In this document: positions 1-47,905 of the stretch, piece by piece
How the letters are laid out: every line of letters begins with the position of its first letter
Numbering within the stretch: position 1 is the first letter of the stretch
NCBI GenBank assembly: GCA_030696455.1
Contig: JAUYSH010000046.1
Location: 1-47,905 of the forward strand
DNA length: 47,905 nt
Reading direction: 5' to 3'
From: Elusimicrobiota bacterium
GTDB taxonomy: Bacteria > Elusimicrobiota > Elusimicrobia > UBA1565 > UBA9628
Notes under the pieces: model-generated
The model's input: only the letters and a program-made list of their open reading frames with translations
Databases searched by the model: none
Told to the model about the DNA's origin: nothing
Made by a program: the position numbers and the translations under genes

Positions 1-192
1 CTTTCATCGGCCCGCCTCACCCGATCGACTCGCCCACGTTCGATCGATTTGAACGGCTCAAGGCAAAAGAAACGGCTCTACTGACCTGGTAACGAAACCA
101 GGTCTATCTTGGACAAAGGAGGCACGGCTTAACGGCAACGGCTACGGTAACATCTCTTAATGAGTTGACAGGTGGTCGCACCGGCACGAGCT

Positions 193-287
193 CCGGGGCC
201 CGGATGGGGGTCTACTATTGATAATCACTATTCCCGGGAACAGTGATTATCAGTAGTAATCGGCCTTGCCCCCGGTCAGGGCTCCGT
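193..287. repeat. Long imperfect inverted repeat with near-perfect AT-rich core
   Basis: The core is 213-235 against 236-258, centred on CCCGGG: of 23 pairs, 21 are Watson-Crick, one is G-T and one is a mismatch. Outer arms 193-210 and 269-287 also pair (GGGGG with CCCCC, then 9 of 12 with wobble), separated from the core by unequal spacers. No T-tract follows, so it is not a classical terminator. It ends about 43 bp before the pruA -10 box. It could be a large operator, a cruciform, a miniature mobile element or an RNA hairpin. The sequence alone does not decide. Confidence 0.6.
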
Positions 288-301
288 CGGCTATTTTGTG
301 A

Positions 302-307
302 TATTAT
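302..307 (+). promoter_or_regulatory. -10 box (TATTAT) for pruA, leaderless type
   Basis: TATTAT lies exactly 6 nt before the ATG at 314. There is no Shine-Dalgarno between them, so transcription would begin at or next to the start codon. No clear -35 hexamer is seen. Confidence 0.55.
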
Positions 308-313
308 CCCGGC

Positions 314-1948
314 ATGAACTCACGATCCTTCATCCCGACCCCCGTCAACGAGCCCGTCCTCTCCTACGCGCCCGGTTCCCCGGAGCGCGCCAAGCTCTTC
401 GCCCGCCTCAATGAGATGAAGGCGAAGAAGGTCGACATCCCGATGTATATCGGCGGCGAGGAAGTCCGCACCGGCAAGAAGGTGGAGATCCGTTCGCCCT
501 ACGACCACGAGCAGCTCCTGGGCAAATTCCACATGGGCTCCGCGGCCGACACCAAGAAGGCGATCAGCGCCGCCCTCAAGGCCAAGAAAGACTGGGCGCG
601 CATGCCCTTCCAGGACCGGGCCGCCATTTTTCTGAAGGCCGCCGATCTGCTGGCCGGCGACTGGCGCTGGACGCTCAACGCGGCCACCATGCTCTGCCAG
701 TCCAAGAACATGTACCAGGCCGAGATCGACTCCGCCTGCGAGCTCATCGACTTCCTGCGCTTCAATCCGAAGTTCGCCGAGCAGATCTACGAGAACCAGC
801 CCCAAAGCTCGCGCGGGGTCTGGAACCGCGTCGAGTACCGCCCGCTCGAGGGCTTCGTCTGGGCCATCACGCCCTTCAACTTCACCGCGATCGCGGGCAA
901 CCTGCCCACGGCCCCGGCGCTGATGGGCAACACCGTGGTCTGGAAGCCGGCCACCTCCACGGTCTACACCGCCCACTTCATCATGAAGCTCCTCATCGAG
1001 GCGGGCCTGCCGCCGGGTGTGATCAACCTCGTCACCGGCCCGGCCGGCGACATCTCGAACACGATCCTCTCTCACCCGGACTTCGCGGGCGTGCACTTCA
1101 CCGGCAGCACGCCGGTGTTCCACTCCATGTGGAAGACGGTCGGCGAGAACATCTCCAAGTACAAGGGCTACCCCCGCCTCGTCGGCGAGACCGGCGGCAA
1201 GGACTTCGTGCTCATGCACGAGTCGGCGGACCCCGACGTGGTCGCCACCGCCCTCGTGCGCGGCGCCTTCGAGTTCCAGGGGCAGAAGTGCTCCGCCGCC
1301 TCGCGCGCCTACATCCCGGCCAGCCAGTGGCCCAAGGTGCGCAAGGCTCTGAAGGATATGTTGGCGACCGTGGAAGTCGGCTCCCCCGAGGATCCCGGCA
1401 ACTTCGTCAACTCGATCATCGACAAGCGCGCCTACGAGGGCATCGTGCGCTACATCGACGCCGCCAAGAAGGTCAAGGGCAACAAGATCGTGTTCGGCGG
1501 CACCTACGACTCCTCGAAGGGATATTTCATCACCCCGACCGTCATCGAGTCCGCCGACCCGAAGAGCCTCACGATGTGCGAAGAGGTCTTCGGACCTCTC
1601 CTGACCATCCATGTCTACCCGGAGAAGAAGTGGAAGGAGACCTTAGCTCTCGTGGACCAGACCTCGCCGTACGCGCTCACCGGCTCGGTGTTCGCGCGCG
1701 ACCGGCGCGTGATCCTGGAGGCCGAGCGGGCGCTCGAGCACGCCGCGGGCAACTTCTACATCAACGACAAGCCCACCGGGGCCGTCGTCGGCCAGCAGCC
1801 GTTCGGCGGGGGTCGCGCGTCGGGGACGAACGACAAGGCGGGGTCGCTGACCAACCTGATGAGGTGGGTGTCTCCGCGCACCATCAAGGAGACCTTCGAG
1901 CCGCCGAAGAGCTACCGGTATCCGTTCCTGAACCGCGACGCCGTCTAG
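314..1948 (+). CDS. pruA: L-glutamate gamma-semialdehyde dehydrogenase (1-pyrroline-5-carboxylate dehydrogenase)
   Basis: This cytoplasmic NAD-dependent aldehyde dehydrogenase oxidises glutamate semialdehyde, the open form of pyrroline-5-carboxylate, to glutamate. It is the second step of proline catabolism and also serves arginine/ornithine breakdown. The 544-aa length fits the stand-alone eukaryote/Bacteroidota-like type rather than the PutA fusion. Seen: PFNFTAI substrate/cofactor region, general-base Glu292 in GETGGKD, nucleophile Cys326 in GQKCSAASR, and the C-terminal QQPFGGGRASGTN segment. The Glu-Cys spacing of 34 is normal for the superfamily. The ATG at 314 is supported by the leaderless -10 box. 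No proline dehydrogenase gene lies next to it. The gene ends in an intrinsic terminator, so it appears to be monocistronic. Confidence 0.94.
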   Translation: MNSRSFIPTPVNEPVLSYAPGSPERAKLFARLNEMKAKKVDIPMYIGGEEVRTGKKVEIRSPYDHEQLLGKFHMGSAADTKKAISAALKAKKDWARMPFQDRAAIFLKAADLLAGDWRWTLNAATMLCQSKNMYQAEIDSACELIDFLRFNPKFAEQIYENQPQSSRGVWNRVEYRPLEGFVWAITPFNFTAIAGNLPTAPALMGNTVVWKPATSTVYTAHFIMKLLIEAGLPPGVINLVTGPAGDISNTILSHPDFAGVHFTGSTPVFHSMWKTVGENISKYKGYPRLVGETGGKDFVLMHESADPDVVATALVRGAFEFQGQKCSAASRAYIPASQWPKVRKALKDMLATVEVGSPEDPGNFVNSIIDKRAYEGIVRYIDAAKKVKGNKIVFGGTYDSSKGYFITPTVIESADPKSLTMCEEVFGPLLTIHVYPEKKWKETLALVDQTSPYALTGSVFARDRRVILEAERALEHAAGNFYINDKPTGAVVGQQPFGGGRASGTNDKAGSLTNLMRWVSPRTIKETFEPPKSYRYPFLNRDAV

Positions 1949-1962
1949 ATCACGGGCCGGCC

Positions 1963-2000
1963 AAAGCCCCCTTCACCGCTTCGGCGGGGAGGGGGTTTTC
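1963..2000 (+). terminator. Intrinsic terminator after pruA
   Basis: A GC-rich stem with a TTCG tetraloop (CCGC-TTCG-GCGG at its top, CCCCC/GGGGG lower down, with one mismatch and a possible bulge) is followed by TTTTCT. It lies 15 nt after the pruA stop codon. Confidence 0.7.
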
Positions 2001-2025
2001 TCTGGCGAACCATCGATATTCCAAG

Positions 2026-2031
2026 TACAAT
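2026..2031 (+). promoter_or_regulatory. -10 box (TACAAT) for the M1-like peptidase gene
   Basis: TACAAT is 8 nt before the ATG at 2040 and no Shine-Dalgarno lies between. It fits the leaderless pattern seen throughout the window. Confidence 0.5.
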
Positions 2032-2039
2032 CCAGGATA

Positions 2040-3284
2040 ATGCGCCCCACGAATACGTTTTTCTTGTTCGGCCTGCTGCTTTCAGCCTCCGCCAGCGGCG
2101 CTGATACGAAGACCACCCCCCGTTTCGATCTCCGCATCAAGCCCCTGAGCATGGACGAGCCTCGCTTCGCCATCAGCGGCTCCATCTCCTATTGCGCCGA
2201 TGATCGTAAGGTCTCCTTTTTCGTTCCCCGGCGCTCGACGTTCAGCTTTACGCGAAACGGGGTTCCGCTCGACGTCTCCCCGAATGACGGGATCGATTGG
2301 CCCTGCGACAAGCGTCATGCCGACGCCGGAGCGGTCCGCTTCCAGGGAATGTCGCCGGAGGGCATCAGGAAATGCGGGGCCTCCCACAATGAGGTCTTCT
2401 GTCTCAACAACAGCGTGCCGAATCCGGAGGTCATGGCCGATTGGAGCCTCTATCGGATCCGATTCGACCTGCCCGGAGGCTACGGCGCGCTCGTCCCCGA
2501 TTCCTCGGTCGAGCTGAACACGGGCATCCAATTCCAGATCGCCAAGTTCCGTCCCGCTCAGAATCGCAAGACGAAGCGCTTCGCCTTCGAATACCGGTTT
2601 CCCTCCGATTTCCACCCGACCGAGGCTTACCTCGTTTTTCTCGAAGAGACGATGGAGGGCTATTCGGACCTGCTTGGCGATCTTCCATTTAAAAAAATAA
2701 AGGTGGGCGCGATCCGGCGGGACGAGAAGAGAGGGGAGATCAGCGGGAGCCCTTCCGGGAACCTGCTTCTTTTCTCGAGGACGGCCTTTCATGACAAGCC
2801 CAATCTCGAGGGGCTCAGGAGCGTCGGGATCGATGGGGACGTCTCCGACGCGTTGAGGAAAATGGTCATCGCTCATGAGCTGTCGCACTTCTGGTTTTCC
2901 CGGACCTTCATGGGCAAGGACGGGTGGATGGTGGAAGGAATCCCCAATTACCTCGGCTTGGTGGCCGTGCGCAAGGGCTCCCCGAAGGATTATGCCGAGC
3001 TGCGCAAGCTCTACGAATACGCGGACGCCCGCGGCCCTCAGGGCGCGATTCCCAATCATCCTTTCGGGGACGGGCCTCTCTACGTCAGAGCGTATTACCA
3101 GGGCGCCTTTGCCCTGGTGAAGCTCGGCGAGGAGCTTGGGCATGAGAACATCATCGGGCTGATCTCCGCGGTCTATCAGAAAAATGCGGATCCGGAGTTC
3201 GCCGATTTCGACCGGGAGTTCAGGAAGACCTTCCCGTCTCGAACCGAGCTTTGGGAGCGCGCCTGGCGAATCGGGGAGCAGTAA
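2040..3284 (+). CDS. Exported M1-like (gluzincin) metallopeptidase, uncharacterised
   Basis: The 414-aa product starts with a signal peptide (hydrophobic FFLFGLLLSASASGA, cleavage near residue 20). It then has a beta-rich N-terminal half with several cysteines, and a C-terminal catalytic region. Seen: HELSH at residues 279-283 (zinc ligands His279 and His283, catalytic Glu280) and a downstream VEG with Glu299 as likely third ligand. Spacing between the second His and this Glu is 15 residues, slightly shorter than the 18 of classical M1 aminopeptidases. The later RAYYQGAFALVKLGEELG segment resembles the conserved C-terminal helix of M1-like domains. Inference: a periplasmic or secreted peptidase; substrate unknown. 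It is short compared with full M1 enzymes (about 600-900 aa) and lacks their extra domains. The next gene starts 6 nt later and may be co-transcribed. Confidence 0.72.
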   Translation: MRPTNTFFLFGLLLSASASGADTKTTPRFDLRIKPLSMDEPRFAISGSISYCADDRKVSFFVPRRSTFSFTRNGVPLDVSPNDGIDWPCDKRHADAGAVRFQGMSPEGIRKCGASHNEVFCLNNSVPNPEVMADWSLYRIRFDLPGGYGALVPDSSVELNTGIQFQIAKFRPAQNRKTKRFAFEYRFPSDFHPTEAYLVFLEETMEGYSDLLGDLPFKKIKVGAIRRDEKRGEISGSPSGNLLLFSRTAFHDKPNLEGLRSVGIDGDVSDALRKMVIAHELSHFWFSRTFMGKDGWMVEGIPNYLGLVAVRKGSPKDYAELRKLYEYADARGPQGAIPNHPFGDGPLYVRAYYQGAFALVKLGEELGHENIIGLISAVYQKNADPEFADFDREFRKTFPSRTELWERAWRIGEQ

Positions 3285-3289
3285 GCCCG

Positions 3290-3634
3290 GTGACCCCCGC
3301 CATCGAAGCTGAACTGACCCTGCTCCCGACCGAGCAGGGCGGCCGCGCCGCCCCGCTTCGCCTCGAGCCCGGCAGCCCTTTCTACATGCCCCATCTCGTG
3401 ATCGGCGACCCGAAGATCAAGAGCCCGGCCGGGAAGCTTCTCGGCGTCGCCTTTCGCCGCGCCGCGCTGGACCTGGCGCCGGGCGACACCGCGACGGTGC
3501 GCATGGACCTGATGTATCACCCTGAGGTCGATTACCGGGAACTGCTGCCCGGCGCGACCTTCACCGTGCGGGAAGGTCCCAGGATCGTCGGCCACGGCAG
3601 GGTGTTGAAAAGGGAGGACAGCGGCGCCCTTTAA
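3290..3634 (+). CDS. Stand-alone EF-Tu C-terminal-barrel-like protein
   Basis: The 114-aa product consists only of a beta-barrel resembling the C-terminal domain of elongation factor Tu. Seen: FYMPHLVIGDP, then LGVAF, LMYHPEVDY, then PGATFTVREGPRIVGHGRV, the usual EF-Tu domain-3 ending. There is no GTPase domain and no upstream part of tuf, so it is not a truncated tuf beside its remains. Small proteins of this kind occur in several bacteria and have no established role. I chose the GTG at 3290, five bases after the preceding stop; an upstream in-frame ATG would put 13 residues inside the preceding gene. It is probably cytoplasmic and probably translated with the preceding peptidase gene. Confidence 0.72.
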   Translation: MTPAIEAELTLLPTEQGGRAAPLRLEPGSPFYMPHLVIGDPKIKSPAGKLLGVAFRRAALDLAPGDTATVRMDLMYHPEVDYRELLPGATFTVREGPRIVGHGRVLKREDSGAL

Positions 3635-3672
3635 CCGTTCATAAGTCCGCCCGAAATTGTTAGCCTTCGGGC

Positions 3673-4407
3673 ATGAGAATAGCGCTCGCCTTAGCCCTGC
3701 TCGCCCTGCCCCTGTCGGCCTCCGCGTCCCTGCGCAAATACCGCCCCGCCTTCAACGCCCTGGCGGCGACCGGCGCGTGCCCGCGCGTCGATCCCTCTCA
3801 CGTGGGCAACACCCAGGGCTACGCCGACGGCTTCCGCTCGGGGAAGTGCTACGTGTCCATCGGCTCGATGCTGGTGACCGACCTGGTCTACAAGGCCTAC
3901 GGCTTTTTCAGCGACGGCATGCTGATGGTGTTCAGCTCCTACGGCGACGGCGAGGACAGCAACCCGAACCTGACCTCCGCGCGCGAGTTTTACTTCTTCC
4001 CGAGGACCGGCGCGCTGGCCCTTGAGATGAACCCGGCGGCCGGCACCGTGTCCGTGGTGATGGCCGACGGCGGGCGCGTGAGCATCGATCCCGCCACGTC
4101 GCAGATCGCGTCCCTCGAGCGCGGCTCGGCCACGGTCTCGCCGCGCGTCGATCCCGCCGAGCGCGGGGGCGTGGAGATCACGAGCTACGCGGGCCTGATG
4201 CTCGACGCGGGCTTTCGCATGGGGGAGTCCCCGTCGGGGCGGCCGAAGGCGGACTCGACCTTCCGCGACGCGTTCGGCCATCTGTGCACGGTCAAGAACG
4301 CCGAGGTGTTCGCCTACGCCGGCGGCGAGCACGAGCTCAAGCACACCGACGCCGAGCTCAAGGCGTTCTTGAAGGTCCGTTGCCCCAACATCACGCCCTC
4401 TTTCTAG
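3673..4407 (+). CDS. Exported protein of unknown function
   Basis: I do not recognise this 244-aa protein. It has a clear signal peptide (MRIALALALLALPLSASAS). The mature part is mixed alpha/beta with a short repeated phrase (PRVDPS near residue 40 and PRVDPAE near 160) and four cysteines that could form two disulfides, including GHLCTVKN and VRCPN near the C-terminus. The segment with SDGMLMVFSSYG and FYFFPRTGALALEMNP looks like a beta-sheet domain. It is likely periplasmic. TTGTTA at 3657-3662, 10 nt before the ATG, is a weak -10 candidate. Neighbours are also exported unknowns, which gives no functional clue. Confidence 0.7.
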   Translation: MRIALALALLALPLSASASLRKYRPAFNALAATGACPRVDPSHVGNTQGYADGFRSGKCYVSIGSMLVTDLVYKAYGFFSDGMLMVFSSYGDGEDSNPNLTSAREFYFFPRTGALALEMNPAAGTVSVVMADGGRVSIDPATSQIASLERGSATVSPRVDPAERGGVEITSYAGLMLDAGFRMGESPSGRPKADSTFRDAFGHLCTVKNAEVFAYAGGEHELKHTDAELKAFLKVRCPNITPSF

Positions 4408-4447
4408 GTTGTAATAATTCGTTTATCTCGTTTTCGCGATCTCCTGC

Positions 4448-4453
4448 TACGCT
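4448..4453 (+). promoter_or_regulatory. -10 box (TACGCT), leaderless type
   Basis: TACGCT is exactly 6 nt before the ATG at 4460, with no Shine-Dalgarno between. The match to consensus is weak, but position and spacing fit the window-wide pattern. Confidence 0.4.
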
Positions 4454-4459
4454 CAAGGC

Positions 4460-4726
4460 ATGAGCGACAACACGAGCGCGCCGGTCCGAAGTTCCAAGGC
4501 CTCACTCCTGATTCCTTGCGTGAGCCTGGCGTTGACGGTCGCCGCCATGGCCATCGGCGGGCCGGCCGCGCTCGCCCGCTACGCCCACCGCCCGTCCGCG
4601 CTCGAGTTCGACGCGAGCATCCGATACGAGCCCGTCGTTTCCATTGAGCAGGGCGATTTCCGCCTGATCGCCGCGCGGCGCGTCCTCGATCAGCTCGTCA
4701 GCCCCCGGCTCATCGCCTTCCGGTAG
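4460..4726 (+). CDS. Small membrane-anchored protein of unknown function
   Basis: The 88-aa product has one predicted transmembrane segment or uncleaved signal at about residues 14-36 (LLIPCVSLALTVAAMAIGG) followed by a short soluble tail containing YEPVVSIEQGDFRLIAARRVLDQLVSP. No family is recognised. Codon use matches its neighbours, and a -10 box sits 6 nt before the ATG, which supports a real gene. It lies alone between two exported-protein genes. Confidence 0.5.
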   Translation: MSDNTSAPVRSSKASLLIPCVSLALTVAAMAIGGPAALARYAHRPSALEFDASIRYEPVVSIEQGDFRLIAARRVLDQLVSPRLIAFR

Positions 4727-4795
4727 GGCGGACCCGAGCGAAAGGCCCAACCCCGCGGGGGACCTAGGGCCCTGGGCGGGCCGCGGCGCAACCGC

Positions 4796-4801
4796 TACCC
4801 T
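4796..4801 (+). promoter_or_regulatory. -10 box (TACCCT), leaderless type
   Basis: TACCCT is exactly 6 nt before the GTG at 4808. No Shine-Dalgarno lies between. Confidence 0.4.
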
Positions 4802-4807
4802 TAAGGC

Positions 4808-6184
4808 GTGAAACGATTCGCGGCTCTGCTCGTGACGGCGGCCTTGCTCCCGGTCTCGGCCTGGGCGCAGGTGCGCGGCGGCGTCTCCGCGCCGAGCGGC
4901 CTCGCCGCCAACGCGGCGCCGGCGCCCGTCATCTCCGCTCCGGCGTTCCAGCTCTCGCCCTCGGCGCTGAGCGCCGCGTCCCTGTCGCCTTCGCTCGCCG
5001 CCCCCGCGTTGGGCGTCGCCGTCCGGCCCGCGGCGGCGGCGTCCGCGAAAATAGTCCCGGCGGTCATCGCCGCGATCAAGCCCGCCGACGCCAAGCCCGA
5101 GAAGCCGGGCTCGGAGCAAGCCCGCGCCGCCGGGAACGCCTTGTTCGACGGCGCCCTTTCCGCTCCCGCGATCGGCGACGGCCCCTTCGTCCCCGGCTCG
5201 GCGCCCGAGAGCCGGCGCTCGAGCGGCCTCAGCCCGCCCACCGACGGCGAGCTGGTCTCCGCGTACCGCGAGGCTAACCCGAAGTCCAAGGCCGTGGAGA
5301 CCTTCGGCCGCGACTTCGTCGGGATGGCCGCCGAGGCGGTGCAGAAATACACCTTCATGGGGAATTACTTCCTGGAAGGCCTGAGGTCGCAGCCCCGCGA
5401 GATCTATCGCGCCGCCTCCGATTTCGTCTCGACCCACGACAAGCGCGAGGACGCGGCCGCGCGCCGGTTCATGGAGCTCCTCGGCCGCTGGAAGGGCTTC
5501 CAGGACCATCTGCAGGAGCGGATGATCGCGATGAGGATCGCGATGCTGGAGCGCATGGGCCAGACCGTGCCCCGCAACCTGCCGCCGAGCCCGATCCCGG
5601 GCGGCGAGTACTGGGACATGGCCGCGGGCATGAACGCCCAGGGCTTCATCCACCGCGAGCTCGACCCGGGCACGAACTACGCGTTCTTCGACTATTCGCC
5701 CTTCGTCGTCTCGTACCTGAAAACCGCCGCCGAGCTGACGGGCGCGAAGAACGCATCCGCCGTCGAGGCCGACCTGCTCCAGCTCAAGCGCCCCGCCAAG
5801 CCGCTCGCCGTCCTGCGCACGAAGAACGCCGCGTACTACGTCCCCGGCTTCGACAAGAAGCTCGAAACGATGACGGACTGGATCGCGCCCGGCGGCCAGC
5901 TGATCATCCAGAACGACCCCAACCCCGGCCAGCGCTCGATGATCATCGAGAAGCACGGCCCGCTGGTCCGCCGCCTGATCGCCGAGGGCTGGGCGTTCGA
6001 GTATGGCTTCTCGGGCAGCCCCGGGAACTGGGGCGGCTACGCCCTCGACACCATCACCTTGACGCGTCCCAAGCTCGCCTTCGAGAAGACCGCCGTCGAG
6101 GCCGCGAAGGAATGGTCCTCCTATGAGCGCGCGGTTCAGTACCTTGAGCGGAGCTTCAACCCGCTGGGCTTCCTCTTCCGCTAA
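4808..6184 (+). CDS. Exported protein with Ala/Pro/Ser-rich leader and a methyltransferase-like C-terminal region
   Basis: The 458-aa product begins with a signal peptide (MKRFAALLVTAALLPVSAWAQ), then about 80 residues of low-complexity Ala/Pro/Ser/Leu sequence, then ARAAGNALFDGA near residue 100. From about residue 150 it is an ordinary globular protein. The stretch from about 290 to 420 (YAFFDYSPFVVSYLKTA, then EADLLQLK, then WIAPGGQLIIQNDP) reads like a Rossmann-type SAM-methyltransferase fold: a possible motif I, an acidic residue ending a strand, and a motif resembling late methyltransferase strands. I do not see a convincing GxGxG loop, so activity is doubtful. The leader type recurs at 20735-21547. 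Start is GTG, set by the -10 box. Confidence 0.68.
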   Translation: MKRFAALLVTAALLPVSAWAQVRGGVSAPSGLAANAAPAPVISAPAFQLSPSALSAASLSPSLAAPALGVAVRPAAAASAKIVPAVIAAIKPADAKPEKPGSEQARAAGNALFDGALSAPAIGDGPFVPGSAPESRRSSGLSPPTDGELVSAYREANPKSKAVETFGRDFVGMAAEAVQKYTFMGNYFLEGLRSQPREIYRAASDFVSTHDKREDAAARRFMELLGRWKGFQDHLQERMIAMRIAMLERMGQTVPRNLPPSPIPGGEYWDMAAGMNAQGFIHRELDPGTNYAFFDYSPFVVSYLKTAAELTGAKNASAVEADLLQLKRPAKPLAVLRTKNAAYYVPGFDKKLETMTDWIAPGGQLIIQNDPNPGQRSMIIEKHGPLVRRLIAEGWAFEYGFSGSPGNWGGYALDTITLTRPKLAFEKTAVEAAKEWSSYERAVQYLERSFNPLGFLFR

Positions 6185-6200
6185 GCCGCGGCGGTTTTGG

Positions 6201-6206
6201 TAGACT
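6201..6206 (+). promoter_or_regulatory. Possible -10 box (TAGACT) for the DUF808 gene
   Basis: TAGACT lies 10 nt before the ATG at 6217, which would leave a leader of only a few nucleotides. Confidence 0.35.
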
Positions 6207-6216
6207 CGTCGCCCCC

Positions 6217-7089
6217 ATGGCCACGAGCCTCCTCGCGCTGCTCGACGACATCACGACCGTGCTCGACGACGTCGCCGTCCTGGCGAAGGTCGCCGCCAAG
6301 AAGACCTCGGGCGTGCTGGGCGACGACCTGGCGCTCAACGCCGACCAGGTCGCGGGGGTGCGGGCCGAGCGCGAGCTGCCCGTTGTGTGGGCGGTGGCGA
6401 AGGGCTCCCTCAAGAACAAGCTGATCCTCGTGCCCTCCGCGCTGGCGATCAGCGCGGCGGCGCCCTGGGCCGTGACGCCGCTGCTCATGATCGGCGGCCT
6501 GTACCTGTGCTACGAGGGCGTCGAGAAGGTCGCGCATCGGTTCCTGCACCCGCCGGCGGAGGCGGAGAAGGAGCACGCGGAGCTGGTCAAGGCCGTGGCC
6601 GACCCGGAGGTGGACCTCGTCGCCTTCGAGCGGGAGAAGATCGCGGGCGCTATCCGCACCGATTTCATCCTCTCGGCGGAGATCATCGTCATCAGCCTCG
6701 GGGCGGCGGCGGGCGCGTCGTTCGTCGTGCGCGCGGGCGTGCTCGCGGCGATCGCGCTGGCGATGACGGTGTTCGTGTACGGCTTCGTCGCGGGCATCGT
6801 GAAGCTCGACGACCTGGGGCTCCGCCTGAGCCGCCGGGACGGCTCGGCCGCCTTGGGCCGCGTCCTCCTGCGCGCGGCTCCTTGGATGATGAAGGCCTTG
6901 TCGGTGGCCGGCACCGCCGCGATGTTCCTCGTCGGCGGGGGCATACTCACTCACGGCCTTCCCTTCCACGCGCCGCACCCCGTCCTGCAGGCGCTGTTCG
7001 ACGGGCTGGCGGGCGCGCTCGCGGGGGCGCTGATCCTGGGCGTCGCGACGCTCAGCGTGCGCGTCGCTCGGCGAGCAGGACGGCGTTAA
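6217..7089 (+). CDS. DUF808 (YedI-like) family inner-membrane protein
   Basis: This 290-aa protein matches the DUF808 family, whose function is unknown. Seen: the hallmark N-terminus (LLALLDDITTVLDDVA, then AKVAAKKTSGVLGDDLALN), the KLILVPSALAISAAAPW membrane helix, a loop with VEKVAHRF and a His-rich segment, and about six hydrophobic segments ending in a basic tail. It is an integral inner-membrane protein. The family is sometimes proposed to be a transporter, but this is unproven. Its 3' end overlaps the 3' end of folD on the other strand by 38 bp, so the two transcripts would be complementary at their ends. Confidence 0.85.
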   Translation: MATSLLALLDDITTVLDDVAVLAKVAAKKTSGVLGDDLALNADQVAGVRAERELPVVWAVAKGSLKNKLILVPSALAISAAAPWAVTPLLMIGGLYLCYEGVEKVAHRFLHPPAEAEKEHAELVKAVADPEVDLVAFEREKIAGAIRTDFILSAEIIVISLGAAAGASFVVRAGVLAAIALAMTVFVYGFVAGIVKLDDLGLRLSRRDGSAALGRVLLRAAPWMMKALSVAGTAAMFLVGGGILTHGLPFHAPHPVLQALFDGLAGALAGALILGVATLSVRVARRAGRR

Positions 7090-7912
7090 GCACCGCGCAG
7101 GCGGTGGTCACGGGACCGACGCCGCCGGGAACGGGCGTGATCATCCCGGCGCGCGAGGCGACGCCGGCCGACGCGTCGCCCTTGAGGCGGCCGCGCACGA
7201 CGCTGACGCCGGCGTCGAGCACCACGGCCCCGCGCTTGACCCAGGTGGACTTTACGAGCCCGGGCGCGCCGGCGGCCAGCACGAGCAGGTCCGCCTCGCG
7301 GCACAGCGCCGCGAGCCCCTTGGTCCGGGTGTGGGCCAAAGTCACGGTCATGTCGAGCGCGGAGAGCAGGTGGGCGGCGGGCCGGCCGACGGTGGAGGAG
7401 CGGCCGATCACCACGGCGCGGCGCCCCGCGAGCTTGAGGCCCGAGGCGAGCGCCAGTCGGGCGAGGGCGAGCGCGGTGCACGGGACGACGAGCGCCGCGG
7501 TCTCCTTCCAGGTTTTAGAGAGGAATAGTCGGCCGTAGGCCGCGGGCGTGACGCCCTCGGCGTCCTTGTCGGCGGGGATCGCCGCCGCGGCGTCGGCGGC
7601 GTCGATGCCGCGGGGATAGGGCGTCTCGATCATGAGGGCGTCGGCCGAGCCGTCGCCCGCGAGGTCGGCCAGCAAGCCGATGGTCTTCGCCCGCGAAGCG
7701 GGCGACAGGCGATGGATGACGGCCTCCACACCCGCGGACCCGCACGCCTTCAATTTCGCCTTCAGGTAGCTGCCGGCGGCGCCGTCGGCCGCGGCGACGA
7801 TCGCCAAGCGAGGGGCGCGGCCGCGCTTGCGGGCCACGGCGGACGCGCGGCGGCGGGCCTCGGCGAGGATGAAGGCGGCCAAAATCCTTCCGTCGAGGAT
7901 TTTGGCGCTCAT
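7052..7912 (-). CDS. folD: FolD-like methylenetetrahydrofolate dehydrogenase/cyclohydrolase, divergent
   Basis: FolD interconverts 5,10-methylene-, methenyl- and 10-formyl-tetrahydrofolate with NADP in the cytoplasm. The 286-aa length is normal. Conserved features seen: Tyr49 and Lys53 in SYLKAK (the catalytic Y-x3-K), the nucleotide-binding GRSSTVGRP, GAVVLDAGV, and the C-terminal TPVPGGVGPVTTA. Divergent: the usual VQLPLP reads IETPYP, so the conserved Gln is Glu96; KDVDGFHP reads KDAEGVTP, with Asp replaced by Glu119; and PCTPxG reads PCTALA. Cyclohydrolase or dehydrogenase activity may be altered. The ATG overlaps the panE stop (ATGA), so the two are co-translated. The pairing makes sense because pantoate synthesis uses methylene-THF. 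Confidence 0.83.
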   Translation of the reverse strand: MSAKILDGRILAAFILAEARRRASAVARKRGRAPRLAIVAAADGAAGSYLKAKLKACGSAGVEAVIHRLSPASRAKTIGLLADLAGDGSADALMIETPYPRGIDAADAAAAIPADKDAEGVTPAAYGRLFLSKTWKETAALVVPCTALALARLALASGLKLAGRRAVVIGRSSTVGRPAAHLLSALDMTVTLAHTRTKGLAALCREADLLVLAAGAPGLVKSTWVKRGAVVLDAGVSVVRGRLKGDASAGVASRAGMITPVPGGVGPVTTACAVLNAVLLAERRAR

Positions 7913-8835
7913 TTCTTCGCCAGCCGGCGCTCCAGCCGCGCGATCACGGCGGAGAGTATCTCGAGCGTCGGGGCCGGCACCTTGCGGCGCTTGGCGGCGA
8001 GGAGCAGCGGCCCGAGGATGGCGCGGGCCTCGGTGCGGCGGCCGGCCGCGAGGTCCTGGAGCATCGAGTTGCGCTGGCGCGGGGCGTTGCGGCAGGAGAG
8101 CATGAGCTTGCCGGCCATGTCGGAGTAGTCGAGCCGGTGCCCGGACGCGGCGGCGGCCGCCGCGGCCTCGCCGAGCGCGGCGAGGGCCACCTCGCGCAGG
8201 GCCGGGTCGGCCTCGATGCGCCCGCTCTCCACCGCGCAGGCGGCGCCGAGAGGATTGACCGCGGCGTTGAAGGCAGCCTTGGTCCACAGCATTCCCTCCT
8301 CGGAGTCTTTGAGGTGCACGCGGAAGCCCGCGCTCGTCAAAAGCTCCCGGGCGGTCTCGAGGGCCTTCTCGTTGCCGGCGCGGCGCGCCAGGAGGACGTC
8401 CTCGCCGCCGTTGAGCTTGAGCTCGCCGAGCGAGGCGCGGTCGGCCGCGAAGTAGCACACGCCGATGACGGTGCGCTTGGCGCCGAAGGCGCGCCGGAAC
8501 ACCTTCTCGTGGCCGATCCCGTTTTGCAGGGCGACGACGGCCGTGCCGGGCCCTATCAAACGACGAGCCGCCGTTGCGGCTCGTCGGGCGTCGCCGGATT
8601 TGACGCAGAAGAAGGCGGCGCGGGCGTGGGTCTTGAGGGCCCGACCGGCGCTCAGGCCGGTGATCTTCTCCCGCGAGCCGTCCGGGGCGGTCGCGGTGAA
8701 CCCGGAGCGGGCCAGGAGGCGCTCGGCGGACGCGTCGCGCCCGAGCACCGCGACCGGCAGGCCCGCCCGGCGCAGCCCGGCCGCCAGGGACAGGCCCACG
8801 GCGCCGGGACCGACGACCAGGACGGGTTCGCTCAC
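7909..8835 (-). CDS. panE: 2-dehydropantoate 2-reductase (ketopantoate reductase)
   Basis: It reduces ketopantoate to pantoate with NADPH in pantothenate/CoA synthesis. At 308 aa it is family length. Seen: Rossmann motif GPGAVG at residues 9-14, LQNGIG near 103-108, catalytic Lys186 with Asn190 (KAAFN), and the C-terminal NSMLQDLAAGRRTEARAI with Ser257 and Glu269, matching the conserved substrate-binding Ser and Glu. The start is GTG at 8835, placed by a CATAAT -10 box 6 nt upstream and by a terminator just before it. It is the first gene of a two-gene operon with folD. Confidence 0.9.
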   Translation of the reverse strand: MSEPVLVVGPGAVGLSLAAGLRRAGLPVAVLGRDASAERLLARSGFTATAPDGSREKITGLSAGRALKTHARAAFFCVKSGDARRAATAARRLIGPGTAVVALQNGIGHEKVFRRAFGAKRTVIGVCYFAADRASLGELKLNGGEDVLLARRAGNEKALETARELLTSAGFRVHLKDSEEGMLWTKAAFNAAVNPLGAACAVESGRIEADPALREVALAALGEAAAAAAASGHRLDYSDMAGKLMLSCRNAPRQRNSMLQDLAAGRRTEARAILGPLLLAAKRRKVPAPTLEILSAVIARLERRLAKK

Positions 8836-8841
8836 GCCCGG

Positions 8842-8847
8842 ATTATG
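8842..8847 (-). promoter_or_regulatory. -10 box (CATAAT) for panE-folD, leaderless type
   Basis: Read on the minus strand, CATAAT is exactly 6 nt before the GTG of panE. It begins immediately after the T-tract of the upstream terminator. Confidence 0.5.
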
Positions 8848-8849
8848 GC

Positions 8850-8887
8850 AAAAAAAATGACCCCCGGCGCTTTTGGCGCCGGGGGTC
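8850..8887 (-). terminator. Intrinsic terminator of the 73-aa repeat protein gene
   Basis: A perfect 12-bp stem (GACCCCCGGCGC / GCGCCGGGGGTC, 5-nt loop) is followed on the minus strand by a run of eight T. It lies just after the stop at 8903 and separates this gene from panE. Confidence 0.9.
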
Positions 8888-8902
8888 TGCTTCGGCGATT
8901 TT

Positions 8903-9124
8903 TTACGCGTTCACCATCTTCGCGCGGGACACGTCGCCCTTCTTGTCGAGGAAGTACAGGAAGCCGGCCTGCTTCTTCACGCCGACCTTGGCGACCTTCT
9001 CGGTCTTGCCGCCCTTCTTGCCGCCGCGGGCCATCTTCGCGCGGGACACGTCGCCCTGCTTGTCGATGTAATAAAGGAAACCCTGGACCCGCTCAACGCC
9101 GACCTTCTGAACCTTTTCAGCCAT
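8903..9124 (-). CDS. Small basic protein made of two tandem repeats, unknown function
   Basis: The 73-aa product is two copies of a unit of about 33 residues: KVxKVGVxxxxGFLYYIDKQGDVSRAKM and KVxKVGVxxxxGFLYFLDKKGDVSRAKM, joined by ARGGKKGGKTE. It is strongly basic with many Lys/Arg. It has no signal peptide or membrane segment, so it is probably cytoplasmic. Unlike most genes here it has a complete promoter (TTGCAT, 18 bp, TAGATT), a leader of about 55 nt, a strong GGAGG Shine-Dalgarno 8 nt before the ATG, and a strong terminator. That is the profile of an abundant protein. I do not know a characterised family. A nucleic-acid-binding role is only a guess from charge and repeat structure. Confidence 0.8.
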   Translation of the reverse strand: MAEKVQKVGVERVQGFLYYIDKQGDVSRAKMARGGKKGGKTEKVAKVGVKKQAGFLYFLDKKGDVSRAKMVNA

Positions 9125-9187
9125 TATAGTGACCTCCGTACAGACGCCGGGATCGATACCCCTGGATCCCTGGGGTGCAACGAGGAA

Positions 9188-9217
9188 AATCTAGCATACT
9201 CTCCGACGGAGATGCAA
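9188..9217 (-). promoter_or_regulatory. Sigma70-type promoter of the 73-aa repeat protein gene
   Basis: On the minus strand: -35 TTGCAT (9212-9217), 18-bp spacer, -10 TAGATT (9188-9193). The spacer contains the 11-bp palindrome CTCCG-T-CGGAG (9201-9211), a possible operator. The leader is about 55 nt and ends in GGAGG. Confidence 0.65.
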
Positions 9218-9277
9218 GTTTTTCTCGACGGGGGCTCGACGGAGAAATGACTGCCCGGCCGCTTTCCATTCGGGCGC

Positions 9278-9305
9278 GTCCCGCCGCTTCTGGTCGCGGC
9301 GGGAC
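9278..9305. other. Perfect 10-bp hairpin between the HTH gene and the 73-aa gene
   Basis: GTCCCGCCGC pairs with GCGGCGGGAC around an 8-nt loop, 14 nt past the stop codon of the HTH gene. There is no T-tract on either strand. It may protect a 3' end or act as a weak or Rho-assisted terminator. Confidence 0.5.
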
Positions 9306-9318
9306 GACTGGCGGGAAC

Positions 9319-9576
9319 CTATTTCCCGGATTTATCGAACAAAGCGATCTGCGTCTCCTGGGGCATGATGAGCCGTTCCTTGAGCCAGGCGTCGACCAGA
9401 TCCTTCGAGAAGCGATACTGGCGGCCGATGCGCGAGGCGGGTATGCGCTTCTGGCGGATGAGGCCGTAGATCTTGGAGCGGCCCATGCTCAGGTACAAGG
9501 CCAGGGTCTTGATGTCCATCACGTCGGGCACGGGCCCGTTCATGCCGCGCTTAGCCGTTTTTCTCTTCTTTTTCAT
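9319..9576 (-). CDS. Excisionase/MerR-like helix-turn-helix DNA-binding protein
   Basis: The 85-aa product carries one winged-HTH domain of the excisionase type (HTH_17 style). Seen: DVMDIKTLALYLSMGRSKIY, then LIRQKRIPASRIGRQYRFSKDLVDAWLKE, where the YRF wing and DxWL ending are typical. A Lys/Arg-rich N-terminus precedes it, and the ATG at 9576 is the first of two candidates; the second is at residue 12. Such proteins act as small regulators or recombination directionality factors. No integrase or mobile element is nearby, so a regulatory role is more likely. The promoter is not clear; TAGAGT lies 14 nt upstream. Confidence 0.83.
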   Translation of the reverse strand: MKKKRKTAKRGMNGPVPDVMDIKTLALYLSMGRSKIYGLIRQKRIPASRIGRQYRFSKDLVDAWLKERLIMPQETQIALFDKSGK

Positions 9577-9671
9577 GAATTGAGCGTTGAACTCTACCGT
9601 TTAGAATCGCCTAACACTCAAAGTGTATGTCCTCTATCATCTTCTGTCAAGTATTGCGAGGGCGGCGCGGG

Positions 9672-10592
9672 TCACTCCTCCTCTTCCTCCTTGGGCGGCG
9701 CGCCGCAGGAGGAGCCGGGAACGAAATGCTCCCGGTAGGCCTGGGCCTCGCTGCGATCGCGGTTCAGCGACTTCTGATAGGCCTTCAGGCAGGCGCCCGG
9801 GCAGCAGCCCTTGACCGCCTTGGCGTCGCAGTCGGGCGCGCGCCGCACGCACGCGCCGAAGGAGTCGCCATTGTCGACGCAGTCCTCCAGGGACGCGAGG
9901 CAATCCTTGAATTTTGGGCGGTAGGACGCGGGCTTGGGCGCCGGGGCGGGAGCGGGCTTGGCGGCTTCCGGCGCCGCGGGGGGCGCCTCGGCGTCTGCGT
10001 CCTCGGGCGGCGGGGGAGCCTTCGGCTTCGCCTTGGCTTTCGCGGCGGGATCCTGTGGGCGTACCGACGGGGAGAGCGACTTGGCCTTCGCGCAGGCCGC
10101 CTTCACGCCGAGGCGGCAAGCCTGGCTGTAGTCCTCGTGCGCGAAGCCGAGTTCGCTTTGGCTTTCGTAGGCGCGCGCGCGGTCGGCGTACGCCTCGCCG
10201 AAGCGGATGTCGATCGCGATCGCCCGGTAAAAGTCGCCGATGGCCGCCTGGGCCTTGCGCGACTTGAAGCGAAGCTGGCCGCGGCGATGGAAGGCCTTGG
10301 CGTTCTTCTTGTCGAGCGCCAGGCAGGCGGAGAGGTCCTCGATGGCTCCCGCCTCGTCGCCGTCCTTTTCCCGAAGGCTCGCGCGCGCGCAAAGGACCTT
10401 GGCCTTGGCCAAGCCGCCGTCGCCTTTATCCCACAGGGAGAGCGCGTTCGAGTAGGAGGAAAAGGCCGCCTTAGGGTCCTTTTCCCTTTCCTCGCGCGCG
10501 CCGCGCGCCGCCCAGGACTTGAACGACTCCGCGCCGGCCGGAATCACGGCGACAAACGCCAGGCTGAAGGCGAGAAGGTAGCGCGGGCTCAT
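9672..10592 (-). CDS. Exported TPR protein with Cys-rich C-terminal domain
   Basis: The 306-aa product has a signal peptide (MSPRYLLAFSLAFVAVIPAGA). About four tetratricopeptide repeats span residues 25-165, including ARASLREKDGDEAGAIEDLS and FHRRGQLRFKSRKAQAAIGD. A Pro/Ala/Lys linker covers about 175-225. The compact C-terminal domain has about ten cysteines (CLASLEDC, ACVRRAPDC, GCCPGAC, SSCG), and the protein ends in five Glu. The cysteines should form disulfides in the periplasm. The role is unknown; TPRs suggest protein-protein interaction. It is divergent from rpsF, and its -10 box TATTAT sits 5 nt before the ATG. Confidence 0.78.
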   Translation of the reverse strand: MSPRYLLAFSLAFVAVIPAGAESFKSWAARGAREEREKDPKAAFSSYSNALSLWDKGDGGLAKAKVLCARASLREKDGDEAGAIEDLSACLALDKKNAKAFHRRGQLRFKSRKAQAAIGDFYRAIAIDIRFGEAYADRARAYESQSELGFAHEDYSQACRLGVKAACAKAKSLSPSVRPQDPAAKAKAKPKAPPPPEDADAEAPPAAPEAAKPAPAPAPKPASYRPKFKDCLASLEDCVDNGDSFGACVRRAPDCDAKAVKGCCPGACLKAYQKSLNRDRSEAQAYREHFVPGSSCGAPPKEEEEE

Positions 10593-10597
10593 GGTTT

Positions 10598-10603
10598 ATA
10601 ATA
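10598..10603 (-). promoter_or_regulatory. -10 box (TATTAT) for the TPR gene, leaderless type
   Basis: On the minus strand, TATTAT is 5 nt before the ATG at 10592. No Shine-Dalgarno is present. Confidence 0.55.
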
Positions 10604-10655
10604 GGAAGAGTAACAGCGGGCCCCTCCCGCGTCAAGTCTTCCTCGAAAAAAGAGC

Positions 10656-10685
10656 TTGTCATCGACGGACGGCTTTTGCTATATT
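10656..10685 (+). promoter_or_regulatory. Sigma70-type promoter of the rpsF operon
   Basis: -35 TTGTCA (10656-10661), 18-bp spacer, -10 TATATT (10680-10685), then 10 nt to the ATG of rpsF. Transcription would start only a few bases before the ATG, with no Shine-Dalgarno. This fixes the rpsF start at 10696 and excludes an upstream in-frame ATG at 10591. Confidence 0.75.
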
Positions 10686-10695
10686 GTGGGACATC

Positions 10696-11052
10696 ATGCA
10701 GATTTACGAAACGGTCCTCATCCTTAAACCGGTCCTCGCCGATCCCGAAGTCGCGGAATTCGTCGAGAAAACCAAGCTGACCATCACCGGCGAAGCCGGG
10801 GAGCTGGTCAACCACGAGATCTGGGGGCGGCGGAAGCTGACCCATATCATCGGCAAGGCGCGCGAAGGCATTTACGTGTACCTCAAGTACAAGGGCGGCC
10901 CCGCGCTTCTGAAGAAGATGGCTCACAATTTCGGCGTCTCCGACACCGTCCTGCGTGAAATGACCGTCTTGGTGCGCGACCGCAAGATGCGCGAGAAGAA
11001 GCCCAAGAAGATCAAGCCCGCCGTCGCCGCCGCGGCTCCGGCCCAGGCGTAA
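10696..11052 (+). CDS. rpsF: Small ribosomal subunit protein S6 (bS6)
   Basis: S6 binds 16S rRNA together with S18 in the platform of the 30S subunit. Seen: the family N-terminus MQIYETVLILKPVL, the internal WGRRKLTHII segment, YVYLKYKG, and a basic Lys/Ala/Pro-rich tail from about residue 95 that is longer than in E. coli. The length is 118 aa. It heads the classical rpsF-ssb-rpsR-rplI-dnaB cluster, which confirms identity. In other bacteria the S6-S18 complex can bind the leader of this operon, but here the leader would be almost absent, so that feedback is unlikely at this promoter. Confidence 0.96.
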   Translation: MQIYETVLILKPVLADPEVAEFVEKTKLTITGEAGELVNHEIWGRRKLTHIIGKAREGIYVYLKYKGGPALLKKMAHNFGVSDTVLREMTVLVRDRKMREKKPKKIKPAVAAAAPAQA

Positions 11053-11054
11053 AC

Positions 11055-11480
11055 ATGGCCGCGGAGCTGCGCCTGCCCGAACAGAATACCGTACTTCTGA
11101 CGGGAAGGCTCACCCGCGACCCCGAGCTCAAATACACCGCCAGCGGAACGGCGATGTGCCGTTTCGGTCTCGCCGTCAACCGCCGCTACAAGGATCCGAA
11201 ATCCGGCGAATGGAAGGACGACACGACCTTCGTCAATTGCGTGATCTGGCGCGAGGCGGGGGAGCGGGTCGGGAAGACGGTGAAGAAGGGCGCGCCCGTG
11301 CACGTCGAGGGCCGCCTGCGCAGCTACGATTTCCAGGACAAGGAAGGCAATAAACGCTCCGGCATCGAAGTCGAGGCGCGTCGCGTTCAGATTCTTGAGA
11401 AAGCCACGGGAGCCGGCTCGACCGGCGCCGGGGAGCCGGAGCCGCCTTCCGGCGCAGAGATTGAGGAGGTACCGTTCTGA
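11055..11480 (+). CDS. ssb: Single-stranded DNA-binding protein
   Basis: SSB coats single-stranded DNA in replication, recombination and repair and recruits partners through its acidic C-terminal tip. The 141-aa protein has the OB fold ([19 protein letters not shown], then [11 protein letters not shown], then [22 protein letters not shown], then [20 protein letters not shown]), a short Gly/Glu/Pro linker, and a tip ending EIEEVPF, equivalent to the usual DDDIPF. It starts 2 nt after the rpsF stop. Its 3' end carries GAGGAGGT, the Shine-Dalgarno of rpsR, and its stop overlaps the rpsR start by one base. Confidence 0.95.
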
Positions 11481-11815
11481 TGTCCGCCGAACCCAACGCC
11501 GCCGCGACCCCCGAGGCCGCTCCCGCTTCCAGCCCGTCCGCGCCGTCCGCCGCGGGCGCGCGCCGTCCCAGCAGCAGCGCCCCCGGAGGGCGCCGCGCTC
11601 CGTATCCCGTGCGCCGCAAGGTCTGCCGGTTCTGCGCCGAGAAGGTCCGCGACATCGACTTCAAGCAGATCCAGATCCTGCGCACGTTCACGACCGACAC
11701 GGGCAAGATCCTGTCGGCCCGCATCACGGGCAACTGCGCGTCGCACCAGCGCCAGCTCACCCGCTGCATCAAGCGCGCGCGCAATCTCGCGCTGCTGCCG
11801 TACGTCACCCGCTAG
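11480..11815 (+). CDS. rpsR: Small ribosomal subunit protein S18 (bS18), zinc-binding type with N-terminal extension
   Basis: S18 pairs with S6 on the 30S platform. The C-terminal 65 residues are canonical: KVCRFC, then [20 protein letters not shown], then [26 protein letters not shown]. The CxxC and CxxH pairs mark the zinc-binding (C+) form. About 45 residues of low-complexity Ala/Pro/Ser sequence precede them, making the protein 111 aa rather than the usual 70-80. The start is well supported: GAGGAGGT lies 9 nt before the ATG, and the ATG overlaps the ssb stop. Confidence 0.95.
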
Positions 11816-11830
11816 GCAGGGAGCACTATC

Positions 11831-12277
11831 ATGAAAGTCATCCTTCGCAGCACCGTCGACAATCTCGGCCGCCCCGGCGACGTCAAGGACGTCAAGACCG
11901 GCTACGCCCGCAACTACCTGCTCCCGCGCAAGCTCGCGGAGATGGCCACCGAGTCTTCTCTTAAGTATTGGGAAAAAGGGAAGGAAAAGCGCGCGACGCT
12001 CGTCGCCGCCGAAGTCAAGTCCGCCAAGGAGCTGACGGAGAAGCTCGCGGGCGTCAATCTCTCCTTCTCGGTGCCGGCTTCCGAGGAAGGCAAGCTGTTC
12101 GGCTCGATCGGCAAGGCCGATCTGCTGAAGAGCCTGAAGGCGGCGGGCTACGAGGTTCCGAAGAACTCGATCCACCTCGAGACCGCGATCAAGACGACGG
12201 GCGAGCATGAGGTGTCTTTGCGCCTCCAGCCCGAGGTCATCGCCAAGGTCAAGGTCAGCGTCACCACGCGCGAGTAG
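11831..12277 (+). CDS. rplI: Large ribosomal subunit protein L9 (bL9)
   Basis: L9 binds domain V of 23S rRNA at the base of the L1 stalk and helps maintain reading frame. The 148-aa protein shows the N-terminal RNA-binding domain (MKVILRSTVDNLGRPGDV, then VKTGYARNYLLPRKLA), the long connecting helix, and the C-terminal domain with EGKLFGSIGKADLL. The length is normal. A GGGAG Shine-Dalgarno precedes the ATG, 15 nt after rpsR. Confidence 0.96.
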   Translation: MKVILRSTVDNLGRPGDVKDVKTGYARNYLLPRKLAEMATESSLKYWEKGKEKRATLVAAEVKSAKELTEKLAGVNLSFSVPASEEGKLFGSIGKADLLKSLKAAGYEVPKNSIHLETAIKTTGEHEVSLRLQPEVIAKVKVSVTTRE

Positions 12278-12287
12278 CGAAGGGCGC

Positions 12288-13682
12288 ATGGCGCAAAATC
12301 CGTCCACGCCTCCGCAGGCCCTCGAGGCCGAAATGGCCGTTCTCGGCTCGATGCTCATCGAGAAAGAGGCCGCGGAAAAGGCGCTCGACCTCCTGCACGA
12401 GTCGGACTTCTACCTCGATCCGCACCGGCGGATATTCCGGTCCATTTTCGCGCTCCTGAACGCGGGCCAGGCGATCGACGTCGTCACGGTCTCCGAGGAG
12501 CTGCGCAAGAAGTCCGAGCTCGAAGCCGTCGGCGGGGGCGCCTTTCTCGCCGGCCTGATCGACAAGGTCACCACCGCGGCGCACGTCGAGTACTACGGCC
12601 GCCTCGTCAAGGAGAAGGCCATCCTGCGCGACCTCATCGCGGCCGCCACCGGCGTCGTGACCGCCTGCTACACGCAGGAGAAGGACCCCAAGCAGATCCT
12701 CGACGAGGCCCAGGGCTCCATCCTCAAAGTCAGCGAGCGCCAGACGCTCCAGGGCGTCGTGGAGATGAAGGACCTCGTCCACGAGGTCGTCGAGCAGATC
12801 GAGCGCGCGCATCACAGCAAGCAGGAGGTCACCGGCATCCCCACGGGCCTGCGCGCCTTCGACCGGATGACGACCGGCTTCCAGCGGGGCGACCTGATCC
12901 TCGTCGCCGCGCGTCCCTCGCAGGGCAAGACCGCGATCGCGCTGAACATGGTGGCCCACGCCGTCCTCGAAAAGAACCTGCCCGTCCTCTTCTTCTCCCT
13001 CGAGATGAACCGCCACGCGATCATGCAGCGCTTCATCGCCTCCGAGGCGAAGGTCAACCTCAAGGACATCCGCACCGGCTACTTCAAGCGCGACCGCTGG
13101 CAGGACCTGACCGGCGCGGCCGCGCGTTTCGCCGAGGCGCCTTTGTTCATCAACGACAACCCCGGGATGACCGTGATGAGCGTGCGCACGATCTCCCGCC
13201 AGCTCATGACCCGCCTGCGCCAGGAGAAGAAGGAGCTGTCCATGGTCGTCGTCGACTACCTCCAGCTCCTGCGCGGCGGCGGCGGACGCCAGGAGAACCG
13301 CCAGCAGGAGGTCTCCGAGATCTCGCGCGGCCTCAAGCAGCTCGCCCGCGAGCTCAACGTTCCCGTGATCGCGCTGTCCCAGCTCTCGCGCGCCAGCGAG
13401 GACAAGGCGCGCCTGGACAACCGCCCGAAGCTCTCGGACCTCCGCGAGTCCGGCTCGCTCGAGCAGGACGCCGACGTCGTCGCGATGATCCACCGCGAGG
13501 CCTACTACAAGCCCAACGACCCCACGCTCGAGAACAAGGCCGAGATCATCATCGCCAAGCAGCGCCAAGGCCCGACCGGCTCGGTGCCCGTCACCTTCCT
13601 GCGCAGCATCACGCGCTTCTGCGATGAAACGAGCTCGGAAGAACCCGCCGCCTTCGAGGAACCGCAGACTCAGTTTTCATGA
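12288..13682 (+). CDS. dnaB: Replicative DNA helicase DnaB
   Basis: DnaB is the hexameric 5'-3' helicase of the replication fork. The 464-aa protein has the N-terminal primase-interaction domain (PPQALEAEMAVLGSMLI) and a RecA-like C-terminal domain. Seen: Walker A ARPSQGKT at residues 208-215, FSLEM, Walker B in VVVDYLQLL near 310-320, and the arginine-rich ALSQLSRASEDK region with SDLRESGSLEQDADVV. There is no intein. I start it at 12288, which has the GAAGGG Shine-Dalgarno and the conserved N-terminus; an upstream in-frame ATG would overlap rplI by 71 bp. The tail after residue 440 is short and acidic. Confidence 0.96.
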   Translation: MAQNPSTPPQALEAEMAVLGSMLIEKEAAEKALDLLHESDFYLDPHRRIFRSIFALLNAGQAIDVVTVSEELRKKSELEAVGGGAFLAGLIDKVTTAAHVEYYGRLVKEKAILRDLIAAATGVVTACYTQEKDPKQILDEAQGSILKVSERQTLQGVVEMKDLVHEVVEQIERAHHSKQEVTGIPTGLRAFDRMTTGFQRGDLILVAARPSQGKTAIALNMVAHAVLEKNLPVLFFSLEMNRHAIMQRFIASEAKVNLKDIRTGYFKRDRWQDLTGAAARFAEAPLFINDNPGMTVMSVRTISRQLMTRLRQEKKELSMVVVDYLQLLRGGGGRQENRQQEVSEISRGLKQLARELNVPVIALSQLSRASEDKARLDNRPKLSDLRESGSLEQDADVVAMIHREAYYKPNDPTLENKAEIIIAKQRQGPTGSVPVTFLRSITRFCDETSSEEPAAFEEPQTQFS

Positions 13683-13731
13683 CCGAGCATAGCGCAGGAA
13701 ATGGTCGCGTCGATCGCAGCAGGAAGCGACC

Positions 13732-14838
13732 ATGAGGCGCTTCTTCCGGCCCACCTGGGCTGAAATCGACCTCGGCGCGCTCGTCGGAAACCTCCGCCTC
13801 CTTCGCAAGCGCGTGGGCCCGCGCGTGAAGGTCATGTTCGTCGTGAAGGCCAACGCCTACGGCCACGACGCGACGCTGTGCGCGCTCGCGGCGCAGAAGG
13901 CTCGCGCCGCGGACTGGCTCGGGGTGTCCTCGGTCGAGGAGGGCGTCGCCCTTCGCGGGACGGGCGTGAGGCTCCCCATTCTGATCCTCGGCTCCCTGTA
14001 TCCCTTCGAGAGCGTGCTCGCCGCCGCCGCGCATGACCTGACCCCGAGCGTCGCCTCCCTGGAGTCCGCCAAGCGCGTGGCCGAGGCGGCCTTGCGCTTG
14101 CGCCGTAAAATAAACATTCATGTGAAGGTGGATACCGGAATGGGCCGTATCGGCCTGCGTCCCGACGCGGCGCTGGCCCTCGTGCGCGACCTCTCCGTCA
14201 TGAAAGGGATTCGGGTGCAGGGGCTGTATACTCACATGGCCAAGGCCGAGGACGACCGCGGTTTTACGGCGCGGCAGTTGAAAGCCTTCAACGGCGTCGT
14301 GAGATCCTTGGGGCGCGACGGCCTGCGTCCGCCGCTCGTCCACGCCGCCAACTCGTCGGCGACGCTGCGCCATCCCGAGGCGCGTTTCGACCTCGTGCGC
14401 CCGGGCCTGGCCGCCTACGGCCTGCTCGACGGTTTCGCGCCGGTGCTGACGCTCAAGAGCAAGCTCGTCTACATCAAGACCGCTCCGAAGGGCGCCACGG
14501 TCAGCTACGGGGCGACCTGGCGGGCCAAGCGCGTCTCGCGCATCGCGACCCTGCCCATCGGCTACGGCGACGGCTATCCCCGCGCCCTGTCCAACCGGGC
14601 CTCGGTCCTCGTCGGCGGCAAGCGCTGCCCCGTCGTCGGGCGCGTCACGATGGATCAGACCATGATCGACGTGACCGGCGCGCCGCGCGCCCGGGTCGGC
14701 GAGGACGCCGTTCTTTTAGGAAGCCAAGAGGGCTCGGTCGTTCCCGCCTCGGAATTGGCCCGTCTGAGCGGGACCATCGCCTACGAGACCGTGACCGCCC
14801 TCTCGAGCCGCGTGCCGCGGACGGGGGTGGGCGCTTGA
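13732..14838 (+). CDS. alr: Alanine racemase
   Basis: This PLP-dependent enzyme makes D-alanine for peptidoglycan. At 368 aa it is family length. Seen: VVKANAYGHDA with the PLP lysine near residue 43, VHVKVDTGMGRIG-type sequence (here NIHVKVDTGMGRIGL), YTHMAKAE, the NSSAT phosphate-binding region, RPGLAAYGL, YGATWRA with the second catalytic Tyr, IGYGDGYPR and RVTMDQTMIDV. It follows dnaB by 49 bp with a weak AGGA Shine-Dalgarno and is probably co-transcribed. Its stop overlaps the mlaE start (TTGA). Confidence 0.95.
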   Translation: MRRFFRPTWAEIDLGALVGNLRLLRKRVGPRVKVMFVVKANAYGHDATLCALAAQKARAADWLGVSSVEEGVALRGTGVRLPILILGSLYPFESVLAAAAHDLTPSVASLESAKRVAEAALRLRRKINIHVKVDTGMGRIGLRPDAALALVRDLSVMKGIRVQGLYTHMAKAEDDRGFTARQLKAFNGVVRSLGRDGLRPPLVHAANSSATLRHPEARFDLVRPGLAAYGLLDGFAPVLTLKSKLVYIKTAPKGATVSYGATWRAKRVSRIATLPIGYGDGYPRALSNRASVLVGGKRCPVVGRVTMDQTMIDVTGAPRARVGEDAVLLGSQEGSVVPASELARLSGTIAYETVTALSSRVPRTGVGA

Positions 14839-15626
14839 TCTCGAACGCCGTCGGAGGGCTCGGCAAGTACATCCTCGGGGCCGCGGAGGAGACCGGGCAG
14901 TTCTCCTTCCTCGTGCGCTCGACGTTCGGCTGGATGACGAGCTACCGCATCGAGTGGCGCCAGACCCTGATCCAGATCGTGCGCATCGGCGTCGAGTCCC
15001 TGCCCGTCACCGCGATGACCGCCTTCTTCACCGGCATGGTGCTGGCCCTGCAGACCGGCGCGTCCTCCAAGCACTTCTTCAACGAGCCTTTGTTCGTCGG
15101 CACGGTCGTCGCCTTCTCGCTGGTCATGGAACTGGCGCCCGTCATGACCGCGATCGTCGTGGCCGGCCGGGCGGGTGCCGCGATCGCGGCCGAGCTCGGC
15201 ACGATGAAGGTCACCGATCAGATCGACGCGCTCTATACCTTGGGCACCGATCCGATCCGCTATCTCGTGATCCCGCGCTTCATCGCTTTCATGATGGTGC
15301 TGCCCCTGCTGACCGTCGCCTCCGACTTCACGGGCATCTTCGGCGGCTACCTCGTGGCGCACGCCAAGTACCAGATCCCCGCGACGGTGTACTGGCACGA
15401 CATCGTCGACCAGATGGAGATCCGCCACTTCGTGCACGGCTTCCTCAAGACCTTCGTGTTCGCGGCCGTCGTGTCCCTCGTGTCCTGCTTCAAGGGCATC
15501 ACCACCCGCGGCGGAGCCGAGGGCGTGGGCAAGTCCACGACCGCGGCCGTCGTCATCAGCATGGTCCTCATCCTCGTGCTCGACTATTTCGCCACCGCGG
15601 TCCTCAACGCGTTCGGGATCACATGA
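14835..15626 (+). CDS. mlaE: MlaE-type ABC lipid transporter permease
   Basis: This is the inner-membrane permease of an MCE/Mla phospholipid transport system. The 263-aa protein has the MlaE fold with about five to six membrane helices. Seen: TGMVLALQTG, the highly conserved ELAPVMTAIVVAGRAGAAIAAELGTMKVTDQIDAL block (given here only as a landmark, residues about 96-130), DPIRYLVIPR, and the C-terminal TTRGGAEGVGKSTTAAVV. The start is a TTG overlapping the alr stop, consistent with translational coupling. It works with MlaF (ATPase) and MlaD (MCE protein) downstream. MlaB and MlaC are not present here. Confidence 0.93.
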   Translation: MISNAVGGLGKYILGAAEETGQFSFLVRSTFGWMTSYRIEWRQTLIQIVRIGVESLPVTAMTAFFTGMVLALQTGASSKHFFNEPLFVGTVVAFSLVMELAPVMTAIVVAGRAGAAIAAELGTMKVTDQIDALYTLGTDPIRYLVIPRFIAFMMVLPLLTVASDFTGIFGGYLVAHAKYQIPATVYWHDIVDQMEIRHFVHGFLKTFVFAAVVSLVSCFKGITTRGGAEGVGKSTTAAVVISMVLILVLDYFATAVLNAFGIT

Positions 15627-16429
15627 TCGACGCCGAGGGAGTGATCAAGCGCTTCGGGCCCCGCACCATCCTGCGCGGCATCGACCTGCGCGTGGAGACG
15701 GGGGAGACCCTCGTCATCATCGGCGGCTCCGGCTGCGGCAAGTCCACCTTCCTCAAGTGCGTCATCGGCCTGCATCATCCCGACGGCGGCAAGATCGTCG
15801 TCGACGGCATCGAGGTCGCCAAGCTCAAGACCGAGGCCGAGATCGCCGACTACCGCCGCCGCTTCGGCTACCTGTTCCAAGAGGGAGCGCTCTTCGATTC
15901 GATGACCGTCTGGGAGAACATCACCTTCGGCCTGCGCTACCTCACCGACATCCCGTCGGGGAAATACCGGGGCATCGCCTCGGACTGCCTCGCCCTCGTC
16001 GGGCTCAAGGACGTCGAGGACTTCAAGCCCTCCGAGCTCTCCGGCGGCATGAAGAAGCGCGTGGCGCTCGCCCGGGCCATCGCCGCCCAGCCTTCGTACA
16101 TTTTGTATGATGAGCCCACGACGGGCCTGGATCCGATCATGACGGACGTCATCGCCGATCTGATCCTGGACCTTCAAAAGCAGCTGAAGGTCACGGCCAT
16201 CATGGTTACGCACGACATGAAGGCCGCGTACAAGGTCGCCAGCCGCATCGCGATGTTTCACGAGGGAAAGGTGCTTCAGGTCGCGCATCCGGACATCATC
16301 AAGATCAGCGACAACCCCTATGTGCGCCAGTTCGTGGACGGCAAGAGTGAAGGCCCGATCAAGATGAAGCTCAAGGAATTCGAGGCGGAAACCGCTTCGA
16401 ACGCCCAGCCTGACAAGGAAGGCTCCTGA
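15623..16429 (+). CDS. mlaF: MlaF-type ABC lipid transporter ATP-binding protein
   Basis: This cytoplasmic ATPase drives the MlaE permease. The 268-aa protein shows Walker A GGSGCGKST at residues 34-42, the Q-loop FGYLFQEGALFDSMTVWENI, signature LSGGMKKR, Walker B with ILYDEPTTGLDPI, and the switch His in VTHDM. The SGGM signature and FQEGALFDSM phrase are typical of MlaF-type ATPases. The ATG overlaps the mlaE stop (ATGA). The tail after about residue 235 is Lys/Glu-rich. Confidence 0.94.
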   Translation: MIDAEGVIKRFGPRTILRGIDLRVETGETLVIIGGSGCGKSTFLKCVIGLHHPDGGKIVVDGIEVAKLKTEAEIADYRRRFGYLFQEGALFDSMTVWENITFGLRYLTDIPSGKYRGIASDCLALVGLKDVEDFKPSELSGGMKKRVALARAIAAQPSYILYDEPTTGLDPIMTDVIADLILDLQKQLKVTAIMVTHDMKAAYKVASRIAMFHEGKVLQVAHPDIIKISDNPYVRQFVDGKSEGPIKMKLKEFEAETASNAQPDKEGS

Positions 16430-17757
16430 TGACGCTCGAGACCAAGGTCGGCGCGTTCGTGCTGGGCGGCCTCTCGCTGCTCGCCACCGCCATTTTCCTC
16501 CTCGGCGACGTCACCTTCGAGAAGCGCTACGTCCTCTACGGCCAGTTCTCCGACGTCGCCAACCTTTCCAAGGACGCCCCGGTCAAGCTCTCCGGCGTCG
16601 AGGTCGGCCAGGTCCGCTCGATCGAGCTCGTCGACGGCGGCGCGCGCGTGATCATGTCGATCCGCAAGGGTGTGGACATCTACAACGACGCCGTCTTCTC
16701 CATCGGCTCCACCGGCATCATCGGCTCCAAGTACCTCCAGGTCGACCAGGGCTCCCGCGCCAAGGGCGTCATCCCCGCCAACTCGACCATCAAGGGCGAG
16801 GACCCCGTCTCCATCGAGAAGTCCCTGACTTTGGCTCTGGCCAAGGTCGAGAAGCTCCTCGACAGCATGATGAAGGAGGGGCCCCGCGGCACCCTCACCG
16901 ACAACCTGAGCGAGACCGTGGCGAACGTCCGCGAGATGACCGCCAACCTCAACGACCTCATCGAGACGACCAAGCCGCAGGTCGAGCGCGCGATGGGCCG
17001 CACCGACGACATCACCGAGAAGCTCGACGCCCTGCTCGCCAAGTCGAACGTCATGATGGCGAGCCTCAACACCAGCTCCGGCACCATCGGCGCCCTGCTC
17101 AACGACCAGAAGATCAAGGACGACGTGAAGGAGACGGTCGCCAGCGTGAAGGAAGCGGCCGGCACCGCCAAGGACGTGTTCGGCCGCATCACGCAGTTCA
17201 AGGTGTACTGGAACTACGACTGGCGCTACGAGCACGCCGTGCGCACCTCGCGCGTGGACCTCGGCCTGAAGATCTCGCCGCGCGACGGCCGCTACTACTA
17301 CGTCGGCGGCTCCAACCTCGCGAACATCAACGACCAGCCTCGCGGCTCGAAGACCGACTACGCCCGCCCCAACCAGATCGACGGCCTGATCGGCTTCGAG
17401 AAGGATTGGTGGGACGTCGGCTTCGGCGTGATCCGCTCCGGCGGCGGCGCGCGCGTGACCGTCAAGCCCTTCCATAAAACCCCGGGCCTCGACCGCCTCT
17501 CCGTCGTCGCGCAGGGCCACGACTTCGGCCGCAACCGCATCATCGAGGGCCGCCGCTTCGACAAGCCCGCCTACGACGTCGGCGCCCAGGTCCGGATCCA
17601 GAAGCACGTCAGCCTCGGCGGCCGCGTCGAGGAGCTCGCCGAGGTGCCGCGCTACCAGACCTGGCTGAAGATCATGTTCGAGGACACCGACATCGCCTAT
17701 CTGTTCGGCATGGTGTCCTTCGGCGCCGCCGGCAGCAAGGGCCGCTCCAAGAAGTAG
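16429..17757 (+). CDS. mlaD: MlaD-like MCE protein with long C-terminal, probably beta-barrel, domain
   Basis: MCE proteins form hexameric rings or tubes that carry lipids across the periplasm. The 442-aa protein has one N-terminal membrane anchor (residues about 8-28), an MCE domain (VLYGQFSDVANLSKDAPVKL to YLQVDQG, about 34-112), a coiled-coil region of about 130-245 (ANLNDLIETTKPQVERA), and a C-terminal part of about 190 residues rich in alternating aromatic/polar strands (VYWNYDWRYEHAV, GRYYYVGGSNL, WWDVGFGVIRSGGGARVTV). E. coli MlaD is 183 aa and lacks this part. Inference: the C-terminal region may be an outer-membrane barrel or docking domain. It overlaps mlaF by one base. Confidence 0.88.
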   Translation: MTLETKVGAFVLGGLSLLATAIFLLGDVTFEKRYVLYGQFSDVANLSKDAPVKLSGVEVGQVRSIELVDGGARVIMSIRKGVDIYNDAVFSIGSTGIIGSKYLQVDQGSRAKGVIPANSTIKGEDPVSIEKSLTLALAKVEKLLDSMMKEGPRGTLTDNLSETVANVREMTANLNDLIETTKPQVERAMGRTDDITEKLDALLAKSNVMMASLNTSSGTIGALLNDQKIKDDVKETVASVKEAAGTAKDVFGRITQFKVYWNYDWRYEHAVRTSRVDLGLKISPRDGRYYYVGGSNLANINDQPRGSKTDYARPNQIDGLIGFEKDWWDVGFGVIRSGGGARVTVKPFHKTPGLDRLSVVAQGHDFGRNRIIEGRRFDKPAYDVGAQVRIQKHVSLGGRVEELAEVPRYQTWLKIMFEDTDIAYLFGMVSFGAAGSKGRSKK

Positions 17758-17775
17758 CCGGGCCCGAATCCCGCG

Positions 17776-18672
17776 TCAGCGGCTCTTCCGGCACGCCCAC
17801 GGCGTCTTCTTGCGCAGCAGCGCCTCCAGCGCGTCGCGAAACACCCCGTCGAGCCGCCCGTCCGGATACTTATGGCGCATCGCCGCCTGGGCTTCTCTCA
17901 GGAGCCTATGGAATGAGGCGTCCGCCGTGAAACCGACGCGGATTCCGGGCTCCGCGGCGGCCGGACCCACGGGGGCCGGCTTCGGATGACCCTGCGTGGG
18001 CTCGGGGATTTTCGCGACGGATCGAGTCTCGGCGGGAGAAGCGACCGTCAGTTCTTCGTCGGGCTGGGCGGCGGCCGGAATTGTCATGTCGGGCCCGGTG
18101 ACGGGGGCGGGGGGAATGTCGGCGAGGGGAAAGGCGGCCGGCACGGACGCGGCGGGTGGATCGAATAGCGATGCCGCCGTTTCGGCTTCGGGCTTGAGCG
18201 GGACGGCAAGGATGGGAGCCGTGAATCGCACGACGTCTCGACGCGGTTCTTCCGTCCGGCGGACGGCGACCAGCCGTTCGACTTCCCAGGTCCTTTTGCC
18301 CGCCGCTTCAGTCACCAATTTGCCCGCGTCAACGTCGTTGAGGAAGGGATGAAGCAGGGCCAGCGACTCGAGCGTGAGCTTCCCGTCGCGCAGCAGCGGC
18401 TTGACCGGAGGGTACGCTTGGAACGCCCTGGCCGCGCGGATGCGTCGATAGGCTGCGGCCTCGGACATGCGAAGCCTATAGGTGCAATACTCGAATAGCG
18501 AGGCGCACTGAAATTCACGGTAGAGTTTGCGCCGGTCCATCTCGGCGAGGCTTTCGACCAAGTCGCAGGTTCTCTCCCGCAGGTCGGCGGCCAGTTCTTC
18601 CGTGTAGCGAATCAACTCATCATCGGTCAGTTTTTGGATATCCACTATCGTCGTCGCAACTGTTGTCAACAA
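17776..18672 (-). CDS. HNH-endonuclease-family protein lacking its HNH domain
   Basis: The N-terminal 110 residues match the conserved region preceding HNH nuclease domains in a broad bacterial family: LIRYTEELAADLRERTCDLV, then DRRKLYREFQCASLFEYCTY, RLRMSEAAAYRRIRAARAF, and LTLESLALLHPFL. A Pro/Ala/Thr-rich linker of about 100 residues follows, then FTADASFHRLLREAQAAM and DGVFRDALEALLRKK, which normally lead into the HNH motif. The protein stops there, and only 18 bp separate it from mlaD, so the nuclease domain is absent. I chose the TTG at 18672 because AGGAGGAGG sits 8 nt upstream; a further ATG 40 codons upstream has no such site. Possibly a decayed nuclease or a DNA-binding derivative. 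Confidence 0.72.
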   Translation of the reverse strand: MLTTVATTIVDIQKLTDDELIRYTEELAADLRERTCDLVESLAEMDRRKLYREFQCASLFEYCTYRLRMSEAAAYRRIRAARAFQAYPPVKPLLRDGKLTLESLALLHPFLNDVDAGKLVTEAAGKRTWEVERLVAVRRTEEPRRDVVRFTAPILAVPLKPEAETAASLFDPPAASVPAAFPLADIPPAPVTGPDMTIPAAAQPDEELTVASPAETRSVAKIPEPTQGHPKPAPVGPAAAEPGIRVGFTADASFHRLLREAQAAMRHKYPDGRLDGVFRDALEALLRKKTPWACRKSR

Positions 18673-18688
18673 CAGTCGCGCCTCCTCC
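18659..18688 (-). promoter_or_regulatory. Shine-Dalgarno and start-overlapping palindrome of the HNH-like gene
   Basis: On the minus strand, GGAGGAGG (18681-18688) is followed 8 nt later by the TTG start (18672-18670). An inverted repeat ACTGTTG-TCAA-CAACAGT (18659-18676) covers the start codon and could be an operator or an RNA hairpin. Confidence 0.5.
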
Positions 18689-18804
18689 TGGGGATAAGCC
18701 GCATAACCTCGCGGCCGCCCCTTATCATACGATCGAGCCCCCCGAAAAGTTTCATGGCGCGAGGGCTTTTCCCGGCCGCTATGGCTATTCACGCGGGCCC
18801 ATGC

Positions 18805-18810
18805 TATAAG
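18805..18810 (+). promoter_or_regulatory. -10 box (TATAAG), leaderless type
   Basis: TATAAG is 5 nt before the ATG at 18816, with no Shine-Dalgarno. Confidence 0.45.
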
Positions 18811-18815
18811 ACGGC

Positions 18816-19217
18816 ATGGCCTTCGCGCTCGCCCTCGCCGCCCTCGTCCTGCTCGGCGCCGCCGGGCCCGCGCGCGCGTGGGAGGCGAAGGCGAGCAAGG
18901 TCGCCGAGCGCCTGAGCCGGCCGCGCACGCCGGCGACGGCGCGCCAATGGAAGAAGCCGGGCTGGGCGAAAAAAATACGCTCTCCGGAAGACAAGGTCTT
19001 CTGGTCGGAGAAACTCGGCGGGAAGACTCATGTGTTCGGCGTCGGGCTGGTGCGCGGAGTGGACAACCCCGGCCTGCGCGCGTCCGCGGCCGCCGACCGC
19101 GCGCGGGCGAGCCTGCTCGAGGGGAAGGAGGGAGCCTTGCTCGAGGGCGCGGAGATCCTCGACTGGTACCTCGACCGCCGCGGGGACATGTACGCCCTCG
19201 CCGTCCTCGTGCGGTAG
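18816..19217 (+). CDS. Exported LPP20-like protein
   Basis: The 133-aa product has a signal peptide (MAFALALAALVLLGAAGPARA, cleavage before WEAK). The mature domain, from about residue 60, resembles the LPP20/FlgO-type fold: KVFWSEKLGGKTHVFGVGLV, RGVDNPGLRASAAADRARAS, and ILDWYLDRRGDMYALAVLVR. There is no lipobox Cys, so it is probably soluble in the periplasm. The family function is poorly known; some members are surface lipoproteins or flagellar accessory proteins, and no flagellar gene is nearby. It ends 53 bp before radA, which has its own promoter. Confidence 0.65.
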   Translation: MAFALALAALVLLGAAGPARAWEAKASKVAERLSRPRTPATARQWKKPGWAKKIRSPEDKVFWSEKLGGKTHVFGVGLVRGVDNPGLRASAAADRARASLLEGKEGALLEGAEILDWYLDRRGDMYALAVLVR

Positions 19218-19235
19218 GAAGCCTCGTTCGAACGC

Positions 19236-19264
19236 TTGTTCGAAAACGAATAATCAGCTATACT
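19236..19264 (+). promoter_or_regulatory. Sigma70-type promoter of radA, leaderless
   Basis: -35 TTGTTC (19236-19241), 17-bp spacer, -10 TATACT (19259-19264), then exactly 6 nt to the ATG at 19271. It is the clearest complete example of the leaderless arrangement in this window. Confidence 0.75.
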
Positions 19265-19270
19265 CCGGCC

Positions 19271-20662
19271 ATGGCTCGACTTAAAACCGTCTTCCGCTGC
19301 CAAGCTTGCGGCCACTCGGCCAGCAAGCCGATGGGGCAATGCCCCGGCTGCTCCGAATGGAACACGATGGCCGAGGAGGTCGTCGAGACGAGGCCCGGCG
19401 GCCTCGCCGAGGCGGTGTCCGAGGCGCGCGGCCAGCTGACCTCCTTCTCCTCGGCGGTCACCGCGCTCAAGGACGCGAGTGCCGCGCCCGAGCAGCGCAC
19501 GCCCGTCGGCATCGCCGAGCTCGACCGCCTGTTCGGCGGCGGCATCGTCCCCGGCCAGGTCATCCTGCTCGCGGGGCCTCCCGGCATCGGCAAGTCGACG
19601 CTCATGCTGCAGGCCGCGGCGAAGCTCGCCGAGAAGGGGCCGTTCCTGTACGCCTCCGGCGAGGAAAGCCTGCGCCAGGTCTCGAGCCGCGCCAAGCGCC
19701 TGGGGCTGACCTCGGAACAGCTCTACCTCGTGTCCGAGTCCTCGCTGTCGAAGATCCTCGCCGCGATGGAGCAGGTCAAGCCGTGGGCGATGGTGCTCGA
19801 CTCCATCCAGACGGTGACCCACCCTCAGCTCATGTCGAGCCCCGGCTCCGTCGGCCAGGTGCGCGAGTGCGCCGCCGAGCTCGTGCGCGCGGCCAAGAAG
19901 AACGACACCATCGTCTTCCTCCTCGGCCACGTGACGAAGGACGGCTCGCTCGCCGGCCCCAAGGTGCTCGAGCACATCGTGGACACCGTACTGTACTTCG
20001 ACACCGAGAACCATGACCTGCTGAGAGTGCTGCGCGCCCAGAAGAATCGTTTCGGCCCGACGGATGAATTGGGCCTTTTCGAGATGGGCGAAAAGGGTCT
20101 CACGGAGGTCAAGGACGCCACCGCCTTCTTCGCCGCCGAGCTCGGCCGCGCCGCCGCGCCGGGCCGCGCGGTGTCCGTCGCCCTGGAAGGCTCCCGGCCG
20201 GTCCTGGTCGAGGTCCAGTCCTTGGTCGTTTCCACGCGCTACCCGCTTCCCCGCCGCATGTCCACGGGCCTCGACCTCAACCGCGTCCTGGTCCTCCTCG
20301 CGGCGATGGAGCGGCACATCGGCCTGCGCCTCGAGGACCGCGACTGCTTCGTCAGCCTTGCGGGCGGCCTGCGCCTCAAGGACCCCGCCCTCGACCTGGC
20401 CGCCTGCCTCGCCGTCGCCGGCTCGTGGCGGGAGAAGGCCGTCCCCTCCGACATGATCCTGCTCGGCGAGGTCAGCCTGCTCGGCGAGGTCGGGCGGATT
20501 CCTCAGCTCGAGCTGCGCCTGCGCGAGGCGGCGAAGGCCGGTTTTAAACGAGCGGTGGTTCCCTCAAGAGCGGCCAAGGACCTGCCCAAGACGCTCGGCC
20601 TGAGCGTCACCGGCGTCTCGGACCTGCGTGAAGCGGCGGAAGCCGCATTCGGCGCCGAGTAG
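19271..20662 (+). CDS. radA: DNA repair protein RadA (Sms)
   Basis: RadA is a RecA-related DnaB-like helicase that promotes branch migration in recombination and repair. The 463-aa protein has an N-terminal zinc finger (Cys10, Cys13, Cys24, Cys27 in CQACG and CPGCSEW), Walker A GPPGIGKST ending near residue 110, the RadA-specific KNRFG motif at residues 258-262, and a C-terminal Lon-like domain (LGEVSLLGEVGRIPQLELRLREAA region). The length is normal. I start it at 19271, with the conserved ARLKTVFRCQACG N-terminus and the promoter 6 nt upstream. Its last 36 bp recur at 21551-21586. Confidence 0.96.
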   Translation: MARLKTVFRCQACGHSASKPMGQCPGCSEWNTMAEEVVETRPGGLAEAVSEARGQLTSFSSAVTALKDASAAPEQRTPVGIAELDRLFGGGIVPGQVILLAGPPGIGKSTLMLQAAAKLAEKGPFLYASGEESLRQVSSRAKRLGLTSEQLYLVSESSLSKILAAMEQVKPWAMVLDSIQTVTHPQLMSSPGSVGQVRECAAELVRAAKKNDTIVFLLGHVTKDGSLAGPKVLEHIVDTVLYFDTENHDLLRVLRAQKNRFGPTDELGLFEMGEKGLTEVKDATAFFAAELGRAAAPGRAVSVALEGSRPVLVEVQSLVVSTRYPLPRRMSTGLDLNRVLVLLAAMERHIGLRLEDRDCFVSLAGGLRLKDPALDLAACLAVAGSWREKAVPSDMILLGEVSLLGEVGRIPQLELRLREAAKAGFKRAVVPSRAAKDLPKTLGLSVTGVSDLREAAEAAFGAE

Positions 20663-20665
20663 GCC
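20630..20665 (+). repeat. Direct repeat, copy 1 (radA 3' end)
   Basis: These 36 bp cover the last ten codons of radA, its stop and a few bases beyond. They match 21551-21586 at 31 of 36 positions. The stem GCGGC-GGAA-GCCGC inside has a GNRA-type loop. Confidence 0.75.
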
Positions 20666-20680
20666 GAAAATCCGGCAACC

Positions 20681-20703
20681 CATAGGTCCTATGCCTCTAG
20701 GAC
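20681..20703. other. Two mutually exclusive hairpins in the radA downstream gap
   Basis: CATAGG-T-CCTATG (20681-20693) and GTCCTA-TGCCTC-TAGGAC (20686-20703) share bases, so only one can form at a time. The second covers the -35 region of the next gene's promoter. They could be an operator or an RNA switch. Function is unproven. Confidence 0.45.
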
Positions 20704-20720
20704 TGCCCGCCTCGCCTCGC

Positions 20721-20726
20721 TACAAT
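20721..20726 (+). promoter_or_regulatory. -10 box (TACAAT) for the exported-protein gene
   Basis: TACAAT is 8 nt before the ATG at 20735. No Shine-Dalgarno lies between. The local sequence GCTACAATCGAT also occurs at the 29245 promoter. Confidence 0.55.
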
Positions 20727-20734
20727 CGATTGCC

Positions 20735-21547
20735 ATGAAGCGTTCATCGGTATCTGCGCTCATCCTCTCGGCCGCGCTCGCAAACGCGGCCTTGGCCCAG
20801 ACCTTTTCCGCGGGAAGGGCCGGCCCTTCCGTCAAATCCTCCATCTCCGGCGCGGCCGGGGTCGCGCTCGCGCCTCCCGTTCTCAAGGCTTCGGTCCCTC
20901 TCCTTCCGGCGGCTCTGAGCGCTCCCAGCTTGACGCCCGTGCCCTCGGCGCCGGCGGCGGCCTCGCCGGCTTCGGCGGCGCCCGCCCTCCCGTCCCTGCC
21001 CGCCGGCGTGCTCGTCGTGCGGGCGGACAGGGCTGAGGCGCCTCTGACGGAGGAGCAGTTGCAGAGTCTTCGCCGCCTGTATCAACGGAACGGGCTGATC
21101 CGCGAGAACCTGGAGCGCATGGCGCGACAGTGGGCCGAACTGGGCGTGTCGGCCTGGACCGGCGAAATCATCGAGCGCAGCCGTCGCTGGGACCGCTTCT
21201 CCGATGTCGAGGGCGTGGAGGCGGCCGTCGAACGAGACGCGCGGACCCGAGAGGGAATTCTCGTCGGGCAGTTGCGACTGCTCTCCCGTTTGGACCCGCT
21301 CGAGGCCCCGCCGCGCCTCGTCGCCGAGACCTTCCCGCTCATGCTCACCGTCGGGCGGCATCCGAAGATGACGGTTGACCACGCGCGGCGTCTGCAAAGT
21401 TGGCTTGAGGATGTCGAGGCACGGCTGGCGTCTTCAGGGCTGACTCTCAACTCCTATCTCTCCCGCCCCGGCAGCCTCGATGCGCTGAGGGCCTTGATCG
21501 CGGATATGCGCGAAGCCGGAAACTTCGCGCTCTGGCTTCCCGAATAG
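20735..21547 (+). CDS. Exported protein with Ala/Pro/Ser-rich leader, unknown function
   Basis: The 270-aa product starts with a signal peptide (MKRSSVSALILSAALANAALAQ), followed by about 80 residues of Ala/Pro/Ser/Leu low complexity, then an alpha-helical domain from about residue 105 (LTEEQLQSLRRLYQRNGLI, MARQWAELGVSAWTGEII, LEDVEARLASSGLTLNSYL) without cysteines. I recognise no family for the domain. The leader type matches the protein at 4808-6184. The whole gene, with its promoter, lies between two imperfect direct repeats derived from the radA 3' end, as if inserted there. Confidence 0.68.
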   Translation: MKRSSVSALILSAALANAALAQTFSAGRAGPSVKSSISGAAGVALAPPVLKASVPLLPAALSAPSLTPVPSAPAAASPASAAPALPSLPAGVLVVRADRAEAPLTEEQLQSLRRLYQRNGLIRENLERMARQWAELGVSAWTGEIIERSRRWDRFSDVEGVEAAVERDARTREGILVGQLRLLSRLDPLEAPPRLVAETFPLMLTVGRHPKMTVDHARRLQSWLEDVEARLASSGLTLNSYLSRPGSLDALRALIADMREAGNFALWLPE

Positions 21548-21550
21548 GGC

Positions 21551-21586
21551 GAGGCGGCGCAAGCCGCTTTCGGCGCCGAGCAGACC
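21551..21586 (+). repeat. Direct repeat, copy 2 (decayed radA 3' end)
   Basis: It matches the last 36 bp of radA at 31 of 36 positions. Translated in the matching frame it reads EAAQAAFGAE, against EAAEAAFGAE in radA, and the radA stop TAG is CAG here. Of the three differences before the stop codon, two are synonymous. It is probably a relic of coding sequence. The hairpin stem is kept with a GCAA loop. Confidence 0.7.
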
Positions 21587-21650
21587 CGGGCCCCTTTTTA
21601 ACGGCGTGTGGAAGGGGCACTTCTTCGCCTTATGGCTCAGTCGTTTTTCG

Positions 21651-21690
21651 TAGAATACAGCGTTCATTCCTTTATAACCTCCGTCGGAGG
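21651..21690 (+). promoter_or_regulatory. -10 box and Shine-Dalgarno hairpin upstream of the PIN-TRAM gene
   Basis: TAGAAT (21651-21656) would give a leader of about 34 nt. The leader holds CCTCC-GTC-GGAGG (21678-21690), a hairpin that buries the GGAGG Shine-Dalgarno 6 nt before the ATG at 21697. This could hold back translation until the stem melts. Confidence 0.5.
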
Positions 21691-21696
21691 CATTCC

Positions 21697-22695
21697 ATGT
21701 ATACCGTCATCTTCCGCGTCGCCGTCATCCTCATCTGTCCCGCCATCGTCTATTTCGGCGACATCGCGCGCACGCCCGTCGGCCTCGGGATCGGCCTGGC
21801 CGTCGGGCTCGTCATCGTCGGCATCGAGTACCTCGTCGCCGAGCTGAACCTGCTGACCTTGATCACCGGGGTGCTCGGCATCGCGGTCGGCATCATCGTC
21901 TCCCGGCTCGTCGACTACTCGGTCTTCCAGATGGGCAACGAGGAGATCTACAAGGTCTGGGACAAGTACTCCCTGCTTCGCTTCTTCGCGTTCGGCGTGC
22001 TCGGCCTCGTGATCGCCCTGCGCAAGGCGCCCGAGCTCGACGACCTGGACAAGGACCTGCTCAAGATGGGCAAGAAGCGCGGCTCCGACCTCAAGATCCT
22101 CGACTGCAACGCGATCATCGACGGCCGCGTCGCCGAGATCGTGGAGACGCATTTCCTGTCGGGGTCCTTGGTGGTCCCCCGCTTCGTGCTGACCGAGCTG
22201 CACCGCCTCGCCGACGCCGAGGACCCGATGAAGCGCGCCCGCGGCCGCCGCGGCCTCGACGTGCTCGCGCGCCTGCAGGAGGGGCATTTCGTGCCGGTGC
22301 GCATCCTCGACAAGGACATCCCCGAGATCTCGGAGATCGAAGGCAAGGTCGTCAAGCTCGCCCGCGAGATGGGCGCCAAGATCGTCACCACGGACTTCAA
22401 CGTCAACAAGGTGGCGACACTCGAGGGCGTGACCGTGCTCAATGTGAACGACTTGTCCTCGGCCCTTAAGACGGTGGTGCTGCCCGGCGAGACGATGAGC
22501 GTGTTCGTCATGAAGGAAGGCAAGGAGCGCGAGCAGGGCGTGGGCTTCCTGGACGACGGCACGATGGTCGTCGTCGAGGACGGCCGCCGCTCGGTGGGCA
22601 AGCGCCTGGAGGCGACGGTGACGTCGATCCATCAGACCTCCAACGGCCGCATGATCTTCGCGAAAGCCAAGCCGGCGGAGCGCGCGGCGGTCTGA
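21697..22695 (+). CDS. PIN-TRAM domain membrane protein (YacL-like)
   Basis: The 332-aa product has about four N-terminal membrane helices (residues 1-112, including LAVGLVIVGIEYLVAE and FFAFGVLGLVIAL), a PIN nuclease-like domain (about 130-255) and a C-terminal TRAM RNA-binding domain (about 265-325, GETMSVFVMKEGKEREQGVG). Seen acidic PIN residues: Asp in KILDCNAIIDGR, Glu in LTELHRL, Asp in IVTTDFNVNK. The family resembles Bacillus YacL and is probably a membrane-tethered RNase; substrates are unknown. It commonly lies next to ispD/ispF, as here. The stop overlaps the ispDF start by one base (TGATG). Confidence 0.9.
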   Translation: MYTVIFRVAVILICPAIVYFGDIARTPVGLGIGLAVGLVIVGIEYLVAELNLLTLITGVLGIAVGIIVSRLVDYSVFQMGNEEIYKVWDKYSLLRFFAFGVLGLVIALRKAPELDDLDKDLLKMGKKRGSDLKILDCNAIIDGRVAEIVETHFLSGSLVVPRFVLTELHRLADAEDPMKRARGRRGLDVLARLQEGHFVPVRILDKDIPEISEIEGKVVKLAREMGAKIVTTDFNVNKVATLEGVTVLNVNDLSSALKTVVLPGETMSVFVMKEGKEREQGVGFLDDGTMVVVEDGRRSVGKRLEATVTSIHQTSNGRMIFAKAKPAERAAV

Positions 22696-23849
22696 TGCGC
22701 GCCGCGGCGATCATCGTCTCGGGCGGCTCGGGCTCGCGCATGGGTCGGCCGAAGCAGTTCCTGCCGCTCGCGGGCTCGACGGTGGCGGAATTGTCGCTCA
22801 AATGCTTCGTGTCGATGGCCGAGGTCGAGAGCGTCGTGCTCGTGCTCGGCGCGGAGTCGTTCAAGGAGCACGGCGCGCGCCTTTCCGGCGGGAAGGTCAA
22901 GGTCGTCGAGGCCGGTCCCACGCGCATGGGGTCGGTGAGAAACGGCTTCGCCGCCCTGCCCTCCGGCGTCGAGGTCGTGGCCGTGCACGACGGGGCTCGC
23001 TCCATGATAACCCCCGAGATCGTCCGCGCGACCTTCGCGGAGGCGCTCAAATCCGGAGCGGCGGTGGCCGCCGTCCCGGTGAAGGACACTCTGAAAATAG
23101 TCGAGCGAAGCTCGACGACCGTTTCCGAGACCCCCGACCGCGCCCGCTTCTGGGCCGCCCAGACTCCGCAGACCTACCGCTACGCGATCCTGAAGGAAGC
23201 CCTCGACAAGTTCGCGGGCGACGCGGACGCCACCGACGAGTCCCAGCTCGTCGAGCGCTGCGGCCACAAAGTCGCGCTCGTCGAGTCGTCGTACGAGAAT
23301 TTCAAGATCACCACCCCGGAGGACATGACGATGGCGGGCGCGATCATCGAAGCCCGCGAGGGCGGGCGGCGGGAGAGCCGGACCGGCTTCGGCTACGACA
23401 TCCATAAACTCGTCGAGGGACGGGAGTTGTGGCTTGCCGGATGCCTGATCCCGCATACGAAAGGACTCCTGGGGCATTCCGACGGGGACGCGGTTCTGCA
23501 CTCGTGCTGCGACGCGGTGCTGGGAGCCCTGGGATTGGGAGAGATCGGCATCGCGTTCCCGCCGTCAGACCCCAAATTCAAAGGACTGGCCTCGAAAGAG
23601 ATCGTGGCCAACACCCTGGGGAAGCTCGCCGCCTGCGGCGGCGAGCTGGTTCATCTCGACGCGACCCTCATCGCCGAGGAGCCCAAGCTCAAGCCGCACT
23701 ATGAGAAGCTCAAGGCCTCGCTCGCCGCGCTGTTCAAGCTTCCCGAGTCGCGCGTGAGCCTCAAAGCCAAGAGCAACGAAGGCCTCGACGCGATCGGCCG
23801 CGGCGAAGCCATCGCCTGCCACGCCGTCGCCACCGTCCTCGCGCCCTAG
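22695..23849 (+). CDS. ispDF: Bifunctional IspD/IspF enzyme of the MEP isoprenoid pathway
   Basis: The 384-aa product is a fusion. IspD (about 1-225) makes CDP-methylerythritol: IIVSGGSGSRMGRPKQFLPL nucleotide-binding loop, HDGARSM, and ATDESQLVE near its end. IspF (about 230-384) forms the 2,4-cyclodiphosphate: metal ligands Asp235 and His237 in GYDIHKL, GHSDGDAVLHS with the third His, and the C-terminal SLKAKSNEGLDAIGRGE. The two enzymes catalyse non-consecutive steps, separated by IspE. Fused IspDF is known in Alphaproteobacteria and Epsilonproteobacteria. No ispE is in the window. Confidence 0.95.
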   Translation: MRAAAIIVSGGSGSRMGRPKQFLPLAGSTVAELSLKCFVSMAEVESVVLVLGAESFKEHGARLSGGKVKVVEAGPTRMGSVRNGFAALPSGVEVVAVHDGARSMITPEIVRATFAEALKSGAAVAAVPVKDTLKIVERSSTTVSETPDRARFWAAQTPQTYRYAILKEALDKFAGDADATDESQLVERCGHKVALVESSYENFKITTPEDMTMAGAIIEAREGGRRESRTGFGYDIHKLVEGRELWLAGCLIPHTKGLLGHSDGDAVLHSCCDAVLGALGLGEIGIAFPPSDPKFKGLASKEIVANTLGKLAACGGELVHLDATLIAEEPKLKPHYEKLKASLAALFKLPESRVSLKAKSNEGLDAIGRGEAIACHAVATVLAP

Positions 23850-23855
23850 CGCCGG

Positions 23856-24725
23856 GTGCCCTACCTACTCATCGCGGTCTCGAACATCCTCGGCGGCTCG
23901 ACGTACGCCGTCACGACCGAGGCCTTGAAGGGGTTCGCGGAGAAGGACCTGATGCTTCTGCGCATGGCGCTGTGCGCGGCCCTGTTCGTGCCGTTTATTT
24001 GGCGCGGTCGCCGAAGGCTGTCGTCGACGTCCCGCGGCGACCGCGCGCGCATCGTCGCCGTGGGCCTATTCGGCTACGCGCTGCCGCTGGCCATGGGCAC
24101 CTACGGCGTGAAGCTCTCCTCGGCCACCAGCGCGTCGCTGCTCGTCGGCATCGAGCCCGTCACGATCGTCCTGCTCTCGGCGGTGTTTCTCGGCGAGAGG
24201 CTGACCGGGCTCAAGATACTCTCGCTCGTCCTGGGCCTGACGGGTGCGCTGCTCATCGCCTTCCAGGGGCCGCCGACCTTGTCCGGCGCCTTCACCGACC
24301 GCCTCAAGGGCGACCTGATCCTGGCTCTTCACGGGGGGTGCTGGGCGCTGTACAGCGTGCTGGGCAAGTCGGCGCTCAAGCGCGTCGATCCGCTCGATTT
24401 CACGGCGGTCACCTCGATCATCGGATTCTTCGGCGTCGCCGCATGGGCCTTCGGGGGGGCGACGCCTTCGTCCTGGCCGGCGGCGGCTCCCGCCGCCTGG
24501 CTCGCGATCGCCTATCTCGCCGTCGCCGGCGGCTTTCTCGCCGTCATCCTCTGGAACGTCGCCTTGAAGAAGGTCGAGGCCTCGAAGGTGGCCAACTTCA
24601 TCTTCCTGCAGCCCGTCGTGGGCGTCCTGCTCGGCGTGGGCCTGCAGGGCGACCCGCTCACGGGCTGGAGCCTGGCCGGCGGCGGGCTCGTCCTCGGCGG
24701 CATGTACGCCGCCGCGCATTCCTAG
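23856..24725 (+). CDS. EamA/DMT-family transporter
   Basis: The 289-aa product has two EamA repeats of about five membrane helices each (first about 3-135, second about 150-285). Seen: YLLIAVSNILGGSTYAVTTE at the N-terminus, LLVGIEPVTIVLLSAVFLGERL (first repeat landmark), and NFIFLQPVVGVLLGVGLQGD (second repeat landmark). DMT transporters export amino acids or other metabolites; the substrate cannot be read from the sequence. The GTG start lies 6 bp after ispDF, so it is probably part of the PIN-TRAM-ispDF operon. Confidence 0.86.
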   Translation: MPYLLIAVSNILGGSTYAVTTEALKGFAEKDLMLLRMALCAALFVPFIWRGRRRLSSTSRGDRARIVAVGLFGYALPLAMGTYGVKLSSATSASLLVGIEPVTIVLLSAVFLGERLTGLKILSLVLGLTGALLIAFQGPPTLSGAFTDRLKGDLILALHGGCWALYSVLGKSALKRVDPLDFTAVTSIIGFFGVAAWAFGGATPSSWPAAAPAAWLAIAYLAVAGGFLAVILWNVALKKVEASKVANFIFLQPVVGVLLGVGLQGDPLTGWSLAGGGLVLGGMYAAAHS

Positions 24726-24773
24726 CGTACACCGCGAGGCTACGTCTCCGTCAATTTCCCGAGGAATCCCTTG

Positions 24774-24779
24774 TTATAT
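24774..24779 (+). promoter_or_regulatory. -10 box (TTATAT) for the tamA-tamB-like operon
   Basis: TTATAT is 5 nt before the ATG at 24785. A second in-frame ATG follows at 24791. Confidence 0.5.
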
Positions 24780-24784
24780 GATGC

Positions 24785-26500
24785 ATGGGAATGTCCTTTC
24801 TCTTTTCGCTCTGGATTCTATTCGCCGCGCAGGCGCGGGCGGAGCCGCCGTGCCCGCGGCTCGTCTTCGCGGGCGAGGAGATCGGGCTCGACAAAGCCGA
24901 GAAGCGCCTGGTCTGCGGGGACCCCGACAGCGAGGCCTGGAGCAAGGTCCCGGCGGCGCAGGCACGCGCCTTCCTGCGCGTCATCCTTCAGAACAGGGGC
25001 TATCACGCGCCGACGTTCCGGGCGGACGGGCAGGTCCTGACGGTCGACATCGGCACGCGCACCGTCGTGACCGACTTTCTCGCCGAGGGGCTTCCCGTGG
25101 ACGTCGATCCGGGCAAGCAGAGGCGCTTCGTCGGCGAGGCCCTCACGCCCAAGCTCCTCGACCGGGCCGAGGCGGCCCTCTCCGCGGAGCTTCGTCAGCG
25201 CGGCTACGCGTGCCCGGAGCTGGAGGCCCGGGGCGAGCCGCGCAGCGGCGTGATCCGGGCCCACGCCGCTCCCGGCGAGCTCGCGCGGCTGGATCGGATC
25301 GTCGATCCCCCGATTCCGGGTATCGACACGCGGATCTTCCGCCGCTACGAGGCCTTTCGCCGCGGCCAGCTCTTCGACGAGAGGCTCCTGGCCGTGACCG
25401 CGGACCGGATCGTGCGCGAGGCGCTGTTCCTGAGCGCGTTCTTCGACGTGGACTGCGGCACCCGGCCCGCGGCCGTCGTGCTGCGCGCCGTCTCCGCGCC
25501 GCCTCAGATCGTGCGCGTGGGCGTGGGCATCGACAGCGAGGGCTTGGCCCGCGTGCGCGCCCAGTGGCAGCATTCGCGCATCGGCGGGCGCGCGAGCTCC
25601 ATGGAAACCACCTTGCACGGCTCCGTGCGGGAGCAGTCCTTCGAGTCCTTCCTGCGGCTTTACCCGGGTCCGGCCTCGCGCGTTCACCTTCGTCCGCGCG
25701 TCTATATCGCCCGGATCGACGAGGCCCGCTTCGAGACCGTCGGCGCCCAGCTGTCCGTGGCGCCGGCGCTGAACTGGGATTTCGAGACCTTGGGCGTGCA
25801 GGCCAAGGCCGGGCCCGCGGTCGACGACGTCCGCACCGTGCGCGGCCTCGGCATCCCCCGCGAGACCTATCTGTCGTGGGAGACGCACGTGAGCATCCTG
25901 AGCCACCTCTACGAGCGGTATCTGGCCGATCCCCGCTCCGGGTGGCAGACGAGCGTCGCCATGTCCTCGCGCTTCGCGGGAGCCTACTCCGAGTTCACCG
26001 CGCATCGCTTGAAGTTCAGCTACCAGGCGCTGTGGAACGTCGGCCTCTACGAGCCGCCGCTGCTCGTCCTCGGCAGCCGCGGCCTGGCCGCGGCGACGTG
26101 GACCTTGGATCAGGAGCGCACGCTCGCTTTGCTGCCGCCGGCCTACCGGCACTACCTGGGCGGCGACGCCGACTACCGCGGCCTCGGCCGCGGCGAGCTG
26201 CCGGGCGAGGCGCTGGGCTACCTGAGCGCGGTCTACCACGGCCTGGAGCTTCGCATGGGGGATTTGCTTCCGGGGCGGCTGCAGCCCTACGTGTTCTTCG
26301 ACACGGCCATGGGCGGCGGGCGGCGCTTTCAGCTTTCTCCCGACCTTTACTACGCCCCCGGCATGGGCGTGCGCTGGCCGTCGCCGGTGGGGACCTTGCG
26401 CGGCAGCGTCGCGCGCGGCTTCGTGCGCCACAGCGACCCGGCGACGGTCCCCGTGGAGTCGCGCCTGCAGTTCTATTTCAGCTTCGGGAGGGAGTTTTGA
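24785..26500 (+). CDS. tamA: TamA-like Omp85-family outer-membrane protein
   Basis: The 571-aa product has a signal peptide (about residues 1-20). POTRA-like periplasmic domains cover about 25-250 (RAFLRVILQNRGYHAPTF, LSAELRQRGYACPELEA). The C-terminal half is a predicted 16-stranded Omp85 barrel from about residue 240 (RVGVGIDSEGLARVRAQW, GMGVRWPSPVGTLRGSVARG) ending LQFYFSFGREF with the terminal Phe of outer-membrane proteins. The VRWPSPVGTLRGSVA stretch matches the conserved late-barrel motif of Omp85 proteins. The next gene encodes a TamB-like protein, so TamA is favoured over BamA. It would help insert proteins into, or move lipids to, the outer membrane. Confidence 0.82.
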   Translation: MGMSFLFSLWILFAAQARAEPPCPRLVFAGEEIGLDKAEKRLVCGDPDSEAWSKVPAAQARAFLRVILQNRGYHAPTFRADGQVLTVDIGTRTVVTDFLAEGLPVDVDPGKQRRFVGEALTPKLLDRAEAALSAELRQRGYACPELEARGEPRSGVIRAHAAPGELARLDRIVDPPIPGIDTRIFRRYEAFRRGQLFDERLLAVTADRIVREALFLSAFFDVDCGTRPAAVVLRAVSAPPQIVRVGVGIDSEGLARVRAQWQHSRIGGRASSMETTLHGSVREQSFESFLRLYPGPASRVHLRPRVYIARIDEARFETVGAQLSVAPALNWDFETLGVQAKAGPAVDDVRTVRGLGIPRETYLSWETHVSILSHLYERYLADPRSGWQTSVAMSSRFAGAYSEFTAHRLKFSYQALWNVGLYEPPLLVLGSRGLAAATWTLDQERTLALLPPAYRHYLGGDADYRGLGRGELPGEALGYLSAVYHGLELRMGDLLPGRLQPYVFFDTAMGGGRRFQLSPDLYYAPGMGVRWPSPVGTLRGSVARGFVRHSDPATVPVESRLQFYFSFGREF

Positions 26501-29190
26501 AGCGCGCGCCGCTCGCCGTCAAGCTCGTCCTCGCCGCGGCGGCCGTGGCGGCCGCCGGCCTGGCGGCCGCGACCTTGCTGCTGCTCCTGAAGCCGGGACT
26601 CCTGATCAATTCCCGCACCGCGGCCTATGTGCTCACGCACCGCGCGAAGCAATGGGAGCCGCGCTGGCGGGTCCTCAATCTCAAGGCGTGGGCCCCGTCC
26701 CTGAGGGAGAAGGAGCTGACCCTGACGGCGTCGGATCTCTGCTTCCGTCACGCGGAGACGGGCAGCGACGGCTGCCTCAACGTCGTCGACATCCACGTCG
26801 CCGTCAGCGTCTGGCCCCCGCGGCTGCTGCGCGCGGACCGTTTCATCGTGGGCTCCAATCGCCTGAGGATCATCTCCTCCGCGGAGCCCGGGGCGGGCGG
26901 TCCCGCCGGCATCCCCGCGCCGCTGCTCGGCGCGAAGCTCGGATTGATTCGCGTCGAGCTCGAGAAGCTCGAGCTGCGCTCGGGCGCGCGGGCCGTCGCC
27001 GGCTCGGTGAAGGCGTCGTTCGACGCGGGCCGGACGCGTCCGCTGGCGGTCCTCGCCGAGCTGGCCGTCGACGGCCGGCCGCTGCGGGTCGAGGCCGCCG
27101 CCGACACGGGCGTCTTCCCGTCGGGGGGCCTGAGGACGCTCGACGCGCTGTGGTCGGGGTCCTTCGCCGGCTCCGGCGCGGCGTCGGGAGTCTTCAAGGC
27201 TTCGCGGAAAGAAGACGGCGGCGAGCTCGAGGTCTCGGCGTCGGGCCTTTGGACCGCGTCCTCGTCGACCGCGCCGGTGCGCTCGGTGAGGCTGCGCGCC
27301 TGCCGGGGGACCGCGCGGGCGCCCGAGTCGTTCCAAGCCGACTGCTCCGTGATCGTGACCCCCGGCCGGGCCGCTCCGGTCCGCGAGATCCGCGGCCTGG
27401 CGTCGGTGCGGGGGCGCTTCTCGGAGAAGGACCATATGGACGTGGAGGCCGGCCTGGATCTCGAGCCCGTGCGGGACTGGTACGAGGTCTCGGGCCGCCT
27501 GCGCATGCGCGTCGAAGGTGAACTCGGCCGCCTCGCCAAGGCGCGCCTCACCCACGAACTCGCCGTCCGCTTGAAGGTTCCGCGCTTCGAGGAGCTGGCC
27601 GGGCGCCTGGAGGGAACCGGGCTCGAACTGCCCGCCGCGCTGCGGCCCTTCCGGGGGCCCGTCGAGCTCGAGCTCGAGGGCTCGGGCGACCCTCGCCGCC
27701 GCGACCACCGCTTCACGTTGCGCGGCCGTTCGCGGCTCGCCGACGGCGCGCAGAAGCTGGCGGTGTCGCTGACCGGCGCGCTCGATGTCCGCGATCCTCT
27801 TCTGCCGGAGCGCTCGGCCCGGGCGGAGGGCAAGGTGGCCTTCGACGACATCGCCTTGGCCCTGCCGCGCCTGGACGGCGGGGGCGCTTCCTCCACGGCG
27901 GCGATCGTGGCCCGCATTCACGGACGGGCGGACGTCACGGCCGTCCTGCCTCGCGACGATGAATTCACCGCGCGGGCGGCGGTGGACCTCGGGCCGGTCA
28001 AGGATTGGTATGAGGCGTCCGGGCGCCTTCGCCTGAGCGCAGCGGGACGCCTGACTCGCCTGCGGGACTCCCGCGTCGAGCAGGACTTCGAGGCCCGGCT
28101 CGCCGTGCCGCGCTTCGCGGACCTCGTCGCGCGCCTGCGGGACACGGCGTGGGCCGTGCCGGCGCCGCTCCATGTCCTTAAGGGCTCGGTGGAGGCGACG
28201 GCTCGCGGTTCCGGAGACCCCCGTCGCGGCGAGCAGCGGGTGCGACTGACGGCGAACACGCGGCTGGCGGAAGGACGCCAGCGCCTGTCGCTGTCCGCGG
28301 ACGCGGACATAACGGTGCGTGAGGCGCTTCTGCCCTCGCGCACGGCCGAGGCGAAGGCGAGCGTCGTCCTCGAGGACGTCGCCTTGGAGCTGCCGCGCCT
28401 GGAGATCGGCGCGCCGCCGGACATGACTCTCGACAAGCGCATCGCCCCCGCGGCGGAGGAGCCCGCCCAGCCCGGCCCGCGGCGCAAGGCGTGGTTCAAG
28501 TACGAGGCGAAGGTCGCGACGGCCAAGCCCGCCCTGCTCCTCACCAATCTGGCCAAGGAGCCGATTCCCGTCGGGCTGGGCCTGGCCGTGAGCTCCGAGC
28601 CGCCGCGGCTGTCGGGGCGCATCTGGCTCGAGCGCTTCGAAACGGCGCTGTTCGGCCGGATCGCGACGATCGAGCGCTTCGGACTGACGCCCCTGCCCGG
28701 CGGCCTCTTCGAGCTCGACGGCCTGGTGCTGGTCAGGTCGGCCGAGGCGGTGGTGCGCATCCTCGTGCTGGGTACCAGCGCCAGGCCGCGCGTCGATCTG
28801 TCCAGCGATCCCCCGCTCGACCGCCAGCAGATCTTCGCGCTGCTGCTGTTCAACAAGGTCCCGGATGAGCTCGACGCCGGCCAGAGCGAGTCCGTGGGCC
28901 ACGCGCAGGGCGCGGTCGCCTCCAACGCCTTCGGCCTCGCCTCGCTGTACCTGTTCGCGTCCACGCCCATCGAGTACGTCGGCTACGATCCTTCGGCGAG
29001 AACCGCGTCCCTGCGCCTGCGCGTGCCGGGGGGGGCGACCGTGGAGCTGGGCGCCTCCCAGGATGAGACGAAGCACGTCCGCCTGCGCAAGCGCCTCGCG
29101 GCCCACTGGGCCCTGCAGACCGAGGTGCGCACCCGCGAACGCGAGGGGAACATCGTCACCACGTTCCTCGAGTGGTACAACCGGTTCTGA
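26497..29190 (+). CDS. tamB: TamB/AsmA-like translocation and assembly protein
   Basis: The 897-aa product has one N-terminal membrane anchor (LVLAAAAVAAAGLAAATLLL) and a long beta-rich periplasmic body. The C-terminal DUF490-type domain has DLSSDPPLDRQQIFALLLFN and ends FLEWYNRF with a terminal Phe. TamB-like proteins form lipid-conducting grooves across the periplasm and pair with TamA. It is shorter than E. coli TamB (about 1260 aa). Residues about 315-463 and 489-638 are a tandem duplication (EPVRDWYEVSGRLRM against GPVKDWYEASGRLRL, then LPRL endings). The start is the TTG at 26497, which overlaps the tamA stop (TTGA) and has GGAGGGAG before it; upstream in-frame sequence belongs to tamA. 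Confidence 0.83.
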   Translation: MKRAPLAVKLVLAAAAVAAAGLAAATLLLLLKPGLLINSRTAAYVLTHRAKQWEPRWRVLNLKAWAPSLREKELTLTASDLCFRHAETGSDGCLNVVDIHVAVSVWPPRLLRADRFIVGSNRLRIISSAEPGAGGPAGIPAPLLGAKLGLIRVELEKLELRSGARAVAGSVKASFDAGRTRPLAVLAELAVDGRPLRVEAAADTGVFPSGGLRTLDALWSGSFAGSGAASGVFKASRKEDGGELEVSASGLWTASSSTAPVRSVRLRACRGTARAPESFQADCSVIVTPGRAAPVREIRGLASVRGRFSEKDHMDVEAGLDLEPVRDWYEVSGRLRMRVEGELGRLAKARLTHELAVRLKVPRFEELAGRLEGTGLELPAALRPFRGPVELELEGSGDPRRRDHRFTLRGRSRLADGAQKLAVSLTGALDVRDPLLPERSARAEGKVAFDDIALALPRLDGGGASSTAAIVARIHGRADVTAVLPRDDEFTARAAVDLGPVKDWYEASGRLRLSAAGRLTRLRDSRVEQDFEARLAVPRFADLVARLRDTAWAVPAPLHVLKGSVEATARGSGDPRRGEQRVRLTANTRLAEGRQRLSLSADADITVREALLPSRTAEAKASVVLEDVALELPRLEIGAPPDMTLDKRIAPAAEEPAQPGPRRKAWFKYEAKVATAKPALLLTNLAKEPIPVGLGLAVSSEPPRLSGRIWLERFETALFGRIATIERFGLTPLPGGLFELDGLVLVRSAEAVVRILVLGTSARPRVDLSSDPPLDRQQIFALLLFNKVPDELDAGQSESVGHAQGAVASNAFGLASLYLFASTPIEYVGYDPSARTASLRLRVPGGATVELGASQDETKHVRLRKRLAAHWALQTEVRTREREGNIVTTFLEWYNRF

Positions 29191-29244
29191 GGGGACGCCG
29201 GGGCGACCGTAGAACTCCGCATGGCGCCCTGCGCCGCGCGCGGC

Positions 29245-29250
29245 TACAAT
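29245..29250 (+). promoter_or_regulatory. -10 box (TACAAT) deciding the start of the following gene
   Basis: TACAAT is exactly 6 nt before the ATG at 29257. An in-frame ATG at 29221 lies upstream of this promoter and would be excluded from the transcript. Confidence 0.6.
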
Positions 29251-29256
29251 CGATGC

Positions 29257-29823
29257 ATGCCGGAACGACGAGCGGGAATCAGGGCCGACTCACCGGATCG
29301 ACGGGATATCAGGCGGCCGTCCTTGAGGCTCAACCTCATCCTTCTGGCCGCGGCCGTCGCGGCGTCTCTTTTCGCCAGGCGCGAGCGGGATCGCATCGAC
29401 ATTGAGTTCACGCGGGTCTTCCGGGAATCGGCCGCCGGCCCCATCGAGCTCGACCAGATCACCGCCGAGCTCGCGGAGATGGATCTGGCCGAGGGGAACC
29501 TCGCCAAGGAGCTCGAGAGCCGTCTCGCCTACGCGGGCAGCCTCAAATCGGATTTTTATCTATCCATCGACACCGCGCGCAAGACGCTCGCCTTGAAGTC
29601 CGGCAACGACGTCGTGCGGGAGACGGCCGTGCGGATCGGGGCTCAGGCCGCGGCCAAGGGCTCGTTCGCCGTCGCGGGAATGGAGAAGGACGCCATACTG
29701 CTTCCCGGCGATCGCGTCATTCAATCCGGTCCGGGAGGCCCGAGGTCGTTCATGGTATCGCAGGCCGACCTCAAGGCGATCCGGATTCACGTCACGCCGG
29801 AGACCCGCGTCTATGTCTTCTAG
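29257..29823 (+). CDS. Membrane-anchored periplasmic protein, unknown
   Basis: The 188-aa product has a basic N-terminus, one membrane segment (LRLNLILLAAAVAASLFA, about residues 24-42) and a periplasmic part. First comes a helical region (ELDQITAELAEMDLAEGNLA). Then comes a beta-rich region, LKSDFYLSIDTARKTLALKS, DVVRETAVRIG and LLPGDRVIQSG, that faintly recalls L,D-transpeptidase (YkuD) domains; the catalytic HxxxC signature is absent. I do not recognise a family. The start at 29257 follows the -10 box. The next gene starts 9 nt after its stop, so the two form an operon. Confidence 0.6.
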   Translation: MPERRAGIRADSPDRRDIRRPSLRLNLILLAAAVAASLFARRERDRIDIEFTRVFRESAAGPIELDQITAELAEMDLAEGNLAKELESRLAYAGSLKSDFYLSIDTARKTLALKSGNDVVRETAVRIGAQAAAKGSFAVAGMEKDAILLPGDRVIQSGPGGPRSFMVSQADLKAIRIHVTPETRVYVF

Positions 29824-29832
29824 GAAGGCGCC

Positions 29833-30582
29833 ATGCGCCGTTTGACCGGCCTGATCGGCTCATGGGCGCTCTTCGTCCTCGGATTCGGCCTGGCGTCCAT
29901 CGCCGTCGCCGGCCAATGGATCAACGTCCAGGACTCCCGAAAATTACGGCGCTACGCGGCCGTCGAGAAGCTGCTGAGCGAGCGCGTCGCCGGCCGCTCC
30001 GCCGACCTGCTCGAGGCCCGGGAAAGGTCGGGCTCTTCCCGCGACCTGACGCGCTCGAGCTTGGCGCGGGTGGCCGTGGAGATCGGACGGACGCGGGGCG
30101 CGGGGACGCTCATCGGCGTTCCGGCTCCGGGCGTTCTTCCCGACGGCTACTTCGTCGAGTTGGCTCGAAAGAACGGCCTCAACGTGCTCCGTCTCGGCCC
30201 CGGCCGGGCCATCGACGCCGACACGGGCCGGGCGGCTCGGCGCGACGGCGGCGGAGTGTGGAACTGGATCGGAAAATCAGGAGCTCCGCGGCGGGTGCTG
30301 ACCGTGGAGAACGGCACGGTCGTCGAGACGTCCGCCGGGATCAAGCGCGCGCTCCCCTCCGGGACGCTGATCCTCGCCGGCGGCACGCTCGTGATCCCTC
30401 CGCGGGGAACCCCTCAGCGCCGGTTCGTCGAAGTGCCCGCCGGCGTGAGCGCTCCCATCCCGGCCCCCGCGCCCGTGGTCATTCTGAAGAAGACGGCCGA
30501 TCCCGCCCCACGGCCCGCAAATCGGCGCGCCAGGCTGCTGGAAATCGGCGAATCGATCTTCGGCCGCGGCAAGAAGTCCTGA
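29833..30582 (+). CDS. Membrane-anchored periplasmic protein, unknown
   Basis: The 249-aa product has one membrane segment (LIGSWALFVLGFGLASIAVAG, about residues 7-27), a helical region, and a beta-rich C-terminal half (RRVLTVENGTVVETSAG, LPSGTLILAGGTLVIPPRG) before a Pro-rich basic tail. The GTLIL..GTLVIPP phrase resembles DAILLPGDRVI in the preceding protein, so the two may share a degenerate fold. No catalytic motif is seen. The two genes are probably co-expressed and may form one envelope complex. They converge on treS across an 85-bp gap in which I see no clear terminator. Confidence 0.6.
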   Translation: MRRLTGLIGSWALFVLGFGLASIAVAGQWINVQDSRKLRRYAAVEKLLSERVAGRSADLLEARERSGSSRDLTRSSLARVAVEIGRTRGAGTLIGVPAPGVLPDGYFVELARKNGLNVLRLGPGRAIDADTGRAARRDGGGVWNWIGKSGAPRRVLTVENGTVVETSAGIKRALPSGTLILAGGTLVIPPRGTPQRRFVEVPAGVSAPIPAPAPVVILKKTADPAPRPANRRARLLEIGESIFGRGKKS

Positions 30583-30667
30583 CCCGGCTTTAGCCGCGCG
30601 CGCGTCAGGTCTAACTCGGCACCGCGCGCGAGCTCGCCGACCGCAAGCGCCGCCTCGGCTCGCCGGC

Positions 30668-34030
<3,363 letters not shown>

Positions 34031-34036
34031 TTCGGG

Positions 34037-34042
34037 ATTCTA
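34037..34042 (-). promoter_or_regulatory. -10 box (TAGAAT) for treS, made from the regulator stop codon
   Basis: On the minus strand TAGAAT is 6 nt before the ATG of treS. Its first three bases are the TAG stop of the response regulator gene, so treS can be expressed apart from the upstream pair. Confidence 0.55.
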
Positions 34043-34441
34043 CCGTTTATCGAACTCATCGAGCAGGGATTTGATCCGCGCCGCCATCTCGCCGTAGCCG
34101 GCGAGCGAGGACGGCTTCGTCAGAAAGAGCCTGCAGCCGAGCCTCGCGGCTTCGGCGCGGTCGGCTTCCAGATCTGAGCCGGTCAGGAGCACCACCGGGC
34201 GATCGCGATGCGAAGGGTCCGCTCGCAGGCGGCGCAGCACCTCGAGGCCGTCGATGCCCGCCATCTTGATGTCGAGCACGATCAGGGCCGGCTCCAGCCG
34301 ATCTTTGAGGAGCAGGTCGAGCGCCGCCTCGCCGCTCTGGACCGCCCGGATTTCGCGCGCGAGATCGGCCTCGCTCGCGGCGAGGCGGAACAGGAACGCG
34401 TCGTCCTCATCGTCGTCGACGAGCAGTATCTCCCCGCTCAT
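34040..34441 (-). CDS. Single-domain response regulator
   Basis: The 133-aa product is only a receiver domain: acidic pocket in ILLVDDDEDD, phosphoacceptor Asp in LIVLDIKMAGIDG, Thr in VVLLTGSD, and Lys in LFLTKPSS. No output domain is present. The DDDEDDAFLFR N-terminus resembles receivers that relay phosphate between phytochrome- or Cache-type kinases and other proteins. The ATG overlaps the kinase stop (ATGA), so it is the likely partner of that kinase. The output pathway is unknown. Confidence 0.9.
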   Translation of the reverse strand: MSGEILLVDDDEDDAFLFRLAASEADLAREIRAVQSGEAALDLLLKDRLEPALIVLDIKMAGIDGLEVLRRLRADPSHRDRPVVLLTGSDLEADRAEAARLGCRLFLTKPSSLAGYGEMAARIKSLLDEFDKR

Positions 34442-36150
34442 TCCTGCTCCCCTAAGGTGAAGAAAAACACCGCGCCTTCCCCGGGCCGGCTCTCGGCCCG
34501 GATCGTCCCGCCGTGGAGCTCGACGATGCGGGCCGCGGCGCTCAGCCCGATGCCGACGCCGGCGAGCCCCTGCGCGTTCGCCAGCCGGTGGAAGGGCCTG
34601 AACATCCGCTCCGCCAGGGCGGGGTCGAAGCCGGGGCCGTCGTCGCCGACGAAATAGGCCGGCGCGCCGCCGGGCCGGTCCCGCAGCCCGATCTCGACGC
34701 GCCCGCGGGTGAATTTCCAGGCGTTGTCGAGAAGGACGCTCAGGAGAATACGCAGAAGGCGCGGATCGCCCCGCGCCTTCATGCCCTCGGCGATCGCCAG
34801 GTCGATGCGGCGCGCCGGGTCCAGCGCCGCGCGCTCCGCCGCGCACTCGCGCGCGAGCGCCGTGAGATCGACGTCCTCCAGGGCCGGGTTTTCCTGGGAC
34901 AGCCGGCTCAAAGTCATCAGGCCGTCGAGCATCAGGCGCAGGCGTCGTCCCGCCTCCAGGATGCGGCGGAAACGCCGGCGGTTTTCCTCATCGAGGGCGC
35001 CCTCGTTCCTGAGGACCAGCTCCGACAGCACGGTGATCGCGCGGGCGGGCGCGCGCAGGTCGTGCGCCACGGAGTAGCCGAACGACTCGAGATGCCGGAT
35101 GGTCCTGGTCAGGTGCGCGGCCATGTCGTTGAAGGCCGACGTCAGCTGGCCGATCTCGTCCCCCGCGCCCGCCTCGATGGGGTAGGCGAGATGGCCCGCG
35201 GAGAGCTCACGCACGCCGCGCATCAGGTTCGAGACGGGCTTGGTGATCCAACGGGCCAAGACGGCGCCGAGGACCACCGAGGCGACGAGCCCCCCTGCCA
35301 GGATCGCGAGGAGCAGCGTGAGCAGGCGGCGCGCCGGGGCCTCGGCCTCGCTCAGGAGCCGGGTGACCACGACGTACCATCCGGTGTCGGCGATGGGTGC
35401 CAGCGCCGCCACCCGCGCCTCGCCCTCGGTGTTGACCCATTCGAAGACCCCCGGGGCCTCTTCCAATTTGGGGGGCGGAGCGTAATCCGAAATCCGCTCG
35501 AACAGCCTCGCCGGGTCCGGATGCGAGAGCGTGCGGCCTTTCGCGTCGATGAGGTAGACGTAGCCGGACGGGCCCAAGCGTATCCCCTTCATGCCCCCGA
35601 CGCTGTGCCGCTCGAGCGCGATGATCCCCGTCAGGACGCCGACGACGGTCCCGCGCCGGCGGATCGGCGCGCCGATCGCGATGCAGATCGAGCCTGAGGA
35701 GGACCGGAACGCGCCGGATAACGTTATCTCGCCGGACGCCGCGGGAGAGGCGAGCAAGGCCTCGGCGCGCGGAGGCAGAAGCGCTTCGGTCGGTTCTCCG
35801 GTCTTGTCGACCAGGAGCGCGCGCCCATCGGGGCCGCTGATGACGATGCCGTCGAGCAGTTCGATGGCGTCGGCCATCAGTTCGAGCACTTTCCGCTGCC
35901 GCTGGGGATCCATGCTGACGATGTCCGGCTCGCGGGCGAGGCGGTCGATGGTGTAGCGCGTGCGGCCGATCATCTCGTTGACCGGCTCCGCGAGGGCGGT
36001 CGCCTTGGCGAGCATCGCATCCTCGGTCTGGCGGCGCAGGGCGTGGTAGCTCTGCAGCGCCGAGATGGCGCCGGTCACCCCGATGCTCAACGAGGTCGCC
36101 GCGATCAGCGCGATTGTGATCTTGGTGCGCAGGCCCCACCGGAAGCTCAT
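34438..36150 (-). CDS. Membrane sensor histidine kinase with Cache-like sensor
   Basis: The 570-aa product has a first membrane helix at about 10-33, a periplasmic double-Cache-like sensor at about 34-272 (ISGPDGRALLVDKTGEP, GYVYLIDAKGRTLSHPD, DTGWYVVVTRL), a second helix at about 274-300, HAMP at about 300-352, and HisKA with phosphorylated His363 in SVAHDLRAP. The HATPase domain has the N-box LLDNAWKFT (about 474-482), DDGPGFD (503-509) and GVGIGLS (531-537). Sensors of this type bind small organic ligands. The TATAAA box lies 8 nt before the ATG. It is followed by its likely response regulator and then treS. Confidence 0.93.
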   Translation of the reverse strand: MSFRWGLRTKITIALIAATSLSIGVTGAISALQSYHALRRQTEDAMLAKATALAEPVNEMIGRTRYTIDRLAREPDIVSMDPQRQRKVLELMADAIELLDGIVISGPDGRALLVDKTGEPTEALLPPRAEALLASPAASGEITLSGAFRSSSGSICIAIGAPIRRRGTVVGVLTGIIALERHSVGGMKGIRLGPSGYVYLIDAKGRTLSHPDPARLFERISDYAPPPKLEEAPGVFEWVNTEGEARVAALAPIADTGWYVVVTRLLSEAEAPARRLLTLLLAILAGGLVASVVLGAVLARWITKPVSNLMRGVRELSAGHLAYPIEAGAGDEIGQLTSAFNDMAAHLTRTIRHLESFGYSVAHDLRAPARAITVLSELVLRNEGALDEENRRRFRRILEAGRRLRLMLDGLMTLSRLSQENPALEDVDLTALARECAAERAALDPARRIDLAIAEGMKARGDPRLLRILLSVLLDNAWKFTRGRVEIGLRDRPGGAPAYFVGDDGPGFDPALAERMFRPFHRLANAQGLAGVGIGLSAAARIVELHGGTIRAESRPGEGAVFFFTLGEQE

Positions 36151-36158
36151 GATGCGAC

Positions 36159-36164
36159 TTTATA
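36159..36164 (-). promoter_or_regulatory. -10 box (TATAAA) for the histidine kinase gene
   Basis: On the minus strand TATAAA is 8 nt before the ATG at 36150, with no Shine-Dalgarno. Confidence 0.5.
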
Positions 36165-36230
36165 GCAAGGCCGGTCCGGGCCGGGGATGCCGGGGGCGTA
36201 AAGGCTTTGTCCCGGGAGCGCGCTCTCTGA

Positions 36231-36236
36231 TATGAT
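36231..36236 (+). promoter_or_regulatory. -10 box (TATGAT) for the small TRASH-like protein gene
   Basis: TATGAT is 11 nt before the ATG at 36248, leaving a leader of only a few bases. It diverges from the kinase promoter. Confidence 0.45.
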
Positions 36237-36247
36237 GGGCGGCAGCC

Positions 36248-36505
36248 ATGCGCGCCCTGCTGATCGCCGTTTACGCCGTCATCGCCTGGTACGCGGCGCG
36301 GGCCGTCCTGCGCTGGCTGCTGCAGTCGCCGCCCAAGCCGGAGCGGCGGGGCGCGGGCCTGCCGCCCGACGCCGATATGGTGCGCGACCCCGAGTGCGGG
36401 GTGTACGTCCTCAAGGACCGCGCCGTGACCCGGATCGTCCGCGGCAGCGTCCTGTGCTTCTGCAGCGAGGCCTGCGCCGACAAGAACGAGGCCCGCGGCC
36501 GCTGA
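36248..36505 (+). CDS. PP0621-like small membrane-anchored metal-site protein
   Basis: The 85-aa product has an N-terminal membrane helix (LLIAVYAVIAWYAARAVL) and a short cytoplasmic domain with MVRDPECGVYV and VLCFCSEACADK. These Cys motifs are those of the small PP0621/TRASH-like family, which probably bind a metal ion; function is unknown. The length is normal. It is monocistronic and divergent from the histidine kinase; its 3' end is marked by a perfect hairpin. Confidence 0.78.
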   Translation: MRALLIAVYAVIAWYAARAVLRWLLQSPPKPERRGAGLPPDADMVRDPECGVYVLKDRAVTRIVRGSVLCFCSEACADKNEARGR

Positions 36506-36508
36506 CAG

Positions 36509-36528
36509 GCCGGCCGCGAGCGGCCGGC
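36509..36528. terminator. Perfect 9-bp hairpin between converging genes
   Basis: GCCGGCCGC and GCGGCCGGC pair around GA, 3 nt after the stop at 36505 and 30 bp past the hflC stop. There is no T-tract, so termination is likely but not certain. It could serve both directions. Confidence 0.5.
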
Positions 36529-36557
36529 ACAAAGCATTATCGGAAAGGCTTATCGCT

Positions 36558-37520
36558 TCAGCGCTTGCGCATCAGGTCCAGGAAGCGGTTGTCCGTCGAC
36601 AGGATCATCTTCGTGCCGGCCGGGAACGCCTTCTTGTAGGCCTCGAGCGTCCGGACGAACTCGTAGAACGACGGGTCGGAGCCCATCGCCTGGGCGTAGA
36701 TGCTGATCGCCTTGGCGTCCGCGTCGCCCTGGATCTTCTGGGCCTCGCGGTAGGCCTCGGAGTCGATCTTCTGCAGGTCCTTGCTGATCTTGCCCTGGAT
36801 CTTGGAGCGCTCCCCGAGGCCGACGGAGCGGATCTTCTGCGCGATCCTCTGGCGTTCGGAGATCATGCGCTCGTAGACCTTGGCCTCGACGCTGGACTCG
36901 TAGGAGATGTGGCGCAGCTGGACGTCGATGAGCTCGATGCCGAACTCGCTCAGCCCGGCCTTGCCGCGCTCGATGATCATCGCGCTCAGGCTCTCGCGTC
37001 CGACCAGGATGGCGTCGATCTCGCCGACGACCTCGTCTTCGTCGCCGGGGGCGGCGCCCTTGCCGGCCTTGGCGGCCGCCTTGAGGTCGTCGATGATCTT
37101 GTTGCTGTTGCGCACCGCCTCGACGAGGTTGTGGTTCGAGATGGTGTCGCGCGTGGCGGCGTCGAGGATGCCGTCGAGCCTCAGGCGCGCGCCCGCCTCG
37201 GTCTGCACCGTCTGCAGGAACAGGAGCGGGTCGGTGATGCGCCAGCGCGCGGTCGTGTCGACCATGATGTACTTCTTGTCCTTGGTCGGGATCTGGTTGG
37301 GATAGCCGTCCCAGTTGAGGATGCGCTTCTCGAAGCGGCGCACGCGCTGGATGAACGGCAGCTTCGCGTGCAGGCCGGCCTTGACGATGGGGGAGCCGAC
37401 GGGACGCCCGAACTGCGTGATGATGGCCTGCTCCCACTCCGAGACGATGTAGACCGAGTTGTTGAGCAGGACGGCCACGGCCAGCACGATGAGGGTGTTG
37501 ACGAGGGGGGAGCGGTTCAT
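36558..37520 (-). CDS. hflC: HflC, SPFH-domain membrane protease modulator
   Basis: HflC with HflK forms a large periplasm-facing cage around the FtsH protease and controls membrane protein turnover. The 320-aa protein has one N-terminal helix (LVNTLIVLAVAVLLNNSVYI), an SPFH domain (VSEWEQAIITQFGRPVG, KLPFIQRVRRFEKRIL) and a long coiled-coil (MISERQRIAQKIRSVGLGER, EAQKIQGDADAKAISIYAQA), ending LSTDNRFLDLMRKR. The start at 37520 overlaps the hflK stop (ATGA); upstream in-frame ATGs lie within hflK. An inserted acidic loop (about 130-150, AAPGDEDEVV) is longer than in E. coli. Confidence 0.93.
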   Translation of the reverse strand: MNRSPLVNTLIVLAVAVLLNNSVYIVSEWEQAIITQFGRPVGSPIVKAGLHAKLPFIQRVRRFEKRILNWDGYPNQIPTKDKKYIMVDTTARWRITDPLLFLQTVQTEAGARLRLDGILDAATRDTISNHNLVEAVRNSNKIIDDLKAAAKAGKGAAPGDEDEVVGEIDAILVGRESLSAMIIERGKAGLSEFGIELIDVQLRHISYESSVEAKVYERMISERQRIAQKIRSVGLGERSKIQGKISKDLQKIDSEAYREAQKIQGDADAKAISIYAQAMGSDPSFYEFVRTLEAYKKAFPAGTKMILSTDNRFLDLMRKR

Positions 37521-38545
37521 TTCGAGCCTCCGGTGAGGGCTTCCTTGCCCGGGGAGAACACCGGCAGCACGCCGGAGACGCCCTTGTCGACGATGGTCAG
37601 GGCCTCGACGCGGCCGTACAGCTCCTCCATCGTCTCGAGGTACAGGCGCGAGCGGGTCACGGTCGGCGACGCCTGGTAGGCCCTGAGCACCACGCGAAAG
37701 CGCGCGGCGTCGCCCTCCGCGCGGTTGACGGCGGCGGTCGCGTAGCCCTGGGCGTTGCGCACGGTCTGCTCGGCCTTGCCGATCGCCTCGGGGATGACGG
37801 TGTTGTACTCCTTCTCCGCCTGGTTGATGGCCTTTTCCTGCTCCTGCTTGGCCGCGTTGACCTCGTTGAAGGCGGGACGGACGGACTCGGGCGGATTGAC
37901 GTCCTGGAGCTTGATGGTGACGATCCTCACGCCGATGTCGTAGCGGTCGAGCACCTCCTGCGTCAGGCGCTGGGCCTCCTCGGCGATCTCCACGCGTCCG
38001 GTGGTGAGCACCTGGCTGACGATGCGGTCTCCGACCACGCGGCGCAGCACCGATTGGGAGATGTCGCGCAGGTTCTTGAGCACCTCGCGGGCGTTGAAGA
38101 GGTACTTCTTCGGGTCGGAGATCTGATACTGCACGATCCACTCGACGTTGGCCACGTTGAGGTCGCCGGTCAAGGTCAAGGACTCGCTCTTGAACTCCTC
38201 GCTGGAGTACGCGGTCCGGGAGCCCTCGCTGCCGGCGGAGCGGAACCCGAACTCCTCCTGCAGGATGACCTTGGTCTTCACCTTGACGACGCGGTCGAGG
38301 CCGAAGGGCAGGCGGAAATGAAGGCCCGGGGGCTGAGTGGAGACGTAGCGCCCGAGGCGGAGCACGACGGCCTCCTCGCTGGGCTCGACGGTGTAGATCG
38401 ACGTCACGAACGCGAGCGCGACCGCGACGGCGGCGACGAGCGTGAGCACGCGCTTCTCGAAGCCGGGCCCCGCCTCGAGATTCGACGAGAGGGACTTCAG
38501 CAGCTTTTCGATCGCTTCCTTCGGGTCTTGGGGTTCATCGGCCAT
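37517..38545 (-). CDS. hflK: HflK, SPFH-domain membrane protease modulator
   Basis: This is the partner of HflC. The 342-aa protein has a short cytoplasmic N-terminus, one helix (VLTLVAAVAVALAFVTSIYT), an SPFH domain (VEPSEEAVVLRLGRYVSTQP, GLHFRLPFGLDRVVKVKTKV) and a coiled-coil (NEVNAAKQEQEKAINQAEKE, GDAARFRVVLRAYQASPTVT), with YLETMEELYG near the C-terminus, all as in known HflK. GACAAT lies 5 nt before the ATG and GAGG is also close, so the start signal is mixed. It follows the slipin gene by 32 bp and could be read from there. Confidence 0.93.
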   Translation of the reverse strand: MADEPQDPKEAIEKLLKSLSSNLEAGPGFEKRVLTLVAAVAVALAFVTSIYTVEPSEEAVVLRLGRYVSTQPPGLHFRLPFGLDRVVKVKTKVILQEEFGFRSAGSEGSRTAYSSEEFKSESLTLTGDLNVANVEWIVQYQISDPKKYLFNAREVLKNLRDISQSVLRRVVGDRIVSQVLTTGRVEIAEEAQRLTQEVLDRYDIGVRIVTIKLQDVNPPESVRPAFNEVNAAKQEQEKAINQAEKEYNTVIPEAIGKAEQTVRNAQGYATAAVNRAEGDAARFRVVLRAYQASPTVTRSRLYLETMEELYGRVEALTIVDKGVSGVLPVFSPGKEALTGGSK

Positions 38546-38577
38546 GCCTCATTGTCGCATAAAAAGGAAAGGATAGT

Positions 38578-39348
38578 CTAAGGGTTCGTCGCCGGGCCGA
38601 GCTTCTTCATGACCGCCTGGATCAGGTCCATCGGCAGCGGAAAGAACAAAGTGGTGTTCTTCTCTCCGCCCAAGGTCTGGGCGGTCTGCAGGAAGCGCAG
38701 CTGCATGCCCGCCGGCTGGGCGCTGAGGATGCTCGCCGCCTCCGCGAGCTTCTTCGACGCCTGCATCTCGCCTTCCGCGATGATGACCTTCGCGCGCCGT
38801 CCCCGCTCCGCCTCGGCCTGCTGGGCGATGGCGCGCTGCATGGCCTCCGGGATCTGGACGTCCTTGACTTCCACGACGCTGACCTTGATTCCCCAAGAGT
38901 CGGTCTGCTGGTCGATGATCTGCTGCAGGCGCTGGTTGATCTTGTCGCGCTCGCTGAGGATCTCGTCGAGCTCGGCCTGCCCCACGACGCTGCGCAAGGT
39001 CGTCTGAGCGATCTGAGACGTGGCCATCATGTAGTTCTCGATCTGATTGACGGCCTTCGAGGGATCCAGAACCCGGAAATAGCACACCGCGTTGACCTTC
39101 GCCGGGACGTTGTCCTTGGTGATGAGCTCTTGGACCGGCACGTCGAGCGTGATGGTGCGCAGGTCCACCCGGACCATCTTGTCGATGCCCGGAATCAGCA
39201 GGATGAGCCCGGGGCCTTTGGTCCCGATCAGGCGGCCGAGGCGAAAGACCACGCCGCGCTCGTACTCGCGCAGGATGCGGATCGCCTGTCCGATGAGCAC
39301 GACGCCGATGACGACGACCGGCATCAGGACGCTGAGTATTTCAACCAT
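38578..39348 (-). CDS. Slipin (stomatin/prohibitin-like SPFH protein)
   Basis: The 256-aa product has an N-terminal helix ([20 protein letters not shown]) and an SPFH domain typical of slipins: [54 protein letters not shown]. It ends with a conserved coiled-coil ([18 protein letters not shown]) and [17 protein letters not shown]. Slipins assemble membrane rings that organise lipid microdomains. Its partner NfeD is encoded just upstream, with an 8-bp overlap and a GGAGGAG Shine-Dalgarno, the standard slipin-NfeD operon. Confidence 0.93.
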
Positions 39349-40702
39349 GGGGCTCCTCCTTGATTTCCTCGACGCGCAGGGCGCCGCCTTCGACCGCGAC
39401 GACCTTGACGCGCGCGCCCTTCTCCACGCGGGCAGGGGCCTCGGCCGTCCAGAGTTCGCTGTTGACGAAGACGGGCCCGCGGGGATCGAGGGCGTCGCGC
39501 GCCTCGCCCGTGAGGCCGATCAGCGTTTCCGCGCCGACGGCGGGCGGCAGCTTGCGCGTCTTGAGCAGCTTGGAGACCACGAGCAGGATGAAGGCCCCGG
39601 TGGCCGCCGCCGTCCCGATGACGACCTCGAGCGAGATTCGAAGATAGGCCTGGTCGGTGTCGAACAGGAAAAGGCTGCCGAGGACCAGCAAGGTCAGCCC
39701 GCCGACGGACAGCAGGCCGTAGGAGGGAACCTGGAGCTCGAGGATCAGGAGCACGATGGCGAGGACGATGAGCAGCAGGCCGGCGTAGTTGACCGGGAGT
39801 ATGCTCAGCGCGTAGCCCGCAAGGATCAGGCTCGTCAGGCCGACGATCGCGCCGAAGCCGACGCCCGGGCTGCTGAATTCGTAGATCAAGCCGTAGATTC
39901 CCAGCATGAGAAAGAGCAAAGCGAGGTTGGGATTGGCGATGACCTGAAGGACGCGGCGAAGCGGGCTCATCGGAAACTCCCGGACCTCCGCCCCGGCGAG
40001 CCGCAGGCGTCCCTTGCCGCCGCGCTTGGCGAACCCGCGTCCCTCCAGCTTTCGGAACAGCTCCTCGCGGTCCCGCGCGACGAGCTCCACCACGTTCTGC
40101 TTCAGGGCCTCCTCGGCGGTCAGGGAGACGCTCTCGCGCACGGCCCGCTCGGCCCACGCGGCGTTGCGGCCCTTCTCGGTGGCGAGCACGCGGACGTAGG
40201 CCGCGGCGTCGGAGACCGCCTTTTCGCTCAGGACGGAGGGCTTCGCCGCCTTGGCGCCCTTCTTGTCCTTTTCGGGCGGAGGGCTCTCCCCGCCGAGGCC
40301 CACGGGATGAGCCGCCCCGAGATGCGTGCCCGGGGCCATCGCCGCCGCGTCGGACGCCATGAGGATGAAGACCCCGGCGGAGGTGGCGCGCGCGCCCGGC
40401 GGAGCGACGTGGACGATCACGGGCAAGGTCGAGTTGAGCATCGCCGAGACGATCTCGCGGGTGGAGTCGAGCAGCCCGCCGGGGGTGTCGAGCTCCAAGA
40501 GCACGGCGCTCGCGCCTTGAGACTCGGCGGCGGCGAGCCCGTCGCGGATGTGACGGCTCATCGGGGGGGTGATCGCCCCCTTGACCTCCAGGCGAAGCAC
40601 CCGCGCGGGCGCGGCCGCCTGGACGAAGCCGGCGAGGGCGAGGGCGAGGAGAAAATGGGAGGCCACGCGAAGAGCATCGCTAAATCGGCGCCCCGGAGAC
40701 AT
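39341..40702 (-). CDS. NfeD1-type membrane-bound serine protease
   Basis: The 453-aa product has a signal peptide, a ClpP-like protease domain (about 35-225) with the active Ser in [13 protein letters not shown] and a Lys in [14 protein letters not shown], four to five membrane helices (about 245-375, [20 protein letters not shown]), and a C-terminal OB-fold NfeD domain. In archaea the homologue cleaves the C-terminus of its slipin partner; here the slipin gene is downstream and overlapping. It is the first gene of the run towards slipin, hflK and hflC. The nearby TACAGC is a poor -10 match. Confidence 0.92.
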
Positions 40703-40720
40703 TGCCGCGCTGTAAAAGAA

Positions 40721-41959
40721 TTATGCGCCGAGGGGGTCGGCGGGAACGGTGCTGGCGGGGCCTTCGCGGCGAACCTCGAAGGCGGGAGACATGATCTCCA
40801 CGCCCTCGGCGTTGAAGCGGTCCTGGACGGCCTGGTGGAGGCGGGAGTAGAGGGCGGACATCTCGTTGGGGAGGAGGGTGTGCGCGTTGAGCTCGTAGCG
40901 CACGGAGTAGTCGCCCAGGGCTTTCTGCAGGATGAAAGGCGCGGGCTCCTTCTCGACGCCGTCGACGGAGGCGGCCGCCTCGAGCAGCAGCCGGTGAACC
41001 TTGCGCCAGGGGGCGTCGTAGCCGATGGTCACCTCGGTGTGGAGGATGAGTCCGCCGTGGGCGAGGGCGGCGGTATAGTTGACGATGTGGGCGCCCAGCA
41101 CCAGCGCGTTGGGGATGGTGACCTCCTCGTTCTTGATCGTGCGCAGGCGCGTGACGAGCAAGGAGCGTTCCAGGACGTCGCCCGTGGTGTCGGCGATCTT
41201 GACGCGGTCGCCCTTGGCGAAGGGGCGCATGTAGGTCATGATGACGCCCGACACCGAGTTGGAGATCGCCGAGCCCGAGCCCAGCGAGAGCAGCACGCCC
41301 AGGAAGACCGACACCCCTTTGAAGGCGGAGGAGTCCGAGCCGGGCAGATACGGGAAGATGATGACGATGGTGAAGGCGACCGCGAGAAAGCGGGTGATCT
41401 GCCAGGTGGGCTCGGCCCAGTCGGGGTGGAATCCCGGCAGGCGCAGGCGGTGGGCGCCCACCTCGTCGAAGATCAGGTTCAGCAGCTTGAGGACGTAGCG
41501 AACGATGGCGAGGGTGACGGCGATGAAGATGAGGTTGGGGATGAAGCCGAGCACGCCCAGCGCGAAGGCGGAGAGCGGCGCCAGCACGTAGCCGAGGAGG
41601 TCTGAGGCCAGGCCGCTGGAGCGCGGGAAGAGGCTTAGGACCAGGGCCAGGTAGACATAGGACAGGAGCACGGTCGCGAGCGCGCGCGCCAGGCCCAGCG
41701 CCTTTAAAAGCCCCTCGCGCACGCGCGCGGCGGGGAGTATCTCGATGTGCTGGATGCGCAGGGACGGCAGGCGGGATTGCGGGTCCTCCAGGCGGGACCG
41801 AAGGCGTCCGCTCAGCGCGGCGAGGCCGCGCAGCAGGCCGTAAAGCACCAAGGTCGCCAGCGCGGCTTGCAGGCCGCGCGCCACGAAGAGCCGGAAGGCG
41901 TCGGCGTTCAGGTACGTGACGAGCGGCTCCAGCGCGGAAAGAAGCTCTTCGCGGTTCAT
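40721..41959 (-). CDS. MscS-family mechanosensitive ion channel
   Basis: The 412-aa product has about five membrane helices before the pore helix. Seen: the pore/beta-domain signature LGSGSAISNSVSGVIMTYMRPFAKGDRVKI (landmark, residues about 240-270), TTGDVLERSLLVTRLRTIKN and VTIPNALVLGAHIVNY. The cytoplasmic C-terminal domain is complete. MscS channels open on hypo-osmotic shock and protect the cell; the nearby treS may belong to the same osmotic response. I place the start at 41959, where TAGAAT lies 7 nt upstream; longer in-frame ORF sequence upstream lies antiparallel in the M23 gene region. Confidence 0.9.
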   Translation of the reverse strand: MNREELLSALEPLVTYLNADAFRLFVARGLQAALATLVLYGLLRGLAALSGRLRSRLEDPQSRLPSLRIQHIEILPAARVREGLLKALGLARALATVLLSYVYLALVLSLFPRSSGLASDLLGYVLAPLSAFALGVLGFIPNLIFIAVTLAIVRYVLKLLNLIFDEVGAHRLRLPGFHPDWAEPTWQITRFLAVAFTIVIIFPYLPGSDSSAFKGVSVFLGVLLSLGSGSAISNSVSGVIMTYMRPFAKGDRVKIADTTGDVLERSLLVTRLRTIKNEEVTIPNALVLGAHIVNYTAALAHGGLILHTEVTIGYDAPWRKVHRLLLEAAASVDGVEKEPAPFILQKALGDYSVRYELNAHTLLPNEMSALYSRLHQAVQDRFNAEGVEIMSPAFEVRREGPASTVPADPLGA

Positions 41960-41966
41960 CGGGAGG

Positions 41967-41972
41967 ATTCTA
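41967..41972 (-). promoter_or_regulatory. -10 box (TAGAAT) for mscS
   Basis: On the minus strand TAGAAT is 7 nt before the ATG at 41959. The spacer reads CCTCCCG, so there is no Shine-Dalgarno. This decides the start. Confidence 0.6.
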
Positions 41973-41988
41973 ACAAACTCGAGGAAAG

Positions 41989-43170
41989 CTACGTCGACGA
42001 TCCGCTCAGAAGCGGGCGGAAGCGTTCGCGCGCCGCGGCGAACGCCGCGCGCCGCGCGCGCTCCACCGTGCGCGCGAAGGGGAGCTCCAGCGCGAGAAAA
42101 TCCGCCCAGCGCCCGTTCTTCTCGATCTGGAAATGCAGGTGCGGTCCGGTGGACATGCCCGTCGAGCCGACGTAGCCGATGACGCGGCCCTGCTCGACGC
42201 GGGCGCCCTTGCGGACGCCACGGCCGAAGCGCGAGAGATGGGCGTAGAGCGTCGTGTAGACGCCGTCGTGGCGGATCTTGACGACGTTGCCGAACCCGCG
42301 TTCGCGGTGGGCCGCGATGATGACGCCCCCGGCCACCGCGGAGACCGGCGTGCCCGTCGCGGCGGCGTAGTCGGTGCCGTGATGGGGGCGGTTGATGCGC
42401 AGGATCGGGTGGCGCCGGCTGCGGTCGAAGCGGGAGGAGACGCGGGCGAACTTGAGCGGGGCCCGCAGGAACATGCGCTCCAGGGATTCGCCGTCCTCGT
42501 CGTAATACCGGCCGTCGAAGAGGACGGCCGTGCGCCTTCCGGTCGTCTTCCCTTCGTAGGCGCCGGCGTCGACCGAGCGCGCGAGCACGCGGCCGCCGGC
42601 GGCGCGCTCGTTCCAGGCCACGGAGAACCGGTCCCCATCGCGCGTCTCGGAGAGGAAGTCGACGGTCCATTGGAAGGTCTCGGCGAAGCGCACGATGATC
42701 TCCGCCGGCACGCCGGCCGACTCCATCGACAGCCAGAGGCTGCCGTTGATCTCCCCGGAGACGCGACGCTCCGTGACGGCGACGGGATCGCGCCGCGTTG
42801 CCGCGCGCAGGCGCCCGCCGGCGCCGGGCGTCACGACCGCCCGCCGCTCGCCGTGCGTGAGCGTCAGGTGCATGAGCCCGCCTTCGGCGTCGCGGACGAG
42901 GCGGAACCGGTCGTCGGGGCGCAGGCGGCGGGCGTCGAGCGCGCGGCCCACCGCGTGCGCGAGGGCCGCGGCCTCGGCCGGGCCGCAGCCCGCGTCGCGC
43001 AGCGCCTGGGGCACGAGGCGGTTTCCGAGCGCGCCCTCGACGACGGCCGGGCCCAGGCTCGGCGAGGGGCGCAGGGCGGCGTTTGTCAGGCTCGAGTGCG
43101 CGCGCGCGCCGCCCCAGACGAGGGCCGCCGCCGTGCCGTACAGCAAGGTCCGCCGAACGGCGTTACTCAT
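41989..43170 (-). CDS. M23-family peptidoglycan metallopeptidase
   Basis: The 393-aa product has an N-terminal signal or anchor (TLLYGTAAALVWGGARA), an N-terminal region of about 200 residues resembling the OapA/LysM-like domain of large periplasmic M23 enzymes, and a LytM domain at about 265-375. Zinc site seen: HHGTDYAA (His, Asp), LYAHLSRF (His) and GPHLHFQI (catalytic and ligand His). All four residues are present, so it should be an active endopeptidase cutting peptidoglycan cross-links. It overlaps the 3' end of pal by 8 bp and is co-transcribed with it. Confidence 0.92.
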   Translation of the reverse strand: MSNAVRRTLLYGTAAALVWGGARAHSSLTNAALRPSPSLGPAVVEGALGNRLVPQALRDAGCGPAEAAALAHAVGRALDARRLRPDDRFRLVRDAEGGLMHLTLTHGERRAVVTPGAGGRLRAATRRDPVAVTERRVSGEINGSLWLSMESAGVPAEIIVRFAETFQWTVDFLSETRDGDRFSVAWNERAAGGRVLARSVDAGAYEGKTTGRRTAVLFDGRYYDEDGESLERMFLRAPLKFARVSSRFDRSRRHPILRINRPHHGTDYAAATGTPVSAVAGGVIIAAHRERGFGNVVKIRHDGVYTTLYAHLSRFGRGVRKGARVEQGRVIGYVGSTGMSTGPHLHFQIEKNGRWADFLALELPFARTVERARRAAFAAARERFRPLLSGSST

Positions 43171-43714
43171 GCCGCTTGGCGCCTCCGGGCTTGCCGGCGA
43201 GGGCGGCCTTGACCTTGCTCAGCGCCCGGCGGTTGCGCTCCCAGCAGGCTTCGTTCGCCTCGGCGCACTCCGGCTTTTCCTTGCCGAGCGACAGGGTCGC
43301 GATGCGTCCGCCCGGGATGCCCAGCGCGAGGTAGTAATCGCGCACCGCCTTGGCGCGCTTCTGGCCGAGGGCGAGGTTGTAGGGGATGGTGCCGCGCTCG
43401 TCGGCATGGCCTTCGACGAGCACCTCCCAGCTGCGATTTTCCTTGATGACCGCGGCGTTGCGCTTGAGGGCCGCCCTGGCCTCTTGGGTGAGCATGTCGC
43501 GGTCGTAGTCGAAGCGGATCGAGCTCAGCTCGGAGGTCTCCACGTAGAGCGAGCCCTGGATGCGGGGCTCTTCCGACGACGCCGCGCGCGCCGCCGCCGC
43601 GGCGGCCGCCGCGGCCGCCGCCTCTCTCTCGGCCTTCTTGCCGCCCGCGCAGGCTCCCAGCGCGGCCGCCAGGACCGTCAGAATCGCCGTCCGTCCCAAT
43701 TGTTTGATGTTCAT
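43163..43714 (-). CDS. pal: Pal-like peptidoglycan-associated lipoprotein (OmpA C-terminal domain)
   Basis: The 183-aa product has a lipoprotein signal with lipobox ending ALGAC (Cys about residue 22), an Ala-rich linker with a run of 12 Ala (DNA 43582-43622, a GCC/GCG repeat), and an OmpA-type domain from about 60: LYVETSELSSIRFDYDRDML, EGHADERGTIPYNLALGQKR with the Asp and Arg that hold diaminopimelate, and ACWERNRRA. The fit to Pal is good. No tolA/tolB is nearby. The promoter TACAAT lies 6 nt before the ATG; the gene heads an operon with the M23 peptidase. Confidence 0.87.
   Translation of the reverse strand: MNIKQLGRTAILTVLAAALGACAGGKKAEREAAAAAAAAAAARAASSEEPRIQGSLYVETSELSSIRFDYDRDMLTQEARAALKRNAAVIKENRSWEVLVEGHADERGTIPYNLALGQKRAKAVRDYYLALGIPGGRIATLSLGKEKPECAEANEACWERNRRALSKVKAALAGKPGGAKRHE
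43582..43622 (-). repeat. Low-complexity GCC/GCG tract encoding poly-Ala linker
   Basis: It is a run of alanine codons within pal. Both GCC and GCG are used, so it is not a pure microsatellite, but length variation is possible. Confidence 0.6.
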
Positions 43715-43720
43715 GGCTTG

Positions 43721-43726
43721 ATTGTA
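43721..43726 (-). promoter_or_regulatory. -10 box (TACAAT) for pal, leaderless type
   Basis: On the minus strand TACAAT is exactly 6 nt before the ATG at 43714. Upstream lies the AT-rich intergenic stretch shared with the divergent LysR gene. Confidence 0.6.
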
Positions 43727-43800
43727 GCCGTGGAATAACGATTTAAAAAATAGATAATATGGATGAAAGTAATAGCCAATCTAAATGAGCGTCCAAAGGC
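43727..43800. promoter_or_regulatory. AT-rich divergent promoter region of the LysR gene and pal
   Basis: This is the most A+T-rich stretch in the window (TTTAAAAAATAGATAATATG). TAATAT at 43755-43760 is a -10 candidate for the LysR gene, with a leader of about 35 nt and AAAGGC near the ATG. LysR regulators often bind such divergent gaps, but I cannot define an operator. Confidence 0.45.
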
Positions 43801-44706
43801 ATGATACCAATTAACTATCACCACCTCTACTACTTCTGGATCGCCGCGAAAACGGGGCGCATCGGCGCCGCGAGCCGGGAGCTGCGCCTGGCCCAGCCGA
43901 CGCTCAGCCTCCAGCTTCAGCAGCTGGAGCGCTCCCTCGGCTGCGCCCTGCTCTTGCGCGGCCCCCGGGGGGTGACCTTGACCGCCGAAGGCCGGATCGC
44001 CTTCGATTACTGCGAGCGCATCTTCTCGCAGGGCGCGGAGCTTACGGCGGCCCTGCGGCCGGGCGTGGCCTCCGGCTCCGCCGTGCTGCGCCTGGGCGTT
44101 TCCGACTCCGTCTCGCGCGGCGCGGTGACGCAGGTGCTGGAGCATCTCCAGAAGCTCGACGCCCAGCTGCGCGTCAGCATTCTGGGCGCTCCGGTGGAGG
44201 ACCTGGCCGAGCGGCTGGGGCAGCACCGGCTCGACCTGGTCGTGTCGCAGATCGACTTCACGCCCCAGTTGGGCGTCGAGTTCGCGGGACGCCTGGCCGG
44301 GAGCATCCCGGTCTACTTCGTCGGAACGCCGAAGGTGTCGGAGCGGATCGCCCGGTTTCCTTCCGACCTCGCGCGCGTCCCCATGATGCTCATGTCGCTC
44401 GAGAATCCCGCCCGCAAGGAGATCGACCTCTTCCTTTGCCGCCACGCCGTCGCGGTCTCCGTCGACGTGGAGACCGAGGACTCCGAGCTCATCCGCTACC
44501 TCGTCCTGCGCGGCAAGGGCGCGGCGGCCCTCGACGCGCTGACCGTGCGCGAGGATCTGGCGCAAGGGCGGCTGCGCAAGCTCCATCCGCGGGGCCCGGC
44601 GATCAAGGAGCGGGTCTGGTTCATCAACGGGAGGCATCCCAAGCCCAACGCGTCCCTGCGCCGGGCCATCGAGAGCCTCACGGACCGCTTCACCCTGCGA
44701 GTGTAG
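43801..44706 (+). CDS. LysR-family transcriptional regulator (NhaR-like)
   Basis: The 301-aa product has the N-terminal winged HTH (MIPINYHHLYYFWIAAKTGR, AASRELRLAQPTLSLQLQQL, GCALLLRGPRGVTLTAEG) and a C-terminal periplasmic-binding-like effector domain. The opening INYHHLYYFW is close to NhaR-type regulators, which respond to sodium/pH. No nhaA is in the window. It stops directly before the sugar ABC operon, whose -10 box abuts its stop codon, so it could regulate that operon; this is inference from position only. Confidence 0.88.
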   Translation: MIPINYHHLYYFWIAAKTGRIGAASRELRLAQPTLSLQLQQLERSLGCALLLRGPRGVTLTAEGRIAFDYCERIFSQGAELTAALRPGVASGSAVLRLGVSDSVSRGAVTQVLEHLQKLDAQLRVSILGAPVEDLAERLGQHRLDLVVSQIDFTPQLGVEFAGRLAGSIPVYFVGTPKVSERIARFPSDLARVPMMLMSLENPARKEIDLFLCRHAVAVSVDVETEDSELIRYLVLRGKGAAALDALTVREDLAQGRLRKLHPRGPAIKERVWFINGRHPKPNASLRRAIESLTDRFTLRV

Positions 44707-44712
44707 TAGAAT
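44707..44712 (+). promoter_or_regulatory. -10 box (TAGAAT) for the sugar ABC operon
   Basis: TAGAAT follows the LysR stop codon without a gap and is 7 nt before the ATG at 44720. An in-frame ATG at 44711 overlaps the box and is therefore less likely as start. Confidence 0.55.
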
Positions 44713-44719
44713 GCGCGCA

Positions 44720-45960
<1,241 letters not shown>

Positions 45961-45964
<4 letters not shown>

Positions 45965-46797
45965 CCGACCACTCGCGGGCCGGCGCCGTCAACTGGCTCT
46001 ACGCCGCGCCCGCCTTGCTCGTCATGGGCGTCGTCAGCCTTCTGCCCATCGGCTACACCTTCGGGCTCGCCGGCGAGTATCACCGGTTCGCGACGGACAC
46101 CCGGTTCTGGCCCGTCATGCGCACGACCTTGAGCCTCACCGCGGTGACCGTGGCCCTCGAGCTCGTGCTCGGCCTCGCCATGGCGCTCGTGCTGTGGTCC
46201 CCGTTTCCCGGGCGGGGCCTCGTGCGCGCGGCGGTTCTGATCCCGTGGGCCCTGCCGACCGCGGTCATGGCGATGGCCTGGCGCTGGATCTTCAACGCCG
46301 ACTCCGGGGTCATGGGGGACCTGTTCTTCCGGCTCGGCCTCGCCGCCTCGCCGCAGGTGCCGTGGCTCGCGGACGCGACGAGCGCCTTCTGGGCCATCGT
46401 GCTGGCCGACGTGTGGAAGACGACGCCTTTCATGGCCGTCCTGCTCATGAGCGGCCTGGCCGCCATCCCCGACGAGCTCTACGAGGCCGCGGCCATCGAC
46501 GGGGCCGGCCCCGCGCGGCGCTTTTGGATCGTGACTTTGCCCCTGCTCAAGCCGACGATCCTCGTGGCGGTCATCTTCCGGGCCATACAGACCTTCGGGC
46601 TCTTCGACCTGGTCTTCGTCCTGACGGGCGGCGGGCCCGGCGGCCGGACGCAGACGATCGCGGTGTACGCCTACGACGTGGTGTTCCGCTATCAGGAGCT
46701 GGCCTACGGCTGCGCCCTGGTCGTCGCCATGGCGCTGTGCCTCGTCCTGATGACCGGGCTCATGCTCGGCGTCTCCCGCGGGCGGGGGGCGCGATGA
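45961..46797 (+). CDS. Sugar ABC transporter permease, MalF-like
   Basis: The 278-aa product has six membrane helices (APALLVMGVVSLLPIGYTFG near the N-terminus) and the EAA loop for contact with the ATPase (YEAAAIDGAGPARRFWIVTL). It belongs to the CUT1 sugar permease family. The ATG overlaps the binding-protein stop (ATGA), and a longer in-frame start at 45844 lies inside the preceding gene. It lacks the large N-terminal insert of E. coli MalF, like ThuF-type permeases. Confidence 0.92.
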
Positions 46798-47630
46798 GGC
46801 CCACGCTGCGCGGGCGGGCGCTGTTCCTGCTCGCCGTCGCCGCCGTCGCGGTCTGGAGCCTCGCCCCATTTCTTTGGCAGATGATCACCTCGCTCAAGCC
46901 CGCGGCCGAGGTCGCGGCCGTGCCGGTGCGCTACTGGCCCTCCGCTCTAGACTTCACAAGCTACATACAGATGTTCAAGGCGCGGCCTTTCGCGACGTAT
47001 ATCTGGAACAGCCTCGTGGTCGGGCTCGGCACCACGGCGCTCACGACCGCCCTCGGCGTCTGCGCCGCCTACGCCTTCTCCCGCCTGGGCCTGCCCGGCG
47101 GGCGGGCCGCGCTGATCGGCATCCTGGGGCTCTCGCTGTTCCCCGGGACCGTCCTCATCGTTCCGCTCAAGATGCTCGCCGCGAAGGCGGGCCTGCTCAA
47201 CACGCGCACCGGCCTCGTCCTCGCCTACACCGCGCTCAACCTTCCCTTCGCCATCTGGGTGCTCAAAGCTTTTTTCGACCGCCTGCCCAAGGACGTCGAG
47301 GAGGCGGCGTGGCTCGACGGCCTCTCGCGCTGGCAGACCTTGTGGAAGATCGTGCTTCCGCTGTCGGCGCCCGCGGTGGCGACGACGGCCATCCTCGTCT
47401 TCATTTTTTCCTGGAACGAGTTTCTGATCGCGCAGACCTTGGTCTCGCGCGACGCCGCGCGCACCGTGCCGGTGGGCATCGCCATGCTCTCGGGCGTGAC
47501 GGTCTACGAGGTCCCGTGGGGGCAGATCGCCGCCGCCGTCGTGGTCACGACGCTTCCGGTCGTGGCCATCGTGCTCGCCTTCCAGCGCCGCATCGTCGAG
47601 GGTCTCACCGCGGGAGCGGTGAAAGGATGA
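46794..47630 (+). CDS. Sugar ABC transporter permease, MalG-like
   Basis: The 278-aa product has six membrane helices and is the second CUT1 permease. Seen: [16 protein letters not shown] near the N-terminus, [20 protein letters not shown], the EAA loop [20 protein letters not shown], and [14 protein letters not shown] near the C-terminus, typical for MalG-like proteins. The ATG overlaps the preceding stop (ATGA). Confidence 0.93.
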
Positions 47631-47634
47631 AATC

Positions 47635-47905
47635 ATGGCTGAAGTGAGAGTCGAGGAGATCCGCAAGTCGTTCGGCGTCAATAAGCCCGTGCTCGACGGC
47701 GTGTCGTTCACCGTCGCCGACGGGGAGTTCGTTTCTTTGCTCGGGCCCTCGGGCTGCGGCAAGACCACCTTGCTTCGCATCATCGCCGGCCTGGAGTACG
47801 CCGACTCCGGGCGCCTGAGCATCGGCGGGCGCGAGGTCTCGGACGTGCCGCCCAAGGACCGCGATATCGCCTTCGTCTTCCAGAACTACGCGCTCTACCC
47901 TCATC
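47635..47905 (+). CDS. Sugar ABC transporter ATP-binding protein, MalK/UgpC-like (partial, 3' end outside window)
   Basis: The first 90 codons are present. Seen: Walker [40 protein letters not shown] with the Q-loop Gln, typical of CUT1 ATPases that carry a C-terminal regulatory domain (not visible here). The ATG lies 4 nt after the preceding stop, with GAAAGGAT as Shine-Dalgarno. It completes a full importer. Confidence 0.93.

Follow-up and report, generated by a model that had tools for sequence, protein, structure and literature searches.

An apparently inserted exported-protein gene at the 3' end of radA, and a dispersed two-hairpin repeat beside it, in an Elusimicrobiota genome

Genomic islands and other integrative elements insert in the 3' ends of genes, among them tRNA and tmRNA genes and some protein-coding genes. 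Illegitimate recombination, including its homology-facilitated form, occurs in natural transformation. The locus described here, behind radA in a member of the Elusimicrobiota, resembles the gene-end elements in that the radA end is restored, a direct repeat lies on the far side and relatives have empty sites. Unlike them, it is a single case, the cassette measures only 0.9 kb and has no recognised recombinase, and one lineage-specific base is common to both cassette repeats. It is also comparable to products of illegitimate or homology-facilitated illegitimate recombination, being a one-off gene insertion at a short homology with orphan cargo, but differs from these in that no donor is known, the radA end is native-looking and about 35 bp are duplicated. 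Adjacent to the cassette lies a second element, here called R, for which the closest described systems are small palindromic mobile repeats. As reviewed in PMC2229807, these include the RPE of Rickettsia, NEMIS, ERIC and REP, with RPE lengths of 105-146 bp. R is likewise short, forms hairpins, occurs at scattered places both between genes and within them, and is sometimes read in frame; it differs in its length of 55 bp, its two hairpins and its lack of TA ends, in its restriction to the family of the host among 58 genomes and in the absence of an Rfam match. A shallow search of literature naming Elusimicrobiota returned nothing pertinent to its repeats or cassettes, which is weak evidence for the novelty of the R family.

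The window, by which we mean the whole 47,905-nucleotide stretch analyzed, is contig C147 of a 4.0-Mb genome in 147 contigs. It contains an intact radA gene encoding 463 aa (19271-20662, plus strand; Pfam matches to KaiC, AAA_25, zinc-ribbon and ChlI). A sequence-only reading of this DNA had proposed that the end of radA recurs downstream, and the repeat is real: positions 20630-20665 and 21551-21586 are identical at 31 of 36 sites with a spacing of 921 bp. Placed in register with relatives, the copies span 20628-20662 and 21549-21583 on the plus strand, that is, 35 bp with five differences. The left copy still codes for the radA end, and the right copy, which begins 1 bp past the stop codon of the inserted gene, is a decayed radA tail in which the stop TAG has become CAG. 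When random 36-mers were compared with their next 1500 bp, the best match averaged 20.6 sites (sd 1.5, maximum 30); none of 3756 reached 31 and one reached 28 or more. The window contains 17 direct-repeat families within 3 kb, of which D2 alone (88% over 52 bp, 8914/9031) is as good as the radA repeat and the remaining 15 are at most 77% identical. No further tail copy was found in the window, where the right copy matches only itself at up to three mismatches and the best other places reach 23/36 on the same strand. The search of the host genome for extra copies likewise found none by BLAST, with 40 of the 318 candidates scored and 36 bp at 86% identity being near its detection limit. A GNRA-looped stem that had been pointed out in the repeat proved not to be notable (folding z-scores of -1.9 and -0.7).

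Comparison of the region downstream of radA across relatives shows that empty sites exist. The search set comprised 58 genomes, including the host, all of which contain radA matches; those in G022, G047, G050 and G054 are weak only and may be paralogues. By radA, the nearest named relatives are uncultured Elusimicrobia or Elusimicrobiota genomes, several of them from groundwater to judge by their titles. From this search 30 loci were fetched, one of which (L013) is the window's own. The closest radA of all (95% over 322 aa) belongs to G008, whose locus (L034) stops at a contig edge inside radA, before the junction, and the PIN gene was not found there. The junctions were aligned with three sister genomes (G015, G016 and G003). 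These alignments break exactly at the radA stop, ending at 20662 and restarting at 21646, with 10 bp between in the relatives. The stretch absent from all three is thus 983 bp long (20663-21645). Beyond it lies the usual neighbor of radA, a PIN/TRAM-type gene (21697-22695, plus strand), identified by Pfam matches below cut-offs and by gene order in relatives.

In 30 relatives, radA is followed after a short gap by the PIN/TRAM-type gene and the cassette is absent. Taking one locus per genome, 14-158 bp separate the match ends in 28 of them; the match to the PIN protein in L035 does not begin until residue 124. The gaps of 66 bp in G001 and 99 bp in G011 represent two more empty sites. The genus includes 18 other genomes, of which 17 are testable; the gap is short in 16, and the gene is missing from this place in all 17. 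Together with 14 genomes of the family and order, this gives 31 readable relatives, and the cassette is absent behind radA in every one. Neither the inserted gene behind radA in all relatives nor the 36-bp repeat at many gene ends was seen. The cassette was found behind radA only in the host genome, and for this reason its junctions are not comparable between strains. Reuse of the same element or repeat site was not found in the host genome, the radA loci or 340 genomes of the phylum.

Two neighboring observations concern other sequences. In G010, a different insert of 377 bp lies directly after the radA stop (L053 5228-5604); it is rich in inverted repeats, with arms up to 126 nt, and the cassette gene has no match in G010. 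The same intergenic spot behind radA has been hit independently in that lineage. In the window, a 338-aa frame on the minus strand (17776-18792) has a weak DUF222 match below cut-off. The stretch around it is unaligned in several relatives and largely aligned in G003; it may be a further insertion, confined to certain species.

As the sequence-only reading had stated, the inserted gene (20735-21547, plus strand) sits wholly between the two repeat copies. Its 270-aa product has a signal peptide (MKRSSVSALILSAALANAALA-Q, read by eye), an Ala/Pro-rich linker and a helical C-terminal part. This is the only stop-free frame over its length. The codon score is -0.04 per codon, against -0.60 (sd 0.08) for shuffled sequence and 0.40 and 0.69 for radA and the PIN gene, both of which were in the training set; codon usage is coding-like yet atypical. 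The protein matches no Pfam family at cut-off and none in NCBIfam or PHROGs. Among the 340 phylum genomes, host included, three sister species have N-terminal matches and G224 has one that is weak and partial; there are no others. No relative was found in phages and plasmids, nor in a species-genome collection and viral contigs, where the scans reach close relatives only. A single-sequence structure model (mean pLDDT 53.9) predicts the helical C-terminal part with low confidence and was judged too weak for a fold search.

The N-terminal matches extend into the upstream DNA. The region before the inserted gene (20663-20734, plus strand) contains the block TAGGTCCnnnGCCnCT (20683-20698) and a -10-like TACAAT (20721-20726) located 8 nt upstream of the ATG, from which we infer a nearly leaderless transcript. 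The block recurs with equal spacing before exported-protein genes of G000, G003, G010, G015 and G016, lying exactly 22 nt upstream of TACAAT (20683-20726 in the window; also L086 and L150-L153). Without mismatches, the pattern occurs at six places in five genomes, all before exported-protein genes with nearly leaderless starts: the inserted gene accounts for one of the six, a related gene in each of G000, G003, G015 and G016 for four, and a similar one in G010 for the last. Two more hits with one mismatch fall in G018 and G002. The block and TACAAT are perhaps a dedicated promoter or activator site. A regulon of exported genes was considered and rejected on the count of two mismatch-free promoter blocks in the host genome; at three mismatches, the block gives six hits versus two for a reversed control.

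The related gene is open over 537-540 codons in G003, G015 and G016 and over at least 496 codons in G000, where the locus ends. Counting from TAGGCC, its 5' region resembles the inserted DNA at 65% over 204 bp in G003 and at 63% over 294 bp in G015; for five copies, the similarity is 54-65% over about 330 bp. The first 60 aa of the inserted gene show 38-47% identity to the copies in G000, G003, G010, G015 and G016, whereas the four sister copies share 72-88% among themselves. The inserted gene is thus not a recent offshoot of a resident copy. Recent duplication of the resident gene was also rejected as a source on DNA grounds, the 5' region being 60% similar to the host's own copy versus 62-65% to those of the sisters.

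The reading we favor, and consider probable, is a single illegitimate insertion event at the stop codon of radA that duplicated a tail of about 35 bp. A segment would have entered by illegitimate recombination, end joining or template switching at that codon, the trinucleotide TAG being common to the radA stop and to the TAGGCC that opens the related promoter region (G003, G015). TAG is a putative microhomology at the left junction, and any microhomology at the right one is likewise conjectural. The radA tail would have been duplicated on entry, with the near copy keeping radA intact and the far copy then decaying. The inserted gene would be expressed from its own promoter to give an exported protein, with radA and the PIN gene kept intact, and R would have been inserted by a separate event. 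A duplication of 35 bp is long for simple end joining and counts against this reading.

The differences between the tails bear on where the second copy came from. Of the 35 sites, four in the left copy and three in the right depart from G016, and the copies differ from each other at five. The three changes seen only on the left are all silent. The two seen only on the right comprise one amino-acid change (E to Q) and the lost stop, which bears out the proposal that this copy is former radA coding sequence. One change is common to both copies: GCC (Ala) where relatives (G001, G003, G006, G007, G015 and G016) have GTC (Val). GCC in both tails leans towards duplication in place, although only one site is involved and GCC is also present in G013. 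The pattern of changes fits duplication within this lineage followed by release of the right copy from selection, an argument resting on that one site.

Site-specific integration would explain several of the same features. A small non-autonomous element or island remnant would have carried a replacement radA tail, and the repeats would be its attL and attR. The restored gene end with a remnant at the far side is as expected, as is a compact cassette whose stop codon lies 1 bp before the right repeat, and copies that differ at 5 of 35 sites are what an element-borne tail would give. Against this, no recombinase was recognised in the 983-bp stretch, in which the 270-aa gene and three frames of 82-217 aa were compared with Pfam at cut-off. 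No relative of the gene was found among phages, plasmids or viral contigs, and its phylum matches are N-terminal or weak and partial. In addition, no second place with the repeat was found at the limited sensitivity of the search, and the GCC common to both copies also speaks against an imported tail. We regard site-specific integration as unlikely. Of the earlier proposal of integration at the radA 3' end, the insertion stands on the empty sites in relatives, whereas a recombinase that targets gene ends is not supported.

Similarly doubtful is homology-anchored uptake, in which a donor radA end together with the gene would have paired within radA and the right side been joined by microhomology. 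This would account for the diverged left tail. A seven-site run inside radA gives it a possible anchor: seven consecutive informative sites (20362-20456) match G010 and not the sister trio (Fisher p = 0.009, with no correction for the number of relatives, six, or of windows that were compared). Of 235 sliding similarity windows, the six highest, which overlap one another, lie at 20295-20655. The run is possibly a small recombination patch. It ends about 200 bp short of the junction, however, and of the informative sites past 20456, 15 are like the sister trio, three like G010 and one like neither. Moreover, G010 carries another insert at this place, without a match to the inserted gene. Among the lineages in the set, no donor-derived homology touching the junction was found; the last 200 bp or so of radA are native-like, and the radA end beside the junction looks native. 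Recombination between two radA versions, as the sequence-only reading had offered, is not borne out, given a patch that stops short and an end that is sister-like. A foreign radA end, to which the sliding windows beside the insertion seem to point, is rejected as the main reading on the site-by-site list, which places the patch well inside radA, with a native-looking end.

Whether R belongs to the same event depends on its own distribution. R is a 55-bp dispersed repeat (21589-21643, plus strand), a separate element inside the 983-bp difference that lies between the dead radA tail and the next promoter. The host genome has 11 copies. R occurs in 17 of the 58 genomes, namely 14 of 19 in the genus (host included) and three others of the family. 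In the fetched loci (the window copy, L002-L008, L044-L046 and loci among L059-L085 and L092-L126), 74 copies were recognised, both between and inside reading frames. Rfam gave three hits on 20600-21760, all below the gathering score and none on R.

The proposed structure was evaluated on 59 copies of equal length against 500 shuffles; kinship of the copies can inflate the counts. There are 48 cells changed on both sides, compared with 16.6 in shuffles, and eight pairs with such changes, compared with 4.0, neither count being reached in any shuffle. Further pair types number 13 versus 12.0 in shuffles, with 120 of 500 as high, and are more numerous in two slid versions of the structure. One slid version also reaches seven double-change pairs. 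The fraction of cells paired (82%) and the covariation score (0.205) are both highest for the structure itself. In helix 2, the two middle pairs are unpaired in 51 and 50 of the 59 copies and form in eight and nine. In the first stem, a compensatory swap distinguishes two copies whose flanks look alike by eye, L099 and L101 (G003 and G016). Judged from sequence, R is a mobile element present in dispersed copies, with two hairpins and compensatory changes.

Orthologous sites provide evidence of movement. No R was found in 18 stretches from G003, G015 and G016 matched to seven host copies, and R-sized gaps are seen at the sites of L002, L005 and L006. L008 shows such a gap less cleanly, and variable sequence surrounds the remaining three. 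Since these empty sites lack only an R-sized piece, R appears to be mobile on its own rather than a demonstrated carrier of genes. A REP/RAYT origin was rejected: no R lies within about 2 kb of a Y1 gene at 16 loci (G000, G003, G010, G015 and G016), nor was one found near Y1 transposase genes in another set of 30 loci. Y1 genes are present in 44 of the 58 genomes, and only part of their loci were read for R. A crude, uncalibrated codon test of the 74 copies does not show R to be a regular in-frame insert in general: four are in frame, one is in the same frame with a stop, ten are on the same strand in another frame, one is between opposite strands, 31 have one side coding, 23 neither, and four are too near an end. 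One copy, in the exported-protein gene of G015, is antisense and read through within the 540-codon open frame (L012 1835-1890, minus strand).

That the cassette and R arrived as one unit, with R as the recombination site, is very unlikely: the two are adjacent and both are missing from the empty sites, but the aligned orthologous sites of other R copies lack only the repeat and no gene. It is more improbable still that the cassette belongs to an undescribed class of such units lacking an integrase, which would enter the 3' ends of genes through a trans-acting enzyme and duplicate about 35 bp of tail, with R maybe part of the same traffic. Least probable is an ancestral gene that the relatives have lost, as could happen through recombination between the repeats; its low first-60-residue identity to the copies would suit an old or fast-changing gene, yet parsimony makes loss in 17 testable genus members and 14 genomes of the family and order unlikely.

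A special integration mechanism behind the cassette is not supported. What the locus provides is a clear example of a species-specific exported protein gained with the neighboring core gene unharmed. The inserted gene has a promoter and an export signal akin to those of another exported-protein gene, and the remainder is orphan sequence. More interesting than the cassette, and most worth following, is R, a structured mobile repeat whose sites can be seen both occupied and empty.
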